From contig MOYA01000003.1 of assembly GCA_001899315.1 (NCBI GenBank), positions 210,369 to 274,368 of the forward strand: a stretch of 64,000 bases of DNA. Direction: 5' to 3'. Origin of the DNA: Candidatus Obscuribacter phosphatis. Its GTDB lineage: Bacteria > Cyanobacteriota > Vampirovibrionia > Obscuribacterales > Obscuribacteraceae. Both the position numbers and the translations under genes were made by a program. This document shows, piece by piece, positions 1-64,000 of this stretch. The notes under the pieces are model-generated. The model did no database searches. It was not told where the DNA came from and saw nothing but the letters and a program-made list of their open reading frames with translations. Every line of letters begins with the position of its first letter. The first letter of the stretch is position 1.

Positions 1-214
1 CCATTCTCAGTCTCTGGCAAGCAATTTGAGGAGCGCAGGCAGTCTGGGTATCGTCTATCAAAGCGTGCGCAACAGCCCGACAGGCGAGTGCGTGGCGGTA
101 TGGCGCGCGCGCGTGTTATCGAATGCACGAGAAGATAGACATATAACTTATCGGTGGAACGGCAGCAAAATAACAGGTTATTTTGACAAGTCAGCCTATC
201 AAGCCCTCCTGTGA
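1..214 (+). CDS. RES-domain protein (toxin), C-terminal fragment cut by window edge
   Basis: The reading frame is open from base 2 and ends at TGA 212-214, so only the last 70 residues are present. They contain HSQSLASNLR, then GIVYQSVRNS, then CVAVWRA, then a Y-x-W-[ND]-G segment (TYRWNGSKI). This order is typical of the end of the RES domain, whose members act as NAD+-degrading toxins paired with an Xre/DUF2384 antitoxin. The antitoxin normally lies just upstream, so it would be outside this window. An apparent TTG start at 26 is internal to the frame and is not a real start. Family assignment is fairly secure; activity is inferred from family knowledge only. Confidence 0.72.
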   Translation, partial: HSQSLASNLRSAGSLGIVYQSVRNSPTGECVAVWRARVLSNAREDRHITYRWNGSKITGYFDKSAYQALL

Positions 215-608
215 TTTAGTGAATTGTTTTGCATTTCCAAGCACTGTGCGGCTTTCAGCCTTGAAAAATTGCATTTTGATTCGCCGAACTTTGCAAGTTA
301 ACACACTAAGTCACAAGAAAGTCTCCTTCGTCTTGCCTTTTCTCGACTTCGATTTCGCCACTAAAGTCACCCCCGCTTACTCAGCCAATCGAAAGGATTT
401 AACGACACGCCTTTCCTCACTTCAAGTATGGGGTTGCTGTGACGCTCTCACTTGACCTGTTACCCTGCTAATGAAAGCAGATCGGCTTGCTTGCGAGCGT
501 CCGCCGTCCAAGGAGCAGTCTATTAAAGCTAGCCGAGGTTTCGTAACCAACCGCTCCACTGCTTAGCTGGGACTGTTGGGTCGGGCGCCTGGGGCTGCAG
601 TTTATTAA
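215..608. other. Non-coding stretch between RES gene and toxin gene
   Basis: No convincing gene was seen. A 90-codon frame at 183-455 overlaps the RES gene and has no recognisable protein features. The segment contains the left copy of a 34-bp repeat (451-484) and a GC-rich stretch just before the toxin gene. Confidence 0.5.
451..484 (+). repeat. Left copy of 34-bp imperfect direct repeat
   Basis: Matches 3235-3268 at 30 of 34 positions in the same orientation. Shared blocks are CTTGACCTGTT at the left and GAAAGCAGATCG at the right. The two copies bracket the toxin and immunity genes. The core TGACCTGT also occurs at 3946-3953 and inverted at 4831-4838, the latter inside the left end of the IS3 element. 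Confidence 0.7.
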
Positions 609-2372
609 GTGACTCATAAAGGTATATCATTAGAGCAGGAGCCGCCCGGGGGCGCCGGAATGACCGAGATGGTAAAGGAGCAAGGGGAACAGGTGGAACG
701 GCAGCCAGAGGCTAAGCCGTCAGCCTCGCCCGACGCCCAGGCTATAGCTTCACCGACTGCCCGGGAAAAACAATCAGCCGAAGCTGACAGGACAAACCAG
801 AGCAGCGGGTCAATTGCGGAACTGGCCCTAAAGAGCCGAGGAATGAGTCGGGAGCAAGTGACCAAGCTACTAAAGGAGCAAGGCGACAGCGTAAGCATCG
901 ATTACGGCAAAGGGCTTGAGGCTTCTAGAAAGACCGGGCTTACAGCCAAAGACATTGAGTTAAAATCGCAGGAGCCGCAAGAAGACTTGAGGCCCATAAC
1001 CCCTAAGCAAGTCGAAGTCGGTCCGCAAGTGATCCGGGCAGGATTAGATTACAACGTAGATAATCAGCCGTTAAGCCAGAAATTAGCCAAGTTCGCCGAA
1101 TCGGCACAAGCGCGACTTATGGACCCGGCCGGGCGACAAGCTTACTTTCAGGGGCTAATAGATAAGACTTTAGGAATAGGCGAAGGGCTGAATGAAGCGA
1201 AAGAAGAGATAAAGTCCGGGCTTAGCGGCGCGGCGCAGAAAGCCTGGACCGGGATAAAGGATGGAAGCGTGGCCCGATTCTTGGCGCAGCCAAATGCTAT
1301 CAACGAGCCCTTATTCAAGACTATTGGCACCTGTTTTGATGCCATGAGAAAAGACCCGAACGCAGTCAATAACGTGCTAACGATAATGGGGCGAGAACTT
1401 CTAGAGGCAAACGACAAATACAGCCAGATGCCCCCCAGAGAGCGCGGCATACAAGACGGTAAAGCAATGTTTTATTTCATCAATCCATCGGGCAGCATTG
1501 AAGCAGCCGACATGGCGATTATGGCGGGAGAGAGAGTGTTAGAGCCGGTGGATAAGGTGCTGGTGGAAGTTGTAAGAAAGTCGATGGAGACAGCTGGAGA
1601 GTTAGCGAAGACATCAGTGGAAGCGGCAAAAGAGACAAAGCAAATGCTCTTCGATTGGCTCAAGGTCAAGGGCTTTAAGCCAAAAGACATGCAACTGGTG
1701 GGTGTACCGGAGGGATACTTTGATGGTATTCAGCCAACAGAGACCTTAAAGCCGGCTGATACTTTTAACGCCATGTCGAAAGCTGACGACATAGGCAGCA
1801 GTGGCAAGCCTGGTGATATACAATCAGGCAAACCGTCGGAGATAGGTAATGAAGCATTGGACAACCCAGAAGGGTTAGCAGAGTTAGCAAAGAAATTCGG
1901 CATATCGATGCCGCCAAGAGACACGTATGTCTTTGTCGGGGAAAAAGATGCTGTATCGGCGGAAGCAGCAGCAAAGCGCCTTGGGCTGACAAAAGAGCAA
2001 TTGGCAAAGCTGGACGATGCTACGCTTGGCGCTCAGAATCTGGAGAGAGTGCCAGATTATAGGGATGCGTTTTTCAATAGACATCCCGGACTCATACCAG
2101 TAGCCGATAGAATCATCGTTCACCATGCCATTCCTAAGTGGTTTCTGAAAGAGCATCCTCGATTGTTTACCGCTAAAGAAGTTAACGATATTGAGTCATT
2201 GAGGGGCATTTATAAAAGTGTAAATGATGATTTGCACAACGATAAATTGCATAATGCTTGGCGCTACTTTGCTTTGAGTAATCCAAATCCCACAAGGTCC
2301 GAGGTTTTGAAGATGGTAGAAAAGTTGGATACCAAGTACGGAAGATTGTTTATACCAACTGAGGGAAGATAG
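609..2372 (+). CDS. Polymorphic-toxin-like protein with probable HNH-type nuclease tip
   Basis: 587 residues from GTG 609; ATG 660 (residue 18) is an equally possible start, as neither has a good ribosome site. Residues 1-130 are charged, Gln/Pro/Ala-rich and probably disordered. The middle (about 140-400) is mainly helical with no recognised domain. The last 85 residues form a separate module: VHHAIPKWFL, then FTAKEVNDIESLRGI, then DLHNDKLHNAWRYF, ending KYGRLF. A paired His followed by an LH-x(3)-LH-x2-W segment resembles HNH/EndoVII-fold toxins of polymorphic toxin systems, which cut DNA or RNA. No Sec signal peptide or membrane segment is visible. The gene 3 nt downstream is the likely immunity partner. 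The nuclease call is inferred from motif shape. Confidence 0.6.
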   Translation: MTHKGISLEQEPPGGAGMTEMVKEQGEQVERQPEAKPSASPDAQAIASPTAREKQSAEADRTNQSSGSIAELALKSRGMSREQVTKLLKEQGDSVSIDYGKGLEASRKTGLTAKDIELKSQEPQEDLRPITPKQVEVGPQVIRAGLDYNVDNQPLSQKLAKFAESAQARLMDPAGRQAYFQGLIDKTLGIGEGLNEAKEEIKSGLSGAAQKAWTGIKDGSVARFLAQPNAINEPLFKTIGTCFDAMRKDPNAVNNVLTIMGRELLEANDKYSQMPPRERGIQDGKAMFYFINPSGSIEAADMAIMAGERVLEPVDKVLVEVVRKSMETAGELAKTSVEAAKETKQMLFDWLKVKGFKPKDMQLVGVPEGYFDGIQPTETLKPADTFNAMSKADDIGSSGKPGDIQSGKPSEIGNEALDNPEGLAELAKKFGISMPPRDTYVFVGEKDAVSAEAAAKRLGLTKEQLAKLDDATLGAQNLERVPDYRDAFFNRHPGLIPVADRIIVHHAIPKWFLKEHPRLFTAKEVNDIESLRGIYKSVNDDLHNDKLHNAWRYFALSNPNPTRSEVLKMVEKLDTKYGRLFIPTEGR

Positions 2373-2375
2373 AAA

Positions 2376-2843
2376 ATGAAATTTTACTGCCTGGGACCCC
2401 AAGCGGCGGGCGATTTAGGGGACAACTCAGTTACAGGTGACTTGAGAGAGAGACCGCCCAAGGTCTATCGCTTTCATTTGCAATTGGAGCGGTGGCCAAA
2501 GGATGACTTGATTGATGGCTTTGCTACGTATGCGTGTACGAGCCGACTAGCTAAGGCTCTCGCTGATAGTGGCTTAACTGGTTTTGAGTTAGGAGATGTG
2601 GAAATAACTTTTGATAGTCAGTTTCACATCTGGGCGAGTTTGCATAAAAACGAGATATTGCCAGAGTTCAAGTGGCTCAAAATAACAGGTAAGGCTGGGA
2701 TTGATGATTTTGGAATGGTGCAGGGCCCGTGTCCTATGCCGCTGGTGGTTTCAGAAGAGGCGCTGAAGCTCCTGAATGAATTTAAGTTATCTGTCTGTGA
2801 CGTCGAGATATACGAGGGACAAGAGTTATCAGCCGCGGGTTAA
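2376..2843 (+). CDS. Probable immunity protein for the upstream toxin
   Basis: 155 residues, ATG 2376 only 3 nt after the toxin stop, with GAGGGAAG about 10 nt upstream, so the pair is probably co-transcribed and coupled. It starts MKFYCLGPQ and ends with a segment like PMPLVVSEEALKLLNEF. That tail resembles small immunity proteins of the Imm11/DUF1629 kind, in which a 'vvSe..l.lL' helix precedes the C-terminus. No signal peptide or membrane segment is visible, which suits a cytoplasmic antidote. The role rests on position and weak motif resemblance; the exact family is not established. Confidence 0.5.
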   Translation: MKFYCLGPQAAGDLGDNSVTGDLRERPPKVYRFHLQLERWPKDDLIDGFATYACTSRLAKALADSGLTGFELGDVEITFDSQFHIWASLHKNEILPEFKWLKITGKAGIDDFGMVQGPCPMPLVVSEEALKLLNEFKLSVCDVEIYEGQELSAAG

Positions 2844-3234
2844 GTGAAATTGGATGGATCGGGTGCCCCAAATACGGGTTAGCCTACAAATGCAAACCGC
2901 CGGTGATACCACCAGTCAAGACCACCGATTAATTAAAAGCCTCGTAAGCCGCACCAAATAACCATCCAAAGCGATCGATTTCAAGATGGCGCACACGACA
3001 TATACATTGCCAATCGCATCAAATCCAGATCCCAAGTAAATATCTTGACTTCGCTACCTCTTCAGGCATTGTAAACTCTTGCAGAAAGAATCTCATTCTT
3101 AGAATAACGAGACCAAGACCCCGCCTAATAAGAGGGTTTCCGGGGTAATGCTTGCATAAAAAAGTACGATGCAGTTCAATTGCATGCCAATTTGCACGCT
3201 ATTTGCTGAAGATTTTGGCACGATATTTGCATGA

Positions 3235-3268
3235 CTTGACCTGTTCTCCGGCTAAAGAAAGCAGATCG
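3235..3268 (+). repeat. Right copy of 34-bp imperfect direct repeat
   Basis: Same orientation as 451-484, with mismatches at repeat positions 12, 13, 16 and 22. It lies 392 bp past the immunity gene. No target duplication or recombinase gene was found next to either copy. Confidence 0.7.
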
Positions 3269-3483
3269 CAAACTGAAAGGTCATGGGTACAATCCCGGAC
3301 TCAGCCGGTTTCACTCAGCTGAACCATACATATCGACGCCGTGCAAAAATCGCGCAATGTCTAATTGCTCTTGAGCAAAAAAACTGTAGCGGTTTTCTTG
3401 CAAAGTGACAGGCAGTTGCAGGAAATAGGCGCGTAAAATTCGGACGCTCCAAGAAGAGCACCGACTAGAACAAGAAGCTAGCC

Positions 3484-3576
3484 ATGCGCCTTTTGAACGG
3501 AGGTCACTCGGACAGAGACATTGCTGAAACACTCAGCGTGCATACCTCAACGATATTCAGGCTGCTTAATTCCTGA
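3484..3576 (+). pseudogene. Relic of IS630-type transposase N-terminus
   Basis: ATG 3484 to TGA 3574-3576 encodes about 30 residues, including LLNGGHSDRDIAETL followed by STIFRLL. This fits the first helix-turn-helix of IS630/Tc1-type transposases, in which '..G.s..eIA..l.vs..tV.r.' is typical. The rest of the gene is missing and upstream residues fit only with a frame change, so this is a dead fragment. The opposite-strand frame at 3311-3532 is its shadow. Confidence 0.35.
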
Positions 3577-3761
3577 TACTACAGGCAGTTAGGCAGCCTG
3601 AGATTTATCGTGAATAGAAACCTGACATTTATCGAGAAAATTCACAATCTCGAATAAGGTCAAAACCCCAGACTGTCCAGCTGAACGAACTTCTTGCCAA
3701 AAATAGAAACCAATCCCCCAGATGATGCAATAATTATCAAAGTTCAAGCCTGGAGGTTGAG

Positions 3762-3941
3762 TTGGATTTAAGCAGCATTCTTATTGGCGTTGTCGCGCCT
3801 CTATGCATAATATATGTGGCTTTCAAAATAAAAGATGTCCATAAAGTCGCGCTTAAGCAAGCTGCAGATACGCTCGAACTTCAAAGAGAAAACAACAAAA
3901 TATTGCGCGAAATACTTGCTGCGCTCACAGGAAAAGAATAG
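3762..3941 (+). CDS. Small membrane protein, 59 aa, unknown function
   Basis: TTG start at 3762 with GGAGG at 3752-3756 (5 nt spacing) and stop TAG 3939-3941. The product has one hydrophobic span (about residues 4-20, SSILIGVVAPLCIIYVAF) followed by a charged amphipathic helix with ADTLELQRENNKILREIL, which reads as a short coiled coil. The layout is a tail-in-cytoplasm single-pass protein. It lies between transposon relics, directly left of a TGACCTGT sequence and a truncated IS6 copy, so it may be cargo of a lost element. Function is not recognised. The ribosome site and clean protein composition are the support. Confidence 0.5.
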   Translation: MDLSSILIGVVAPLCIIYVAFKIKDVHKVALKQAADTLELQRENNKILREILAALTGKE

Positions 3942-3975
3942 GAAATGACCTGTCCCAAGTTTAGTCGGCAACTAG

Positions 3976-4608
3976 ATGAAGGAGCGCGGAGTCGACAGCG
4001 ATAACACCACCATTTATCGCTGGTTCCAGCACCATGCACCCGAGATGGAAAAGCGGCTGCGATGGCATGACCGTCCCGCTTTGTTTTACAGTACCTGGCA
4101 CATTGATGAAACTTACTTCAAGGTAAAAGGGGCAGTGAAAGTACCTCTATCGCGCGATCACCAAAGACGGCAAGACAATTGATTTCTACCTTTCTCCTGC
4201 GCGACGCGCGGCTATGGCAAAGCACCTTCTCTGTAAAACATTGAAGAAAATGCAACCTGAAGGTGATCCAGACGTCATCAATACCGACAAAAATTCAGCT
4301 TATAGTGCCGTTCTCAATGAAATGATTGCGCAAGGCAAATGTGAACCAGATATTCAGCACCGACAAGTAAAGCACCTAAACAATAGGCTAGAAGCTGATC
4401 TTGGCAAACTCAAGCGGTTGATACATCCTGCTCGCGGATTCAAATCCATGAAACCGCCTATGCCACCATTTAATACTTTGAAGTAATGCGAATTCTCAGA
4501 AAAGGTTAGATGATCCTATGGCAACTCTTGCCAGACTTCAAGGGCGAAGTGTTTCTTATTGAGCGAATCTTCGGAATTGAAAATCTTTCTCTCTACGAAG
4601 AGTTCTAG
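3976..4608 (+). pseudogene. Truncated, frameshifted IS6-family transposase
   Basis: Recognisable IS6 segments occur in order: NTTIYRWFQHHAPEMEKRLR, then WHIDETYFKVKG with the first catalytic Asp, a frame change, then YLYRAITKDGKTIDFYLSP, VINTDKNSAY with the second catalytic Asp, HLNNRLEADLGKLKRL with the Glu/Lys motif, and GFKSMK. A second frame change gives YFEVMRILRKG, a stop, and FKGEVFLIERIFGI to TAG 4606-4608. The N-terminal 50 or more residues are missing; a stop lies directly before ATG 3976. Two frameshifts and two internal stops make it inactive. The left truncation coincides with the end of a TGACCTGTCCCAAG segment, suggesting another element inserted there. Confidence 0.85.
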
Positions 4609-4864
4609 AAATCTCTAAAGGCTTAACTTGAATTTGCATGAAAACTGAGATTGGTGAAGGAATTACTCTCTCCGCCACCTATTTTGAAACAGCTTTCAGC
4701 AACAGCGCCGCTTTAAGTACCATCGCAAATATCAAAGTCAGACGTTCTTGAAATTCGCAATTAGTTTGCACGCAAGTCGGCAAATGATTACAGCTCTCTG
4801 CAACTACCCTGGGTGTCTATGATTAGTGAGACAGGTCAAGAGTTAAAATAGAGGAACGGGGATA

Positions 4865-5308
4865 GTGAGGCAAAAGTCTTTGGTAGCTTCGAAATTGTCC
4901 GTATCAACTCTAGTAAGTTCTGATGAGCCAGGGTCTCACAACGAGGTACAAGTGGTCAGCAAAGCCCGCCGATTTACCGCTAAGTTTAAGCAGAAAGTTC
5001 TGAAGGATATTGAGGCTTTGACGCCATCAGAGCGTGGTGCTTACCTAAGAAAGAACGGCTTGTATTCTTCGCACATTTGGCGTTGGCGCAAGCAAGTAGA
5101 TCAAAGTCCTGCTGGTGTTTTGGTGGAGGGCAGATCAGGTCGAAAATCTACAAAAGATCCGAATGCCGCTAAGATTCTCCAGCTAGAACGTGAAAATGAA
5201 AGGCTGAATCGAAAGCTCAAGCAGGCAGAGACAATCATTGAAGTCCAAAAAAAACTTTCAGATCTTCTGGGTCTGCCGATGGCGGATCATCAGAAGCCAG
5301 ATGTCTAG
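4865..5308 (+). CDS. IS3-family transposase OrfA
   Basis: 147 residues from GTG 4865. Residues about 35-90 form a helix-turn-helix (RRFTAKFKQKVL, then GAYLRKNGLYSSHIWRWRKQ), which binds the element ends. This is followed by a leucine-zipper-like coiled coil (LQLERENERLNRKLKQAETI). The product is the DNA-binding and regulatory half of the transposase. The A_AAA_AAA run at 5248-5254 lies inside its 3' part, and a -1 slip there joins it to orfB. Read without slipping, translation stops at 5308. Confidence 0.85.
   Translation: MRQKSLVASKLSVSTLVSSDEPGSHNEVQVVSKARRFTAKFKQKVLKDIEALTPSERGAYLRKNGLYSSHIWRWRKQVDQSPAGVLVEGRSGRKSTKDPNAAKILQLERENERLNRKLKQAETIIEVQKKLSDLLGLPMADHQKPDV
5248..5254 (+). promoter_or_regulatory. 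Programmed -1 ribosomal frameshift site (A AAA AAA)
   Basis: Eight A residues at 5247-5254 give the heptamer A_AAA_AAA exactly in the orfA phase (codons CAA AAA AAA CTT). A -1 slip moves translation into the orfB phase, which is open from here through 5335 and on to 6378. Such heptamers control OrfAB production in IS3-family elements. No stimulatory stem-loop was examined in detail. Confidence 0.75.
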
Positions 5309-5334
5309 AAGCTATCGCTGAGCTATCTGAGACA

Positions 5335-6378
5335 GTGGGTGTGGCCAATGCCTGTACTGCCTTAGGTGTTTCAAGGGCAACTTTCTACAGAAGCTTAAAG
5401 CCAAAGAAAGAACCAGAAAAGAAGGCCAGAGCTGCCCCGAAGAGAAGATTGTCTGATCCGGAAAGAGCGAATATTCTGGATGTACTAAATAGCGAGCGCT
5501 TCGTAGACTTGGCCCCGAGTCAAGTGTACGCGCGCCTTTTAGATGATGGCATCTATCTTTGTTCTGTTTCGACTATGTATAGAATCTTACGAACCGCTGG
5601 CGCAGTACTTGAACGCCGACGTCAACGGAGGCATCGAGAGTACAAAAAGCCTGAGTTGCTGGCCACTGCACCTAACCAGGTGTGGAGCTGGGACATCACC
5701 AAAGTTCGAGGTCCTGAGAAATTAGTCTATTTCCACTTGTATGTCATTATCGATATTTACAGCCGTTATGTAGTTGGCTGGCTCGTTGCAGATAGAGAGT
5801 CTGGCGCATTAGCTGAAGCCCTAATTCAAGAGTGCTGTAATAGACAAAAGATAGAGCACAATCAGCTCATCATTCACTCTGATCGTGGTGCCGCTATGAA
5901 ATCGAAGCCAGTTAGTGATCTATTGGAAGTTCTACAGGTAACGAAGTCACTGAGCCGTCCACGAGTTAGCAATGACAATCCGTATTCAGAGTCTCAGTTT
6001 AAAACGCTCAAGTATCATCCAGCTTTTCCTGATAGATTTGGATGCCTAGAGGATTCAAGAATTTTCTGTCAGAGCTTCTTTCACTGGTACAACAATGTGC
6101 ACTACCACAGCTCTTTAGCTTTGTTGACTCCATCTACAATTCACAACCAGCAGTCAGCAGCTATTTTGGAGCAACGAGCAAACGTCCTCCAGAATGCTCA
6201 TGCTCTTAATCCAGAGCGTTTCGTCAAAGGAATTCCCAAACCAGCTCAGCCACTGACTGCTGCATGGATCAATCCACCACAGTTCAATCAAACCGAGATG
6301 GGAGCTCTCAGCTCTGCTGAGCGTTCCCATCTCGGAACGCAGGCATTGGCAATGCCTGCAGCCAAGCAAGCTACCTAG
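5335..6378 (+). CDS. IS3-family transposase OrfB (DDE integrase catalytic part)
   Basis: 347 residues if started at GTG 5335, but the phase is open upstream to the slippery site, so the natural product is probably the OrfAB fusion (4865-6378). After an HTH_21 helix region (residues about 30-90), the rve integrase core carries the DDE triad: WSWDITK, HSDRGAAMKS and NPYSESQFKTLKY. The C-terminus reads FFHWYNNVHYHSSL and LLTPSTIH, as in this IS3 branch. All catalytic residues are present. The last 30 codons contain two strong hairpins (6293-6335 and 6339-6359). Confidence 0.9.
   Translation: MGVANACTALGVSRATFYRSLKPKKEPEKKARAAPKRRLSDPERANILDVLNSERFVDLAPSQVYARLLDDGIYLCSVSTMYRILRTAGAVLERRRQRRHREYKKPELLATAPNQVWSWDITKVRGPEKLVYFHLYVIIDIYSRYVVGWLVADRESGALAEALIQECCNRQKIEHNQLIIHSDRGAAMKSKPVSDLLEVLQVTKSLSRPRVSNDNPYSESQFKTLKYHPAFPDRFGCLEDSRIFCQSFFHWYNNVHYHSSLALLTPSTIHNQQSAAILEQRANVLQNAHALNPERFVKGIPKPAQPLTAAWINPPQFNQTEMGALSSAERSHLGTQALAMPAAKQAT
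6293..6359 (+). repeat. Two perfect hairpins at the 3' end of orfB
   Basis: The first has an 11-bp outer stem, CCGAGATGGGA (6293-6303) against TCCCATCTCGG (6325-6335), with an inner CTCAGC/GCTGAG stem. The second is GCAGGCATTG (6339-6348) against CAATGCCTGC (6350-6359) with a one-base loop. Neither is followed by a T-run, so they are not standard terminators. They may fold in mRNA or as single-stranded DNA. Confidence 0.8.
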
Positions 6379-6482
6379 TAGAAGTACTCTATTTCATTTT
6401 TAATCTGTCTCATTGTCATTGACAAATAGCGCTAGCTGAATAGGACGGTTCTATTACATCTAAGCCTTAAGGCAAAGAATCG

Positions 6483-6863
6483 TCAGTTCGCTGTTAATTT
6501 ATCAAATATAACGCGATTCACTTTGTCGTCGTCGAAATAGATGCAAACAGTGCAACAAATACTCCTTCCATCATGATTGATTTTCTCGGATATGCAATAC
6601 TCCAGATAATCTTCTTTTGGAAGACCACAGTACCATCTGCTTCTAGAGCCCATACCAAATGAATTCTGAATATCTTGTCGACTTTGCCCCAGAATATTCG
6701 GCAAGCGTGAACTAAGAAACTTCCATCTCGCGTTATCGTTCGAGCCAGGCAGAAACTCACTCGTTCTATAGACACCCGACCAATCGTCTGCGATTGCAAA
6801 TCTTGATGAACAGAACAAGATTGCTATGAAAAAAATTACTCTCTGTACTGTTCTCATGGACAT
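6483..6863 (-). CDS. Secreted hypothetical protein, possibly BamE/SmpA-like
   Basis: 126 residues. The N-terminus VQRVIFFIAILFCSSRFAIA followed by DD is a clear Sec signal peptide with cleavage near residue 25. The mature part has LPNILGQSRQDIQNSFG and ends ICCTVCIYFDDDKVNRVIFD, which recalls the small BamE/SmpA-type fold (a G-x-s-r-x-e-V helix, then a final strand with 'Fd..kV..v'). Several Cys suggest disulfides outside the cytoplasm. It stands alone, read toward the IS3 element, with no operon partner. Function is unknown; the fold comparison is only a resemblance. Confidence 0.6.
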   Translation of the reverse strand: MSMRTVQRVIFFIAILFCSSRFAIADDWSGVYRTSEFLPGSNDNARWKFLSSRLPNILGQSRQDIQNSFGMGSRSRWYCGLPKEDYLEYCISEKINHDGRSICCTVCIYFDDDKVNRVIFDKLTAN

Positions 6864-7140
6864 ATCCCCTAAGCGCTAGAAGGGATATTATAACAAGCGC
6901 CCTCGATTTCCATAGCAAAAGGGCACTCTCTCTATGGTCGAGGGAGAGCGATTGAAAGGCATGCGAAAGTGATTGTGCTCAGTAAAATCAGCCTAGCATA
7001 ATGAAATCAGCAGCAAAGCAGCGAAGCAGCGAAGGCAACACCCCAAAACAGGGAATGCAAAACCCAAAGATCCAAATCAGAAGTCACAAGTAAGACGATG
7101 TTCGCAAAATACTCGCCGGCAACGAATACTTGCTTAGCAA
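6864..7140. other. Intergenic stretch without recognised gene
   Basis: It presumably carries the promoter of the leftward secreted-protein gene. Short AGCAGCGAAG-type repetitions occur near 7011-7033. Nothing else is recognised. Confidence 0.4.
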
Positions 7141-7320
7141 AATCCCTCGTTTAGAGACGAATGCCTGAACGAAACTTGGTTTCGTTCAATAGATGAAGCG
7201 CGCACAATCACTGAGGAATGGAGGCACAACTACAACACGATAAGACCGCATGGGTCGCTGGGAAGAATTGCACCGTCGGAATTCGCTCAGCAATTTCGAG
7301 AACAGAAATTGTCCGCTTGA
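7141..7320 (+). pseudogene. C-terminal remnant of a second IS3-family OrfB
   Basis: An open phase ending at TGA 7318-7320 encodes FRDECLNETWFRSIDEARTI, then EEWRHNYNTIRPHGSLGRIA and PSEFAQQF. This is the standard C-terminus of IS3-type integrases, including the Glu of the DDE triad within RDECLNE. No start codon or upstream catalytic domain remains, so it is a fragment. It differs from the OrfB at 5335-6378, which ends in a different motif set, so it comes from another IS3 subgroup. Confidence 0.8.
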
Positions 7321-7788
7321 CGTAGTACAAGTAAATGGGTGGGGTCAAGTCCACTAATACGGTTCCGAGCCGTGTCAAAAATCTCTCAGCAATCTTCTCA
7401 GACCTCTTGCGTTCTTCGATATACTCATAGACTGGCGGATCTTCGCTGTCGACAAGACTAAAGTGTCTAAAGCCAGAATTATCGATCTAAAAAAACAAGC
7501 AGACTCCGGCACTTCAAAACCAACCGCAGAAGCTGTTTCATTCCTCCCGCTGAGGCAAAAGATGGAAAGGTAGGGAAACACCGGACAGTGCAAACGAAAT
7601 ACCTCCCAGCCAGAGAACGTTGAGAACCAAGTCCGATGTAAGCAAGGTTTATCAAAATCTTGCCGGGTCACTTTTGCTTATGTCCAGGTAATTTCTGTGA
7701 CATACGTAAAGAAGGTGCATCAAACCTTCACCTTCTCTCTTCTGAGAGTAGAATGGGAGGAAGGTTTACAATTGCAGGGTCGAAATAC
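7321..7788. other. Degraded sequence upstream of lipoprotein gene
   Basis: No intact gene recognised. A forward phase around 7400-7590 reads DWRIFAVDKTKVSKARIIDL and may be a decayed gene. The leftward frame over 7375-7671 has no domain features. The 3' part precedes the lipoprotein start at 7789. Confidence 0.35.
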
Positions 7789-8343
7789 ATGAAGCGCCTG
7801 TTCTTCCTAAGCTTGTCGATTCTAGTTCTTAGTGGCTGTGCTGAGCAAAGTCCAGCGGTGCAATCCATCTTCGTTTACCAAACCAGGTCCTCTGGACTCA
7901 AGATACCTAGTCATATCGAACAAGACCTGTTGCGCCTGAGGGCGATGCCTCCAGAGCAATCGAAATTGATCTCAAAGCAATATTTGGCAGAGGAACATGA
8001 TTGGAGTTTTTACTATCTTATGGGAGGAGTACTTAAGGAATCTGGCCTCATCAATGAGGCTGAAAGTTCTTTCCTTAAGTCTTGGCAATTACTTTCAGCA
8101 AAGAAATGGGAACCAGATATTCGCTTTGATCCTCGGGATCAGCTTGCGGAGTTATACATTTCTGAGGCGAATAGTATTCCAGCCGGTTCTAAGGTCAAAG
8201 AGCTCTACAAGAAAGCTTTAGCCTTGAATCCAGAGAACTCCTACGTTTGGTGGAAATATGCCCATTATCTGCAATCGGTAAATGATCCTGAGAGCGACTT
8301 CGCTCTAACTCAGTCTATCAAATATGGAGATATGTCTCGCTAG
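7789..8343 (+). CDS. TPR-like lipoprotein
   Basis: 184 residues from ATG 7789. This start is preferred over upstream options because it places a lipoprotein signal at the terminus: MKRLFFLSLSILVLSGCAEQ has a hydrophobic core and the lipobox LSGC, so Cys17 would be lipidated and the protein membrane-anchored outside the cytoplasm. Residues about 75-175 contain helical pairs like TPRs, including DWSFYYLMGGVLKESGLINE, AESSFLKSW, KELYKKALALNPENSYVWW and YAHYLQS. It is probably a scaffold or interaction protein. It has no operon partner, and its neighbours are transposon debris. Confidence 0.65.
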   Translation: MKRLFFLSLSILVLSGCAEQSPAVQSIFVYQTRSSGLKIPSHIEQDLLRLRAMPPEQSKLISKQYLAEEHDWSFYYLMGGVLKESGLINEAESSFLKSWQLLSAKKWEPDIRFDPRDQLAELYISEANSIPAGSKVKELYKKALALNPENSYVWWKYAHYLQSVNDPESDFALTQSIKYGDMSR

Positions 8344-8634
8344 TTGTTGAGGAATAACTTAGTAATAAGTCGGACCTAACATAATCGGTCGCCTTAGCTC
8401 AAATCAACCACCACCAAGGAGAGTGCCAGACTCAAAAAAGGTGACACCATTAACGGTGCCCAAAGACGAATCTGTCATCAGTCATATAAAGCGCTAGGAC
8501 AAAAGCGAAAAATTGAATATTGCGCACAACTTGGGCAATCGGCTGGATCGAACGAAATATTAACGCCGGTTCGCGATTCACCAGAATTGTGCTCAAGACT
8601 AGAAAATTTATTGCAAGCTGAAAAGGAAAATGAA

Positions 8635-8793
8635 ATGAGGATAAATGGTCATCATCGGTCTCGTGATAAAGTTTTGAATAGCATTCTCGAATTAGCCAAA
8701 TCATATCCTCCACGGAAAAGCAAAGCAGCGGCCGATCTCGCATTTCTGAGAATGACGCCGGAAAAATTACTCAAAAGAATCGAAGGCCGCTAG
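8635..8793 (+). CDS. Possible small protein, 52 aa
   Basis: ATG 8635 with AAGGAA about 8 nt upstream; stop 8791-8793. It encodes a basic peptide with DKVLNSILELAKSYPPRKSK and FLRMTPEKLLKRIEGR. The same phase is open upstream to 8398 but has no ATG or GTG there, so the ORF could instead be the tail of a broken gene. Nothing is recognised. Composition is protein-like but support is weak. Confidence 0.3.
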   Translation: MRINGHHRSRDKVLNSILELAKSYPPRKSKAAADLAFLRMTPEKLLKRIEGR

Positions 8794-9012
8794 GAAGTTA
8801 TCAATTTTGTTTTGAACGGCGGCACTTCGCCTCCTAGGCATATCCAAACGCGATAGATTTCGAGGTTCTTCTTTTCCTTTCGGTCTTGCACTCTTATCGG
8901 CTTCAAACGGGAAAAGAAACTCTTCGATTCAAAAGAGAGGGCCATAGAGCAACTGCCCTACGGTCACTCTCGTATTGTTCCTTGACAAAAGAAGCGAGAA
9001 GCTTGTCTACGG

Positions 9013-9675
9013 CTAAACCTGATTTACTAGAATGCACCCTAGTTGCGGTTTGTAGAACGACTCATCTAAGAGCTGAATTCCAAACTGGCTACTAAGCAAC
9101 TCGACAATATTATCGAACGTGAATCTGTCCGCAATTTTTCTCTTTGAATAATTGCTAAGGTTTTCCTTTGGAAGTGGTTCGCCGAATGTGTGAAATTCCC
9201 AACGCCCTCCTGAACCTGAATTCATAGCCTGCACGTGCCGAATCACTTCACCGTTACGCACAAAGTCGAATCGAATAGAACCATATTGAAGTTTCACCTT
9301 AGGATCACTTCGATGAGCACGCTCCGTATCTCTCGCCATACCTAGACCAATTGCATCAGCCGGGGTAAAAAACGAAATACGTTCTGGGGTGGAGTTTATA
9401 TCCCCACCCTTCCAGCCACCGTGAAGTTCAAATAATGCAGTCCATTCGGAATTTGTAGGCACTAGCAAATACTCAGTTTGCGAACGCTTAGAACGATCAA
9501 TTCTCGATATGGCAGACGCCAAATTTGCAGCCTCAAACTTAGTCACTTTCCACCGACTCTTAACCCTTGCCTGCCTCTCAAATCGCATGAAACCTTCAAC
9601 AATATCAGCTGGTTTCGCACGGACGAACGTAAACTCTTCGGTAACAGGTTCTAGGTGTGGAAGAAAATATGTCAT
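9013..9675 (-). CDS. Conserved-looking hypothetical protein, 220 aa
   Basis: Starts at ATG 9675 with an AAAGGC ribosome site 6 nt upstream. It is soluble, with no signal peptide. C-terminal features are IRFDFVRNGEVIRHVQA, SGGRWEFHTFGEPLP, then YSKRKIADRFTFDNIVELL and FGIQLLDESFY. The '..V.a...ggrWeF..fGe.lp.E....Y..rk..dRf' pattern looks like a real conserved domain I have seen in uncharacterised proteins, sometimes near toxin systems, but I cannot name it. It lies alone in the accessory island, so an immunity-type role is possible but is only a guess. Confidence 0.6.
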   Translation of the reverse strand: MTYFLPHLEPVTEEFTFVRAKPADIVEGFMRFERQARVKSRWKVTKFEAANLASAISRIDRSKRSQTEYLLVPTNSEWTALFELHGGWKGGDINSTPERISFFTPADAIGLGMARDTERAHRSDPKVKLQYGSIRFDFVRNGEVIRHVQAMNSGSGGRWEFHTFGEPLPKENLSNYSKRKIADRFTFDNIVELLSSQFGIQLLDESFYKPQLGCILVNQV

Positions 9676-9848
9676 AAATTTTGCCTTTGCTTCGCCAAGT
9701 CACAAGACATATACAACAATATCTTGAGCAAGTGTTGCAATTGTAAAGAGGGCGCAATTCTCAGCGGACTTTCGTCTAGGCTACTTCTTCCCGCAAAAAA
9801 GATAGCCCCGAGGTTCAAGGTCCCACTAATTCCAGGGCGTCTGCTAGG

Positions 9849-9885
9849 ATGAATTTAGGTAGATATATGAATTTAGGTACCTAAA
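9849..9885 (+). promoter_or_regulatory. Operator-like repeats upstream of the Sel1 gene
   Basis: A 13-bp direct repeat ATGAATTTAGGTA occurs at 9849-9861 and 9867-9879. The second copy runs into a perfect 14-bp palindrome, TTTAGGTACCTAAA (9872-9885). That makes three TTTAGGTA half-sites, two direct and one inverted, 30-60 bp before the gene at 9916. The layout fits a repressor or activator binding array; the regulator is unknown. Confidence 0.45.
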
Positions 9886-9915
9886 GCTGGTACTAGATTT
9901 AGTAACCCTTTTCTG

Positions 9916-10338
9916 GTGCGTCTGATGAATCATGAAGCTCTCGACGGAGAAGGCGAAAGCCTGATTAACTGGCAATCGCTGGATGGAATCAGCCCAACCA
10001 GGCTGGTTTTGATGGGCTATGAGGCTCTTAGCCGCAACGACTTTGGCAGAGCGCGCCTTTACTTTGAAAGCGCTGTGGACAAATCAATTCAAAAGAGTGA
10101 AGCCCTTCGCCAGGCCGCCTTAGAACTGGGCAGGCTGCATGAAGATGGCTTAGGCACCGAAGAAAATTCGTCCATCGCCTTCGCCTATTACCGACTGGCA
10201 GCAGAAGCTGGTCAGCTAGACGCGGTCCAGAAAGTTTCAGATATGTATTTGAAGGGTCAAGGCACTTTGAAAAACAAGAAACATGCCAATTATTGGTCCA
10301 ATATAGCTAGAGAAAAGGCGAGAGCAAGAGGACACTAG
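9916..10338 (+). CDS. Sel1-repeat protein
   Basis: 140 residues from GTG 9916; ATG 9925 (residue 4) is an alternative. The body is built of Sel1-like (TPR-related) repeats: ALSRNDFGRARLYFESAV, then RQAALELGRLHEDGLG and AFAYYRLAAEAGQLDAVQKV, then SDMYLKGQGTLKNKKHANYW. Each shows the 'A...L..my..G.G...d...A..w...AA..G...A' spacing. Such proteins are adaptors rather than enzymes. There is no signal peptide, so it is probably cytoplasmic. Possible operator repeats lie immediately upstream. Confidence 0.75.
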   Translation: MRLMNHEALDGEGESLINWQSLDGISPTRLVLMGYEALSRNDFGRARLYFESAVDKSIQKSEALRQAALELGRLHEDGLGTEENSSIAFAYYRLAAEAGQLDAVQKVSDMYLKGQGTLKNKKHANYWSNIAREKARARGH

Positions 10339-10460
10339 AGTCAGTAATTCCAGTTGCAGGCTGCGACAGAAATTATAGGCTAGATTTTCACGACTTTTTT
10401 ATGCAGGCAAAACTAAGCTTTGCTTTGTAATTTTCCTGCGCCCCAAATTTTCTAAAAGCC

Positions 10461-11783
10461 GTGACTACAGAATTACATTCACAACCACGAAATGATCGTG
10501 TCTTGGACTCTGGAAATAAGAGTGCCAATAATGACACCTTCAATACTAGGGAGCTGTATCGCGACCTACCAAGTCTCAACCAGACAAATCGGGCAAACGA
10601 GGATCTGACCAGAGAAGGAAACTTACCAAATATCAAAATCGCCGAAGCCGGACGCCACACCTTATCTCCAGCCTGGCGCGATTCTGTTACCGACACCGGT
10701 CGTGGCTCTATCACCGATACCGGTCGTGGCTCTGTTACCGACACCGGTCGCGGCTCTATCACCGACACCGGTCGTGGCTCTGTCACCGATACCGGTCGTG
10801 GCTCTGTCACCGACACCGGTCGTGGGTCTATCACCGACACCGGTCGCGGCTCTATCACCGACAGCGGTCGCGGCTCTATCACCGACACCGGTCGCGGGTC
10901 TATTAATGATCGCGGCAACTCAGTTAGCGACCGGGGCATCGAAAGACCAAAACCAGCAGAAAAACCCGATGTGCCGGCCAGAGCCTTTACTATGGACCTG
11001 AAGAACCACGCAGCCAATCACGGCAAACCAGATGCCCTAGTCTACCTGCCGCGCAACTTCGATCCTGAAAAACCAATCAATCTAGTCATCTACAACCACG
11101 GTTGGCGCTCTACAGCCACCAGCTCATACAAAAACGAACGGCTTGGCGATCAAATGACCGGTGCGCCACCAAATACAGTACTGGTCATTCCTGAATGGCA
11201 GCGCAATCCGGGTGCTGAAAACGGCGACCAAGGAGCCTTGGCCGGTCAGGGCAAGTACGCCGCCATGCTGCAGGAAATCATGAATAAGACTCCTGGTCTG
11301 AAAGGCAAAAACATCAGCGATCTTGAGTCTATCAATATTGTTTCCCATTCAGCCGGCTATAATCCGACCACAAAGATGATCTACGACCCAACCATTGGTC
11401 CCAAGGTGAAAAGCCTGACAATGCTTGATTCAGCCTATAACGGACCCGCCCTCAATGGATGGTTGGCCAAAAATGCCCGAGAACTTGCCAGTGGAGAAAA
11501 GCAATTTATCAATATTTTCAATGACACCACAAAAGAAAGTCTGGCTCAAGCCAAGTTTGTCAAAGAAACCTTGGGTAAAGCCGGCTTGTCCCCGGCACTT
11601 GTGCAAGAAGATTATAAAAACGGCAAGCGACCAATCTCGAAAGAAACTGTCGGCGCTAATGGAATTATCTTCAAGCGCAGCGACTTAACCACCGGCGGCA
11701 GCGGTGCCCATGGTGCCATGCCTAAGCTCTTCTTCTCGACCGTACTGGAAGGAGCTAATCTGAGAAGGCAGAGGGGCCGCTGA
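10461..11783 (+). CDS. Repeat-bearing alpha/beta hydrolase
   Basis: 440 residues from GTG 10461. Residues 1-75 are polar and probably disordered. Residues 78-149 are nine copies of an 8-residue unit, D[TS]GRGS[IV]T. From about 170 an alpha/beta-hydrolase fold follows: PINLVIYNHGW (oxyanion-hole HG near 213), VSHSAGYN (nucleophile Ser in S-x-S-x-G near 297), LTMLDSAYNG, and GAHGAMPK near the end as candidate acid and base. The substrate is unknown; lipase, esterase or peptidase are all possible. No Sec signal is present. The kinase gene starts 30 nt downstream and may be co-transcribed. Confidence 0.7.
   Translation: MTTELHSQPRNDRVLDSGNKSANNDTFNTRELYRDLPSLNQTNRANEDLTREGNLPNIKIAEAGRHTLSPAWRDSVTDTGRGSITDTGRGSVTDTGRGSITDTGRGSVTDTGRGSVTDTGRGSITDTGRGSITDSGRGSITDTGRGSINDRGNSVSDRGIERPKPAEKPDVPARAFTMDLKNHAANHGKPDALVYLPRNFDPEKPINLVIYNHGWRSTATSSYKNERLGDQMTGAPPNTVLVIPEWQRNPGAENGDQGALAGQGKYAAMLQEIMNKTPGLKGKNISDLESINIVSHSAGYNPTTKMIYDPTIGPKVKSLTMLDSAYNGPALNGWLAKNARELASGEKQFINIFNDTTKESLAQAKFVKETLGKAGLSPALVQEDYKNGKRPISKETVGANGIIFKRSDLTTGGSGAHGAMPKLFFSTVLEGANLRRQRGR
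10692..10907 (+). repeat. Coding 24-bp minisatellite, nine units
   Basis: Nine head-to-tail 24-bp units encode D[TS]GRGS[IV][TN]. Differences are mostly at synonymous positions (ACC/ACT-type, CGT/CGC) and the Ile/Val switch. The unit is a multiple of 3, so copy-number change would alter spacer length without breaking the frame. The repeat also creates long spurious open frames on both strands. Confidence 0.95.
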
Positions 11784-11813
11784 GGGACCGATAATTGGGA
11801 TAAGCAAGCGGCA

Positions 11814-13958
11814 GTGGCGGGAATAAAGCAAACTGAGCTATTAGATTGGTTTGGCAAATTGAAGACCTGCCCGAAATGCGATTCTAGCTTTTCAGATAGC
11901 ATCGAAACCTGCCCCCATGACGGGGAAGAATTGGTTTTGGTGAGCGGCCGCAGTACCCTTGGACCGGGGCATCTTTTTGCCGGGCATTATGAAATTCTCT
12001 CGATCTTAGGACGAGGCGGTATGAGCGTAGTCTACCGGGCCAGACACAAGCTCATGGACCGTATAGTGGCCATCAAGGTCTTGCAAGGCGACGCCGATCA
12101 GTCGGCAATAGAACGCTTCAAGCAAGAAGCAAAGTCAGCTAGCCTGCTCAACCATCCCAATATTATCAGCATCTACGACTTTGGCTTGTTTAACGAGCAA
12201 GCCTATTTGGTAATGGACTGCCTGGAAGGCAAAACCATCGCCGATATTCTCGAAAGCGACGGCAGAATCAGCCCAGATAGGTCGGTAGAAATTTTTAGAC
12301 AGATTTGTTTAGGTCTAGATGCGGCCCATCGTCACGGCGTTGTGCACCGCGATCTCAAGCCCAGCAATATTTGTCTGGTGCACGACGAGAACGGACACGA
12401 GCATATCAAGATAGTCGATTTTGGTATAGCGAAATTGCTCGACCGCACAGGCAGGCACGCGCTGCAGCTCACTCAAACCGGCGAAGTATTTGGCAGCCCT
12501 CTCTATATGAGCCCCGAGCAATGCTCTGGCAAGACTTTGGACAATCGGTCCGACATCTATTCACTGGGCTGTTTGATGTATGAATGTCTCACCGGCAAAC
12601 CTCCACTCGAAGGTGACAATGCCTATGAAACAATGGCTTTGCATATCTCGGGCACCCCTATGGACTTCGCCAAAGCCTGTCCTAGTATAAAAATTCCAGC
12701 CAGCTTAGAGGCCATAGTCTTCCGCTGTCTAGAAAAAAGACCGATTGACCGCTACCAGTCAGCCGCCGAAATCATCTCAGATCTGCCTGTTGTGCAGCCG
12801 GTTTCAGGCTCGCTCAAAGTCAAATCGGTGGCGCATCCAGTCAAGCACAAGAAAGAACTATTCCGACTGAGACTGGGTTTCTGGACTGTCTTTACTTTGC
12901 TTGCCGGACTCTTGACCTATATGGCTCTCGACCATGGCCCCGAAAACGACAGAGGCACTGTCTTAGAAAAGACTATCTGGAATTTCGAAACCACACTGGC
13001 TCAGTCCCTAAGCGACTGGCATCAATACGATGCCGCCAAAGCAGTTTTGGCGCAAGTCGAAGATACCGCACGTAAACGCTTCAGCAATAAAGGTCGCCTG
13101 ATCACTTGCTTGAACATGCAATACAACCTCTATAAAAGGGCGCGCATGTTCGAAGACCTAGAAGCAGTGGACGATCGCATAGCCATGGCCCAAGAAGCCA
13201 TGCTGGCTGAGAACTGCGACAAACTCTTGAAAGACCTCGACGAAATAAACGACTACGATACCAAGGGTGGTGCCAGTGTCAAAAAAGTCCTGGCACCCTA
13301 TGTTGTCTATCGCCTGAGACTAGTGGTGAACGGCTTAAACGGCCAGGGCAAAGAGCTGCGGGCCGAGTCAATTTTGCTCAAAGCTCATCAGGTACTAGCT
13401 GATCTGCTTGGACCTAAAGACCCTCTTGTGGCTGACTTAAAAGTACTACTCGCCGAGTCTTATCAAAGGCAAGAAAAAGGCTTCAAGGCTCGACCATATC
13501 TTAGTGACGCCCTGGCAATCTACAAGCAAAACACCAGCGATGATGAGCGCAAAGAAATTCTAGCCCTTTTGCACCTTGGTCAAATCGACCGAGACAGCAA
13601 TAATTTAGATGCAGCAAAAGATGAACTAGGTCAAGCCCTGAAACAGGCTGAAAACATGCCGGTTCAAGACAACCATCTTTTGCTCAAATGTTTAAACAGC
13701 AATGCCAATTTTCTAGATCGCATCGGCAAGAAAGAAGAAGCGGCAAAACTGCTAAGCCGGGCTTCTGAACTAGAAAAGCAAGATGATGCTGCCGCAACCA
13801 AAATAGAACCAACCCCAGAGCCCGATTCAGCAAAGCCACAAATAGAGCCTCAGATAGAGCCTCAGATAGAGCCCCAGATAAAGCCACAGACAACACCTCA
13901 GATAAAGCAGACCCCGGAAAAGATCGAAAACAAGCAGCCGATCAATATGGATGGTTGA
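11814..13958 (+). CDS. Membrane serine/threonine protein kinase with zinc ribbon and TPR domain
   Basis: 714 residues from GTG 11814. Residues 18-36 are a zinc-ribbon-like CPKC-x(10)-CPHDGE. The kinase domain spans about 59-325: glycine loop GRGGMSVVYRA, VAIKVL Lys, catalytic HRDLKPSN (near 179), IVDFGIAK metal motif and SPEQ. A single membrane span, LGFWTVFTLLAGLLTYMAL (about 353-371), leads to an outer C-terminal part with TPR-like helices (about 400-660) and a tail of PQI repeats. The layout is that of a PknB-type Hanks kinase, with the extracytoplasmic TPR part as probable sensor. All key catalytic residues are present. Confidence 0.9.
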   Translation: MAGIKQTELLDWFGKLKTCPKCDSSFSDSIETCPHDGEELVLVSGRSTLGPGHLFAGHYEILSILGRGGMSVVYRARHKLMDRIVAIKVLQGDADQSAIERFKQEAKSASLLNHPNIISIYDFGLFNEQAYLVMDCLEGKTIADILESDGRISPDRSVEIFRQICLGLDAAHRHGVVHRDLKPSNICLVHDENGHEHIKIVDFGIAKLLDRTGRHALQLTQTGEVFGSPLYMSPEQCSGKTLDNRSDIYSLGCLMYECLTGKPPLEGDNAYETMALHISGTPMDFAKACPSIKIPASLEAIVFRCLEKRPIDRYQSAAEIISDLPVVQPVSGSLKVKSVAHPVKHKKELFRLRLGFWTVFTLLAGLLTYMALDHGPENDRGTVLEKTIWNFETTLAQSLSDWHQYDAAKAVLAQVEDTARKRFSNKGRLITCLNMQYNLYKRARMFEDLEAVDDRIAMAQEAMLAENCDKLLKDLDEINDYDTKGGASVKKVLAPYVVYRLRLVVNGLNGQGKELRAESILLKAHQVLADLLGPKDPLVADLKVLLAESYQRQEKGFKARPYLSDALAIYKQNTSDDERKEILALLHLGQIDRDSNNLDAAKDELGQALKQAENMPVQDNHLLLKCLNSNANFLDRIGKKEEAAKLLSRASELEKQDDAAATKIEPTPEPDSAKPQIEPQIEPQIEPQIKPQTTPQIKQTPEKIENKQPINMDG
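13833..13904 (+). repeat. Coding 12-bp repeat, six units
   Basis: Six 12-bp units encode KPQI, EPQI three times, KPQT and TPQI near the C-terminus of the kinase. The middle three are almost identical in DNA. The unit length keeps the frame. Confidence 0.85.
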
Positions 13959-14030
13959 GCCCAATTATTTATGCAGATTATCTATGCAGACTGTTCATAC
14001 AAATAAGTAATCTCGATAGCACCAGCTAAA

Positions 14031-15008
14031 TCAGGGGTGCGCAAGCTTTTCGGCTATTTTACCGGCTTCGCTTTCCACAGCCAAATCACCGCATTCTTTG
14101 GCGCGATCTCTCACTGACTTAGCGTCTTCGATTGCTTCAATGCGCCTCTGGCTGTACTCTTGCAGCAAGACCCCGCCCATACGGGCGTTCAAGACATGAT
14201 AGCTGCGTTTGTCTAGATCGCCCAGAGACTTAAGTAAGTCGGCACTATAGTCTCTAAATTCGCCTTTCTTGCCGGCTTTCACCCCGGCGATCAGATCTGC
14301 CGCCGCCTTCTTATAGAGATTGAAATCAGCACCACACTGGTCAGAACTGTAATAAATAGTCTCTAGATCGCCAAGTCCAAAATCATCGGCGCGACGGCTC
14401 AGGGGCATACCTTCTTGGGCAAGCGAAATAGCCTCAGAGTCATCCTTTTCCATCAAGGCAAAGCGCGCTCCATACAAAAATGGAACAAGCTGAGCCAATG
14501 CAGGCAGTTTATCTTGGGCGGCCACACCAGAGGGCTTGGCCATATCGATTTGATCGATAAACTCAAGGCAGTGCTTCAGTCCCGCCTTAGGGTCATTCTT
14601 TTCGGCATCGCTCAAAATCTGCAAGACAGCTGCTGCCGAGGGCTCTGCCGACTTTTGCAATTGCAGCTTGAGCCTTTCAACTGGTCCTAAGCTATCGCCT
14701 TCTTCCGAACGCTCGAGCAGCTTTATATAAGCAAAATGGCAGAGCGATCTTTCATGAGAGGAAAAGGGCACTTGGGCAATTGGTTTAAGCAGATAAGCAA
14801 CCTGCTTACGCCCGGTCTCTGAGAACTGCTTCGGAACACTTATCGATAGTGACTTACTATTGGAAGAAGAGGCAGCCAACATTTCAGCCGGTGGCGCCTC
14901 CGAAAGTGCCGTATTTTCAGAACGAAGCGCACTCTTTTGGGTGTAAAGGGCATAACTGAGATAGAGCGCGCCCGCTATTATGATTAGAAGTACGGGATGA
15001 ACTTTCAT
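14031..15008 (-). CDS. Membrane-anchored hypothetical protein
   Basis: 325 residues from ATG 15008. The N-terminus MKVHPVLLIIIAGALYLSYALY is an uncleaved signal anchor, so the rest is probably outside the cytoplasm. A Ser-rich linker (about 45-55) precedes an all-helical body with TPR-like spacing, for example ALMEKDDSEAISLAQEGMPL and DFNLYKKAAADLIAGVKAG. Four Cys are scattered. No catalytic motif was found. It is divergent from the gene at 15065 (56 nt apart) and convergent with the kinase gene. Unrecognised; possibly a helical scaffold. Confidence 0.6.
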   Translation of the reverse strand: MKVHPVLLIIIAGALYLSYALYTQKSALRSENTALSEAPPAEMLAASSSNSKSLSISVPKQFSETGRKQVAYLLKPIAQVPFSSHERSLCHFAYIKLLERSEEGDSLGPVERLKLQLQKSAEPSAAAVLQILSDAEKNDPKAGLKHCLEFIDQIDMAKPSGVAAQDKLPALAQLVPFLYGARFALMEKDDSEAISLAQEGMPLSRRADDFGLGDLETIYYSSDQCGADFNLYKKAAADLIAGVKAGKKGEFRDYSADLLKSLGDLDKRSYHVLNARMGGVLLQEYSQRRIEAIEDAKSVRDRAKECGDLAVESEAGKIAEKLAHP

Positions 15009-15064
15009 TCACTTCTTCCTGGACACCGGTTCATAGCATGTGATTTTACCGCTTCAACCTGCAA

Positions 15065-16414
15065 ATGACTCAAAGAGACGACGATACAAAAACAAAACTG
15101 TCAAAACAGTCAAAAAAAGACCAATTCGAGTCAATGACCGACTTGGCGGCAGCCAGTGGTCTGGGGCAACAGAAAGAGACCTTTGAAATCTTCACAGGAG
15201 ACGAGGTCGTTGCCTCAAAACGGGTGAAACCACAAGTCACCGATAAAGAGAAGGCTCTGTTGGAGAAATTTGGCACGCCACCGCCGCAAGCGCCAAGAAC
15301 AGCCAGAGTCAGCGACAGCGCCTCTGACCCAGCCAGGCAAGCCATGGCGGCAGATCTTGAAAACGCCGGCTTAGAGCTATTGGGCGCCCTAGGTCAAAAC
15401 CTCACTCTTTTAGATCTAGACCAAGAGAAAAAGCGCCATGCCCTTGTGCAGGCGGTTAGAGAAGTGGTGGCGGATAGCCGCGTTGACGGCACGATAGCGA
15501 CGGTGGCGGCTTTATTGGCGGGGTATTACCGCAATAGCAGAGAGAAAGTGGAAGAAGATGACTTCGATTGGTACGATGAAGATGGACTTTTGAGTTTTGG
15601 CTATTTTGCCGCCGACCGCTTCAGCCTCTTCGAAAGCAAAAAGCAGGCCTCTCTACTTTTGCCCGAACAGCCAAAACTGCAAGATAAATCAGACGAGCAA
15701 TTTAAAGACTGGTGCGCCGGTTTTGCCCCATCCGAAAACTTTCTTTTAGCCTTGAGAGGCTGCCTTAAAGATGGCATTATCGAGCTGTCGCAACTGATTA
15801 GACCAGGCAAAACAAGTAATCAGACAAATCAAGGCAATCAAGTAAATCAAACAAATACATATCAAATCACTTTTGGCGGCGCCATCGCACCAATCACTGT
15901 GGAAGAGACAAGCGCAGGCGAATTAGTTTATGGCGCCGCCCACTATGGCTTTCGCTATCTAACCTTACTTGAAAAAGCCTATGGTCATTATTTGACGGCA
16001 GCCATGGCTAAAGACGCGCGCCCCATCTTGGCTCAAGACGGCGCCTGGCAAGCCCACAATATTACTAAAGCCCATTTGCCCTTAAGACTGCTTTCGGGCA
16101 AAGCACCATTCTTGGTATCAAGAACAGAAAGTCGAAATGAGCTTGACTTAGAAAGCTTCAAATCTAGGGCAGCAGCTCTGCTGAGAGAGGCACGCAGCCG
16201 AGAGCAGACTGTCTATGCCCTCAAACAAGACAAGCGCTTTAAGAGCAATACCAAAGTAGCGGCCGCGCTCAAGCATATAGCTCTAGAATTCGACGAGACA
16301 CAAACAGCTTGGCTTGTGCAATTTGACAACCTGGGCAAACTAGAGCGACAGCCTCTCAATCTGGAAGAACTCTTGCGAGAGACTCTGCTGTTTTATAGTC
16401 TCACTACTGGCTAG
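15065..16414 (+). CDS. Soluble hypothetical protein, 449 aa
   Basis: ATG 15065 gives a protein with a disordered, charged first 90 residues (MTQRDDDTKTKLSKQSKKDQ onward), then a folded mixed alpha/beta body. Notable stretches are DFDWYDEDGLLSFGYFAADR, an Asn/Gln-rich linker of NQTNQGNQVNQTN type, and YGAAHYGFRYLTLLEKAYGHY. No signal peptide, membrane span or known catalytic motif. The last 11 bp overlap the convergent MshEN gene. I do not recognise a family. Confidence 0.6.
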   Translation: MTQRDDDTKTKLSKQSKKDQFESMTDLAAASGLGQQKETFEIFTGDEVVASKRVKPQVTDKEKALLEKFGTPPPQAPRTARVSDSASDPARQAMAADLENAGLELLGALGQNLTLLDLDQEKKRHALVQAVREVVADSRVDGTIATVAALLAGYYRNSREKVEEDDFDWYDEDGLLSFGYFAADRFSLFESKKQASLLLPEQPKLQDKSDEQFKDWCAGFAPSENFLLALRGCLKDGIIELSQLIRPGKTSNQTNQGNQVNQTNTYQITFGGAIAPITVEETSAGELVYGAAHYGFRYLTLLEKAYGHYLTAAMAKDARPILAQDGAWQAHNITKAHLPLRLLSGKAPFLVSRTESRNELDLESFKSRAAALLREARSREQTVYALKQDKRFKSNTKVAAALKHIALEFDETQTAWLVQFDNLGKLERQPLNLEELLRETLLFYSLTTG

Positions 16415-17642
16415 AGGCGTCTTGACTGGAAACTTCCAGCCCCTCGGGCGCTTCTAAATCGACCGACCATTTCAGGTCTTGCAAAGCTTCTTCCACAGTC
16501 AATTTATGCTTGCGGGCATGATTGAGAGCCATAATTGCCTGTTCCATGGTCAACTTATCGCTTCTAATAAGAAGAAGCAGACGCAGAGCGGCATGAAGTG
16601 TATGTTCGTCGATAACGCCGGTGACCAAAAGCACCTTGCCTAAGAGAGCCGAATTGCGACTGGCATCTTTCAAAGCTTTCTTTATGTCGTTGTCGCCGAC
16701 AATACCGCAAGCTTTGAGCATCTCACCCAGCCTAACTCTTTCTCTTCTTTCACCGGCATCGAGATCGAGCTCAGAAATAGCCCGGGCTAGAGAAACATGA
16801 TTGACAGCTACTCTTCTCAGCGCTTCTGATGCTTTCAAGGCGCTCAAAGAATGACCGGATACAAGCTCTTGTAATTTGAGGGAGGCATCGAGAATGCGCT
16901 TCGAGATAAAGCCGCCTTCGACCAGCATCTGGCCCACCGGCGCTTCTCTTATCAAACCAAGTTCGAGGGCTGTCATCAAATCAGGCTCAGAGACAAGGCC
17001 TGAGAGCACTAAAAGTTCACCGAGTTTGACTCTTTGCCGGGGCGGCGGCTTGTAAAAGCCAAGATCCATCAAAGAGACTTCGATATTGACCCGGCGGAAG
17101 CGACTGCTTTGCAGAGCCTGCACCGCTTGCTCGGGCGAAATTTTGCCGTCGCGCACCAAAACCTGGGCAGTGAGCGCCGCCGAGAGCATTTCTTCCGAAA
17201 TGACACTGGTGAGAACCAAAACGCGACCCACGGGCAGACCGGTCTCGTGAGAGGTTCTAAGAACGTCTTTCAACTGTGATTTAGTCAATACATGTGCTTC
17301 GACAAGCAACTCACCGAGGCGAAAGGTGGGCTCGGCAGTCTCTCGGGCAAAGCCCACCGCCTTCAAGCAACGCTCAAAGTCCATGCCTTTCTTTGACATA
17401 AGTTGTATGGCTTCACGCGCCTTCTCAGTGGTTAGGGCACCGTCCTTAACTAAAGACTGTGCCCTGACAGCAGCTTCCAATTGCCGCTCACTAATATAGC
17501 CGCACATGACCAAAACGCGACCCATGGGCAAACCAGTCTCTGAGGATAACTCGATGGCATGCTCCAATTCAGCCTGGGTCAAGACAGAAGATGAAAGGAG
17601 CAGTTCTCCCAGTCGTTGAGAAGTTTTTGTTTCCGGTTTCAC
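16404..17642 (-). CDS. Four tandem MshEN-like (GspE N-terminal) domains, no ATPase
   Basis: 412 residues from ATG 17642. Four units of about 100 residues begin with [RK]LGE[LM]L at residues 10, 108, 207 and 304. Each continues in the MshEN pattern: 'LG.LL..s..lt...l..al..s', then a second half such as PMGRVLVMCGYISERQLEAA. In the T4P/T2SS ATPase MshE this doubled motif binds cyclic di-GMP. Here no Walker motifs follow, so the protein would be a binding or adaptor module only. The first repeat keeps the key 'RLGxxL' residues best; the third has Lys for Arg. Cytoplasmic. Nucleotide binding is inferred. Confidence 0.75.
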   Translation of the reverse strand: MKPETKTSQRLGELLLSSSVLTQAELEHAIELSSETGLPMGRVLVMCGYISERQLEAAVRAQSLVKDGALTTEKAREAIQLMSKKGMDFERCLKAVGFARETAEPTFRLGELLVEAHVLTKSQLKDVLRTSHETGLPVGRVLVLTSVISEEMLSAALTAQVLVRDGKISPEQAVQALQSSRFRRVNIEVSLMDLGFYKPPPRQRVKLGELLVLSGLVSEPDLMTALELGLIREAPVGQMLVEGGFISKRILDASLKLQELVSGHSLSALKASEALRRVAVNHVSLARAISELDLDAGERRERVRLGEMLKACGIVGDNDIKKALKDASRNSALLGKVLLVTGVIDEHTLHAALRLLLLIRSDKLTMEQAIMALNHARKHKLTVEEALQDLKWSVDLEAPEGLEVSSQDASSQ

Positions 17643-17713
17643 AAATAGGTCTCGTATCTTGAGTTTCTTTATGAGCTTAGCATTAACGATAAGTGTGACA
17701 CAGCTCTTAAGAT

Positions 17714-17740
17714 AAAAAAAGCTGCCCTTTGCAGGCAGCT
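17714..17740 (-). terminator. Rho-independent terminator of tRNA-Glu
   Basis: On the minus strand AGCTGCC and GGCAGCT form a 7-bp stem around a short loop, followed by seven T. It lies 25 nt past the tRNA 3' end, correctly placed to end that transcript. Confidence 0.8.
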
Positions 17741-17764
17741 CCGAGCTTTTGCTCTTTTAAAATT

Positions 17765-17837
17765 TACCCCCAGGGGAATTCGAATCCCCGTTACCTCCGT
17801 GAAAGGGAGGTGTCCTAGGCCTCTAGACGATGGGGGC
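17765..17837 (-). tRNA. tRNA-Glu (UUC)
   Basis: 73 nt on the minus strand starting GCCCCCATCGTCTAGAGGCC. The anticodon arm is CCTCC-CTTTCAC-GGAGG with anticodon TTC; the T-arm contains GATTCGAAT; the acceptor stem is GCCCCCA with TGGGGGT and discriminator A. CCA is not encoded. The sequence is close to the tRNA-Glu of cyanobacteria and plastids. A terminator follows. Confidence 0.95.
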
Positions 17838-18017
17838 ATGTCTAACGGTTTTGAGAGGATAACAAAACGCGACGAATAGTGTCAATAAGAGTTCAGGCTA
17901 AATCAATTTCCTGTTACTCGTAGTACCATGAGATACCACTTTGAAAGATATTCCACCCCGACAGAGTGGGCAATCAAAGAAATTCCATCCTCCCGGGCAT
18001 TGCTAAGCGAACGTAAC

Positions 18018-18983
18018 ATGTCGGAACTTTATCGGTCCTTTAATCAATATCTTAGAGAAACTTTCGGCGAGCGCGTTTACCGGGTGCCCCTCGATGCCGG
18101 CTTTACCTGCCCCAACCGCGACGGCTTCAAGACCTTCGGCGGATGCACCTTTTGCGACGAAAGAGGCTCGGGAGCACCGACAATTAAGACGGCCCTTTCA
18201 ATTAAGAGCCAGATGTCATCGGGTATGGCTCGCATCCGCAAACGCTTTAAGGCTGGTAAGTTCATCGCCTATTTTCAAGCTTTCACCAATACTTACGCCC
18301 CCGAAGGCGTTCTTAAAGAACTCTATGACACTGCTATAGAGCCGCAAGATGTTGTCGGTCTGGCCATAGGAACCAGACCGGACTGCCTGGATGACAATAT
18401 ATTAGATTTGATCAAGACCTATGACGAAAGGCTCTTCACCTTCCTCGAAATAGGCGTACAGAGCGTTCACAATCGCACCCTTGAAGCAATCAACCGCGGA
18501 CATACAGCCGAAGAGTTCTTCGATGCCGTCGAGAGGGCCCAGAAACGTGGGTTAAGACTGGCTACACATCTTATTTTCGGATTGCCGGGCGAGAGCGAAG
18601 CCGACATGATTGAAACAGTCAAGCAAGTGGTGCCACTTGGTCTTACCGCTATAAAAATTCACCAGCTCTGCATCTACAAAGGCACCCCCATGGAAGAAGA
18701 TTACCGAGCCGGGCGCCTTGAGACCATGAAAGAAGATGACTATGTGCGCCTTGTCGCTGACGCACTAGAACTTTTGCCGCCCGATATAGTGATTATGCGC
18801 TTGGTTGCCGAAGGCTCACAAGACGAAATTATCGCCCCAGACTGGGCCTTTGAAAAGGAGCGGGTGATGAAAAAGATTGAGGATGAATTGAGGCGCAGAG
18901 GCACCAAGCAAGGTTCGCGCTATATCAAACAAGAAGCAGAGCTGCACCAATCGTTCCGGCAAAGTCTCCCAATTCAGCCTTAA
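18018..18983 (+). CDS. Radical SAM protein, YhcC/TIGR01212 type
   Basis: 321 residues from ATG 18018; an in-frame ATG at 17928 would add 30 residues, but the shorter form matches the family's spacing before the iron-sulfur motif. The cluster motif is CPNRDGFKTFGGCTFC (C-x11-C-x2-C, unusual spacing shared with E. coli YhcC). It is followed by IAYFQAFTNTYAP, FLEIGVQSVHNRTLEAINRG and LATHLIFGLPGE, as in this family. A tRNA-modification role has been proposed for relatives, but the reaction here is not shown. The 3' end overlaps the convergent ROK gene by 59 bp. Confidence 0.88.
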   Translation: MSELYRSFNQYLRETFGERVYRVPLDAGFTCPNRDGFKTFGGCTFCDERGSGAPTIKTALSIKSQMSSGMARIRKRFKAGKFIAYFQAFTNTYAPEGVLKELYDTAIEPQDVVGLAIGTRPDCLDDNILDLIKTYDERLFTFLEIGVQSVHNRTLEAINRGHTAEEFFDAVERAQKRGLRLATHLIFGLPGESEADMIETVKQVVPLGLTAIKIHQLCIYKGTPMEEDYRAGRLETMKEDDYVRLVADALELLPPDIVIMRLVAEGSQDEIIAPDWAFEKERVMKKIEDELRRRGTKQGSRYIKQEAELHQSFRQSLPIQP

Positions 18984-19881
18984 CTATTTCAGTTTTGCGC
19001 GCCGGTATGCGCAGTGAGCGCCGCCGGGCTTCTTCTTCGGCAAGCTCTAGATAGAGCGGTACTGCCTCAATCAAGCCGCCGCCCATGACAATGCGGGCCG
19101 GATTATAGAAGTTAATCACATTGGTGAGACCAAGACCCATATAATGCGCCGCTCTATTTATAGCGCGGGTGGCCACAGAATCTTTAGATTCGAGAGCCTG
19201 GGCTAAAGCCTTAGAGCGCAATATGCCTTTGGCCGGGTCGACTTTGTCGCGCAAGACCGAATCAAATCCACGAGATAGGTCGTAAACAACCGACTTAGCC
19301 ACGGCAGTGCGGCTGGCATAAGATTCCAAACAGCCATGACCGCCGCAACCACATGGCAAACCATCGGGCACCACCACGACATGACCAATCTCACCAGCTG
19401 TGCCGCTGCCACCGCGGTGCAACTTACCGCTGTGCACTATTCCCGAACCAATGCCGGTGCCGACAAAGATACAAACAAAGTTAGAGCAATTGCGACCGGC
19501 ACCAAAAGTCATTTCACCGATGGTAGCCACTTCCACATCGTTGCCCAGCTTGACCGGCAAGCCAAATTGATTTTTTAGCGGTTCGCAAATGGGCACGTCG
19601 TTGGTGCCGATATTGGCTGCGGCTAAAAGCACGCCGCGCTCTCGGTCGACCATGCCTGCCGCACCAATGCCGATACCACTAATTTTGTCGGTGGACATGC
19701 CCGACTCTTGCAAAGCATCACCAATGACCAGCGATAGCCTTTGCACTAAGTCAAAGCCCTCTGTGCCGGCCCGTGTTTTCTTTTTTGAAGTGGAAACTAT
19801 TTTGCCATTACTGAGATTGACAACCGAAGCCAGAACCTTGGTTGCCCCCAGATCGACGCCAACTGCAAATTTATCGCCCAA
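18925..19881 (-). CDS. ROK-family sugar kinase (glucokinase-like)
   Basis: 318 residues from TTG 19881. The ATP-binding loop is AVGVDLGATKVLASVV. The ROK zinc site is present in full: EIGHVVV, then CGCGGHGCLESYAS. GNDVEVATIGE supplies the catalytic Asp and VGTGIGSGIV a phosphate loop. The length fits glucokinase or N-acetyl-hexosamine kinases; there is no N-terminal HTH, so it is an enzyme rather than a repressor. Probable role: phosphorylation of glucose on entry to glycolysis. Its 3' end overlaps the radical SAM gene on the other strand. Confidence 0.9.
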   Translation of the reverse strand: MGDKFAVGVDLGATKVLASVVNLSNGKIVSTSKKKTRAGTEGFDLVQRLSLVIGDALQESGMSTDKISGIGIGAAGMVDRERGVLLAAANIGTNDVPICEPLKNQFGLPVKLGNDVEVATIGEMTFGAGRNCSNFVCIFVGTGIGSGIVHSGKLHRGGSGTAGEIGHVVVVPDGLPCGCGGHGCLESYASRTAVAKSVVYDLSRGFDSVLRDKVDPAKGILRSKALAQALESKDSVATRAINRAAHYMGLGLTNVINFYNPARIVMGGGLIEAVPLYLELAEEEARRRSLRIPARKTEIVKAELGDFAGTIGAALLLV

Positions 19882-19957
19882 AGCAAAGCACCTACAAAAC
19901 CAGCTAAATCGCTTACCAAGAAAAGTTCAATTTAGCAGATTCGGAAGCCTTTTGGTA

Positions 19958-21592
19958 CTAATCCGCTTTTTCATCGTCACTAGCCGGCGCAGGAAGGCTG
20001 ACCGAAGCCTCGCGCACAGTATCGGACTGCCCGGTGAAATCGAAATGCATCAGCTTGGTCATAAGAGGGTCGACGGCTTCAAGATTTTCAGCCTGCCGGT
20101 AAATCTTCTCATAGGGCAAAAAGGAAGTGCCGACCAGACTGCTCAGGTCTTCGCGCGGTCTGTAAGAGGTGCCCAGGTAAGACTCTAGGGCTCGTGCCTT
20201 TTCAGGAGGGAAGACCCCGAGTGCGACAGCGACTCGACGCTGTGAAGAATGGGCATTAGCCGTGACCGTGCGGCCGTCAACCACCATAGTGGTGGAGCCG
20301 CCGCCATCAAGGTTCATAGCTTCACTGCAATTATGCGATTGAAAGAACTTGGCCACATCGTACATAGTATGCGGACCTTCAAATGTAGCCAGAAGCAGAT
20401 GGTCATCGTTAGTGATACCACAGGCAGTGCGCTGATGAATATGACTACCGACAAAGCTAGCGGGAAACTTCTCTTTCTTGAGATCGAGAGCCAGTCTGCC
20501 GTCTTTCAGAAGCAGCGGTCCACCGCTTACAGCTTCGACCACATTGTCCCAGTCGCCTGGATTGATTTTCCATCTAATATTGACACTCTCACCGCTCTTT
20601 AGCGAGGCAATGGCTGAGCCTTTTGAATCGGCCAATACATAGCCGCCATAGGGAATGTCGAGCTTGAGATCATCACGATCAATAACCCGCCCGTTGGCGT
20701 CGACTGCAATCAAAACGCCAGGGTAAGGCAAGGTCGCTTTGGCACCCCAGTGACGGGTGTAGAGAATGCAATGCGAACCAGTGCGTCTGGGCTGATTGAC
20801 ATTATTGACCCAGAGTACCGGATGCTCGACAGAATCTGTATAAAGCAAGCCATGCAGAGAAACTCTATCGATGCGAGCATAACCGCCCTTGGTAAAACCA
20901 AGGGTAACGCGGTCATAGAGCGGTCCAGCCAGCCAGTCGCCATCTTGTATCAAGGTACCCAAGGGGACACCGTTAGATTTAAAATAATTGGCATTGATGG
21001 CGGCAATGGCACCACTGTCTCGACTATGTTCGCGTACATCTTTTAGGCGAGAGAAAGCATAAGAACCGGTGACCGGACGCAACCGCACCGGCGAAGTTGA
21101 CATGTTTATGTCGAGCAAGTTGATGCGAGCGCGACCGCCCGAAGGTAGCTGCCCAGAAAAAACTTTGTAGAAGACCCCTTGATATATCTCTTTTACCGAA
21201 ATCGTCTTTAATGCAAAATTAGAAGCCGCCGCATTGCGGGTTGACTTTGGCGCCGGTGCAACTGGTGCAGCGCTTGTCGAAGCGGGGCTTTGACTGCTGG
21301 TGGCAGCGCCGCTAGCTTTGTCTTTGTCGCCCGACTTGGTGGAAGACTTACCCAACCGAGACCATGAGCTATTGCGGTTTTTATTTAGATAGACACCACG
21401 CCTAAGAGCTGAATGCGAACGCATATGTGGCATAGGCGTCGGCACAAAGCCAAGAGCGAGTAGTTCTTTAGCAGATTTGTTTTTGAGATTACCGGCTTGA
21501 GCAGGCAGACTGGCCCAAGCTTGCATCATATTGAGACCACAGGCAGCCAGCGCAGAGAGAGCAGCAAAGCTAATAATGGCGCGGCCCTTCAT
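19958..21592 (-). CDS. Secreted phosphodiester glycosidase (NAGPA domain)
   Basis: 544 residues from ATG 21592 with GGAGA 6 nt upstream. The N-terminus (FAALSALAACGLNMMQAWA) is a signal sequence; LAAC could be read as a lipobox. A Ser/Ala/Pro-rich linker spans about 75-125. The NAGPA-type domain (PF09992) covers about 170-470: VREHSRDSGAIAAINANYF, GPLLLKDGRL, RTACGITNDDHLLLATFEG and SEAMNLDGGGSTTMVVDG, the last being the strongest signature. Relatives remove GlcNAc from phosphodiesters or act in exopolysaccharide metabolism. Probably acts in the periplasm or at the surface; the substrate is unknown. Confidence 0.85.
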   Translation of the reverse strand: MKGRAIISFAALSALAACGLNMMQAWASLPAQAGNLKNKSAKELLALGFVPTPMPHMRSHSALRRGVYLNKNRNSSWSRLGKSSTKSGDKDKASGAATSSQSPASTSAAPVAPAPKSTRNAAASNFALKTISVKEIYQGVFYKVFSGQLPSGGRARINLLDINMSTSPVRLRPVTGSYAFSRLKDVREHSRDSGAIAAINANYFKSNGVPLGTLIQDGDWLAGPLYDRVTLGFTKGGYARIDRVSLHGLLYTDSVEHPVLWVNNVNQPRRTGSHCILYTRHWGAKATLPYPGVLIAVDANGRVIDRDDLKLDIPYGGYVLADSKGSAIASLKSGESVNIRWKINPGDWDNVVEAVSGGPLLLKDGRLALDLKKEKFPASFVGSHIHQRTACGITNDDHLLLATFEGPHTMYDVAKFFQSHNCSEAMNLDGGGSTTMVVDGRTVTANAHSSQRRVAVALGVFPPEKARALESYLGTSYRPREDLSSLVGTSFLPYEKIYRQAENLEAVDPLMTKLMHFDFTGQSDTVREASVSLPAPASDDEKAD

Positions 21593-21695
21593 TTCTATCT
21601 CCTGCTAGATCACAGATTGATATATACCCGTTTTTACACTTACTTATTCAAGCAGTATTTCTTCCTTCCTGCAAATAAAAACAGCTAGAAGACAG

Positions 21696-21725
21696 AAAGG
21701 ACGCAGATTTCAGCCTGCGCCCTTT
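21696..21725 (-). terminator. Possible terminator after glyQ
   Basis: A hairpin of AAAGG-x-CGCAG against CTGCG-x-CCTTT lies 25 nt past the glyQ stop. The T-rich part follows only about 15 nt later, so the call is tentative. Confidence 0.4.
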
Positions 21726-21750
21726 GTATATACATCTGACAACCGTAAGC

Positions 21751-22704
21751 TTACTTCACCTTGGCAGGTCCTTTTTCTGCCGGTTTTAGATATTTGTCTC
21801 TAAATAACGCTACTGCTTCTTGACTCTCACCCTCGGGCAAAAGCGGGAAGCCAAGCTCAATTCGATGAATCAAAAAGCCGCGCGCCACTCTCTCTGACAA
21901 CTTGCGAATTTTCAAGATGCACGCCATGCGCTCATCTCGGCCAAGCACACCGCGGGCATCAAGTAAGTTGAAAGTATGCGAGCACTTGAGAATCTGCTCG
22001 TATGCAGGCAGTACCAGCTTTTCATCAAGCAGACGCAGGGCTTCTTTTTCGGCAAGATGGAACAAAGTATTCAACATCTCGGGGTCACTCTTTTCAAAGT
22101 TATAGGTAGATTGCTGCACTTCATTGGCATGATAGAGCTCGCCATATTTGACTGTATCGTTCCATTGCAGGTCATAGACATTGTCTACATTCTGCAGATA
22201 CATAGAAAGACGCTCTATACCATAGGTGATTTCAGCCGCCACCGGTCTGACGTCTAAGCCGCCAGCCTGCTGAAAATAAGTGAATTGGGTAATCTCAAGA
22301 CCATCCAACCAAACTTCCCAGCCAACACCCCAGGCGCCAAGAGTGGGCGATTCCCAGTTGTCTTCCACAAACCTGATGTCATGCTCAAGGGGATCTATTC
22401 CCAGCTGCTTGAGACTCTCAAGATAGATTTCTTGCACATTGTCAGGAGAAGGCTTCAAAATCACTTGGTACTGAAAGTAGTGCTGCAGGCGATTGGGATT
22501 CTCGCCGTAACGTCCATCGGTAGGACGACGGCAGGGATCGGCGCAGGCCATGTTCCAAGGCTCAGGCCCTAAAACCCGCAAGAAGGTGCCCGGACTCATC
22601 GTAGAGGCGCCCTTTTCAAGGTCGAAAGGTTGCATTACCACACAACCCTGACGGCCCCAAAAGTCGTTGAGGTTATGAATTACTTGCTGAAAAGTAAGAG
22701 CCAT
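21751..22704 (-). CDS. glyQ: Glycyl-tRNA synthetase alpha subunit
   Basis: 317 residues from ATG 22704. Family signatures run throughout: [79 protein letters not shown] and [16 protein letters not shown]. It is the catalytic half of the alpha2beta2 bacterial GlyRS and charges tRNA-Gly together with GlyS. glyS is not adjacent, so the subunits are encoded apart. Length is slightly above the usual 290-300 because of a Lys/Ala-rich tail. Confidence 0.97.
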
Positions 22705-22828
22705 TGCCCACCCGCTATATCTGCCAAACTTACGGTTTGTAAGTTTAGCAAAAGCTCCTGACCCGATGGTCTCCTCAGGTGTCTACACAGGGGTCTTCTT
22801 TACGTTTCTGCTGCAAGTCTCTGGCCAG

Positions 22829-22893
22829 AGCTTTCTTTGCAAGCTTTGTTTGTGAGCTTTGTTTGCAAGCTTTGTTTGTAAGCTTTATTTGTC
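22829..22893. repeat. Intergenic 13-bp tandem repeat, five units
   Basis: Five consecutive 13-mers of the form AGCTTT[CGA]TTTG[TC][AGC], plus a partial sixth, lie between glyQ (start 22704) and the upstream gene (stop 22952). Units 2 and 4 differ only at the last base. They sit in the region expected to hold the glyQ promoter. Confidence 0.85.
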
Positions 22894-22951
22894 AGCTTTC
22901 TGACTAATCGCAGCCCTAATGACATCCAGGCATATCGCTAGATGTAAAGCG

Positions 22952-23452
22952 CTACCAAGCCGGTCTGGCATTTACCGAATTAGCTAGACGCTGATTGCGC
23001 TGGGCAACGGCCAGAGGGGTGGAACGCTCGGCTTCATTAATCTCGTTGTCCTTGCTTTCTCTCTGAATCACATCATTCATTTCGAAACCAAGCGTGGCAA
23101 GCCGAGCCTCTCTCTGTGCTGCAGCAAGAGGGGTGCTTCTTTCCGCTATTTCATTAACTTTGGGTTCGGAGCGCACACCACCAGAGGGCGAATCGGAGGA
23201 CAGAGATGAATTATGTCCTTTCTCAAGAGCACCTTTCTGTTCGTTATCTTTAGAAAGCGACTTGGAGTCGGAATAAATATTGCTTGAGAAGTCTAGACTG
23301 GCGCCACTCTCGCCACCGGCGCGGGCAATACTGGAGCGCTTGCCCGAAAACTGCATATCGTCATAGACAGACATTGCCAAGGCATCAGGCACATCAGTAT
23401 TGGGGCTTCTCTCGATTCTTTTGGTATTAGATTCTGCCATTTCGATAGTCAT
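22952..23452 (-). CDS. Disordered hypothetical protein with internal repeat
   Basis: 166 residues from ATG 23452 with GAGG about 9 nt upstream. It is polar, Ser/Glu/Asn-rich and predicted disordered, with no signal peptide. A repeated block occurs twice near the C-terminus: ERSTPLAAAQREARLA and ERSTPLAVAQRNQRLA, each preceded by an acidic NEI-type segment. The composition resembles the N-terminal parts of the long proteins at 10461 and 50674. It may be a stand-alone short member of that class. Unrecognised. Confidence 0.5.
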   Translation of the reverse strand: MTIEMAESNTKRIERSPNTDVPDALAMSVYDDMQFSGKRSSIARAGGESGASLDFSSNIYSDSKSLSKDNEQKGALEKGHNSSLSSDSPSGGVRSEPKVNEIAERSTPLAAAQREARLATLGFEMNDVIQRESKDNEINEAERSTPLAVAQRNQRLANSVNARPAW

Positions 23453-23585
23453 AGTAAAAAACCTCTAGAAAACTGGACTAAGCTGCGTTGAGCTCGATGC
23501 CGTTACTCTAGAGCCGTCTACTTGGCAAACCAGGGTCAAAGAGATTAGAAATGCCAGCTGGATGGGCAAATTTGGTTCAACTCAG

Positions 23586-23630
23586 TATAATCTTGCCAGA
23601 CTCAAATTAGTCATTAGTTTGGTCATTAGT
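23586..23630 (+). promoter_or_regulatory. Possible promoter/operator of the MoxR operon
   Basis: TATAAT at 23586-23591 is followed by two direct copies of GTCATTAGT (23610-23618 and 23622-23630). No good -35 was seen at 17 nt. The repeats lie 30-50 nt before the first gene and could be an operator. Confidence 0.3.
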
Positions 23631-23663
23631 ATTGATAAGGCACTAACTTAGAAGGAGCCCAGA

Positions 23664-24659
23664 TTGGACAGTCATCGAAATACGGGCGTGCACGACATGG
23701 ACGACAGATATGACGGTACCCCGGCCCAGAAGGTGCAGTATCTGGCGCCTAAGATTCAGCTGCTTCTAGACAATATTAATGGGGTCCTGGTTGGACAGGA
23801 ACACGCTACTCGCCTTTCGGTGGTAGCTTTTCTAGCCGGCGGTCATGCCCTGATCGAAGACGTGCCCGGAGTAGGAAAAACCCTCCTGGCTAAGACTCTC
23901 GCCCAATCTGTGCATGCAAAGTTCAAGCGTATTCAATGTACACCCGACCTTCTGCCCTCTGACATCAGCGGAGTGAGCGTATTTGAAGCGAAAGAAGGCG
24001 TGTTCAAGTTTATGCCCGGGCCGATTTTCACCAATATCTTGCTGGCTGACGAAATCAACCGAGCCACGCCTAGAACACAGTCCAGCTTGCTGGAAGCCAT
24101 GGAAGAGAACCAAGTCACCACAGACGGTGCAACAAGAAGACTGCCCGACCTCTTCTTTGTCATTGCTACAGAAAACCCTATCGAATACCACGGCACCTTC
24201 CCCCTACCGGAAGCCCAGCTGGACCGCTTTATGATCTCGCTGTCTCTGGGTTATCCCAAACCCAGCCAGGAAGTGGAAATTCTAGACAAGACTTTGGACG
24301 AAGGTTCCTTTACCGTCGACGCCGTACTTTCGGAAGAAGAAGTCTTGGAAGCGAGACAGGTAGTAAAAAGCATAATCGTAGAACAGTCAATCAAGAACTA
24401 TATTGTCACCGTGGTTGGTGCCACTCGCAAACACCCGTCCATCGTCTTGGGAGTCAGCCCCCGCGGCAGTCAATTATTGATGAGAGCGGCACAGGCAGCG
24501 GCTCTGGTCGACGGCAGACACTATGTCAAGCCGGACGACGTCAAACTGCTCGCCCCTTATGTACTAGGTCATAGAATTATTCCCAAGGTGAGAGACAACC
24601 GGGTCAGCCATGCTCAACTTATTGAAAGAGTCCTCGAAGAAGTCCCCGTTCCGGTATAG
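23664..24659 (+). CDS. MoxR-family AAA+ ATPase
   Basis: 331 residues from TTG 23664, supported by AAGGAG 6 nt upstream. Walker A is DVPGVGKTLLAKTL, Walker B LLADEINRATPRTQ, sensor FFVIATENPIEYHGT and Arg-finger region EAQLDRFMISL; a lid with GVSPRGSQLLMRAAQ follows. MoxR ATPases act as chaperones, often for von Willebrand or DUF58 partners. The next two genes (DUF58 and transglutaminase) overlap end to end, giving the well-known MoxR/DUF58/TgpA arrangement. Confidence 0.95.
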   Translation: MDSHRNTGVHDMDDRYDGTPAQKVQYLAPKIQLLLDNINGVLVGQEHATRLSVVAFLAGGHALIEDVPGVGKTLLAKTLAQSVHAKFKRIQCTPDLLPSDISGVSVFEAKEGVFKFMPGPIFTNILLADEINRATPRTQSSLLEAMEENQVTTDGATRRLPDLFFVIATENPIEYHGTFPLPEAQLDRFMISLSLGYPKPSQEVEILDKTLDEGSFTVDAVLSEEEVLEARQVVKSIIVEQSIKNYIVTVVGATRKHPSIVLGVSPRGSQLLMRAAQAAALVDGRHYVKPDDVKLLAPYVLGHRIIPKVRDNRVSHAQLIERVLEEVPVPV

Positions 24660-26202
24660 ATTTTCTTCCAAGGGTAAAGACAAACAGCAAGAAGAACTGA
24701 AGCCAAAAGGCTTGAAGTTCACTTTCAAGTTCGACCGCGACGCGGCCGAACTTGATCTCATTCTCGAGACTCGTTTCTTCGTCATTGTTTTTCTCTTTCT
24801 TGCACTCTATATATTTGGCTCTGAAACCGGCAACCTTTGGGCCTATATGCTGGCGGCAGTGGCAATGGCAGCGGTTGTCCTCGGTGTACTTTTGCCCCTC
24901 GCTCAAGTGCTCGAAACAAAGGTCTTCTTCAATCTGCCCTCAGAGGCGGTAGCCCGCGAGCGTCTCAATCTCAGAGTAAAAGTAACCCGCAAAGAATGGT
25001 GGGGTTACTTGGCCAAGTTCCTGCCCATCAAATGGCTACTGGTGCAAATCAAGCTGGTACGCCTGGGCGAGAAAGAAAATATGCTCAGACCAATCATGGT
25101 CGAACACCTGACCAGCGAAGCCTGGGTAGTGGCTCAAACACCGAGGCTGCGTCGCGGCGTCTATACCCTGGAAGCCATTGAAATTTTTAGTTGCTACCCT
25201 TTTGGTCTAGCTTGGTGGAATAAGCGCTCCAAGCTAACCGACAAATTCGCCGCCGAACTGGCCGCCGGTCTAGAAGTCCAAGACAAAGATAGACTCTATT
25301 CGGGCAATACCACCAGAGCCATTGACGGCAGTCGCTCCAGTCTGCCTCAGATGACTGTCTATCCGCGCATCAATAGTATCGACGGCAATTTCCTTTTCCG
25401 GCTCAGGGCAACCGGCGACTCCGCCCTGTTCTTTTCATCATCAAGACCGATAGCGGCTCTCACCTCGGCCTCAGTGCGCTCGCTAAGAGAGTTTAGAAGC
25501 GGCGATAGCCCGCGCTTCATTCACTGGCCAAGCTCTGCCAAAACCGGCAAACTGATGATTCGCGAGTTTGAGTCGGAAGGTCTACCAGGTTTTGATGTTC
25601 TACTCGACCTCACTTCCGACTGGAAAAACGAAGACCAGTTCGAACTAGCTGTTTCCATCACCCTCTCTCTTTTGCAATTGGGCTATAAACTGGGCGGCGC
25701 CCCTGAGCTATTCGTCATTCCAAGCTTGGATGAAGACCATGAACAACTTCCCGAAATCTTGACCGATTTGCCGCCAATTGCCAGGGGTATCGGGTGGTCT
25801 TCGCAAATACTTGCTAGAGTGGAAGCATTGTCGCTGCAAGACTCAGAATATAGAGCCAAGGTACCGCAAGTGGGCTTTTCAGATACTATGGCACTTCTCA
25901 CCGTTCGCCCCTCCGAGAATATCGACCAGGAGCAAGAGGAGGACGCCCCCAAAGATCGCGCCAGCGAAGAAAGAGCCAATAGGCAAGTGGACCTTTGGGT
26001 GCTTTCCCGCGCTTATCTGGAAGCAGACAGCACCTTACTCAGTGCCAAACGTCAGGCTGCCGCCCCCATTCCCTTGCATGCCATGGGCTCGGGCGACAGA
26101 CGCAGTGAAGGCACAGCCCCCGCCGCTGCCGGTGAAAAACCAGCACGCTACGGACGTATCTTAGCCTCGCTTTCTGAATTTGAGGAGCTATCACACCTTT
26201 GA
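24610..26202 (+). CDS. DUF58 membrane protein
   Basis: 530 residues from ATG 24610, which lies 50 bp inside the MoxR gene, so translation is probably coupled. Two membrane spans lie near residues 55-105 (FFVIVFLFLALYIFG and LAAVAMAAVVLGVLLPLAQ). The DUF58 signature LREFRSGDSPRFIHWPSSAK, followed by GKLMIREFE, is near 295-325, and a vWA-like domain follows. Family members are partners of MoxR ATPases; their exact job is unclear. The C-terminal 100 residues are charged and low in complexity. Confidence 0.9.
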   Translation: MLNLLKESSKKSPFRYRFSSKGKDKQQEELKPKGLKFTFKFDRDAAELDLILETRFFVIVFLFLALYIFGSETGNLWAYMLAAVAMAAVVLGVLLPLAQVLETKVFFNLPSEAVARERLNLRVKVTRKEWWGYLAKFLPIKWLLVQIKLVRLGEKENMLRPIMVEHLTSEAWVVAQTPRLRRGVYTLEAIEIFSCYPFGLAWWNKRSKLTDKFAAELAAGLEVQDKDRLYSGNTTRAIDGSRSSLPQMTVYPRINSIDGNFLFRLRATGDSALFFSSSRPIAALTSASVRSLREFRSGDSPRFIHWPSSAKTGKLMIREFESEGLPGFDVLLDLTSDWKNEDQFELAVSITLSLLQLGYKLGGAPELFVIPSLDEDHEQLPEILTDLPPIARGIGWSSQILARVEALSLQDSEYRAKVPQVGFSDTMALLTVRPSENIDQEQEEDAPKDRASEERANRQVDLWVLSRAYLEADSTLLSAKRQAAAPIPLHAMGSGDRRSEGTAPAAAGEKPARYGRILASLSEFEELSHL

Positions 26203-28793
26203 ACCAGAAAAAGAAAAAACGGGAAGAAGCAGCAGAAAGCTCGGTCGGAACCAGGCTTACAGCCCTGATTATGAACCTGGTTCTATTATTGGCGGCCGCC
26301 TGCTATGTGCCCACTCTGCCTGTGGCTACTCTTCTATATATTCTCACCGCCGTCCTCGGCTCCTATCTAGCCTACTTGTACCGCGATTCTAGACCAGGCT
26401 GGCTCGGCACATTGCCGACAGTCGGCACGATCTTGCTTTTCACCAACTTCGTTTTTGAAGTTATTAACGGCTATATGAGTTCGACAGCCACAGCCGTAGC
26501 CGCTTTCGTGCATCTTATTGCCGGTCTTTCGGCCTTGCATTGCTTTGACCTGCGCACCCGCACTGATTTCTCCATCGCATCCCTTATCGGCCTAGCTCTG
26601 CTTACTTTCCTTACCGGCGTCGGCGGCAAAGATCCGTTCTTCGGACTCTTTATCTTGCTCTACACAGTTTTAGCCGGTCTTCTCCTCTTCTTCGATTCGT
26701 CCTCGCGCTCCCATGAACTTGGACCATCAAGGGCGGTGGCAGCCACCGATAAAGGCAAACAACCGGTCGTAGAAAAAAGACTAAGAGCGCTGTCTCTCAC
26801 CAGTTTCCTACCAATCTTGCTTTTGCCTATAGCCAGCTTTGCGCTATTTACAATCATGCCGCGCTCAGATTCTTTGCTCGACGTTTTTATAGGCAGTATT
26901 CGTTCACGTTTTCCTTTGTCGGCTTACCTGAGCAGTCAGCTGGGTAAGGGTGGACGCAGCCAAGCCTTAAGAGGCGGTACCGAAAGCCGCGACACGGGGG
27001 GCTCTAGCTTTACGGTCAAGGGCGGCGAACACGGCACCGCCGGCGGCACTACCGCCCAAGACAAAAAGCCGGGCAAGGGCAGCAGCACAACAGTAAGCGC
27101 GACGCCCTTAAATAATAAGAGTAACGACGAAGTCGACTTGAGCAAAATCAAAGGACCGCTTACACCGGCTCAGGCAGCCAAGCTCAAAGAGCAGGTCAAG
27201 AAAGACAAAGTGCTCAGCGAAGCCTATGAAAAAGAAGGCGTCGATCTAAATAATCCCCAGTCGCAAGCTGAGACCTTGGTGATGAAGGTCTCAGGCAATC
27301 ACAATGTCTATCTGCGCAAATATGCCATGAACGGCTTTGATGGTCAGATCTGGAAAAGAGCCCTGCCGACCAGCAGTATGCTCCTCAAGCCGAACAAAAC
27401 TTTCGGCTTTGACCTAACCAATTCTAATTCGGTCTATGTGCCGCCCGCTCTGCCCACCCTGGAAGTCAAACTAGACTGCCGCGCCGAAGCCGACCTCGGC
27501 TATTATGTGCCAACCAGCTGGATTCCGCAGATTGTCAGAACCGCCGGCGATGAAGTCAGGCTAGATACCGACGGCACAGTCAAAGCAACCAAACCGATTT
27601 TGCGCGGCTCAGCCTTTTCGGTAATCTGCCAGTCACCCATTTACGACCTTGAGGTGATGCGCAAGCAGCAGCTGGAAACCCTCAATGAAGTAGACGAAGA
27701 ACGAAAAGATGAGCTGGAGACAGCCAAAAGCTGCCTAACTCTAAGTGGCGGACTCTCGGACAAACTGAAAGAACTCTCCAACAAAATTTGCGAAGACCCT
27801 GAAGCCAACTGGTTTACTCGCGCAGAAAAAATACAAAACTATCTCAAGACCAACTATCAATACGAAGCCGATGGTCTATTTAAAGAGCAGAATAGCAGCG
27901 AAGATCCTTATCAGGCTATCGACAATTTTCTCTTCCAAAAGAAGTCGGGCAGCTGTAGGCATTTCGCCACCGCCCATGCCCTTCTTTGCAGAGCCCAGGG
28001 CATTCCCTCAAGATTGGTCATCGGCTACCTGCCTGGCACTTTTAATAAGAACACAGGCTTTTCTGAAATCAGAGGCAAAGACGCCCATGTCTGGACCGAA
28101 ATCTATATGCCTTACTGGAACTGGATTCCCTTTGATCCAACGCCATCGGGCAGATTGCCGGCACACGAAGAGGGCGGCAATGTACTGAGCAAATTCATCA
28201 GAAGCGGATTGGCTAACCCCTTTGCCCAAGAAATAAAATCAAACCGCAAACCTAAACGCAATCTGACCGACTTGAACGGTCTCAACAAGAGCAATCAAGA
28301 GCAGGCCGATCTAGAGCCGCCGCCCCCTCCGGGCGAAAAAGGCAAAGAAGGGCTCAAACTGCCGATGCTCGGCACGGTCGACCCGCAGGTCATGCAAACC
28401 TTCGCCCGGGTTTTGGCTATTCTTTTCGCCTTCGCTTTGCTTATCTTCTGCCTGGTGGTCTACTTCAAGCACAAGAAAGACAAAGCTGAAAAGCTCTTCC
28501 TCGCCCAGTACAAGCCGTCGACCATAGTCTATCTAGAAGTTCTCGATGACCTCAAGCGTTTCGACATCGTCAAGTTCCCCACCGAGACTGTGGACGAGAT
28601 TTCAACCAGGTTAAGTGATCGTCTCGACACATTGAGAGACGAAGGACGAACAGTCCCCGAAGCACTGAGCCCAGTTGTCAGCAAGTTCATGGAACTGTAC
28701 AACGCCGACAGATTCGGCGGGGACGACTATTTAGACGAGCTTACCGAGATAGCACAAGAGATAAAACGCTTGGCAACAACAGCGAAAAACTGA
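26199..28793 (+). CDS. Transglutaminase-like membrane protein (TgpA/DUF3488 type)
   Basis: 864 residues from TTG 26199; the start overlaps the DUF58 stop as TTGA, with GAGGAG 12 nt upstream. Five or six membrane spans fill residues 20-225. A Gly/Ser/Lys-rich linker follows (about 240-310). The transglutaminase core has Cys586 in SGSCRHFATAHALLC, His630 in GKDAHVWTEIY and Asp646 in FDPTPSG, so the full triad is present and faces outside. A last membrane span (FARVLAILFAFALLIFCLVV) precedes a cytoplasmic helical tail. Probable role: protein crosslinking or cleavage at the envelope, controlled by the MoxR partner. Confidence 0.93.
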   Translation: MNQKKKKREEAAESSVGTRLTALIMNLVLLLAAACYVPTLPVATLLYILTAVLGSYLAYLYRDSRPGWLGTLPTVGTILLFTNFVFEVINGYMSSTATAVAAFVHLIAGLSALHCFDLRTRTDFSIASLIGLALLTFLTGVGGKDPFFGLFILLYTVLAGLLLFFDSSSRSHELGPSRAVAATDKGKQPVVEKRLRALSLTSFLPILLLPIASFALFTIMPRSDSLLDVFIGSIRSRFPLSAYLSSQLGKGGRSQALRGGTESRDTGGSSFTVKGGEHGTAGGTTAQDKKPGKGSSTTVSATPLNNKSNDEVDLSKIKGPLTPAQAAKLKEQVKKDKVLSEAYEKEGVDLNNPQSQAETLVMKVSGNHNVYLRKYAMNGFDGQIWKRALPTSSMLLKPNKTFGFDLTNSNSVYVPPALPTLEVKLDCRAEADLGYYVPTSWIPQIVRTAGDEVRLDTDGTVKATKPILRGSAFSVICQSPIYDLEVMRKQQLETLNEVDEERKDELETAKSCLTLSGGLSDKLKELSNKICEDPEANWFTRAEKIQNYLKTNYQYEADGLFKEQNSSEDPYQAIDNFLFQKKSGSCRHFATAHALLCRAQGIPSRLVIGYLPGTFNKNTGFSEIRGKDAHVWTEIYMPYWNWIPFDPTPSGRLPAHEEGGNVLSKFIRSGLANPFAQEIKSNRKPKRNLTDLNGLNKSNQEQADLEPPPPPGEKGKEGLKLPMLGTVDPQVMQTFARVLAILFAFALLIFCLVVYFKHKKDKAEKLFLAQYKPSTIVYLEVLDDLKRFDIVKFPTETVDEISTRLSDRLDTLRDEGRTVPEALSPVVSKFMELYNADRFGGDDYLDELTEIAQEIKRLATTAKN

Positions 28794-28933
28794 ACTTTAA
28801 TTAGCTAAAGGCTCTCAGGTGCTGGAAAGAACCGGCACAACGCGCTAAAGTGGTTATATTTGCTATGCTTACATGGTCAACATGGCAAGTTATAGCAAGG
28901 CTGTAGTCAAGCTGCACAAATAGAGAGATACAC

Positions 28934-30217
28934 ATGCAACAGGTAAGAACCGGGACCCAGCAGCAACAGGAGTTTGTTCCGCCATACCCAGCCAGCATCG
29001 CTGAGACTGGTATGAAGGAAGGCTTCCTTGAAGAGCTGGTACTGAAAGACATTTACATGGTCAACTTCGCTCTCGGTCGAGAAATCGCCTCGAGAACCAT
29101 GTTGCCCTTCAAAATCGTTGAAGAAATCATCGAAGTTTTGAAGAAGCAGCTGCTCATCGAAGTAAGAAGCTCCGGCGGCCTTGCCGACTATGAATACACC
29201 CCCACCGAAAAAGGCAGAGACCGCGCCCGCGCCTATTTCGACCACAACGCTTACGTAGGCCCTTGTCCGGTACCGTGGAGCCGTTATGTAGACTCTCTCA
29301 AGTATCAGACCATCCGTCGTGAACACGTCACCCCTCGCGACTTAGAAGTTGCCTTCTCGGATATCATGGTCAACCGCAGAACTATCAACGCTGTCGGTCC
29401 TGCCATCAACTCCGGACGAGGCATGTTCCTCTTCGGCGAAGCCGGTAACGGTAAGACCTCAATTGCAGAAAGAATTGTGCGGTCCTTCAAAGGTCATATC
29501 TTCATTCCCTACGCCGTTGAGATCGACGGTCAGATCATCAGGGTTTACGATAACCACAACCACGAGCAAGTATCTGCCGCCAACTACCCCAGAGACTATG
29601 ACCACCGTTGGGTGCGCATCCAGCGTCCTTGCGTAGTCGTAGGCGGTGAGTTGACTATCGACATGCTTGAATTGCAGTTCGACTATGGTACCAAGCTCTA
29701 TGAAGCCCCCATTCAGCTAAAGAGCAACTGCGGACTGCTGCTCATCGACGACTTTGGCCGTCAGAGAATCGACCACAAATCACTCTTGAACCGCTGGATC
29801 GTACCGCTAGAAAAGCGCGTCGACTATCTCACTCTGCACACTGGTAAAAAACTAGAAGTGCCGTTTGAACAGTTGATCGTCTTCTCGACAAACTTGAACC
29901 CTGCCGATCTGGTTGACGAAGCCTTCTTGAGAAGGATTCCCTACAAAATCAATATCACCAACCCCACCGAAGACGAATTTAAGTGGATCTTCTTGCAGTA
30001 TTGCCAGAGAACCGGCGTACCCTACAATGAAGAAGCGGTGAACTATTTGATTGAATCGCAGTACAGAAGCGGTAAGCGCATGATGCGTTGCTGCCACCCT
30101 CGCGATATCGTCGACCAGGTGATCAACCTCTGCGCCTTCTTGCAGACCGATCCTAGGCTCTCTAGAGAATATCTGGACCACGCCTGCGCCGTTTATTTCG
30201 CGGCTATGGGCAAATAA
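28934..30217 (+). CDS. AAA ATPase with N-terminal winged-helix-like region
   Basis: 427 residues from ATG 28934. Residues 20-95 have winged-helix character (LVLKDIYMVNFALGREIASR, PFKIVEEIIEVLKKQLLIEV, YEYTPTEKGRDRARAYF). The ATPase follows: Walker A FGEAGNGKTSIAE (near 175), Walker B CGLLLIDDFGRQ, sensor IVFSTNLNPADL, Arg finger FLRRIPYK, and a lid ending GKRMMRCCHPRDIVDQV. The target is unknown; relatives occur beside pilus and secretion genes, which are absent here. The gene stands alone and ends at a strong terminator, so it is probably monocistronic. Its codon use is very even, suggesting high expression. Confidence 0.8.
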   Translation: MQQVRTGTQQQQEFVPPYPASIAETGMKEGFLEELVLKDIYMVNFALGREIASRTMLPFKIVEEIIEVLKKQLLIEVRSSGGLADYEYTPTEKGRDRARAYFDHNAYVGPCPVPWSRYVDSLKYQTIRREHVTPRDLEVAFSDIMVNRRTINAVGPAINSGRGMFLFGEAGNGKTSIAERIVRSFKGHIFIPYAVEIDGQIIRVYDNHNHEQVSAANYPRDYDHRWVRIQRPCVVVGGELTIDMLELQFDYGTKLYEAPIQLKSNCGLLLIDDFGRQRIDHKSLLNRWIVPLEKRVDYLTLHTGKKLEVPFEQLIVFSTNLNPADLVDEAFLRRIPYKINITNPTEDEFKWIFLQYCQRTGVPYNEEAVNYLIESQYRSGKRMMRCCHPRDIVDQVINLCAFLQTDPRLSREYLDHACAVYFAAMGK

Positions 30218-30242
30218 GACCAAGATCAAAACATCAACAAAA

Positions 30243-30268
30243 ACACTCGGGGTACCCGGGTGTTTTTT
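30243..30268 (+). terminator. Rho-independent terminator after the AAA ATPase gene
   Basis: ACACTCGG and CCGGGTGT pair around GTACC-type loop bases and are followed by six T. The hairpin is 25 nt past the stop codon. Confidence 0.85.
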
Positions 30269-30285
30269 GTTTCTCTACTCGGTAT

Positions 30286-32376
30286 TCAAAGACCAAGACG
30301 GCAGAAAGTCAAACCACCATGAGTTTGCACCTGCCCCCGCAAGACAACCAAGGGTAAAATCGGCAAACAGAGCCGTCCGTCTAAAGAATAAGAACGGACA
30401 CCGCCTCGTCGCAAAGTCAAAAGTGGTGTCTCCGCTCCGAGAACGCCACTATCGGCGGTGAAAAACTGAAAGAGATAGTTTCTTCCATCTGGGTCTTGGA
30501 ATACCCTGATCAAAAGCCTGTCTTTAGCAAAGGTCAGCTCATAGGTGCTGCCTGAAGGCACGGACGGCTTAGTAAGTGAAACCTCTATCTTTTTCTCAGG
30601 CAGGCGCTGAAGATAACGAGACAAAGCACCGCTTTCAGAAGAAAAATGATAATAAACAGCGCCGCCGCTGCGCCGCACCACAAAACCCTTGCTATTAAAT
30701 GCCAATTCAAAGATTGGACTTTTAATATAGAAATGGGCCGCAAAGAGCAAAGCCAAAAGCATGCTCAGTAATGCCAGACGAGCAAACTTGACTGATGCGA
30801 AGCGACCTTTCAACAAAACAATTTGAAAGAGCAGCAAATAATAAATAAGTAAATGCAGAGCCTGCGGCTTCTCTAAAACAAGAGAAGGAAAATTACCAGC
30901 AAGCCAACGGGTCATAAGAGCAAGCAATTGCACCAGCGGCAAAGACAACCAATCGAGAGCCAGAGCCAGAAAAATAAAGGGAGACTCAGTCAGACCTAAA
31001 GCTGAAAAGGGCAACGCCATTAAAGTCGAAAGAAAACCCAAGATCGTCAATGGCACCACCAGTGGTTCAGCAAGCAAGTTAGCCGGCAGAAAAATTGGAT
31101 TGACTGTGCCAAAGTAATAGAGCTGCAAAGGCAAGACCGCCACTTGGGCTGAAAGAATCACAGCCAATAAAGAGACAAGTTTTCTTAGAGACTGTCTCTG
31201 CCCAACAAGTTCACAAAGTAAAGCTTCCATACAGGGCACCAGAGTGAGAATGCCATATGTTGCAGCCAAAGAAAGTTGCAAGCCCACATCAAAGACCGCA
31301 AGGGGATCAATAAAGAGGAAAAGCAAAACTGTCAGAGCCAAGGTTTTCAGACCCGGTACGCGAACACCGCTGAAGAGGCTGAAGAATAAAGCCAAAAGGC
31401 ACATACAAGAGGCGCGCAGCACCGATGGACTAGCACCGGCTAGAGAACTAAAGATCAATATAGAGAAGAGCGAGACAGTCGGGCGAAACCAGGCGAACTT
31501 GGAGCGGCGACTAAGAAAGACAGCGAAAGCGACAACAATGGTCAAATTCATTCCTGAGGCAGCAAGTAAATGACTGAGACCACACTGCGTAAAGCAGAGT
31601 TTCAGATCTGCGCTTATGGGCGAAGCGCGCTCACCGAGGACTAACGAACCCAAGAGACTGCCAGCCTCTTTGCCCATCGCTTGGCTGTGAAAAGTAGCCA
31701 GGCTGCCCCTCAGTTCGGCAAAGAACTGCTCATAGTACAAACTGGTAGAAGACAAAGAAGAGGAAGAGAAAACAGAAGAAGCAGAAAGTCTGGCATTATA
31801 GAGACTAAGCCGACGGCTTTGCCATGAAGGATAAGCATTACCGCAGAAGACAGCAAAACGACCGGGCTGAAGAGTATGCTCTGCACTAAAGTCTTTTGCT
31901 AGATGCAGGGTGGTCTGCCAGTGTTTCATTTTGCTGCTTACTTCACCGGAAGGCAATATCAGAGATGCATCTTCAAGTTGCCACAACTGAGAGCCGGGCG
32001 ACAAAGAAAGGAAACCAGAGAAAACAGCGCGCTCACCACGATTTAATTCACCGCCACCGCCGGCCTCTTCAGCTAACCCTTGATCAAATTTACTTTGACC
32101 AATTAAAGCCAAAAGAGCGAAGCAAAGCAGTGCCACCACTGCCGGTGCGCGCAAAGACTTAGACAGCAAACCGCAAACGACGCCAAAGGCAAATAAAATA
32201 GCATATATAAGTAGTCTGACATTGAGCGGTAAGTTTAGACAGAGTGCGCTGAGAAGCGCAGCCAAGGCGGCCACATACAACAAAGAAGAGAAGTGGCACT
32301 CTTCTATATTCACCGGATCAGACCGGGGATGGTCGTTAAACCACCAACCCTCGGTGCTTTTCTGCACAGAAGTCAT
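30286..32376 (-). CDS. comEC: ComEC/Rec2-family DNA uptake channel, without metallo-beta-lactamase domain
   Basis: 696 residues from ATG 32376 (GAGG 7 nt upstream). An N-terminal helical hairpin (about 25-95) is followed by an OB-like region and the Competence domain (about 220-500) with CGLSHLLAASGMNLTIVVAF and SSLAGASPSVLRASCMCLLA, the strongest signatures. Ten or so membrane spans are visible. The C-terminal 130 residues (AHFYIKSPIFELAFNSKGFV onward) do not contain the HxHxDH metal motif of full-length ComEC, so any nuclease partner would be separate. Role: transport of single-stranded DNA across the inner membrane. Confidence 0.88.
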   Translation of the reverse strand: MTSVQKSTEGWWFNDHPRSDPVNIEECHFSSLLYVAALAALLSALCLNLPLNVRLLIYAILFAFGVVCGLLSKSLRAPAVVALLCFALLALIGQSKFDQGLAEEAGGGGELNRGERAVFSGFLSLSPGSQLWQLEDASLILPSGEVSSKMKHWQTTLHLAKDFSAEHTLQPGRFAVFCGNAYPSWQSRRLSLYNARLSASSVFSSSSLSSTSLYYEQFFAELRGSLATFHSQAMGKEAGSLLGSLVLGERASPISADLKLCFTQCGLSHLLAASGMNLTIVVAFAVFLSRRSKFAWFRPTVSLFSILIFSSLAGASPSVLRASCMCLLALFFSLFSGVRVPGLKTLALTVLLFLFIDPLAVFDVGLQLSLAATYGILTLVPCMEALLCELVGQRQSLRKLVSLLAVILSAQVAVLPLQLYYFGTVNPIFLPANLLAEPLVVPLTILGFLSTLMALPFSALGLTESPFIFLALALDWLSLPLVQLLALMTRWLAGNFPSLVLEKPQALHLLIYYLLLFQIVLLKGRFASVKFARLALLSMLLALLFAAHFYIKSPIFELAFNSKGFVVRRSGGAVYYHFSSESGALSRYLQRLPEKKIEVSLTKPSVPSGSTYELTFAKDRLLIRVFQDPDGRNYLFQFFTADSGVLGAETPLLTLRRGGVRSYSLDGRLCLPILPLVVLRGQVQTHGGLTFCRLGL

Positions 32377-32448
32377 TAGGCATCCTCAATATGTCTCTAT
32401 AGTTAAAGACGTATTGAGAGCGAAAAAAGTTCAATTCCCCAGGTTAAT

Positions 32449-35013
32449 TTATCTCTGATAGAGACCGTTATCTACGTTAAGTGGATTGAGCTTAGGATTA
32501 GCGTAGTTCTTCTTGATAGTCTCCGGTACTTTCTCAGCCAGGGCATTAAACTCAGTGACTAGTTGTTTAATGTCTGGATTATCCCAGCCGCCACCGAAGT
32601 AAGCAGCCATACGCAAGGCGCCTTGAGCACCGTTATAGTTTCTTTGACCGACAGCTCTGCCGTTCCTATCTATAATCATGTCTCTTTGACCCTGCGGCAC
32701 AGCCTCATCAAAGAGCAGCTTCTCGGCACCACCGCCATCACTGCCCTTTTCAAGCTTGTTCTTAGCCATAGCCAAATAGGCGACGGCTTGGTCTCTATAA
32801 AGCTTAGCCAGCATTGCTGTAGCGTCCTGCTGATGCTGAGATGTCATCTCAACAACCGGCGCCACTCCTTTTTGCTCAGCCTCTAGTTTGGCTTGCTGAG
32901 CCTTTTTACCGATGTCGGCGTATTCAAGAAGCTTGCTGTCGCTTTCTTTGATTATCGACTTCAAAACTTCGTCGGTATTGGCGCCGGTAAACTTAGCCAA
33001 GTCTCTAATGGCGCCCGGAATGTCGTGTTCGCCATGAAGAACCTCATTGACTTTCTTTCTAGTCTCGTCAGAGAACTTCTTCAAATCTTGCGCTTCTTGT
33101 TCGGTTGGCGCTGTGCCCTCGACCATCACTTTAGGACGGTTAGGATCTTTATTGTTCTCGACAATACCGAGAGTGTATGAGGCTGCTTTATCGCTGCTGA
33201 AAGCCGATTTCAAGAGCAAATCACTGGCAGTACCATTTAGATCGAGATTGTAGCCGCGCAAAATATAGTCAACTTTAGACTTATCGATAATGCGAGTACC
33301 TTGCTCAAGGTGCTCAGCGCCTAGCGCATTGCGCATAACTGCATCTTGTCTAAAATAAAGCAGCTTTTGATCGGTGCGAAGCAGCGGCGAACCATCAGAG
33401 TTCCGACCATTCCAACGGGCATCGGCCTCAGTCTTGGAAGCTCTAATTAGGTCGAACATATAGTCTTCTTTTAGACCGGACAATTTCTGATATGAATCTC
33501 TCATATCAGTTAAGGTGTCATAGCTGCGTTCTCTACTGTCCTTGACTGTATTCTCTTTAGCATCGAGGAAGGTCGGTTTGATCTTGCCATTGCTGCTATC
33601 TTCGAAGGCGTGAAACACCTTAGAGGCAGTGACCGCGGTCAAAGCCACACCAACTCGGCCAATAGGACTAGGTATGCGTTGAGCCATCGCATAAGAACCG
33701 CCGAAGGCAGCAGCATCAGACCAGTTCATCACACCGGTGGGAGCATTCCAGCTATCGGGTGCTTTAGGCAAAACACCGTCAACAGCTCTTGATACGCCGA
33801 TGGAAGCAGCAGCATAAGCAAGGCGACCAGGCCAAGTTTTGCCAAGGGCTAAAGCTGCTGGTGTCAACCATTGAGCGGTATTCCAAGACTCAGATGCCGC
33901 CTTGGGTCCACTGATTTTCTCTGCTATAGATCTGTCGGCAAGAATCAAACTGTAGTTGGCCATGGCGCCAACTACGCCATTTTTCAGACCTTCCAGAGGT
34001 TTGGCTTTTTCGGCCAGGTTGCCGGCAATTGTAGTGCGCGGTGCAGCTTTAGCCTGACCGGCAGCAATCTGCTCAAGTTTGGCAATCTCATCGGCAGACC
34101 AGACACCTTGGGTTGTGCGGGCAACAGCGACAGTATTACCGTCAATAGAGCCGCGCAAGGTGGCAAGCCTCAAATTAGCTGCAGCCTTGGCTTCTTCAGT
34201 AGCCGCCGCTCTCAAGGCCGCTTCTTCGGCTGTGATCATTGAGGTGCGCGTAGCTGCCGCCTCGGCCACTTCATTAGCAACTTTGGTCGGCACAAGATCG
34301 CCGCTGCCTGTCACATATCTATTCCAGAACTGCCCTGGTGCTTCAGCCAAAGTGCCGGCTCTCTGAATAACTTTGCTTTCGCTGCCCTTCATGGCATTGC
34401 CCGCTGCCACAGACTTGTCTGCTGCAAAATTGCCGCCCTTGAAGAGTAAATCAGTGGAGGCACCGGTCAGACCGGCTATGCCAACAGGCAATATGGCTCT
34501 ACCGAAGCCCTTCATTGAAGCAATATTCATATCGGGGTCACGAGCGATATCGCCATGCAAGCCGCGACGCTCGATAATCGACATAATCTTTTGCTCGGCT
34601 ATAGCGCGAGCATTCAAGTCGGCATTAGAGGCAGTGCGAACTCCATTAGGGTTATTAGGATTGTATCTTTCGTAAGGTTTGGTGGGGTCCACCTGCTTAT
34701 CAGCATGACGGTCTCTGAAACTCGGAACCTGCTGACCGCCGCCTTGAGGTTTCTCTATGGGTTTGCCGGTGACAGGATCTATATCTGAACCCAAATAGGG
34801 ACTAGCCCGTCTCGGACCTTCCGGCTGCTGACCACCGTTGGCTGGGCGATAAAAGGGGTCAAGTGTTTTTGACGGCTCGGTCTTGAAGCCAGGTGCGACA
34901 CCGGGAGCTTGACCTTCTACAGCTTGAACGAAGGTAACGCCGGTTTCCTCGGGCTTCTGAGCCCGTTTCTCACCTTTGTCCTTGCCTTCATCCTTAGGGA
35001 ATTCGCCGACCAT
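32449..35013 (-). CDS. Large hypothetical protein with disordered N-terminus
   Basis: 854 residues from ATG 35013, with AGGGGGC 6 nt upstream. The first 120 residues are Lys/Glu/Pro/Gly-rich and contain proline-rich stretches such as FYRPANGGQQPEGPRR. Residues about 170-460 are Ala/Gly-rich helices with moderately hydrophobic stretches (GRAILPVGIAGLTGASTDLL, GSYAMAQRIPSPIGRVGVAL). The rest is charged helical. There is no Sec signal and no recognisable catalytic motif. In layout it resembles the proteins at 609 and 50674, which end in toxin-like or peptidase modules. Function unknown. Confidence 0.6.
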   Translation of the reverse strand: MVGEFPKDEGKDKGEKRAQKPEETGVTFVQAVEGQAPGVAPGFKTEPSKTLDPFYRPANGGQQPEGPRRASPYLGSDIDPVTGKPIEKPQGGGQQVPSFRDRHADKQVDPTKPYERYNPNNPNGVRTASNADLNARAIAEQKIMSIIERRGLHGDIARDPDMNIASMKGFGRAILPVGIAGLTGASTDLLFKGGNFAADKSVAAGNAMKGSESKVIQRAGTLAEAPGQFWNRYVTGSGDLVPTKVANEVAEAAATRTSMITAEEAALRAAATEEAKAAANLRLATLRGSIDGNTVAVARTTQGVWSADEIAKLEQIAAGQAKAAPRTTIAGNLAEKAKPLEGLKNGVVGAMANYSLILADRSIAEKISGPKAASESWNTAQWLTPAALALGKTWPGRLAYAAASIGVSRAVDGVLPKAPDSWNAPTGVMNWSDAAAFGGSYAMAQRIPSPIGRVGVALTAVTASKVFHAFEDSSNGKIKPTFLDAKENTVKDSRERSYDTLTDMRDSYQKLSGLKEDYMFDLIRASKTEADARWNGRNSDGSPLLRTDQKLLYFRQDAVMRNALGAEHLEQGTRIIDKSKVDYILRGYNLDLNGTASDLLLKSAFSSDKAASYTLGIVENNKDPNRPKVMVEGTAPTEQEAQDLKKFSDETRKKVNEVLHGEHDIPGAIRDLAKFTGANTDEVLKSIIKESDSKLLEYADIGKKAQQAKLEAEQKGVAPVVEMTSQHQQDATAMLAKLYRDQAVAYLAMAKNKLEKGSDGGGAEKLLFDEAVPQGQRDMIIDRNGRAVGQRNYNGAQGALRMAAYFGGGWDNPDIKQLVTEFNALAEKVPETIKKNYANPKLNPLNVDNGLYQR

Positions 35014-35244
35014 GATTTGCCCCCTGCAATTAGAAAATGCGCTTTTCTCTAACTATTGCCAATATGCCCATACAAACGCATTCTCATATTAGACACAACT
35101 TAGCCTTACGTAAATTCGTGGAATTCCCACTGCTTTAAAAGAAAAGTGAGAATTTAAGCTTGAATAGCGGGAATATCTATTAATGGTGACTCTTTCAGCC
35201 AAAAACACTGCCGCCGGCAATCCGGCACAAATATAGATATAGAT

Positions 35245-36066
35245 ATGCAAAGTCCGACTTCGCAAGAGTCCTTCGATAATTCCTGGAATGAGATTTGGAC
35301 CCAAGCCCAAGCTCTGATTCGGCACGGCGATTTAGCTTCGGCGGAGGGCTTGCTTGACAAGCTCATGGTCATGGGAAAAGGCTTGCCGGTAACCGACAGC
35401 AAAAAGTCACTGGTCTTGGAGAATCAAGCCCAAGTTGTCTTTCTGCAAGGCAAATATGTCAAGGCTGAACCCCTGGTCAAAGAGATAATCAACTTACATA
35501 GCGAAAAGCTCGGTCCCGAGCATCCCGATGTCGGGGTCTATATAAACAATCTAGCTCTGCTCTATCACAAACAGCGTAAGTATTTCCTGGCCGAAGCCGA
35601 ATATCAAAAGGCGCTGGAAATTCAAACCAAACAATTGGGCATGGACCATCCCCACACCCTGAATGTGGTCAAAAACTATGCCTCTTTATTGAGAGAAACG
35701 CACAGACAACAAGCAGCGGTCAAGCTGGAAGAGAAATGCAAGGTCAGTCCCCAAGGACTGAACGAACTAAAAGATTCAGGGGTCTATCAAGCCTATAAGC
35801 CCCTATCACAGATTAAGACCAGGGAAACAATAGCACCGCGAGTTTCACGCTATAACAGCGGTAACTACAATGTCAGCGACACCGATGCCGAAACACTGCA
35901 AAACCTTGTGGTTCCTGAAATGCTTAATCCTAGTCCTAATGCTAATTCGACCAAGAAAGCCGATGGACAAAATGGTTCAGCAACAAAACCAAAGGAAGCA
36001 GATGGCAAGAAGCAAGAGTCTAACCAAGGCGCCGGCTTTAGGAATCTACTTAAGCGCAACGAATAG
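35245..36066 (+). CDS. TPR protein (kinesin-light-chain-like repeats)
   Basis: 273 residues from ATG 35245. Residues 25-160 hold three to four TPRs of the KLC/TPR_10-12 kind: AEPLVKEIINLHSEKLGPEH, PDVGVYINNLALLYHKQRKY, AEAEYQKALEIQTKQLGMDH and PHTLNVVKNYASLLRETHRQ. The tail (about 200-273) is Asn/Lys-rich and disordered. No signal peptide; cytoplasmic adaptor. Divergent from the large protein gene (231 nt between starts) and convergent with dcd. Confidence 0.85.
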   Translation: MQSPTSQESFDNSWNEIWTQAQALIRHGDLASAEGLLDKLMVMGKGLPVTDSKKSLVLENQAQVVFLQGKYVKAEPLVKEIINLHSEKLGPEHPDVGVYINNLALLYHKQRKYFLAEAEYQKALEIQTKQLGMDHPHTLNVVKNYASLLRETHRQQAAVKLEEKCKVSPQGLNELKDSGVYQAYKPLSQIKTRETIAPRVSRYNSGNYNVSDTDAETLQNLVVPEMLNPSPNANSTKKADGQNGSATKPKEADGKKQESNQGAGFRNLLKRNE

Positions 36067-36093
36067 TCAAAGCAGCCTGCTAACTAGGCTCTT

Positions 36094-36663
36094 CTAGACT
36101 TTTGCTTTATTTAGATAGTACTTGCTGTGGGCAGCGGCCTGTTGCCCATTGTATTTAGCGCCTGGTTTCTTGTGATACGGCAACTCACAGGGGGCGGTGC
36201 GAGTGAAAACCATCTGCCCGATACTCATACCGGCATGCAGTCTAACCGGTCGATTGCCGACATTGAGAATTTCCAAGGTAATTTGAGCTGGCGGATGGCT
36301 GAAACCAGCATCAATAAAGCCTGCTGTCACGTGCACCATTACACCGAGGCGAGCCAAGCTAGACTTACCGGTCAGCTGTCCGACTATGTCATCGGGCAGA
36401 CAGAGAGCTTCAAGAGTGGCGCCCAAGATAAACTCATACGGATTCAAGACAATAGAATCTTGTACACACTCAACCACATTGGCTGTGACGGTTTCCGGTT
36501 TAAATGGGTCGATTTCTTCATCTGAATCTTCATGCCAGGAGAAGCGATCGGCTAAGCGCACATCATAAGAGTTCGGCTGAATCAGCCTGTCTTCATAAGG
36601 TTCAATGATCAAACGACCCTTAGCTACCTCATCTCGTATTTCATGATCAACGAGTATAGACAT
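36094..36663 (-). CDS. dcd: dCTP deaminase
   Basis: 189 residues from ATG 36663. Family motifs are LIQPNSYDVRLADRF, the substrate loop TGKSSLARLGVMVHVTAGFI, then DAGFSHPPAQITLEI and MSIGQMVF. The catalytic Glu lies in TLEI. It converts dCTP to dUTP, feeding dTMP synthesis. The ribonucleotide reductase gene lies about 50 nt downstream-facing neighbour on the same strand, so the two probably share regulation of dNTP supply. Motif FIDAGFSHPP is somewhat different from the common FIDPGFxG, with Ala for Pro. Confidence 0.93.
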   Translation of the reverse strand: MSILVDHEIRDEVAKGRLIIEPYEDRLIQPNSYDVRLADRFSWHEDSDEEIDPFKPETVTANVVECVQDSIVLNPYEFILGATLEALCLPDDIVGQLTGKSSLARLGVMVHVTAGFIDAGFSHPPAQITLEILNVGNRPVRLHAGMSIGQMVFTRTAPCELPYHKKPGAKYNGQQAAAHSKYYLNKAKV

Positions 36664-36712
36664 GCTGCTTCTCCAAGTAATAGGCGGCTTCGGCGAGCCA
36701 GCTTAGATATTA

Positions 36713-38701
36713 TCAGCACTTAGTATACCCGCACATCACACACAAGCGACAGGCCTCATATTTGAGGAAACTCTCAGATTGGGCGCCGCATTGGGGGCAC
36801 TGCCCCTGAGCCGTATATACATCAACTATCTCGAGACAAGAAACCAGGGGACTAGTCGCAGTCCCCTTTCGGCCAGCAGAATCGATCTTTTTTAGCGGCT
36901 CTTCCTCCACGCAAGAGCTGCCTGAATCAATACTCTGGCTTGTTGCCCGCGGCGAAATATTGAGAACCTGCCCCCGCCTAGAGGTATCACGGTAAACAGT
37001 GATCCCCTTTAGTCCTAGCTCATAAGCCAAAAGGTAAGAATTCTCAACCTCTTCTACTGTGGCGGCAGCAGGGAAATTTATGGTCTTAGATACAGCATTG
37101 TCGGTATATTTCTGAAAAGCCGCCTGCATACGAACATGGGCTTGATAATCAATATCATGGGCACAGACCCATACTGCCTTGATATCAGCGGGTATCTCAT
37201 CGATATGACGCAAAGTACCATCTTGGGCGATTTTGCGCATCAACTCAGCACTGTAAAAGCCCCTTGCCTTAGCCACTTCCTCAAAAAGTGGATTAACTTC
37301 AACAAGTTCTTCGCCGCCTAGAACCCGCCTTATGAAGGAGACCGCAAAAAGAGGCTCGATACCGGATGTGGTGCCGGCAATAATTGATATGGTACCGGTT
37401 GGGGCTATGGTTGTCACAGTAGCATTGCGGCGATGACGAGGTTCAGCCCCTTCAGCCCAGGTAGAATACTGCCAGTTGGGGAAATCGCCCCGCTGCAGAG
37501 CCAACTTTTCAGAAGCTTGAGCAGCCCTTTCATTAATGAAAGACATGAGCTGTTCGGCTTTCAGCCTGGCAGCCTCGCTGTTGTAAGGCAGAGCCAATCT
37601 AATCAAGGCTTCAGCAAAGCCCATTAAACCAAGCCCAATGCGGCGATTGCGCAAAGTGGCTTCTCTGACAAAGGGAAAGGGATAATGATTGGCATCGATA
37701 ACATCGTCAAGGAAGCGAACACCAAGATCTACAGCTTCGCCAAGACGATCAAAATCGAAGTCGGAAGAATCGGCAAGCAAAAACTCAGCTACGTTTATCG
37801 AGCCCAAATTACACGCATCACCAGGTCCCAAAGGCTGCTCGCCGCAGGGATTAGTGGCCTCGATATCTTCTGTACCAGGAATAACCTTTCCGGAAGAATC
37901 AAAAGTCAATTTGACCGGGTCTTGGGCATTGATTCGGTCTATAAAGACTACGCCCGGTTCGCCGGTGGCATGTGCATTAACTACTATTTTCTGAAAGAGC
38001 TGACGGGCTTTAACACTGCGCACCACTAAGGGCTTAGACGAGCCAAGCGTAGAGGGATGCACCAAGGCAAAATCGAGATCGTCTTTGACAGCTTGCATAA
38101 ACTGATCTGTAATCGCCACTGAAATATTGAAATTATTGAGCTTTGACGTGTCGTGCTTGCAGCTTATGAACTGTTCTATATCGGGGTGATCGATACGCAA
38201 AATACCCATATTGGCACCGCGCCTGGTACCACCCTGACGAATAGCCTCGGTGGCGGCATCATAAACAGTCATGAAGCTGACAGGGCCAGACGCCACCCCG
38301 GTAGATGTGGCAACCCGATCATTCATCGGTCTAATGCGTGAGAATGAAAAACCTGTGCCACCGCCGGTCTTATGAATGAGAGCAGCATTTTTGCAGGTCT
38401 CAAATATACCTTCAAGATTATCCGGCACGGGCAGTACAAAACAAGCAGAGAGCTGACCACCCGCCTTGCCTGCATTCATTAAGGTAGGCGAATTCGGCAT
38501 AAATCGGCGATTAATCATCATCTCGTAGAATTTCTCTTCGAATGACTTTCGCTCTGCTTCATCGCCATAGTTAAGCTCAGAAGCGGAAACCGCCCTAGCA
38601 ACGCGACGAAATAAAGCCGACGGATCTTCGCTAGTGCGACCGGCATCGTCTTTTAAAAAGTAGCGCTTCTCAAGAACACGCAAAGCATTGGCACTGAACA
38701 T
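36713..38701 (-). CDS. nrdJ: Adenosylcobalamin-dependent (class II) ribonucleotide reductase
   Basis: 662 residues. Start ATG 38701 is preferred because GGGAGG lies 7 nt upstream; an in-frame ATG at 38749 has no ribosome site. Core motifs: MPNSPTLMNAGKAGGQLSAC (redox Cys), ATNPCGEQPLGPGDACNLGS (radical Asn-Cys-Glu plus second redox Cys) and TGTISIIAGTTSGIEPLFAV. The C-terminus has a zinc finger or thiol-relay tail, CPQC and CRLCVMCGYTKC. It makes deoxynucleotides without oxygen, so growth needs B12 but not O2. dcd lies next to it on the same strand. No class I genes are in the window. Confidence 0.95.
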   Translation of the reverse strand: MFSANALRVLEKRYFLKDDAGRTSEDPSALFRRVARAVSASELNYGDEAERKSFEEKFYEMMINRRFMPNSPTLMNAGKAGGQLSACFVLPVPDNLEGIFETCKNAALIHKTGGGTGFSFSRIRPMNDRVATSTGVASGPVSFMTVYDAATEAIRQGGTRRGANMGILRIDHPDIEQFISCKHDTSKLNNFNISVAITDQFMQAVKDDLDFALVHPSTLGSSKPLVVRSVKARQLFQKIVVNAHATGEPGVVFIDRINAQDPVKLTFDSSGKVIPGTEDIEATNPCGEQPLGPGDACNLGSINVAEFLLADSSDFDFDRLGEAVDLGVRFLDDVIDANHYPFPFVREATLRNRRIGLGLMGFAEALIRLALPYNSEAARLKAEQLMSFINERAAQASEKLALQRGDFPNWQYSTWAEGAEPRHRRNATVTTIAPTGTISIIAGTTSGIEPLFAVSFIRRVLGGEELVEVNPLFEEVAKARGFYSAELMRKIAQDGTLRHIDEIPADIKAVWVCAHDIDYQAHVRMQAAFQKYTDNAVSKTINFPAAATVEEVENSYLLAYELGLKGITVYRDTSRRGQVLNISPRATSQSIDSGSSCVEEEPLKKIDSAGRKGTATSPLVSCLEIVDVYTAQGQCPQCGAQSESFLKYEACRLCVMCGYTKC

Positions 38702-38784
38702 TGACAAGCCTCCCTTACAACTATAAGCCCAGGCCGAGGCGAAGACCAACAGTTAATGAGTATTCAGTTTTTGCAGATGCTCTT

Positions 38785-38807
38785 ATTATACTACATTTGT
38801 ATGGTAT
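38785..38807 (-). promoter_or_regulatory. Possible promoter of nrdJ with inverted repeat
   Basis: On the minus strand TATAAT (plus 38785-38790) lies 84 nt before the start. It overlaps an imperfect inverted repeat ATACCAT-ACAA-ATGTAGTAT (38788-38807). Such a site could bind a regulator (NrdR would be a natural candidate), but the match to a known NrdR box is poor. No clear -35. Confidence 0.3.
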
Positions 38808-38829
38808 GCACCATTAAATCAGAAAAGTG

Positions 38830-39510
38830 TCAGACCAAGCCAAGCTTGAGAGCCGCCACCGCCGCCTGTGTGCGATCCGAAACTGATAGCTTCTCCATAA
38901 CTTTACGCATATGGGTCTTGACCGTCTCAGGGCTAATGTTCAAGGCATCAGCTATACCTTGATTGCTTAAACCCTGCACCAAGAGTCTAAGAACCTCAGT
39001 TTCGCGTTGGGTCAGACTGCCAGACTTGTCACTCTCTGAACTATTGTCGACATAGACTTTGACGACGCGCCGGGCAATGGAAGGCTCCAACCAAATATTG
39101 CCCTTCATCACTGAACGAATGGCATCAATCAAACTCTCAACCGGCGAGTCTTTCAAACAATAGCCGTCGCACTTTGCGGAAAGAGCTGCAGCTATGGTCG
39201 CATCACTATCTTTTGAGGTAAGCATGAGCACTTTAATTTGAGGATGCTCTTCCTTTATGCGCTGGGCTGTATCCACGCCGCTCAAACCAGGCAGGCCAAT
39301 ATCCATAAGAACTAGTTGCACCGGCGGCTCTTTCGCTAAGGCAATGCGGTTGATTAGCTCATTTCCGGTAACACATTCAAGGCCGATATGAATCTCTGGA
39401 TAATGCGCCAAAGCAAGTTTGAGACCAACTCTGGTCAATTGATGGTCTTCCACTATGGCAATTTTTATTTTGCTTGGCGAAGAGGACTGCCCGTGATCTG
39501 CGCTACTCAT
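38830..39510 (-). CDS. NarL/LuxR-type response regulator
   Basis: 226 residues from ATG 39510. The receiver domain (about 14-130) has acidic pocket ED (21-22), phospho-acceptor Asp70 in LVLMDIGLPG, Thr/Ser switch MLTSKD and Lys in YCLKDSP. The LuxR HTH spans about 162-215: LTQRETEVLRLLVQGLSNQG, then TVKTHMRKVM. It activates or represses promoters after phosphorylation by a histidine kinase, which is not in the window, so it is an orphan here. Confidence 0.93.
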   Translation of the reverse strand: MSSADHGQSSSPSKIKIAIVEDHQLTRVGLKLALAHYPEIHIGLECVTGNELINRIALAKEPPVQLVLMDIGLPGLSGVDTAQRIKEEHPQIKVLMLTSKDSDATIAAALSAKCDGYCLKDSPVESLIDAIRSVMKGNIWLEPSIARRVVKVYVDNSSESDKSGSLTQRETEVLRLLVQGLSNQGIADALNISPETVKTHMRKVMEKLSVSDRTQAAVAALKLGLV

Positions 39511-39548
39511 TCGGACCTCCTTCCCTGTTAGTTTCTCATATCGTCAAA

Positions 39549-39580
39549 AAAGAGGAAGTGCCAATAGACACTTCCTCTTT
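39549..39580 (-). terminator. Rho-independent terminator after the ferredoxin-NADP reductase gene
   Basis: A perfect 12-bp stem (AAAGAGGAAGTG with CACTTCCTCTTT) is flanked by T-runs on both strands and lies 27 nt past the reductase stop. It separates that gene from the response regulator and could work in both directions. Confidence 0.92.
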
Positions 39581-39606
39581 TAAATTCGCTAATCGAGCTC
39601 TCTTTT

Positions 39607-40599
39607 TTAGATACTGAGATTGAGGTTGGAGCTGTGACCCGGGAAGGCTTTCGCCGACGGATTAATGAAGGTCACGGCGAAGTTGACGGCTGTGGCGGCC
39701 TCGGCGGCACCAGTGGCAATCAACTTCAGCTTGGCGGTGTGAGCAGCGATGTCACCGGCGGCATAAACGCCGGGCAAGCTGGTCTCCATCATTTCGTTTA
39801 CTGTGATGGCGTTAACGTCCATCTTGAGACCCCAGCTCTTGAGGAAGTCGAGGTTGATGACGAAACCAATGTTGATGACGATGGCGTCAATCTTAATGGT
39901 CTCTTCTTTGCCGGTGCGGTTATCAAAAATGACCGCTTCTTCAACATTCTTGCCGCTGGTTTTGATTTCTTTCAATTCATAGAATGTCTTGATATCAACC
40001 TTGTTGCGCTTCATTTCTTCTACTGAAGTCTGCACGGCTCTGAACTGGTCACGACGGTGAATCAAGGTTACTTTGTTGGCCAAGACCGAGAATTCGTTAG
40101 CCCAGTCAACAGCAGAGTCGCCGCCGCCGATGATCAAGACGTTCTTACCGCGGAATCTCTCTTTATTCTTGACGGCATAAAAAATGCTTTCGCCTTCCAG
40201 TTCGCGGTCATACTCGGCATCTAGACGCTTGGGTACGCAAGCGCCTGCGCCTAAGGCCAAAAGTACTGTTTTGGAATAATGACCATCATTTTGGTCGGTA
40301 ATGATTTGCCAATGACCTTCTTCGCTCTTCTTAAGGTCGAGCACTTTTTCGCCAAGCACAATGGCCGGCTTAAAGAGTGAAGCTTGGGTGGCCAGATTCT
40401 TAGCCAAATCTTTGGCAAGGATCTTTGGATGCCCGGCAACGTCGTATACATATTTTTCAGGATAAAGGGCGGTGAGCTGACCGCCAAGTTCCGGCAATAC
40501 ATCGATTACTTTCACTTTCAAGCCTCTAAGACCGGCATAGAAAGCGCCAAATAATCCAGTCGGACCGCCACCGATAATCGTTATGTCATATAGATCCAT
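39607..40599 (-). CDS. Ferredoxin--NADP reductase, thioredoxin-reductase-like type
   Basis: 330 residues from ATG 40599 (an upstream TTG at 40611 has a poor ribosome distance). FAD loop IIGGGPTGLFGAFYAG at 7-22; NADP loop VLIIGGGDSAVDWANEF near 150; FAD-binding GVYAAGDIA near 290. The CxxC disulfide of true thioredoxin reductases is absent, which marks the FNR (YumC) group. It moves electrons between NADPH and ferredoxin or flavodoxin, as expected of an anaerobe-like or fermentative metabolism. Monocistronic, with a strong terminator after it. Confidence 0.92.
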   Translation of the reverse strand: MDLYDITIIGGGPTGLFGAFYAGLRGLKVKVIDVLPELGGQLTALYPEKYVYDVAGHPKILAKDLAKNLATQASLFKPAIVLGEKVLDLKKSEEGHWQIITDQNDGHYSKTVLLALGAGACVPKRLDAEYDRELEGESIFYAVKNKERFRGKNVLIIGGGDSAVDWANEFSVLANKVTLIHRRDQFRAVQTSVEEMKRNKVDIKTFYELKEIKTSGKNVEEAVIFDNRTGKEETIKIDAIVINIGFVINLDFLKSWGLKMDVNAITVNEMMETSLPGVYAAGDIAAHTAKLKLIATGAAEAATAVNFAVTFINPSAKAFPGHSSNLNLSI

Positions 40600-40727
40600 G
40601 AGTGAATCCAAGTCTCCAGCTAAATCTAATAATCAAGGGGCTATTGTAATACAGACTTCCGCCCCGAAGCGCTCGTATTCATGAATAATGAAGGACCTGA
40701 TACGTTGACCCACTGGCATCTTAGAAA

Positions 40728-41690
40728 ATGAAGTATCGCGACTTCGGCAAAACAGGCATCAAGGTCTCCGAAATTGGCTTCGGCACCTGGCCCATCGGCG
40801 GCAATTCGCACGGCATGAGCTATGGACCGACCGATGACAAGGTCTCCACAGACGCCCTTAATCGAGCTCTTGACCTGGGCATCAACTTCTTTGATACTGC
40901 CGACGTCTATGGCTGGGGACACGCCGAAAGCCTTTTAGGCAAATGCTTTAGAGGCAAAAGAGACCGAATTATATTGGCCGCAAAAGTAGGCGCCGATTTC
41001 TATCAAGGACAGGGTTTCCAAACCTTTACGCCCGAATATATTAGCTTCGCCCTTGACAAGACCCTAGGCAGACTGCGCACCGATTATCTAGATGTCTACC
41101 AGCTGCATAATCCGCCACTGAAACTGCTCAACAACCCAGCCATTTATGAAAAGCTGAAAGAACTAAAGAGAGAAGGCAAGATACGCAGTTGGGGAGTCTC
41201 GGTATTCTCTGATGTGGAAGGAATTGCAGCAATCAATGTGGGGCAACCTGACTGTATTCAGATTGCTTACAACATTTTTAGCTTTCGTCCTTCCGAAAAG
41301 CTCTTTCCACTGGCCAACGAAAAAGGCTGCGCCATCATCGCCAGGGAATGTCTAGCCAATGGTTTTCTCACAGGCAAATACAAAAACTCAAACTTGGTTA
41401 GGTTTGCAGCCGGAGATATGAGAAGAAGTTGGCCGCCTGAATACATCAGAGCCCGCATTGAGGCAACCGAGAGGCTGCAATTTTTGGTCAGGGAAAAGCA
41501 AACAATGGGACAAGCAGCCCTGCGCTTTGCCCTTGGCGAAAGCGCCGTATCGACGGCGCTGGCCGGCATGAAATTGCCCGAACAGGTGGACGAAAATGTC
41601 GAAGCTTGCCTTGAAAGTCTAAGCGAAGAAGAGCTGAAACACCTGACTGAACTTCAACTTACCGGTTTCAAAAAAGAACTGCCAATTTAA
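40728..41690 (+). CDS. Aldo/keto reductase
   Basis: 320 residues from ATG 40728. Catalytic residues are Asp56 and Tyr61 (INFFDTADVYGWGHAE), Lys86 (ILAAKVGAD) and the His of YLDVYQLHNPP. The cofactor region is near IIARECLANGFLTGKYKN and the 'ALRFALGESAVSTALAGMK' segment. It uses NADPH to reduce aldehydes or ketones; the substrate is unknown. It is divergent from the ferredoxin-NADP reductase gene (128 nt apart) and convergent with the next gene (2 nt gap). Confidence 0.92.
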   Translation: MKYRDFGKTGIKVSEIGFGTWPIGGNSHGMSYGPTDDKVSTDALNRALDLGINFFDTADVYGWGHAESLLGKCFRGKRDRIILAAKVGADFYQGQGFQTFTPEYISFALDKTLGRLRTDYLDVYQLHNPPLKLLNNPAIYEKLKELKREGKIRSWGVSVFSDVEGIAAINVGQPDCIQIAYNIFSFRPSEKLFPLANEKGCAIIARECLANGFLTGKYKNSNLVRFAAGDMRRSWPPEYIRARIEATERLQFLVREKQTMGQAALRFALGESAVSTALAGMKLPEQVDENVEACLESLSEEELKHLTELQLTGFKKELPI

Positions 41691-41692
41691 AG

Positions 41693-42517
41693 TTAGCGGG
41701 ACGTGATCATCTTGATGCGGGTGCCAGAGGGCGTGGGCACGGCAGTGTAATAGTGAGCCTGCGGCGCACCAAACTCATTCATAAAATGAGCGCTCTGCTG
41801 CGAGAAGTCATGATTGGAAAGTGACCAACCAACCGGTGCCTGCTGCATAGGCGCTGGCATGGGGGCACCCATCGGCTGGACCTGCCCATAAGCTGCCTGC
41901 GGCTGGGCCTGGCGGTCACGCAAACCGAAAGTACGCATAGACTGGTGCATCGGGTGAGTCATGTAGGCAGGTTGTTGCCCCATTGCTTGCGGCGCAGCTG
42001 CAGTGGGCGCTGGAACCGGAATATTGTGGGGCATCATATTGCCGGGCTGGAAAATATAGCCTGTGTTTGCCGAGGTTTTAATCGGCAAAGCTTCCTTGAT
42101 GCCTTCAACTATATATCTGTCCTGATGCGCGGTCGGCGCATAGGCTTTGTGCGAGCCCAGGACATGATTGGCGAAAGGCTCGTTATGCCGGACCCAATAA
42201 ATGACGCCTAGCCAGCCGGTAAAACCCAAAAACATCATGAGCAGAAGGAAATTCGGTGTGATGACGATTCCTTCGAAAAGCTTCTTTAGGCTCAGTCCAT
42301 TGACGGCATTGTTCCAAACAGCAGTTTGAGATGGACTCTCACCGTGACCGCCATGCTCGACACCGTCGCCCTCACCTTCCAGACCGAGAAACTGCGCCAC
42401 CGACTTGTGTCCACTGGCATGGCTGCCGTGGTTGTGCCCGTGGTCATGACCATGGTCGTGACCGCCATGTTCTGCACCGCCGTCGGCGGACCCGCCATCC
42501 ATAAAAACACTGCTCAA
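41693..42517 (-). CDS. His-rich single-pass membrane protein
   Basis: 274 residues from GTG-type start region at 42517. Residues 17-60 are extremely rich in His and Gly (HGGHDHGHDHGHNHG type), a pattern used for binding nickel, zinc or copper. One membrane span, ITPNFLLLMMFLGFTGWLGV plus IYWV, lies near residues 85-108. The rest is Pro/Ala/Gln/Met-rich and probably disordered (PAPTAAAPQAMGQQPAYM). A short ordered segment ends IKMITSR. Metal storage or chaperoning is inferred only from the His cluster; no transporter lies beside it. Confidence 0.6.
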   Translation of the reverse strand: MSSVFMDGGSADGGAEHGGHDHGHDHGHNHGSHASGHKSVAQFLGLEGEGDGVEHGGHGESPSQTAVWNNAVNGLSLKKLFEGIVITPNFLLLMMFLGFTGWLGVIYWVRHNEPFANHVLGSHKAYAPTAHQDRYIVEGIKEALPIKTSANTGYIFQPGNMMPHNIPVPAPTAAAPQAMGQQPAYMTHPMHQSMRTFGLRDRQAQPQAAYGQVQPMGAPMPAPMQQAPVGWSLSNHDFSQQSAHFMNEFGAPQAHYYTAVPTPSGTRIKMITSR

Positions 42518-42662
42518 AGCTATTGCTCCATCCAGAACTAAAAGCCTGTATAGCCAATAGTTTATTTATCTATAGACAGAAGTAAATGGTGAAACCACGC
42601 AATCGCCGAAGCTTGCAAAAACTTTAGCTTCTTTGCTAGAGACAGGAGACGAGGATCGTCAG

Positions 42663-43088
42663 CTAGTCGACTTCTACACCTTCAATCTGAGCCACTCTCT
42701 GCCTGAGGCTCTCGACAACACGGGGCACTTCCAACAATGCCGGCATTCTTTCCTCAATGCTGGTGATGTGCCTGGTAAGTTCGATAGAGCGCTCCATCAG
42801 TTTAATCAAAATCTGCTGCGTGGCAACCAACTGCCTCTGATTATCTATGAGTTGCGAAGCAATCTTGCTTGTCTCGACCCGCTGATCGACACTCACCGAC
42901 ATCAGTTCAGTAAACCTCTCCACCAGCTTTTCTACTTGCTGGCGCATATGCGTATCGCCATAGATGCCGCTCCCAGACTCCTGGGATTCGCCCGGACCAG
43001 CCGAGAAGAACTGGTCGAAGCCTTCCATGTCTACTCCAGACTCAGACCTTTCGGGCTGTTCCTGCGGTACCCGTTTAGCCTCTGCCAT
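42663..43088 (-). CDS. Coiled-coil hypothetical protein
   Basis: 141 residues from ATG 43088 with AGAGGGG 6 nt upstream. The first 45 residues are acidic and polar. From about 50 onward a long heptad-type helix runs: HMRQQVEKLVERFTELMSVS, IASQLIDNQRQLVATQQILI, ELTRHITSIEERM and VVESLRQRVAQIEGV. No membrane span or catalytic motif. Its role is probably structural or as an adaptor. The His-rich gene follows on the same strand after 145 nt. Confidence 0.6.
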   Translation of the reverse strand: MAEAKRVPQEQPERSESGVDMEGFDQFFSAGPGESQESGSGIYGDTHMRQQVEKLVERFTELMSVSVDQRVETSKIASQLIDNQRQLVATQQILIKLMERSIELTRHITSIEERMPALLEVPRVVESLRQRVAQIEGVEVD

Positions 43089-43496
43089 CTATTTCCCCTC
43101 TGTGCTTGACTCTGTTTTTGTTGTACCGATAAGAATTAGATTTGAGCTGTTTATCGCTGCTATTGGCTACCCAACCAAACAAAGACTTGCGAAGTCATCA
43201 TTGCTTGCAATCAGGCAGCCGGGCAAAACAGAACAAGTCGAAAGCCTCGCTCGACCCACCCCAAGGTGAAAAGAAACGAAAAACCAATGACTCTCAGGCA
43301 ATAAGAAGCCCTAACTCTTTAGGTTGCGGTTTATGGATCTACGCCCCCACGAGTGGTGGCACGTATGAATTATAACCAATGCCGAGAATAAGGCAAGAGA
43401 AAAACGAAAGAATTTATGACCAAATTTGATACCAGTACCTACCACTCCAGGTGATACCATCTTCGGCCATCCATTAGCACCATAAGAGGTGGCGTC
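43089..43496. other. Intergenic stretch without recognised gene
   Basis: 408 bases between hutI (stop side) and the coiled-coil gene (start side). The promoter of the latter should be near 43100-43200. A short inverted repeat (CCAC/GTGG) lies near 43349-43360. Frames on the plus strand here have no protein character. Confidence 0.4.
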
Positions 43497-44762
43497 TTAT
43501 AAATTGTGAACTAATCGGCCTCTCTTAAATACAGCCTTGATTGGATTCCACCCCATGTTGTACGGAACCTCCTCCAGTCTAGGCACTTGGTAGACGGCGA
43601 TATCGGCCTGGTAGCCGGGCGAAAGACGCCCAAGCCGATCGCCAACCTTGAGGGCATAGGCAGCATTGACGGTCAAAGCATTGAGGGCTTCTTCCACAGT
43701 CAATTTCAAATGCAAACAAGAAAGACCCCAAATGAAGGGTAGAGAAAATATATGACAGGAGCCTGGATTATAGTCTGAAGCAATAGCGACGATGGCGCCC
43801 TTCTCAACCAGGCGGCGAGCCGGTGCATGGGCTGCCAAATTGAGGTAGAAAGAGGTTCCGGGTAAAAGCACTGCCACCGTTTCACAGGCGCCGAGCATAG
43901 TCATCTCTTCTTCCGAAACATTGAGCAAATGATCACAACTGGCCGCACCATATTCGCAGGCCAAGGCGGTGGCGCCCAAACTGACAAACTCATCGGCATG
44001 AACCTTCAGTGAAAAACCCAGCCCGAGTGCTGCATCAAATACCGCCCTTGTATCATCGAGGGTGAAATAACCCCGATCGCAGAAGATATCGACGAAGGTC
44101 GGCACCGCCGACTCTGTCACCATACGTGATGCCGCAGGCAGCATATCTTTAATAACATGGTCGACATATTCTTCTTTATTACTGCCGGTAGGCACTGCAT
44201 GTGCAGGCATAAAGGTAGGCAGCACTTCCACTTCTGACTGTTTACGCAGTTGCATAATTGCTTGCAGCATACGCAACTCACTTTCGAGGCTAAGACCATA
44301 GCCAGTCTTGATTTCACAAGTAGTGGTACCACTCTGCAAAAGTCGCTGCAGACGCAGCTCCCCAAGCGAAACCAGCCTATCTAGAGAAGAATCCCTGGTG
44401 GCACGCATACTGGCCACTATGCCACCACCGGCGGCAGCAATCTCAGCATAGGTTTTGCCCTGGCAGCGCATCAAAAATTCCGCCGAGCGATTGCCGTCAA
44501 AAATGAGGTGGGTATGACTATCGACAAGACCGGGAGTGACCAAGCCGCCACCAGCATCATATATGGTGGCATCAGCGGTCAACTGAAGTTGGGCTTTGAC
44601 CTCGGTGCGCTTGCCAAAGGCCACAACCCGGCCGCCGAAGCAAGCTAAGGCGGCATCGCCGAGGCGAATCACTCGACCCAAGTCGCCGCCTCTCAAAGCA
44701 CCACTTTCACTTTCAGCAGTCACCAGTTCGCCAATATTGTCTATAAGTAAATCAGCCTGCAC
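43497..44762 (-). CDS. hutI: Imidazolonepropionase
   Basis: 421 residues from GTG 44762. The amidohydrolase metal motif is VDSHTHLIFDGNRSAEFLMR, followed by the HutI signature YAEIAAAGGGIVASMRATR, TCEIKTGYGLSLESELRML, KVHADEF and IASDYNPGSCH. It hydrolyses 4-imidazolone-5-propionate to N-formimino-glutamate, step three of histidine degradation. Other hut genes (hutH, hutU, hutG or ftcD) are not adjacent, so either they lie elsewhere or the enzyme is used alone. Confidence 0.95.
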   Translation of the reverse strand: MQADLLIDNIGELVTAESESGALRGGDLGRVIRLGDAALACFGGRVVAFGKRTEVKAQLQLTADATIYDAGGGLVTPGLVDSHTHLIFDGNRSAEFLMRCQGKTYAEIAAAGGGIVASMRATRDSSLDRLVSLGELRLQRLLQSGTTTCEIKTGYGLSLESELRMLQAIMQLRKQSEVEVLPTFMPAHAVPTGSNKEEYVDHVIKDMLPAASRMVTESAVPTFVDIFCDRGYFTLDDTRAVFDAALGLGFSLKVHADEFVSLGATALACEYGAASCDHLLNVSEEEMTMLGACETVAVLLPGTSFYLNLAAHAPARRLVEKGAIVAIASDYNPGSCHIFSLPFIWGLSCLHLKLTVEEALNALTVNAAYALKVGDRLGRLSPGYQADIAVYQVPRLEEVPYNMGWNPIKAVFKRGRLVHNL

Positions 44763-44911
44763 GATAAACCTCAGATATACGGAAGCAGGGAGTTGCCCCC
44801 CTGCTCACAACTAAAACAGAAATATACTCACCCGGCAATTTTCAATTTCCAAGAATGCGCAGCCCAGCGCTTGACATAAGCGCTCGTTCGGCTGGGAAAT
44901 TATACCGAATA

Positions 44912-45742
44912 CTAGGCCGAAAGCGGGATGGTCTCGCCAGCAGCTTCTTTCTGCACCGCGTCGGCTGTCTCCTCGTCACTGTTTAGCTCTCGCACCATGC
45001 GACTCTCTATCGCCTCGCAATAGCGACAACCATCCTCTTCGTGACTAGGCATCTCGTTTAGCTCTTTCATCTCAGCCAAACTCTTGACCACTTCAGGCCA
45101 GTGCAGGGCAAATAGTTCCTTGCTGGCTTCTTTACGACTCACCTTAGTTTCCTGAGGGCTAACCTTAATGGTGGTGAGCAAAAGCTTTTCAAAGGGATAA
45201 CGCATTTGCAGGCGCTCAGCCAAGAATTGTCGAACTAGCTCAGTGGGGGTCGGCCAGGCTGGATTAGATGGTCTGGGCTCTTTCAAGCTAAAGATGACAA
45301 GCTCTAATTTTTTCTCGGCAGGATAATAAAGAACCAAATCGAACACTTCTTCCAGGTAGACTCGCTCACCGGCTATACGAGAGCGAACCCGCAAAGAGAC
45401 AGCCTCTACGTTAGAACCACTTGGATGATAGGGACGACTCTGATAGCGCAGAAGAGTTTTGTATGTATAAAGGAAAGCCCTGGTACCCGCATCGTTAAGA
45501 TCGGCACTGGCACTGAGCCTGTCCACCGGCCAATATTGACCCATAAACTTTTGAATCTGCGTCACCGAAGTCAACTTAGCCCTGTTGATTTCAGATAGAG
45601 CCCGAAGGATGAAGCGCTTGCATACACTGGAAGCTTGCTCTTTAGCCTGAGCGGCGCCATCACGATGATAGGCAAGGAAATAAGCCCTCTTGCAAGCGCG
45701 AAAGGCTTCCAGCATTACTGGTGTGAACAATGTACGGTCCAT
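44912..45742 (-). CDS. Cas4/RecB-like PD-(D/E)XK nuclease family protein
   Basis: 276 residues from ATG 45742, chosen because GAGGGGG lies 8 nt upstream (ATG 45784 has none). The first helix TPVMLEAFRACKRAYFLAYH matches the start of Cas4/RecB-type nucleases, where its Cys helps hold a 4Fe-4S cluster. The last motif CRYCEAIESRM would supply further cysteines. The central core is EEVFDLVLYYPAEKKLELVI then FSLKEPRPS, in place of the usual D...(D/E)xK; the acidic residue of the second motif is not obvious, so activity is uncertain. No CRISPR array or other cas genes are nearby. Probably a DNA repair or accessory protein. Confidence 0.55.
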   Translation of the reverse strand: MDRTLFTPVMLEAFRACKRAYFLAYHRDGAAQAKEQASSVCKRFILRALSEINRAKLTSVTQIQKFMGQYWPVDRLSASADLNDAGTRAFLYTYKTLLRYQSRPYHPSGSNVEAVSLRVRSRIAGERVYLEEVFDLVLYYPAEKKLELVIFSLKEPRPSNPAWPTPTELVRQFLAERLQMRYPFEKLLLTTIKVSPQETKVSRKEASKELFALHWPEVVKSLAEMKELNEMPSHEEDGCRYCEAIESRMVRELNSDEETADAVQKEAAGETIPLSA

Positions 45743-46116
45743 AGCGCAGACCCCCTCTGGAATTACCATATTTTTGTATGTCATACTAATTTATAGTATC
45801 CTCATTGAACAGTCAAATGAAACCCAGAGAGAGAAAATCTCTGGATGCATATCTTGGTTTGTGTCTTATGACTGTTCTTTCTCCGACACTATCTTTTTGC
45901 CCTATAAATAAGGATGGGAAACCCTCTTGAAAAGCCCAAACCCGCAGCCGGAGCCACTTTCAAAAGATAGACAAGAGCGATCGATTAAATAGCGAAGAAA
46001 TACTTCCACAAACACCAGTGCATATGTAATGCTTCAGTTCTGAGGAAACGAAACAAAGAAAGTGCAGATTAAATCTCACGGTTATACTTCTATATATCTT
46101 GGTCAAGGTAGAGAAA
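45743..46116. other. Divergent intergenic region between nuclease and xseA
   Basis: 374 bases that should hold promoters for both neighbours. The nuclease promoter is listed separately (45783-45816). TATATA-type sequence near 46090-46097 lies upstream of xseA. No gene was recognised. Confidence 0.4.
45783..45816 (-). promoter_or_regulatory. Probable promoter with operator palindrome for the Cas4/RecB-like gene
   Basis: On the minus strand TTGACT (plus 45811-45816) and TATAAA (plus 45790-45795) are separated by 15 nt. A palindrome ATACTA-N5-TAGTAT (45783-45799) covers the -10 and start region, as a repressor site would. The gene starts about 45 nt downstream. Confidence 0.45.
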
Positions 46117-47355
46117 ATGCACAGCATGATAGAAGCCGGTACCAAAGCCCCTGTGCTGACGGTATCCCAACTGACAAATTTGATAAGAGATTGCCTCGAA
46201 GATGAATTCGACTCGGTTTTTGTCGTGGGTGAAATATCAAACGCCAAGATATACCCAAGTGGGCACTGGTATTTTTCGCTAAAAGACCAAGAAGCAACTC
46301 TGCCCTGTGTCTGTTTCAAAAACTCAGCCCAGGCAATAAAGTTCAAGCTGGAAGACGGCTTGATGGTGGTAGCGAGGGGTAAGCTCAGTGTTTATCCACC
46401 CCGCGGCGCCTACCAAATGATCGCCACCAGCCTTGAGCCGGTAGGCATAGGCGAGTGGCAGCTGGCTTTCGAACAACTCAAGAAAAAGCTGGAAGAAGAG
46501 GGCTTGACCAACCCAGAGAGAAAACGTCCGATTCCTATTTTGCCCCGCAAAGTGGGCGTGGTGACCAGCCCAGCCGGCGCTGCTTTGCGAGATATATTAA
46601 GTGCTCTTGGTCGCCGCAACCAGACTGTTTCTGTCTTGATTTCGCCGGCAAAAGTGCAAGGCGAAGGTTCGCCTGAAGAAATTGCCCTGGCCATCAAAGC
46701 CCTAGAAGAAAGAGACGACATTGATGTAATCATCGTTGCCAGAGGCGGCGGCTCAATAGAAGACCTCTGGTCGTTCAACACCGAAGTAGTGGCGCGGGCG
46801 GTGGCAAATTGCCGCATCCCTGTGGTCTCAGGGGTTGGTCACGAAACCGACATAACTATCTGCGACCTGGTCGCCGATCTGCGCGCACCGACGCCAACAG
46901 CCGCCGCAGAACTGGTGGCACGCGGAGAAAGAGAACTCTTAGACAAGTGGCATTATCTCACGCAAAGACTAAGCTCTTTGGTAGAGGACCGGCTGAAATT
47001 GGCTGAAAGAGAATTACAGCGGCTCAGCCCCATCAATGCCCTCGCTCGCTACGAAGGACGCCTAGAGCTTAGCTTGGCAAATGTGCAGCGCAATAGACAA
47101 AAACTGGACACCGCCATTGATAGACTGCTAAGCAAGCAAGAACACGAACTAGTTAAATTGACTGAAAGACTAAAGGACCTTGGTCCGGGAAACGTCTTGA
47201 GTCGGGGTTTTTCGATTTTGCGGGGGCTGGCCGGTAATGTCATCACCGATGTCGGCAGCCTAAAAAGCGGCGACAAAGTGCAAGCAGTGTTCAAGCGAGG
47301 CCGGCTCAATATGACGGTTGATTCAATTGATGAAGATACAGCTTATGACCAATGA
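46117..47355 (+). CDS. xseA: Exodeoxyribonuclease VII large subunit
   Basis: 412 residues from ATG 46117 (AAGG 10 nt upstream; an upstream TTG at 46099 is less likely). An N-terminal OB fold (LTVSQLTNLIRDCLEDEFDS, VVGEISNAKIYPSGHWYFSL) is followed by the catalytic part with GVVTSPAGAALRDILSAL and VARGGGSIEDLWSFNTEVVARA, then GVGHETDITICDLVADLRAP. It degrades single-stranded DNA from both ends together with XseB. The stop overlaps the region encoding the extended XseB frame, so the two form an operon. Confidence 0.95.
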   Translation: MHSMIEAGTKAPVLTVSQLTNLIRDCLEDEFDSVFVVGEISNAKIYPSGHWYFSLKDQEATLPCVCFKNSAQAIKFKLEDGLMVVARGKLSVYPPRGAYQMIATSLEPVGIGEWQLAFEQLKKKLEEEGLTNPERKRPIPILPRKVGVVTSPAGAALRDILSALGRRNQTVSVLISPAKVQGEGSPEEIALAIKALEERDDIDVIIVARGGGSIEDLWSFNTEVVARAVANCRIPVVSGVGHETDITICDLVADLRAPTPTAAAELVARGERELLDKWHYLTQRLSSLVEDRLKLAERELQRLSPINALARYEGRLELSLANVQRNRQKLDTAIDRLLSKQEHELVKLTERLKDLGPGNVLSRGFSILRGLAGNVITDVGSLKSGDKVQAVFKRGRLNMTVDSIDEDTAYDQ

Positions 47356-47467
47356 CGAGCACAACATCAAACAACTAACTCTGCTTGGTTTTGAACAAGC
47401 ACCGCTGCGAAAAAAGACAAAAGAAAAAGAAAAAGAGAAAGAAAAAGAGGTAAAGGAGAAAAGAACT

Positions 47468-47719
47468 ATGACAGCCAAACAAGAAGAAAAAATCGACTTC
47501 GAAGCCTCCCTTCTCGAACTGGAAAACGTGGTCAAGCAACTTGACAGCGAAGTAAAACTAGACAAGGCACTTAAGCTATTTGAGACGGGTATAAAGCTCT
47601 CGGTTGAATGCGAGGAATTTATCAAAGGGGCCAAAAAGAAGATTGAGATATTAAAGAAGAAAGCCGACGGTAGTATGGAACCGGAAAGCTTTGAAGAAGA
47701 AGGCAGCACAGAAAGCTAA
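47468..47719 (+). CDS. xseB: Exodeoxyribonuclease VII small subunit
   Basis: 83 residues from ATG 47468 with AAGGAG 8 nt upstream. The family pattern is complete: IDFEASLLELENVVKQLDSE, LDKALKLFETGIKLSVECEE and KGAKKKIEIL. The phase is open upstream to ATG 47345, which overlaps the xseA stop and would add a 41-residue Lys/Glu-rich extension; the internal start is preferred as it matches normal XseB length and has the better ribosome site. The acidic tail is EEEGSTES. Confidence 0.92.
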   Translation: MTAKQEEKIDFEASLLELENVVKQLDSEVKLDKALKLFETGIKLSVECEEFIKGAKKKIEILKKKADGSMEPESFEEEGSTES

Positions 47720-47740
47720 GAAAGAGGCGACAAATAGCTC

Positions 47741-49177
47741 ATGCCAAATCAAGATGAAATGATAGAAAGCCTTAAACAAGCTCTTAGCCTTTCACCGGAC
47801 AACCTACCGTTGCGCTTGCTATTAGGCGAAAATCTTCTCACAGTGGGACGGATGGAAGAAGCCGAGCGTGAATTCACCACCGCTCTCGCCCTTTCGCCGA
47901 ACGACTCTAAGATAATGGCGTCCCTAGCCCAAGCCTTTTTCGGCAGCGGCAAATACAGCCAAGCTCTAGTCATCATCGAAGATTTGGTCAAGAAGCCCGA
48001 ACCCCAGCCGCGAGCCCTTTTGCTCTATTGTCGACTGCTGCTCAATGAAGGCAAACTGGCTCTAGCCAGAGAATATTATGCAAAAGCCGTTGCTGCTGAG
48101 CATTCGCTCACCGACAATTCCCTCGAAGAGCGCCTCGGCTTGACCGGCAAAGACTTTACTGCCAAAGAAGGGCCGGGCAAGCAAGATAGTGCAAGACGCT
48201 TAGGGGCGACAGCCTGCGGCGACTTAAGCGAGTTCTCGGTCAACAATTTACTAAACGACGACACAGATGACAACGAAGATAACAATGAAAGTAATGATCT
48301 AGATTTTGGCGACCTGGTCGAAAATGCCGGCATCGGTTTTGCTGATGTAGGCGGCATGGATAGCGTCAAAGAGCAGATCAGGATGAAGATCATTTATCCA
48401 CTGCAGCACCCCGAGACTTTCAAAGCTTACGGCAAAAAAATGGGCGGCGGTATTTTGCTCTATGGTCCGCCTGGTTGCGGCAAGACTTATCTCGCCAGGG
48501 CTACAGCTGGCGAAATCAAGGCAGGATTTATACCGATAGGCTTGCACCAGGTGCTCGATATGTGGATTGGTGCCAGTGAAAAGAATCTGCATAGTATTTT
48601 TGAGATAGCAAGAAAACAAAAACCCACAGTACTCTTTTTTGATGAAGTGGACGCTCTGGCAGCCAGCCGCAGCGATATGAAGCAGTCATATCACAGGCAT
48701 ACAATCAATCAGTTCCTGAACGAGTTGGATGGAGTCAATACATCCAATGAAGGCGTACTGGTGCTGGCGGCCACCAATGCTCCCTGGCATTTAGATCCGG
48801 CTTTTAGAAGGCCCGGGCGCTTCGATAAGATTATCTTTGTTCCACCGCCTGATACTCAGGCTAGAGCCTCAATCTTGCGCATCATATTGAAGGGCAAGCC
48901 TCAAGACAATATAGATTTCGACTTTATCGCAAAAAAAACTGAGAGGTTTTCGGGGGCAGATTTAAATGCCCTGGTTGAAGACTGCATAGAAAAGAAAATC
49001 GAGGAAGCCATGTCTAAAGGTGGCGAACCACGACCAATAACCACCAAAGACCTAGAAAAGTCGAGCAAAATCATCAAGCCTTCGACACTGGAATGGTTTT
49101 CATCAGCAAGAAACTATGCAATCTATTCCAACGAAAGCGGTCTTTATGATGAAATCGCCAAGTACCTTAAGCTTTAG
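47741..49177 (+). CDS. TPR-AAA+ ATPase (FtsH/VCP-like, without protease)
   Basis: 478 residues from ATG 47741, 21 nt after xseB. Residues 5-115 form about three TPRs (LPLRLLLGENLLTVGRMEEA, EREFTTALALSPNDSKIMA, LAQAFFGSGKYSQALVIIED). An acidic Asp/Asn linker (about 172-190) follows. The AAA+ module: DVGGMDSVKEQIRMKIIYPL, Walker A LLYGPPGCGKTYLARA (near 243), Walker B TVLFFDEVDALAASR (near 300), ATNAPWHLD, Arg finger RRPGRFDKI, and lid SGADLNALVEDC. No zinc protease follows, so it is a remodeller. TPRs probably choose its partners. The next gene starts 5 nt later. Confidence 0.9.
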   Translation: MPNQDEMIESLKQALSLSPDNLPLRLLLGENLLTVGRMEEAEREFTTALALSPNDSKIMASLAQAFFGSGKYSQALVIIEDLVKKPEPQPRALLLYCRLLLNEGKLALAREYYAKAVAAEHSLTDNSLEERLGLTGKDFTAKEGPGKQDSARRLGATACGDLSEFSVNNLLNDDTDDNEDNNESNDLDFGDLVENAGIGFADVGGMDSVKEQIRMKIIYPLQHPETFKAYGKKMGGGILLYGPPGCGKTYLARATAGEIKAGFIPIGLHQVLDMWIGASEKNLHSIFEIARKQKPTVLFFDEVDALAASRSDMKQSYHRHTINQFLNELDGVNTSNEGVLVLAATNAPWHLDPAFRRPGRFDKIIFVPPPDTQARASILRIILKGKPQDNIDFDFIAKKTERFSGADLNALVEDCIEKKIEEAMSKGGEPRPITTKDLEKSSKIIKPSTLEWFSSARNYAIYSNESGLYDEIAKYLKL

Positions 49178-49182
49178 TAGCT

Positions 49183-50535
49183 ATGAATCAACATTTTGAA
49201 AGAGGCGCCACACTGCTCTCGCACCACCTCTATGCCGAGGCGGAAAAAGAGCTAAAGCTATCGCTGGCTCAAGATCCTAATCATGCAACGGCGCTCAGTC
49301 TTTTGGCTTCGGCTCTATCGTGCCAAAACAAAACCGACGAAGCGATCGCCACGGGCGAACGAGCCATTGCTGTCGCCCCCAACGATCCATTCACGCACTA
49401 CATCATGGCCTCTTCTTATATCAAGAAGAACGCCACCAAACGCGCTCTCAAGCACATAGAACAAGCCCTCAAACTTGATTTGAATGATCCCGACTTTTGG
49501 GCCATGTCGGCGCTGATTCGCATCGATATGCACGAATACAGCAAAGCCCTGAGCGATGCCGAGCAAGGACTAAAAATAGATGGTGACCACGTTCTGAGCA
49601 TTAACGCCAGAGCCTACTCACTGGCTAGACTCTCGCGCATCGAAGAAGCCAGAAACGATCTGGAAAGAGCTCTGGAATTAGAGCCGAATGATAGCTTTAC
49701 TCATACGAACTATGCTCTTTTGTTGATTAAGCAAGGCAAAGTCGATGCCGCCGCTGAAAACCTCAAAGAAGCATTGAGACTTGATCCTAACTCATCAATG
49801 GCGCAAGAAGCCCTACTTGATGCCATCAAGTCCAGAAATCCTATTTATCACAAGATCTTGCTTTTCACCCATTGGCTGGTCGAGATGGGTGACCGCAAAA
49901 GGCTGGGGCTTTTGCTGGTGCTCTTTCTGATACCTGGCGTAAGGGGCTTGATAGGGCTCTTATTCATTCTCATTTGGTCAAGCAACCATCTATTTACCTT
50001 TCTATTGCGCTTAGATCCTCTCGGCAAAAAGATTCTGACCGACAAACAAAAGAGTGACAACAATAAAGGCATCATCATTGTTTCACTCATTTCCGCCTTC
50101 ATCTTGTTTTGTGTGGCAATGGCGGTGATTTATCCTGAAGTCGGCAATCAGCTTTCAGAGCAAAAGATAGAACTTATCGAAGAAGCGCAAGAAGCAGGCA
50201 AGAACGAAGAAGCGAAGAACAAGCTGCAAGCCTATGTCGAACGGCTGCGCAGCTATGTCTATCGAAAAAAGCCAAATTACAAGCTTTCTGCAGCAATGTC
50301 TAAAGCCCTGCTGAAAAGCAAAATCAAGCTGGATAGAGAAAAGCAACTAGAAGTACTGCTTTTGGACCTATATATAGCCAAAGCTCTGAGTCATCAAGAA
50401 AGAGAAAAAGAAGTTTTGGCTCAAATAAAAGACTTATCTGAGCAAGAAAACTGTTCGCCCCTTTTAGACAAAACAGAGATAAAGAAAGCTATGCAGCTGC
50501 TTAAGGTACAGTCTCTCACCGAACTCAAACTTTGA
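49183..50535 (+). CDS. TPR membrane protein
   Basis: 450 residues from ATG 49183, 5 nt after the TPR-AAA+ gene, so almost certainly in one operon. Six or so TPRs fill residues 1-220 (for example AEKELKLSLAQDPNHATALS, LARLSRIEEARNDLERALEL, LIKQGKVDAAAENLKEALRL). Two membrane segments follow: GLLLVLFLIPGVRGLIGLLF plus ILIW (about 243-266) and GIIIVSLISAFILFCVAMAV plus IYP (about 300-322). A charged helical tail completes it. It may recruit the soluble AAA+ partner to the membrane. The last 13 bp are duplicated across the stop codon (50521-50546). Confidence 0.85.
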   Translation: MNQHFERGATLLSHHLYAEAEKELKLSLAQDPNHATALSLLASALSCQNKTDEAIATGERAIAVAPNDPFTHYIMASSYIKKNATKRALKHIEQALKLDLNDPDFWAMSALIRIDMHEYSKALSDAEQGLKIDGDHVLSINARAYSLARLSRIEEARNDLERALELEPNDSFTHTNYALLLIKQGKVDAAAENLKEALRLDPNSSMAQEALLDAIKSRNPIYHKILLFTHWLVEMGDRKRLGLLLVLFLIPGVRGLIGLLFILIWSSNHLFTFLLRLDPLGKKILTDKQKSDNNKGIIIVSLISAFILFCVAMAVIYPEVGNQLSEQKIELIEEAQEAGKNEEAKNKLQAYVERLRSYVYRKKPNYKLSAAMSKALLKSKIKLDREKQLEVLLLDLYIAKALSHQEREKEVLAQIKDLSEQENCSPLLDKTEIKKAMQLLKVQSLTELKL

Positions 50536-50673
50536 ACTCAAACTTTGACCCCAAGCTGAACAAAAGCTGACCGGAAACGCAGAAGTTAAGGTTGCGACCG
50601 AGCAATTTCACGAGAATTTCACAGGCATGAGCAGATACTAATCGAGCCTTGATTTTCTACATTCGAGATTACT

Positions 50674-52413
50674 ATGTCAACAAAACCTGAAACCGAGCCG
50701 ATCCGGCATAGCGAAGCGCCTGCATCTCAGCGTCAAGACATAAGCGAACAGAACAGACAAGATCTCTCTAGATCGGTTTGGGATTCTTACTCTGACAAAC
50801 CGGCCATCGCCCGCGCTATGCCGCATAACAATGACAATACCAATGCCGCATCGGCGCTCTATCAAAACGACGGCAAGATGGTTCTGCCAGGAATAATGCT
50901 CGTCGGCGCAGATCTAGAGCGTGGTGCCGCAAGTGGTCAAGGCAGAGGGCTAGAGAGTGGTGCGGGGCAGAAACCCGAGAAGGCGAGCCAAGAAGAGAGC
51001 CTGAAAGCAAGAGTCTTAGACAATAATCTTAGCTCGGAAGAGCGCCTTAAGGCGGTAAAAGAGCTAGTCAACCTTGGAACAACCAATCTGAGCGCCAAAG
51101 ATCAACAGGGAAAAGACAGCAAGCTGCGCCTAGAAGTAGAGAAAGCCGGCAACCGTGAAATGGTGCATCTTTTTGTCAACGACGGCAAGGGCGAGAAGAC
51201 CGCTCTACGCGGTATCATGGATGGTGCACAAGTAGAAAAACAAATAGGCAATGGCAAACAAGTCTCGCTTGAGGGAAAAGGCTTTCACACACTAAAAGGT
51301 CTCAGTGAATCGAAGCAGCCCCAAGCAGGCAGAACCACCGAAGCAGAGAGAAAACCTGAAGCAGCCAAGCAACCTGAAGCTGCTAGACAAGCTGAAGCCG
51401 CCAAACAACCCGAAGCTGCTAAGCAACCTGAAGCAGCCAAGCAAGCCGAAGCTGCAAAACAAGCCGAAGCCGCCAAGCAAGCCGAAGCAGCCAAACAAGC
51501 CGAAGCCGCCAAGCAAGCCGAAGCCGCTAGACAAGCCGAAGCTGCTAGACAAGCCGAAGCTGCTAGACAAGCCGAAGCCGCTAAACAAGCTGAAGCCGCT
51601 AGACAAGCTGAAGCAGCTAAGCAACCAGATGCTGCTAGACAAACTGAGCCAGAAAAGCGAGTTGAGAGAGAGCAACAACCTGAGCCGGTCAATCTAGACG
51701 AGATGGAGAGACAAGAGAAGGTTGCCGCCAAGAAGACCAACCCAGACAGCCGTGAAACAAAGCCTGAAGCCAAGCCCAAGCCGGAGCTTCTCAATCCTGC
51801 CGAGAGCCAGGCAGAAGCAGGCGACAAGCCTAGACAGAGCCGCATTGTCCGCACTCTTTCGGAGCGCTCGCGCTTCTACACCCATCAAGACGATTCGAAG
51901 AGTTGCTCTGCCTTTTCTTTCGGCATGATGGCCGCCGATCACCTTTATGGCAGACCAGTCAAGCATGGCTCAGAGGCTCAGTATTTTAAAGAACTAGCCG
52001 GCACAATCAACCACGGCTATAGAGGCGATTTGAAATCGGTGGAAGCGAAACTACAGAAGATTGGTCTTGATGCAAAAGCCTACGAATATGGCTTTGGCAA
52101 CGTATCGAGAGAAAGCCTCAAAGATCTCAACCGCGAGCTCGACCAAGGAAAATCGGCAGTAGTGAAAGTAATCAACCCCACTACAAAGAACCCTCATTAC
52201 ATCTATGTGGCAGGCCGCGATAAGAATGGCGACTATATAGTCGGCGATCCGGCCAGAAGCAATCGCACCAATTCGGCGCCGGTCTCACCCGATTTTCTCT
52301 ATTCGATGATGAGACAGAGAGACGGCTTTGTCGTGGGAGGTGCACCAAAAGATAGTGCCGGACGCGTATTCAACGTGCCCAGCACTGAAATGTCTCGAAG
52401 ACGCAACCGATAA
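50674..52413 (+). CDS. Repeat-rich protein with C-terminal C39-like peptidase domain
   Basis: 579 residues from ATG 50674. Residues 1-110 are polar and disordered; about 110-215 is a small charged domain. Residues 228-323 are sixteen hexapeptides [PA]EAA[KR]Q, likely one long helix. The tip (about 405-565) looks papain-like: SKSCSAFSFGMMAADHLYGR (candidate Cys), NPHYIYVAGRDKNGDYIVGD (His, then Asp in GDPARS), in the order seen in C39/C39-like peptidases. No Sec signal, so export would need another route. Its substrate is unknown; self-processing or toxin roles are possible. Convergent with rplI, with no space between. Confidence 0.7.
   Translation: MSTKPETEPIRHSEAPASQRQDISEQNRQDLSRSVWDSYSDKPAIARAMPHNNDNTNAASALYQNDGKMVLPGIMLVGADLERGAASGQGRGLESGAGQKPEKASQEESLKARVLDNNLSSEERLKAVKELVNLGTTNLSAKDQQGKDSKLRLEVEKAGNREMVHLFVNDGKGEKTALRGIMDGAQVEKQIGNGKQVSLEGKGFHTLKGLSESKQPQAGRTTEAERKPEAAKQPEAARQAEAAKQPEAAKQPEAAKQAEAAKQAEAAKQAEAAKQAEAAKQAEAARQAEAARQAEAARQAEAAKQAEAARQAEAAKQPDAARQTEPEKRVEREQQPEPVNLDEMERQEKVAAKKTNPDSRETKPEAKPKPELLNPAESQAEAGDKPRQSRIVRTLSERSRFYTHQDDSKSCSAFSFGMMAADHLYGRPVKHGSEAQYFKELAGTINHGYRGDLKSVEAKLQKIGLDAKAYEYGFGNVSRESLKDLNRELDQGKSAVVKVINPTTKNPHYIYVAGRDKNGDYIVGDPARSNRTNSAPVSPDFLYSMMRQRDGFVVGGAPKDSAGRVFNVPSTEMSRRRNR
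51355..51642 (+). repeat. Coding 18-bp repeat, sixteen units
   Basis: Sixteen tandem 18-bp units encode [PA][ED]AA[KR]Q. Codons vary (GCC/GCT/GCA, AAG/AAA), which shows the array is old or codon-drifting. The frame is kept by any copy-number change. The array makes long false open frames on both strands. Confidence 0.95.
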
Positions 52414-52875
52414 TTAGCCGGCGGCTGTTTCCATCACCACTTCTAGATTAACTTCGCCCTGAACTTCAGGAGCCAGTTTAACGTGAACAGTGAAAGTGCC
52501 CAGAGCGGCGACATCTTCGTTGGTCTTTACCAATCTCTTGTCGATGGGTGCTCCGACTTCTTTCTCGATCAAGGCAGCGATTTCTTTATGGGTGATTTTG
52601 CCATAAAGCTTGCCGCCTTCACCAACGCGAGCAGCAACTTTGATTGTGCCGATATTGCTGATTTTCTCAGACAGTTCGACTGCTGCTTTGTGCAATTGCT
52701 CAGCTTTGCGGCGCAGAGCTTCCAGATCTTCTTCCCGCTTCTTCAAACTACCGGCGGATGCGACCACGGCTAGACCGCGAGGCTGAAGGAAATTGCGGAA
52801 GTAACCCGGTTTGGCTTCGACAATGTCGCCAGCCTGACCAAGCTTCTGTACTGAATGCTGCAAAATGACCTTCAT
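52414..52875 (-). CDS. rplI: 50S ribosomal protein L9
   Basis: 153 residues from ATG 52875, with GGAG 6 nt upstream; a longer upstream frame exists but lacks a ribosome site and is not in the family. Signatures: MKVILQHSVQKLGQAGDIVE, VKPGYFRNFLQPRGLAV (here EAKPGYFRNFL), then the central helix EDLEALRRKAEQLHKAAVEL and the C-domain GKLYGKITHKEIAALIEKEV. It binds 23S rRNA near the L1 stalk. Confidence 0.97.
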   Translation of the reverse strand: MKVILQHSVQKLGQAGDIVEAKPGYFRNFLQPRGLAVVASAGSLKKREEDLEALRRKAEQLHKAAVELSEKISNIGTIKVAARVGEGGKLYGKITHKEIAALIEKEVGAPIDKRLVKTNEDVAALGTFTVHVKLAPEVQGEVNLEVVMETAAG

Positions 52876-53028
52876 AACAACTCCAAACAATATATATGCG
52901 CATGCTATATGAGCATGCCAGATTACCACGCAGAACCCACCCAGGCCAACAAAAGCAATTTAAATTAGTCTGGTTTGAAAAGTCGCTTCACAAAACCCTA
53001 AAGTCTTAACTGGCAATAATCCAAGCCA

Positions 53029-53493
53029 CTAGTAATCAAGTCCTGTTTCGCGAAACATGCCACGCACCCCGGAAGGGTCGCACATAAAGCCGAAACGCTT
53101 GTAAAAGCCGTCAGTGCCGGGATCTGCATAGAGAGTCACCAGCGGAATCTTGAATTCGTCCAATTCTTTCAAGAGCTCATCCATGACAAGCCGACCAACC
53201 CCTAACTTTTGATAGTCGGGACGAACCACCATATCCCAAATTGTGGCGTTAAAAACCATATCTCCGGTGGCCCGGGCAAAGCCAATCAATTGACCCTCGT
53301 GCCAAACCGATACGACAGCCATAGAATTAGCCAAAGCTTTGACAATCAAATCCGGCTCCCGGCGACTCCAGCCCACCGAGGCGCATAGTTCCTGAACGGC
53401 TCTGGGCGGCACAGCCTTATCGTGACTGACCTTAAGATTAGGGGGCAGATCTCTGGAGTGCTCGTTTTTGCGCCAAATTCCGGATAGAACCAT
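53029..53493 (-). CDS. GNAT-family N-acetyltransferase
   Basis: 154 residues from ATG 53493. The acetyl-CoA site is VVRPDYQKLGVGRLVMDELL (motif A with the Q-x-x-G-x-G pattern), preceded by GFARATGDMVFNATIWDM and followed by VTLYADPGTDGFYKRFGF. The layout matches small GNATs of the RimI/AAC type. The substrate is unknown. It starts one nucleotide after the rlmD stop, so it is in the same operon. Confidence 0.9.
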   Translation of the reverse strand: MVLSGIWRKNEHSRDLPPNLKVSHDKAVPPRAVQELCASVGWSRREPDLIVKALANSMAVVSVWHEGQLIGFARATGDMVFNATIWDMVVRPDYQKLGVGRLVMDELLKELDEFKIPLVTLYADPGTDGFYKRFGFMCDPSGVRGMFRETGLDY

Positions 53494-53494
53494 C

Positions 53495-55018
53495 TTAAAT
53501 CCTATTTAGCAGGGCTACGGTTTCCACATGATAAGTCTGGGGGAATAAATCCACCGGCTTCACCCGAATTGTTTTATACCCATATGATGACAGTTCACCA
53601 AGGTCTTCGCCCCCTTCTCCTTGATCTTCTTCCAGAATTCGCAAGTCGCGCGCGAGTGTGGCAGGGTTGCAGCTTACATAAATAATATTGCGCGGTCCGA
53701 ATTGTTTAATAGCCTGCAAAACACGGGCGTCCACCCCTTTGCGCGGCGGGTCCAAGACCAGCAAATCAATTTCAGGGCGATTCTTGAGCAATTCCTCCAA
53801 GGCGTCTTCCACTTTGGAAGCCAAGAAATTGAGATTGCTAAGCCCATTCAACTCGGCATTGGCCTGCCCGTCCTTCACCGCCTCTTCATTCTCTTCAATG
53901 GCAAACATTTCGCCAGCCAGATGTGAGAGCCAAATAGCGATTGTACCCACCCCGGCATAGGCATCTACGATTGTGGCGTGACTGTGCACACCGTGTACAG
54001 CCTGGGCGGCCATGTCGTGCACTATTTCTAAAAGCTTTACTGCCTGTCGGCTATTTACCTGGAAGAAACTCTCGGAAGAGAGCCTGAAAGTCAGCCCTTT
54101 CTGTAATACTGCCGGCAGGTCATGACGATTCGTCTGCAGCACTTCTTCGATATAGTCTTTACCGAGAACATTGAGAGTGGTATCGCCCATGATGCGATTG
54201 CCGCTCTGTTTGTTGAAATTCAAAGAGACCCCTTCGACCTCTTCCACCTCGCCCATCAGATCTTGTGCAATGCTGGTAAACACCTGCAAATACTCGTCTT
54301 TGGCAAAGTCACGATATTTCATCGGCTCATGATTGACGACAAAGGTGACCAGCATTTTCTGCTTGGCGAAACTCATGCGCACATGTAAGTGCCTAAGCAA
54401 ACCCCGATGCCGGTGCTCGTCATAAACCGAAAGTTTGTATTTGCGCACTAGATTGCGCACGCTGTGCAAAACTCGGTCCATCACCTGGGGCTGAATCGAG
54501 CAACTCTCGATATTGACCAAACGGTGGCTTTCATATTCATAATAGCCGGCCAAAGTTTTGCCATTTTGAAACTGAAAGGGAAACTGCGCCTTATTGCGAT
54601 AATGCCAGGGGTCAGACTCGACTATTGGCTCTAAAATCTTAGCCAATCTTTCGTCATCGAAAATCTTGCCACCGGAAAGATGCCGGAGAGCTTGCCTAAC
54701 CAGACTAGATTTGGAGCGCAACTGCTCGGCATAATTCATATTCTGCCACTGGCAGCCGCCGCAACGCTCAAAATGAGTACATTCAGCCTTAACGCGCTCG
54801 GTAGAGGGCGACAAAACCTCTTCAATAGAGGCTCTGGCAAAATCTTTTCTCACATCAAAGAGCTTGACCTTGAGTTTGTCGCCGACCACCGCTCTTTCAA
54901 TAAAGACCGGCAGACCTTCTACTTTAGCCAGTCCAGCGCCGCCGCCGGCCATCGATTCAATCTCGACATCAATGAGAGTATCTCTTTCAAGATTATGCGC
55001 CTGTCTTATCTTAGCCAA
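53495..55018 (-). CDS. rlmD: 23S rRNA (uracil-C5)-methyltransferase, RlmD/RumA type
   Basis: 507 residues from TTG 55018 with a GGAAA-type ribosome site. A TRAM domain (about 10-70) precedes the iron-sulfur motif C-x5-CGGC, seen in CTHFERCGGCQWQNM. The SAM site is VVDAYAGVGTIAIWL-like (IVDAYAGVGTIAIWLSHLAG), with LDPPRKGVDARVLQ and the catalytic YVSCNPATLARDL. It methylates a uracil in 23S rRNA; U1939 versus U747 (RlmC) specificity cannot be read from sequence alone. It heads an operon with the GNAT gene. Confidence 0.9.
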   Translation of the reverse strand: MAKIRQAHNLERDTLIDVEIESMAGGGAGLAKVEGLPVFIERAVVGDKLKVKLFDVRKDFARASIEEVLSPSTERVKAECTHFERCGGCQWQNMNYAEQLRSKSSLVRQALRHLSGGKIFDDERLAKILEPIVESDPWHYRNKAQFPFQFQNGKTLAGYYEYESHRLVNIESCSIQPQVMDRVLHSVRNLVRKYKLSVYDEHRHRGLLRHLHVRMSFAKQKMLVTFVVNHEPMKYRDFAKDEYLQVFTSIAQDLMGEVEEVEGVSLNFNKQSGNRIMGDTTLNVLGKDYIEEVLQTNRHDLPAVLQKGLTFRLSSESFFQVNSRQAVKLLEIVHDMAAQAVHGVHSHATIVDAYAGVGTIAIWLSHLAGEMFAIEENEEAVKDGQANAELNGLSNLNFLASKVEDALEELLKNRPEIDLLVLDPPRKGVDARVLQAIKQFGPRNIIYVSCNPATLARDLRILEEDQGEGGEDLGELSSYGYKTIRVKPVDLFPQTYHVETVALLNRI

Positions 55019-55167
55019 CTTTTTCCTGCCTGCCCCTGATACTAATTACGAACCAATTTCAAATTAATCACTAACTAAACAAACAAATCTAATCTAAACT
55101 AATCCAAACTAAGCGAGCGAAATTGCAAAAGCCAATTTCTGTCTATGCCAAAAACCGCCTAGACCAG

Positions 55168-56136
55168 CTAGTCTAACAGAGATCTATCGGTGCGTCCGCT
55201 TATCTTCAGCTTCTTAATATCGCCGCCAGTATCACCGACAGTATCAAAAGAAGAATCAAGTAAAGTACCTAAACCACGCCCATTGTCATAATCTAGGCCG
55301 GCTTGCTCGAGCCCTTCGTCAAGCCCGGCCACCACCGAAAGCCCAAGTCCGGCTTCGAGTTCTTCAAGCTTCTCTGATAGTTCTTGGCGGCTACTGCGAC
55401 CACTGCGCACTTGGTCTTCAATCAAGAAAAACTTGCCCTTGAGAAGGCGCTGGTCAAACTGACTGCAAGCCAATTTTTCATATAAAGCCTTGCGCCTGGC
55501 TCGATAGGGTCCATTTTGCAAGGGCGGCATGGCTAAGATCTCGGCATAGGTCTTACCGCGATAGGCAGTTAGGCTATTCCTTTCAATCTTTGTCAGGGTG
55601 ACGCACTTAAGCACGGCATCTTCGTCTAGATAACGCTGGGCAAAGCAATCGACAGCAGCCCTATCGACCACTAAACGATAAAAATGGCTCTGGTCTGATG
55701 GGCTATAAAAGTCGCAGCTAAGCGCCTGCATCCAGCTAAAGCGCCCAGAAAGCAGACGAGCAATCAATACTGTATCTATTTTGAGGTCAGCCAAACCGGC
55801 TCTCTTATCTCTATAAATGGTGAGGCGAATCTCGCCCTTGCCTCGGTCTATCGACACAAGCTCTGGACCGGCAAGTCTAGCCATCTTGCCAAGCTGACTT
55901 TGGGTCAGAACCATTCTAATCTGATTCTGCAAAGTCGAATAATTGCTTGAATAACTGCCAGCATTGGCAGCGACATAAAGACCAGAGCCAGACAGAGACT
56001 TATCTATAGCTTGGCCAGAAGCTTGGTCAGATTGATAATTTCCTATAGATTTGGCGGCTGCCAGTGGCGCAAAGCCAATAGAGAGCGACAAAAGCGCCAT
56101 CACATAAGAAAATCCAGCGATATAAAGACGATTCAT
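55168..56136 (-). CDS. Secreted hypothetical protein, 322 aa
   Basis: Start ATG 56136 gives MNRLYIAGFSYVMALLSLSI and then GFAPLAAAKS, a good Sec signal cleaved after AAA; an ATG at 56202 would hide it. The mature protein is soluble with several segments such as IRMVLTQSQLGKMARLAGPE, ALSCDFYSPSDQSHFYRLVV and YRGKTYAEILAMPPLQNGPY. The end is acidic and disordered. Four Cys. No enzyme motif is recognised. Divergent from the SbcD-like gene. Confidence 0.6.
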   Translation of the reverse strand: MNRLYIAGFSYVMALLSLSIGFAPLAAAKSIGNYQSDQASGQAIDKSLSGSGLYVAANAGSYSSNYSTLQNQIRMVLTQSQLGKMARLAGPELVSIDRGKGEIRLTIYRDKRAGLADLKIDTVLIARLLSGRFSWMQALSCDFYSPSDQSHFYRLVVDRAAVDCFAQRYLDEDAVLKCVTLTKIERNSLTAYRGKTYAEILAMPPLQNGPYRARRKALYEKLACSQFDQRLLKGKFFLIEDQVRSGRSSRQELSEKLEELEAGLGLSVVAGLDEGLEQAGLDYDNGRGLGTLLDSSFDTVGDTGGDIKKLKISGRTDRSLLD

Positions 56137-56213
56137 TGCAGGCAGAGCAAGAACACCAAAGATTAAATAGATGCCATTTATTAGACGCCATAAATCTACC
56201 ATATAATGAGCGA

Positions 56214-57506
56214 ATGGCCACAGATAGCGACAAAAATAGAAATATCAACAAAATTACTATGGTCCATGTCTCCGACATCCACTTTGGATCAGGAGAGAGT
56301 CATGGACGCCTCAATCCCGACACCGGATTGAATATTAGATTTGAAGACTTTGTACTGGCCTTGAAAAAGGCTGTGGACTACACCATTGAAAATCAAATCG
56401 ATGTCTTCCTCTTTTCGGGAGACGCTTATCGCAATGCCTCTCCCGAGCCGATTTATCAAAAGATGTTTGCCCGCGAGCTAAATCGACTCTCCAAGCACGA
56501 AGTCAAGACCATCTTGGTAGTAGGTAATCACGACCAGCTCTTGCGATCTACCCAAAGCCATGCCATGTCTGTCTTTCAGAGTCTAGAAGTACCAGACATG
56601 TTAATCGTGGACAAACCGATGATGCTTGAAATAGAAACCAAGCACGGTCCCTTTCAACTAATCGGTCTGCCTCATATCACCAGGCACAATTTAGCCAGTC
56701 TGGAAAAGTATAAAGATGCAAGCGCTCAAGAAATTGACCGTGTCTTAGCCCAGCATGTAGAGAGCCTACTTGCCGGCTTTTTCAGCAAGCTGGACAAGAG
56801 CAAACCCTGTGTGGTCACTGCCCATATGAGCACCGACAAAGCGCTGGCTGGTATCGAAGAAGAACTATTGGTCGGCTATACCATGACTTTCCCCACCGAG
56901 ATGTTTATCTATGACGGTGTCGACTATGTGGCGCTAGGGCACATCCACAAATATCAAATACTAAGAGAGAAAGATCCAGCCATAGTCTATGCCGGCTCAC
57001 TTGAAAGAGTAGATTTCGGCGAAGAAAAAGAGGACAAAGGTTTCGTCAAAGTAGACCTAATCAGGGGGGCTACTACATTCTCATACCAGTCGATATCACC
57101 GCGCCCATTCATCACAGTTGAGCTTGACCTAACCAAAAACAGAGAAAATCTAGAGAGCGACCGACTCACCGAGAAACTCATTCAGGCAGTACGCCGCGAG
57201 ATATTACCAGGCTGTGTCTTGCGACTGAAGTGCAAGATAGGCGCCGAAGATCTCAAACAAATCAACGAAGACCGCTTGAAAGAATCGGCGAGCGAGGCTC
57301 TCTCGTTCAAACTGCAATTGGAAGTGGTACCCGAACATGCCCGCAGCCGCATTCCACAGCTGACCGAAGCTTCAGTGCTTTCGCCAATAAAGGCGCTCGA
57401 TACTTATCTAAGTGAAGTGGCGCCAGACAGAAAAGAGAGACTACTTGAGCGCACTCGTTTGATGATGAACAAACTTGCCGCCGAAACCGGCAGCGAGACT
57501 TTATAA
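56214..57506 (+). CDS. SbcD/Mre11-like metallophosphoesterase (DNA repair exonuclease)
   Basis: 430 residues from ATG 56214; an earlier ATG (56136) is less likely. The metallophosphoesterase motifs appear in order: MVHVSDIHFG (D-x-H), LFSGDAYRN (GD), LVVGNHDQ (GNHD), VVTAHMS (H) and ALGHIHKYQ (GHxH). All metal ligands are present. The C-terminal 170 residues form the capping region of SbcD-type nucleases. SbcD normally works with the SbcC ATPase, which is not adjacent. Stands between surface-related genes, with TATAAT 7 nt before the ATG. Confidence 0.88.
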   Translation: MATDSDKNRNINKITMVHVSDIHFGSGESHGRLNPDTGLNIRFEDFVLALKKAVDYTIENQIDVFLFSGDAYRNASPEPIYQKMFARELNRLSKHEVKTILVVGNHDQLLRSTQSHAMSVFQSLEVPDMLIVDKPMMLEIETKHGPFQLIGLPHITRHNLASLEKYKDASAQEIDRVLAQHVESLLAGFFSKLDKSKPCVVTAHMSTDKALAGIEEELLVGYTMTFPTEMFIYDGVDYVALGHIHKYQILREKDPAIVYAGSLERVDFGEEKEDKGFVKVDLIRGATTFSYQSISPRPFITVELDLTKNRENLESDRLTEKLIQAVRREILPGCVLRLKCKIGAEDLKQINEDRLKESASEALSFKLQLEVVPEHARSRIPQLTEASVLSPIKALDTYLSEVAPDRKERLLERTRLMMNKLAAETGSETL

Positions 57507-57516
57507 TAAATCACCT

Positions 57517-58719
57517 TTATTTAGCAAGGCGCTCGTAGACCTTAGCAGCCAATTGCTCAGCCACCCATTCATGCATGACTGCAGTAAAATGCCCGCCCGA
57601 TGAAAAATTAGTGCCATCATCGGTAGTACTACCGGACCAGCGCCGATAGCGCTCATCCAAATTGAGAACTTCCACCTTCATATCTTTAGCCGAGCGAGCG
57701 AGCAAGTCGCTTTCAATCTGATTATCAGTGAGAGTGTGCTGGCAGGGGCGAATCATAGGTGTGCGCAAAATCATAAAGTCAGAGCCATCGCTGCGACATT
57801 GCCTGGCAAAGTTAAATAGTTGAGCGTCCATCATATACCAATAGCATTTGGTAAAGTTGGCTCTGGTTTCATCGGTGGGCAGCCCACTGGCAGCAGGCTG
57901 CGCCTTGGGGGCAAAACTAAGCAGTAAGTCTGGATTTTCTAGGAAGCGTCCAAACTGCTCACGCATCACCGAAATAACGCCCCAGATGCGACTATTGGCT
58001 CTAAGCCAATCAAAGGACAACATGCGCCGCCCTGCCGCCGACTGAAAATATTCACGCACACAAGTATCGTCATAAGTAACATGACGGCTATAGTCGGCAA
58101 ACAAAACCGGACGAACAAAAAGTAGATTGTCTGTGGTCATGGGCAAAAGTTTTGAAACTTCTTCCACACGGCAATTGTGAATGACAAGATCGGGCTTAAA
58201 CTGACTGCCCAAGACTTTATAGCGCAGATAAGATTGGGCGGTCGAATAATTAGAAACGCCAAAATTGAGCACTTCCACCTTGAAGTTTCGACCGTCGCGT
58301 CCCAGGCGCTCGTTTAATTTTTCTTGCAACCGCGAGAGAAAATTAGCGCGGCGCGCCACTTGCAGCGACTCAACATAAGAGTCTCCAAAAATAGCTATCC
58401 TATAGACTCCTTTAGGCTTCTCTTTTTTGACTTCATCGTTTTGCATGGCAAAACTATTGATCTTAAATTGACCAAAACCTTCTTTGCGCTGGGTGACGCG
58501 CTTTCCGGCGATGAGGTTATACCCCAGATAACGGTCGGGTCTGATATGTTCACTATCACCAACACCGACAATATAAGAGAAAGCTTCCAGGGCAAAAATG
58601 AGACAAACCAAGTAAACAAGCCCTTGCCCTAAAGAAAAAAGAAGCGCAGACGGTCGCTTCTGCACCGCCTTTGGTGACAAGCCAATCTCTTTTTTACGCT
58701 CGATATCAAGTATGGTCAT
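57517..58719 (-). CDS. SGNH-like membrane-anchored protein of the MBOAT operon
   Basis: 400 residues from ATG 58719 (GTG 58725 also possible). One membrane span near residues 28-50 (LLFSLGQGLVYLVCLIFALE). The SGNH fold starts at YRIAIFGDSYVESLQVA (Ser in GDS); VLNFGVSNYSTAQSYLRY gives the Gly block and SGGHFTAVMHEWVAEQLA the candidate catalytic His near the end. It follows the MBOAT gene by 15 nt on the same strand. This pairing is like AlgI/AlgX or WssH/WssI, in which acetyl groups cross the membrane and are passed to a polysaccharide. The substrate is not known. Confidence 0.8.
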   Translation of the reverse strand: MTILDIERKKEIGLSPKAVQKRPSALLFSLGQGLVYLVCLIFALEAFSYIVGVGDSEHIRPDRYLGYNLIAGKRVTQRKEGFGQFKINSFAMQNDEVKKEKPKGVYRIAIFGDSYVESLQVARRANFLSRLQEKLNERLGRDGRNFKVEVLNFGVSNYSTAQSYLRYKVLGSQFKPDLVIHNCRVEEVSKLLPMTTDNLLFVRPVLFADYSRHVTYDDTCVREYFQSAAGRRMLSFDWLRANSRIWGVISVMREQFGRFLENPDLLLSFAPKAQPAASGLPTDETRANFTKCYWYMMDAQLFNFARQCRSDGSDFMILRTPMIRPCQHTLTDNQIESDLLARSAKDMKVEVLNLDERYRRWSGSTTDDGTNFSSGGHFTAVMHEWVAEQLAAKVYERLAK

Positions 58720-58734
58720 AGTCACTCAATCTGG

Positions 58735-60213
58735 CTAGAAGGCAAAGTAAATAAAGGGAGAGGCAGCATTGGGCGCGAAGGAAACAGCCAAGAAAAAGAC
58801 CGCCAAATAAAGCAAAGCCCTGGCTGGAATGCGGGGTGCAGCCAAGTTTTTGAAAGTCGCAGGCAAGAGCGGAGCCAGCCGAGAGCAATTATCGACAATA
58901 AGTCTATAAATCGAATATGAAAGCAAGACAGAGATAACCGAACTGTGCTGGATTTCACCGTAAAGTGTGAAAGGCAGGGACAGCGAATGCCCAGTGGGAA
59001 GCATGGCCTGCAAAACTCGCAGAGCTTCACTCATACTTTCGGCACGGAAGAAAACCCAACCAACAAGCACAAAAAGGAAAGTAGAGACTATTGAAATAAC
59101 AGTACCTAGTTTGCCGCTGTGAAACTGGCGCAAGCTTTCAGCCAAGCTTGACTGCTCTTTTAGATAATGATCGTAGGTGTGACTGAAAATAAGCCCCAGC
59201 CCGTGGAAAGCGCCCCAGACAACAAAATGCCAGGAAGCACCATGCCAGAGTCCGCCCAAAAGCATGGTCATGAACAAGTTGAAATAACGTCGATAAACGC
59301 CGACTCTGTTTCCGCCCAAGGCAATATAGAGATAATCGCGCAGCCAGGTAGACAGCGATATATGCCAACGCTTCCAGAAATCAGAAAGGTTTTTAGCAAG
59401 ATAGGGATAGTTGAAGTTGTCGGGCAAATCAAAGCCCATCATCAGAGCCGAACCGCGCCCCATATCGGTATAGCCTGAAAAGTCGCAATAAATTTGAATA
59501 GCAAAAGCGAGAGCCGAAACCCAAGCATCGGCACAGCCTAGAGTATGCATCGAAAAGCCGTGGGCGACTAGATTAGAGAGATTGTCTGCTATGGCTATTT
59601 TCTTGAACAGACCCTGCAATAAAAGAGCCAATCCTTTTTCGAAAAGAGCAGCGCTAAAGACCCGCCGCTCTTCCAGTTGCTTGACGAACTGCTGATAACG
59701 CTTGATCGGTCCGGCAATCTGAGAGGGGAAGAAAGCGGCAAACAAAGAAAAATTGATGAAGTTCTTGACCGGGCTGGAACCGCGATGCACATCAACTACA
59801 TAATGAATAAATTCAAATACAAAAAAGGAGATACCCAGAGGCAAGAGCACATGCTGCAGGGGAAAGGCGCTGACATTCAAACTAAGCCAGGGCTGAGCGA
59901 GAGCTTTATTGATTGAAGCCAGGAAGAAATCGGTGTATTTGAAATAACAAAGGGTGGAAAGATTGAGCAGAACGGCAAGAGCGAGCAGCCCTTTGCCGAA
60001 AGGCTTCTCACGAAAGGCGCCGATGGCCAGACCAAATAAGTAATTGCCCACGGTCAAGGCAAACAAAAGCAGACCATAGGCTGGAATCCAGCTCATGTAG
60101 AAGTAATAGCTGGCAATAAAAAGCAAAAGCGAGCGAAAGCGATGGGGCAAGAGCCAGAAGAGGGCCAAAACCACAGGAAAGAAGAGCAGGTAGGCGACGC
60201 TGCTGAATAACAA
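58735..60213 (-). CDS. MBOAT-family O-acyltransferase (AlgI-like)
   Basis: 492 residues from ATG 60213-type start at the first codon. About ten membrane spans. Signatures: SYYFYMSWIPAYGLLLFALT, QIAGPIKRYQQFVKQL, CDFSGYTDMGRGSALMMGFD, FWKRWHISLSTWLRDYLYIA LGG-type segment, and the catalytic His in GLWHGASWHFVVWGAFHG. It moves acyl (usually acetyl) groups from the cytoplasm to a surface polymer. The SGNH gene behind it is the likely partner. The operon is divergent from the second SGNH gene (82 nt between starts). Confidence 0.93.
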   Translation of the reverse strand: MLFSSVAYLLFFPVVLALFWLLPHRFRSLLLFIASYYFYMSWIPAYGLLLFALTVGNYLFGLAIGAFREKPFGKGLLALAVLLNLSTLCYFKYTDFFLASINKALAQPWLSLNVSAFPLQHVLLPLGISFFVFEFIHYVVDVHRGSSPVKNFINFSLFAAFFPSQIAGPIKRYQQFVKQLEERRVFSAALFEKGLALLLQGLFKKIAIADNLSNLVAHGFSMHTLGCADAWVSALAFAIQIYCDFSGYTDMGRGSALMMGFDLPDNFNYPYLAKNLSDFWKRWHISLSTWLRDYLYIALGGNRVGVYRRYFNLFMTMLLGGLWHGASWHFVVWGAFHGLGLIFSHTYDHYLKEQSSLAESLRQFHSGKLGTVISIVSTFLFVLVGWVFFRAESMSEALRVLQAMLPTGHSLSLPFTLYGEIQHSSVISVLLSYSIYRLIVDNCSRLAPLLPATFKNLAAPRIPARALLYLAVFFLAVSFAPNAASPFIYFAF

Positions 60214-60295
60214 GAGTTACTTCCTCGTACCGCCTGACAATCTTAGCAATGTGCGCAGCGCCCGACCTTGACAAAACCTAATATAAATTTGGTGT

Positions 60296-61726
60296 ATGAG
60301 ATCTTTTAAAAAGGAGTTGGTGGCGCACCGTGCTACTATCAACTGCTTACTGACAACAGTGGGAGTAATCTGCACAGCCAGCATGCCGTCCACCAAACTG
60401 CCAGCCAAAGCAAGCCAAAGTCAACCGGCAACCGAACCGGCTCAGCTGAACGCGCCCCAGAACTCTACTAAGACATCAATACAGCCGCAGCCAGTTTGGC
60501 GCAGGCTGCCAGCCCGCATCTTTTCCAGCACAGCCTTGATACTGGCTTTTATCCTGGCAGGCTTGCTCTTTCAGGTCTACAGTCAATATCCTTGGCGCCG
60601 CCTGGCTGCTTTAGATAGCTCGATCTGGCTTGTGGAATGGGCTTGCCAGGCACCGGAATATATCTACGGCAAAGAAAATCGCGACTTAGTGATCTTGGGC
60701 AGTTCGCTTATTCTCGCTCCCAGTCAACGGTTGCACGATATGGAAGAGCGCAGAAAAGACTCAGCCCATGCCGAGCCGATCATTCCTAAAGGCGACATAT
60801 ACAAACAAGAGCTCAGTAAAATCACAGGTCATGAGCCAAGTGTCAAAGTATTAGCTGTGCCGGGAGCCATGGTCTCAGACCAGCTCAAGATTGTGCAGCA
60901 CTTAGCCAGAGAAGGCAAAAAGCCGAAACTCCTGGTTTTTACCTGTGCTCCGCGCGATTTCATCGCCAATGATGTCGGAGATGATCCCGACTTTACACCC
61001 ATAGGCAGAGTTTTTCATTTTTCAGCCCTAGACCGAAACCTTGGTCAAGACTTGCTCAACAGCAAAAATCCTCTCCAAGCCTGGGCAAAGGTGGAAGAAT
61101 TCGGCAAAGCCCATCTCAACTTTATAGACGCAGTCAGACGTATTTATCTGCGCCAAGCCAAAGACTGGAGCGCGGCAGTGACCGGGCATCCTGTAGCACT
61201 TAGACCTATACAGTCGGTAGAGTCGGTAGAGTCAGTAGAGTCAGTAGAGTCAGCAACTGCTCCACAAGAACAAGCACAAGCAACAGCAGCGCCGGTTCAG
61301 TCGGGCTCTGGCAATATTGTGCAAAGCGAACTGCAAAAAGATTTGGAACTATACAGAAGCCGCTATTTGCCTCTAAACGAAAAGAGACTGGCAAGACAAC
61401 TGGGCTATCTAGATGAAATGCTCAAGCTAGCGAGAGAGGCTAATTACGAGGTTTTGTTGGTAGGCATGCCGCTCACAAAAGAAAATATTGCTATTTTAGG
61501 TCAAGATGCATATAGCCGAATGCAAGACCGCATTGCCGCAGTTGCCCGTAAGTACCAAGTAACACTGCTAGAATTTAATCAAAATTCCAAAGCTCTCTAC
61601 CAGTCGCAAGAGTTTGCCGATTCGGTTCACTTAAACGAAAACGGCTCCCGAGCTTTTGTCAAAGACTTTTGTCAGAAAGTTTCTGCCAGTGCTACATATA
61701 CAAAGGTTCTTAATGCTAGGCACTAA
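60296..61726 (+). CDS. Second SGNH-like membrane-anchored protein
   Basis: 476 residues from ATG 60296. Residues 1-70 are Gln/Pro-rich and soluble; one span at about 77-97 (IFSSTALILAFILAGLLFQV). SGNH-like blocks follow: DLVILGSSLILAPSQRLHD (GSS in place of GDS), VLAVPGAMVSDQLKIVQHL, and C-terminal EFADSVHLNENGSRAF with the D-x-x-H pair. The family resembles DUF1574-type proteins of cyanobacteria and spirochaetes. Residues 307-318 are four VES repeats. The lipoprotein gene overlaps the 3' end. Probably modifies or anchors surface glycans; not proven. Confidence 0.75.
   Translation: MRSFKKELVAHRATINCLLTTVGVICTASMPSTKLPAKASQSQPATEPAQLNAPQNSTKTSIQPQPVWRRLPARIFSSTALILAFILAGLLFQVYSQYPWRRLAALDSSIWLVEWACQAPEYIYGKENRDLVILGSSLILAPSQRLHDMEERRKDSAHAEPIIPKGDIYKQELSKITGHEPSVKVLAVPGAMVSDQLKIVQHLAREGKKPKLLVFTCAPRDFIANDVGDDPDFTPIGRVFHFSALDRNLGQDLLNSKNPLQAWAKVEEFGKAHLNFIDAVRRIYLRQAKDWSAAVTGHPVALRPIQSVESVESVESVESATAPQEQAQATAAPVQSGSGNIVQSELQKDLELYRSRYLPLNEKRLARQLGYLDEMLKLAREANYEVLLVGMPLTKENIAILGQDAYSRMQDRIAAVARKYQVTLLEFNQNSKALYQSQEFADSVHLNENGSRAFVKDFCQKVSASATYTKVLNARH
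61214..61249 (+). repeat. Coding 9-bp repeat, four units
   Basis: Four tandem 9-bp units TC[GA]GTAGAG encode VES-type tripeptides in the middle of the SGNH-like protein. Units 1-2 and 3-4 are identical pairs. The frame is kept. Confidence 0.85.
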
Positions 61727-62384
61727 AAAAATTTTGCAGCCTTTGCCCAGGGTTCTATTACTATCTTTTAACTTAAGCCTTTTGTGCGGCTGCGCCGACA
61801 TCATAGATCCTGGCTCGTCTGAAAAAGCCTTTGAGATGCCCCTTGCCACGGTCAACCTGGTCTGCAAAGAACCCACCCTCAAAAAGGCGCGTCTCTCTTT
61901 CTTTAAGGACACCGCGGCAACGGCGACAAGCGGCGGTAAGAGCCAATACTTAAGCCGAGAAAGGACACCAGCCGGCGGACAATATATCGTGCAATTCAAA
62001 GAAGGCGATTGTTTTCGTATAGACGTGCTCTATGGCAGCCCTATACCCAAGGAAGCAGCACTGAAGCTGGCCCGGACTCTTTTGCCGCCCGACGCACCGC
62101 CGCAATCGCGGGTAGACGAAGGCAAACAGACAGAGCAAGGAAAGCAACCGAAAGAAGTCTATTATTTCGGCAATGACTTTGCCGTCGAGCTTTCATTCAA
62201 AGACGACAAAGACCATTCAGCCAACCAAGTGAGCGAAATAGCAGCAGTCAATCTTGAGCTTTTAGGCAATATCAGCTCTGATCAGATAGCAGCTAAAGAA
62301 GTGCAGGCTCTATTAGACAAAGAAAAAGAAGAGAAAGAGAAAGAAGAAAAGGCCAAAGCTAGCCGGACCAAATCAGATCAATAA
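61713..62384 (+). CDS. Lipoprotein, unknown function
   Basis: 223 residues from ATG 61713, chosen because it gives a lipoprotein signal (RVLLLSFNLSLLCGC with lipobox LLCGC) and overlaps the upstream gene by 14 bp, suggesting coupled translation. The mature part has LATVNLVCKEPTLKKARLSF, QYIVQFKEGDCFRIDVLYGS, EVYYFGNDFAVELSF and a highly charged KEKEEKEKEEKAKA tail. No known motif. It belongs to the plus-strand surface-glycan operon. Confidence 0.7.
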   Translation: MLGTKKILQPLPRVLLLSFNLSLLCGCADIIDPGSSEKAFEMPLATVNLVCKEPTLKKARLSFFKDTAATATSGGKSQYLSRERTPAGGQYIVQFKEGDCFRIDVLYGSPIPKEAALKLARTLLPPDAPPQSRVDEGKQTEQGKQPKEVYYFGNDFAVELSFKDDKDHSANQVSEIAAVNLELLGNISSDQIAAKEVQALLDKEKEEKEKEEKAKASRTKSDQ

Positions 62385-62459
62385 GGCGGAGCAATTATTA
62401 CTGTCTCATGAGGCAGAAGACCGCCTGTGCTACCATCTTGGCATCATTCGTATGGATGT

Positions 62460-63398
62460 ATGGAAAATTTCACCCCAAACTCTGCAGAAGACGAAGCAAT
62501 GGCGACCGGGCTCGAAGAAAAAGCCAAAATAAAGACTCTGGCTATTAATCAAAACGACCATAGGCAAAATGCCAACAAGGCTCATGCGGCCGGTGTAAAT
62601 ATGGAAGTCGGCGGTCTCGCCGGTCTTTGGTGCAACCGTCACATATTAAGAATGATGGTGCAAAGAGACAGCCTGGGTAAATACAAAGGCTCCTTGTTGG
62701 GCATGCTCTGGCCCTTGATCAATCCTCTCGGGCATTTGCTTCTATATACTTTTCTTTTCTGCTTAGTATTGAATGTCAAATTCAATGAAACCGGCGGTGT
62801 CGGCAATTTCGCCCTCTATCTCATGACCGGCTTATTGCCTTGGGGTGCCTTTTCCGAAGCGCTTTCGCGCTCTTCCACAATCGTGCTTGAGTATCCTAAC
62901 TTTGTCAAAAGAGTGGTTTTTCCTCTGCCGATACTACCCCTGGTTACAGTTCTTTCGCCTTTGGTCACCGAAACCATGGCCTTCACCATGCTCATCGCCG
63001 CAGTGGTGGTCACGACTCAAAAACTACACGCCACCGTTGCCTATTTGCCCCTCATTGCCTTCTCTCAGCTTTTGCTGACCGCCGGTATAACTTGGGTGCT
63101 GGCCAGCTTAGGCGTTTATATTCGCGATATCAAACATATGATGGCTCTCGCCCTTGCCGCCTGGATGTACGCAACCCCGATTGTTTACCCGGCTTCTAGA
63201 CTACCGAGCCAGTTTCAGTTCCTCTTGTGGATCAACCCCATGGCCGGCATCATCACCGACTACAGACGTGTGGTTTTAGAAGGACTGCCGCCCGATTGGT
63301 CGCACTACGCCTGCTATACAACCCTGGGTGTAATTGTCTTTTATCTTGGCTTCAAGTTTTTCGACAAGACTAAAAAGAGTTTTGCAGACGTCATGTAG
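62460..63398 (+). CDS. ABC-2 type polysaccharide/lipid exporter permease
   Basis: 312 residues from ATG 62460 (TTG 62427 is also in frame). After about 55 hydrophilic residues comes the family signature LRMMVQRDSLGKYKGSLLGM LWPLINPL-type region, then six membrane spans: LLLYTFLFCLVLNV, FALYLMTGLLPWGAFSEAL, FPLPILPLVTVLSPLVTETM, LLLTAGITWVLASLGVYIRD, MYATPIVYPAS with WINPMAGIITDYRRVVLEG, and a last span near the C-terminus. The architecture matches KpsM/TagG/Wzm exporters of O-antigen, teichoic acid or capsule. The ATPase partner is not in the window. Confidence 0.9.
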   Translation: MENFTPNSAEDEAMATGLEEKAKIKTLAINQNDHRQNANKAHAAGVNMEVGGLAGLWCNRHILRMMVQRDSLGKYKGSLLGMLWPLINPLGHLLLYTFLFCLVLNVKFNETGGVGNFALYLMTGLLPWGAFSEALSRSSTIVLEYPNFVKRVVFPLPILPLVTVLSPLVTETMAFTMLIAAVVVTTQKLHATVAYLPLIAFSQLLLTAGITWVLASLGVYIRDIKHMMALALAAWMYATPIVYPASRLPSQFQFLLWINPMAGIITDYRRVVLEGLPPDWSHYACYTTLGVIVFYLGFKFFDKTKKSFADVM

Positions 63399-63487
63399 TA
63401 TCATCTCAAAGCCTCGCTCGGTAAAAAGGCGAGATGCGCAAAGCAAGCTATACTCAAGATATACAGCAATGTGGAGAACACACTTAA

Positions 63488-64000
63488 ATGTCTCAGCTGG
63501 GCAGCAATAAAACCAATAAGAAACTCTTCGGCGCCTATGATATTCGCGGCATATACGGAGAGGGATTGGATGAAGCCTTTGCCGCCAAGGTAGGTAAAGC
63601 CTACGGCAGCTATCTAAAGAACGCCGGCGGAGGCAAAGTGCTGGTCGGACACGACGCCAGAACATCTTCGCCATCTCTGCATCAGTCATTTATAGAAGGC
63701 ATTTTGGCCAGCGGCAATGACGTTGTTGATATTGGCCTAGCCTCTACGCCGATGGCTGTCTGGTACGCCGCTTCGATGGGTTTTGACGGCGGCGCCGTGG
63801 TCACAGCTTCGCACCTGGGCAAAGCCCATAACGGTCTCAAACTATATGCCGCCAAGGCTAAACCTCTGGGCGCCAACAACGGTTTGGGCGAAATCAAAAG
63901 AGCCGTCGAAGGCGGTGAATTGACCGAAAACAAAGAAGGCGGCAGAGTAATCAAAGAAGAGATCGTCGCCACTTATATTCGCTGCATGCTCGAGCATCTA
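63488..64000 (+). CDS. Phosphomannomutase/phosphoglucomutase, cut by window edge
   Basis: 171 residues are visible from ATG 63488. The N-terminal motif is LFGAYDIRGIYGEGLDEAFA, followed by VLVGHDARTSSPSLHQSFIE and IGLASTPMAVWYAA. The phospho-serine loop is VVTASHLGKAHNGLKLY; most bacterial enzymes have TASHNP, whereas TASHL is found in a cyanobacterial/plastid group. It interconverts hexose 1- and 6-phosphates for sugar-nucleotide supply, matching the exporter before it. 90 nt separate it from the permease gene. Confidence 0.9.
   Translation, partial: MSQLGSNKTNKKLFGAYDIRGIYGEGLDEAFAAKVGKAYGSYLKNAGGGKVLVGHDARTSSPSLHQSFIEGILASGNDVVDIGLASTPMAVWYAASMGFDGGAVVTASHLGKAHNGLKLYAAKAKPLGANNGLGEIKRAVEGGELTENKEGGRVIKEEIVATYIRCMLEHL

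Follow-up and report, generated by a model that had tools for sequence, protein, structure and literature searches.

The gene at positions 16404-17642 of the window, that is, of the whole 64,000-nucleotide stretch of Candidatus Obscuribacter phosphatis DNA analysed here, encodes a 412-aa protein made of four tandem MshEN_N units. In this study, we believe that the protein may act as a soluble receptor or adaptor with several sites for c-di-GMP or a closely related molecule, which would be bound in a half-modified MshEN mode. Judging from the sequence and the models, the probability of this reading is about 0.5. The features are as follows.

17764-17838, minus strand: tRNA-Glu(ttc), the upstream neighbour, conserved in six relatives
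17718-17742, minus strand: terminator-like hairpin between tRNA-Glu and the four-unit gene (consensus match only)
16404-17642, minus strand: CDS of the 412-aa four-unit protein, GTG start, stop included (dN/dS and synteny)
17457-17615, minus strand: unit 1 MshEN_N motif, aa 10-62, RLG...S24 / PMGR...Q24
17340-17456, minus strand: unit 1 extra helical hairpin, aa 63-101, helices H72-85 and H89-95 in the full-length model
17163-17321, minus strand: unit 2 MshEN_N motif, aa 108-160, RLG...S24 / PVGR...Q24, model pLDDT 90.6
17043-17162, minus strand: unit 2 extra helical hairpin, aa 161-200, R164 invariant and D165 near-invariant
16869-17027, minus strand: unit 3 MshEN_N motif, aa 206-258, KLG...G24 / PVGQ...Q24
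16752-16868, minus strand: unit 3 extra helical hairpin, aa 259-297 (full-length model)
16575-16733, minus strand: unit 4 MshEN_N motif, degenerate, aa 304-356, RLG...A24 / LLGK...L24
16455-16574, minus strand: unit 4 hairpin, ending in the conserved Trp W392 (conservation and full-length model)

ORF 16404-17642 is a real, conserved gene, because dN is low relative to dS in comparison with the L096 orthologue (0.006 and 0.423, respectively; dN/dS ~0.014) and the tRNA-Glu/radical-SAM/ROK neighbourhood is conserved. The tRNA-Glu and the radical-SAM gene were kept beside orthologues at six loci, and the ROK gene was also kept wherever the locus extends to it. The genes downstream of the orthologues vary among relatives. 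The four-unit gene stands alone, and its end overlaps the convergent ORF 15065-16414 by 11 bases. The hairpin at 17718-17742, a consensus match only, suggests that the gene is transcribed separately from tRNA-Glu. Elsewhere in the window, at 10461-11783, approximately 10 copies of a TDTGRGS[IV] repeat precede an esterase-like ORF. A transposase pair of two ORFs lies at 4865-6378 and is insertion-sequence-like (IS3-type by eye). An AEAAKQ-type repeat was seen at 51285-51854 inside ORF 50674-52413, where long ORFs are open in other frames on both strands.

NCBIfam model NF053729 (c-di-GMP_motif), which describes the 53-residue MshE-related c-di-GMP motif and has a curated cut-off of 38 bits, matched the 412-aa protein at 159.8 bits (E 9.7e-48) over 5 stretches. 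The profile search of the genome gave four separate matches in the frame of the ORF (17457-17615, 17163-17321, ~16872-17027, and 16584-16733). The units start at aa 10, 108, 206, and 304, with a spacing of approximately 98 residues, and each consists of the 53-residue double motif followed by approximately 40 residues modelled as two further helices. The initial annotation, which described four tandem MshEN-like domains without a secretion ATPase, was right about the number of units, about the LGE[LM]L start of each (residues 11, 109, 207, and 305) and about the ATPase, since no T2SSE domain (PF00437) was found in the protein with Pfam. It was too generous about the domain itself. The alpha/beta subdomain MshEN_C (Pfam PF05157) was not found in the 412-aa protein, and the model of unit 2 was all-helical. 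In the PilB-like protein of the same genome (L046), PF05157 matches residues 64-140, downstream of the motif. Because PF05157 has no match and an extra hairpin stands in the place of MshEN_C, the protein is built from four MshEN_N units rather than from complete MshEN domains. No Pfam repeat family of the TPR or HEAT type matched the protein; its DUF4388 and SHOCT-like Pfam matches were weak, overlapped the units and were set aside.

The AlphaFold2 model of unit 2 (pLDDT 90.6, pTM 0.79) is a four-helix bundle, as is the MshEN domain of Vibrio cholerae MshE, and superposes on MshE with c-di-GMP (PDB 5HTL) at 0.6 Å over 54 residues. The deviation was approximately 1.1 Å from holo GSPII-B of PilF and 3.6 Å from the non-binding GSPII-A. 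Helix 1 of the model is short and starts at the LG of RLG. The nearest solved structures found by PDB search were the N-domains of MshE, PilF, and PilB. The full-length model of the four units had a pTM of 0.33, and its arrangement of units is unreliable. Designed proteins and fumarase, returned as look-alikes by a fold search with this model (E above 0.02), were dropped.

The MshEN motif of Wang et al. 2016 consists of two 24-residue motifs with a 5-residue spacer and Gly at position 3 of both. In MshE, c-di-GMP is contacted by Gly3 of both motifs, Leu2/17/21, Arg1, and Gln24 (PMC5013675). When the four units were aligned to MshE and these ligand residues were scored, the 24+5+24 layout with Gly3 was present in all four (8/8 half-sites), and Gly3 was invariant among orthologues in units 1-3. 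Positions 2, 17, and 21 were Leu, Ile, Val, or Met throughout (conservation p ~5e-5 in units 1-3). Thus far the units share with MshE the layout, both Gly3 residues and the Leu clusters. Position 1 of motif I was R/R/K/R in units 1-4, within the extended definition (Arg, Lys, or Leu), and position 1 of motif II was P/P/P/L, so that the consensus Arg is replaced by Pro in units 1-3 and by Leu in unit 4. Position 24 was S/S/G/A in motif I and Q/Q/Q/L in motif II. Of the ligand residues, therefore, units 1-3 retain both Gly, the Leu clusters, Arg or Lys at position 1 of motif I and the Gln of motif II, but the motif I Gln is gone from all four units, the motif II Arg is gone as well, and unit 4 also lacks the motif II Gln. 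Compared with MshE, the window protein further has four units, an extra helical hairpin, a motif II that starts with PxGR instead of RLG, and neither MshEN_C nor an ATPase.

Conservation was measured in 32 sequences, comprising the window protein plus the top match to it in other genomes. Positions 1, 3, 4, and 24 of motif II in units 1-3 had a mean entropy of 0.38, versus 1.62 overall, and none of 20,000 random position sets was as low; the same positions of unit 4 showed no such conservation. A divergent set was made of 20 four-unit proteins from other Obscuribacterales genomes, with 60 units scored. Motif I position 24 (Q32 in MshE) was S, G, A, or C in 57/60 units and Q in 1/60, while motif II position 24 (Q61 in MshE) was Gln in 59/60. 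In unit 2, Pro1, Gly3, Arg4, and Arg28 of motif II were found in 20/20 proteins, and Pro1, Arg4, and Arg28 were invariant among the orthologues too. Unit 4 was degenerate across the family. Because 57/60 tandem units have changed while 5/7 single-unit proteins of the window's genome keep both Gln, the loss of the motif I Gln belongs to the tandem family and is not a trait of the genome at large. C1:3127497 and C2:378530 are two such single-unit paralogues with both Gln.

The genome (5.49 Mb, order Obscuribacterales) has 60 NF053729 matches in 29 ORFs. An iterated unit profile found four units in 15 of these 29 motif-bearing ORFs; a sixteenth four-unit candidate (L052:5675-6907) is alike by eye. 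Each unit was nearest to the unit of the same rank in the paralogues (unit 1, 15/15; unit 2, 14/15; unit 3, 15/15; unit 4, 10/15). Since units of equal rank resemble each other between paralogues, the most likely history is a single assembly of the four-unit array, followed by multiplication of the entire gene. Some paralogues have TPR tails. Three other ORFs (L064:13301-15304, L051:4593-6560, and L051:10254-11849) join unit fragments and the C-terminal LGW-type unit of the family to a Ser/Thr kinase or to extended regions rich in Pro and Gly; this module travels independently of units 1-3. Many MshEN proteins per genome are also known from Myxococcus xanthus, with 22 genes (PMC5013675) or 17 (PMC8844925), but the genome studied here differs in its 29 motif-bearing ORFs and in a four-unit plan that is colinear and arose once. 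Fusions of MshEN to non-ATPase domains have been reported in bacteria generally.

Among the matches listed (best ~30 candidates per genome), all 39 sampled Obscuribacterales genomes contained matches, 3 to ~30 each; 33/39 had full-length matches and two (G309, G323) had weak matches only. In the rest of the class outside the order, matches were absent or marginal. In the 146-genome phylum sample, in which few candidates per genome were scored, full-length copies were found in 0/145 other genomes among the matches listed; these genomes gave short matches only (best E 2e-14). The order restriction was checked in this sample and in 84,980 genomes with stringent peptide patterns, and so far the four-unit family has been seen only in Obscuribacterales within that scope. 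Its named relatives are Candidatus Obscuribacterales or Melainabacteria MAGs, and no cultured representative of these bacteria is known. In other classes of the phylum, genomes such as G004, G007, G010, G013, G016, G018, and G021 have at least approximately 20 NF053729 matches each, often as single or paired motifs that score higher than those seen here. This abundance is a separate expansion of the motif. Nothing on Obscuribacter and c-di-GMP, or on tandem stand-alone MshEN, was found in the open-access literature.

Retention of the Gly, the Leu cluster, Arg/Lys1, and the motif II Gln under strong constraint makes the multivalent c-di-GMP receptor of the initial annotation plausible for units 1-3. 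In our model, each of these units would form a putative pocket for c-di-GMP or a closely related cyclic dinucleotide with guanine. A Leu cluster would support each guanine, whose Hoogsteen edge would face the backbone of the RLG or PxG turn. One of the two phosphate-ribose contacts would be made by the usual Gln of motif II, and at the other the Gln would be replaced by a small residue. The degenerate unit 4 would act as a cap or bind a partner. With ligand at up to three sites, the packing of the helical units could be altered, and the protein could then work as an adaptor or switch; several paralogues attach TPR or kinase modules, not an ATPase.

Known binders tolerate similar single deviations, and by analogy this would favour binding. 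PilF of Thermus thermophilus has three tandem GSPII (MshEN) domains (PMC11731258, PMC12002112), so that tandem units of differing ligand competence would be common to both proteins. Pro or Leu at motif II position 1 is tolerated in PilF too, and GSPII-B also has Gly-Arg at motif II positions 3-4. GSPII-B, with Leu1/Arg4 in motif II, has an affinity of 6 nM, and 950 nM in the single Gln mutant Q190E; GSPII-C, with Pro at motif II position 1, has ~500 nM (PMC11731258). Pro1 as proof of non-binding is therefore ruled out. PilF differs in having an ATPase and MshEN_C subdomains, and its GSPII-B and -C keep both Gln. The next-best NCBIfam relatives of the 412-aa protein by score were NF012033 and NF008411, of the NfrB type. 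NfrB of Escherichia coli binds c-di-GMP with a Kd of 1.0 μM (PMC8669469). Motif I in the K-12 sequence of NfrB starts with PLG and has Arg at position 24, so a P-L-G start and a missing motif I Gln occur in a proven binder; unlike the window protein, NfrB is fused to a membrane glycosyltransferase, and its deviations, including the Arg at position 24, are confined to motif I. Against binding, GSPII-A constructs of PilF lost it when the first residue of motif II was returned to Ser (PMC12002112), and the window protein has Pro or Leu there. Binding by these constructs required both Gln to be restored and a short helix 1. No measured precedent for the same combination of motif changes was found in the open-access literature. 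From the sequence, the models and these analogies, we put the chance that at least one unit directly binds c-di-GMP or a near relative at about one half.

The half-modified pocket could instead bind another nucleotide or metabolite, through the small residue of motif I and, in unit 2, Pro1, Arg4, Gln24, and Arg28 of motif II. Across the divergent set, motif I position 24 is replaced systematically and the replacement is strictly maintained, the three unit 2 residues Pro1, Arg4, and Arg28 are fixed, and most single-unit paralogues keep both Gln; the tandem family may thus have changed its ligand. We consider this unlikely, since the units retain the Gly turns and Leu clusters with which MshE reads both guanines, and the loss of one Gln is tolerated in NfrB and PilF Q190E. 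A helical-repeat scaffold derived from MshEN, which would hold protein partners and bind no small ligand, is also rather unlikely, although slightly less so. Its conserved residues would serve folding or interfaces; the degenerate unit 4, the TPR modules fused in several paralogues, the lack of an enzymatic output, and a hairpin that enlarges the helical surface all agree with it. Yet the most conserved polar positions are the ligand contacts of MshE (Gln24 and Arg4 of motif II), not the general surface, and they are conserved in units 1-3 only.

MshEN normally regulates PilB/GspE-type ATPases, and the genome has PilB and further T2SSE-type proteins. Soluble MshEN copies might therefore sequester c-di-GMP or occupy the ATPase hexamer, in line with the competitor of the pilus ATPase proposed in the initial annotation. 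That proposal found no specific support, because the MshEN of PilB is itself degenerate (Arg at position 24, and GEPISL where RLG would stand), neither the window gene nor the paralogue neighbours scanned had a visible pil gene next to them, and at least approximately 15 four-unit paralogues are hard to explain by one ATPase. We regard it as very improbable.

Of the 37 GGDEF matches in the genome, about half are strong and cover the full domain. Counted among the matches listed, GGDEF copy number correlated with family size across the 39 genomes (rho 0.86; 0.77 given genome size). The Ser/Thr kinase count also correlated with family size (0.75; among the matches listed in 39 related, not independent genomes). 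The GGDEF correlation was set aside as evidence for c-di-GMP because, with Ser/Thr kinases correlating as well, it is not specific. Such kinases are abundant in Obscuribacterales, with 96 first-look candidates in the window's genome and up to 329 in one relative. Tandem-unit genes clustered weakly with GGDEF genes: four lay within 2 kb of one, versus 0.9 expected (p 0.013), and the signal fades at 5-10 kb. At L059:3121-6497, a gene for 712 aa that contains DUF4388 and part of a GGDEF domain ends approximately 33 bases short of a four-unit gene in the same orientation. The two are possibly an enzyme-receptor pair, or the former is a degenerate sensor. No common partner appeared among the paralogue neighbours scanned (Mur ligase, patatin, TPR, ChlI-like, methyltransferase).

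In c-di-GMP signalling, more enzymes than receptors have long been known. Here, one genome combines 37 GGDEF matches with 29 ORFs that carry a c-di-GMP-type motif; roughly half of these ORFs follow one colinear four-unit plan, of which no description was found in the open-access literature. A bolder and rather doubtful idea is that the MshEN fold has given rise to a new receptor class, order-wide and in 3 to ~30 copies, with one half-site rebuilt (Gln to a small residue; PxGR...Q...RD in unit 2). It would sense a different nucleotide, or c-di-GMP asymmetrically, and be wired to TPR and kinase modules, not to pilus motors. With one Gln consistently lost, the other strictly kept and single-unit paralogues as an internal contrast, the family offers a sharp test of how the MshEN motif drifts. 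It also offers a first entry point to signalling in a non-photosynthetic sister lineage of the cyanobacteria that has been little studied.
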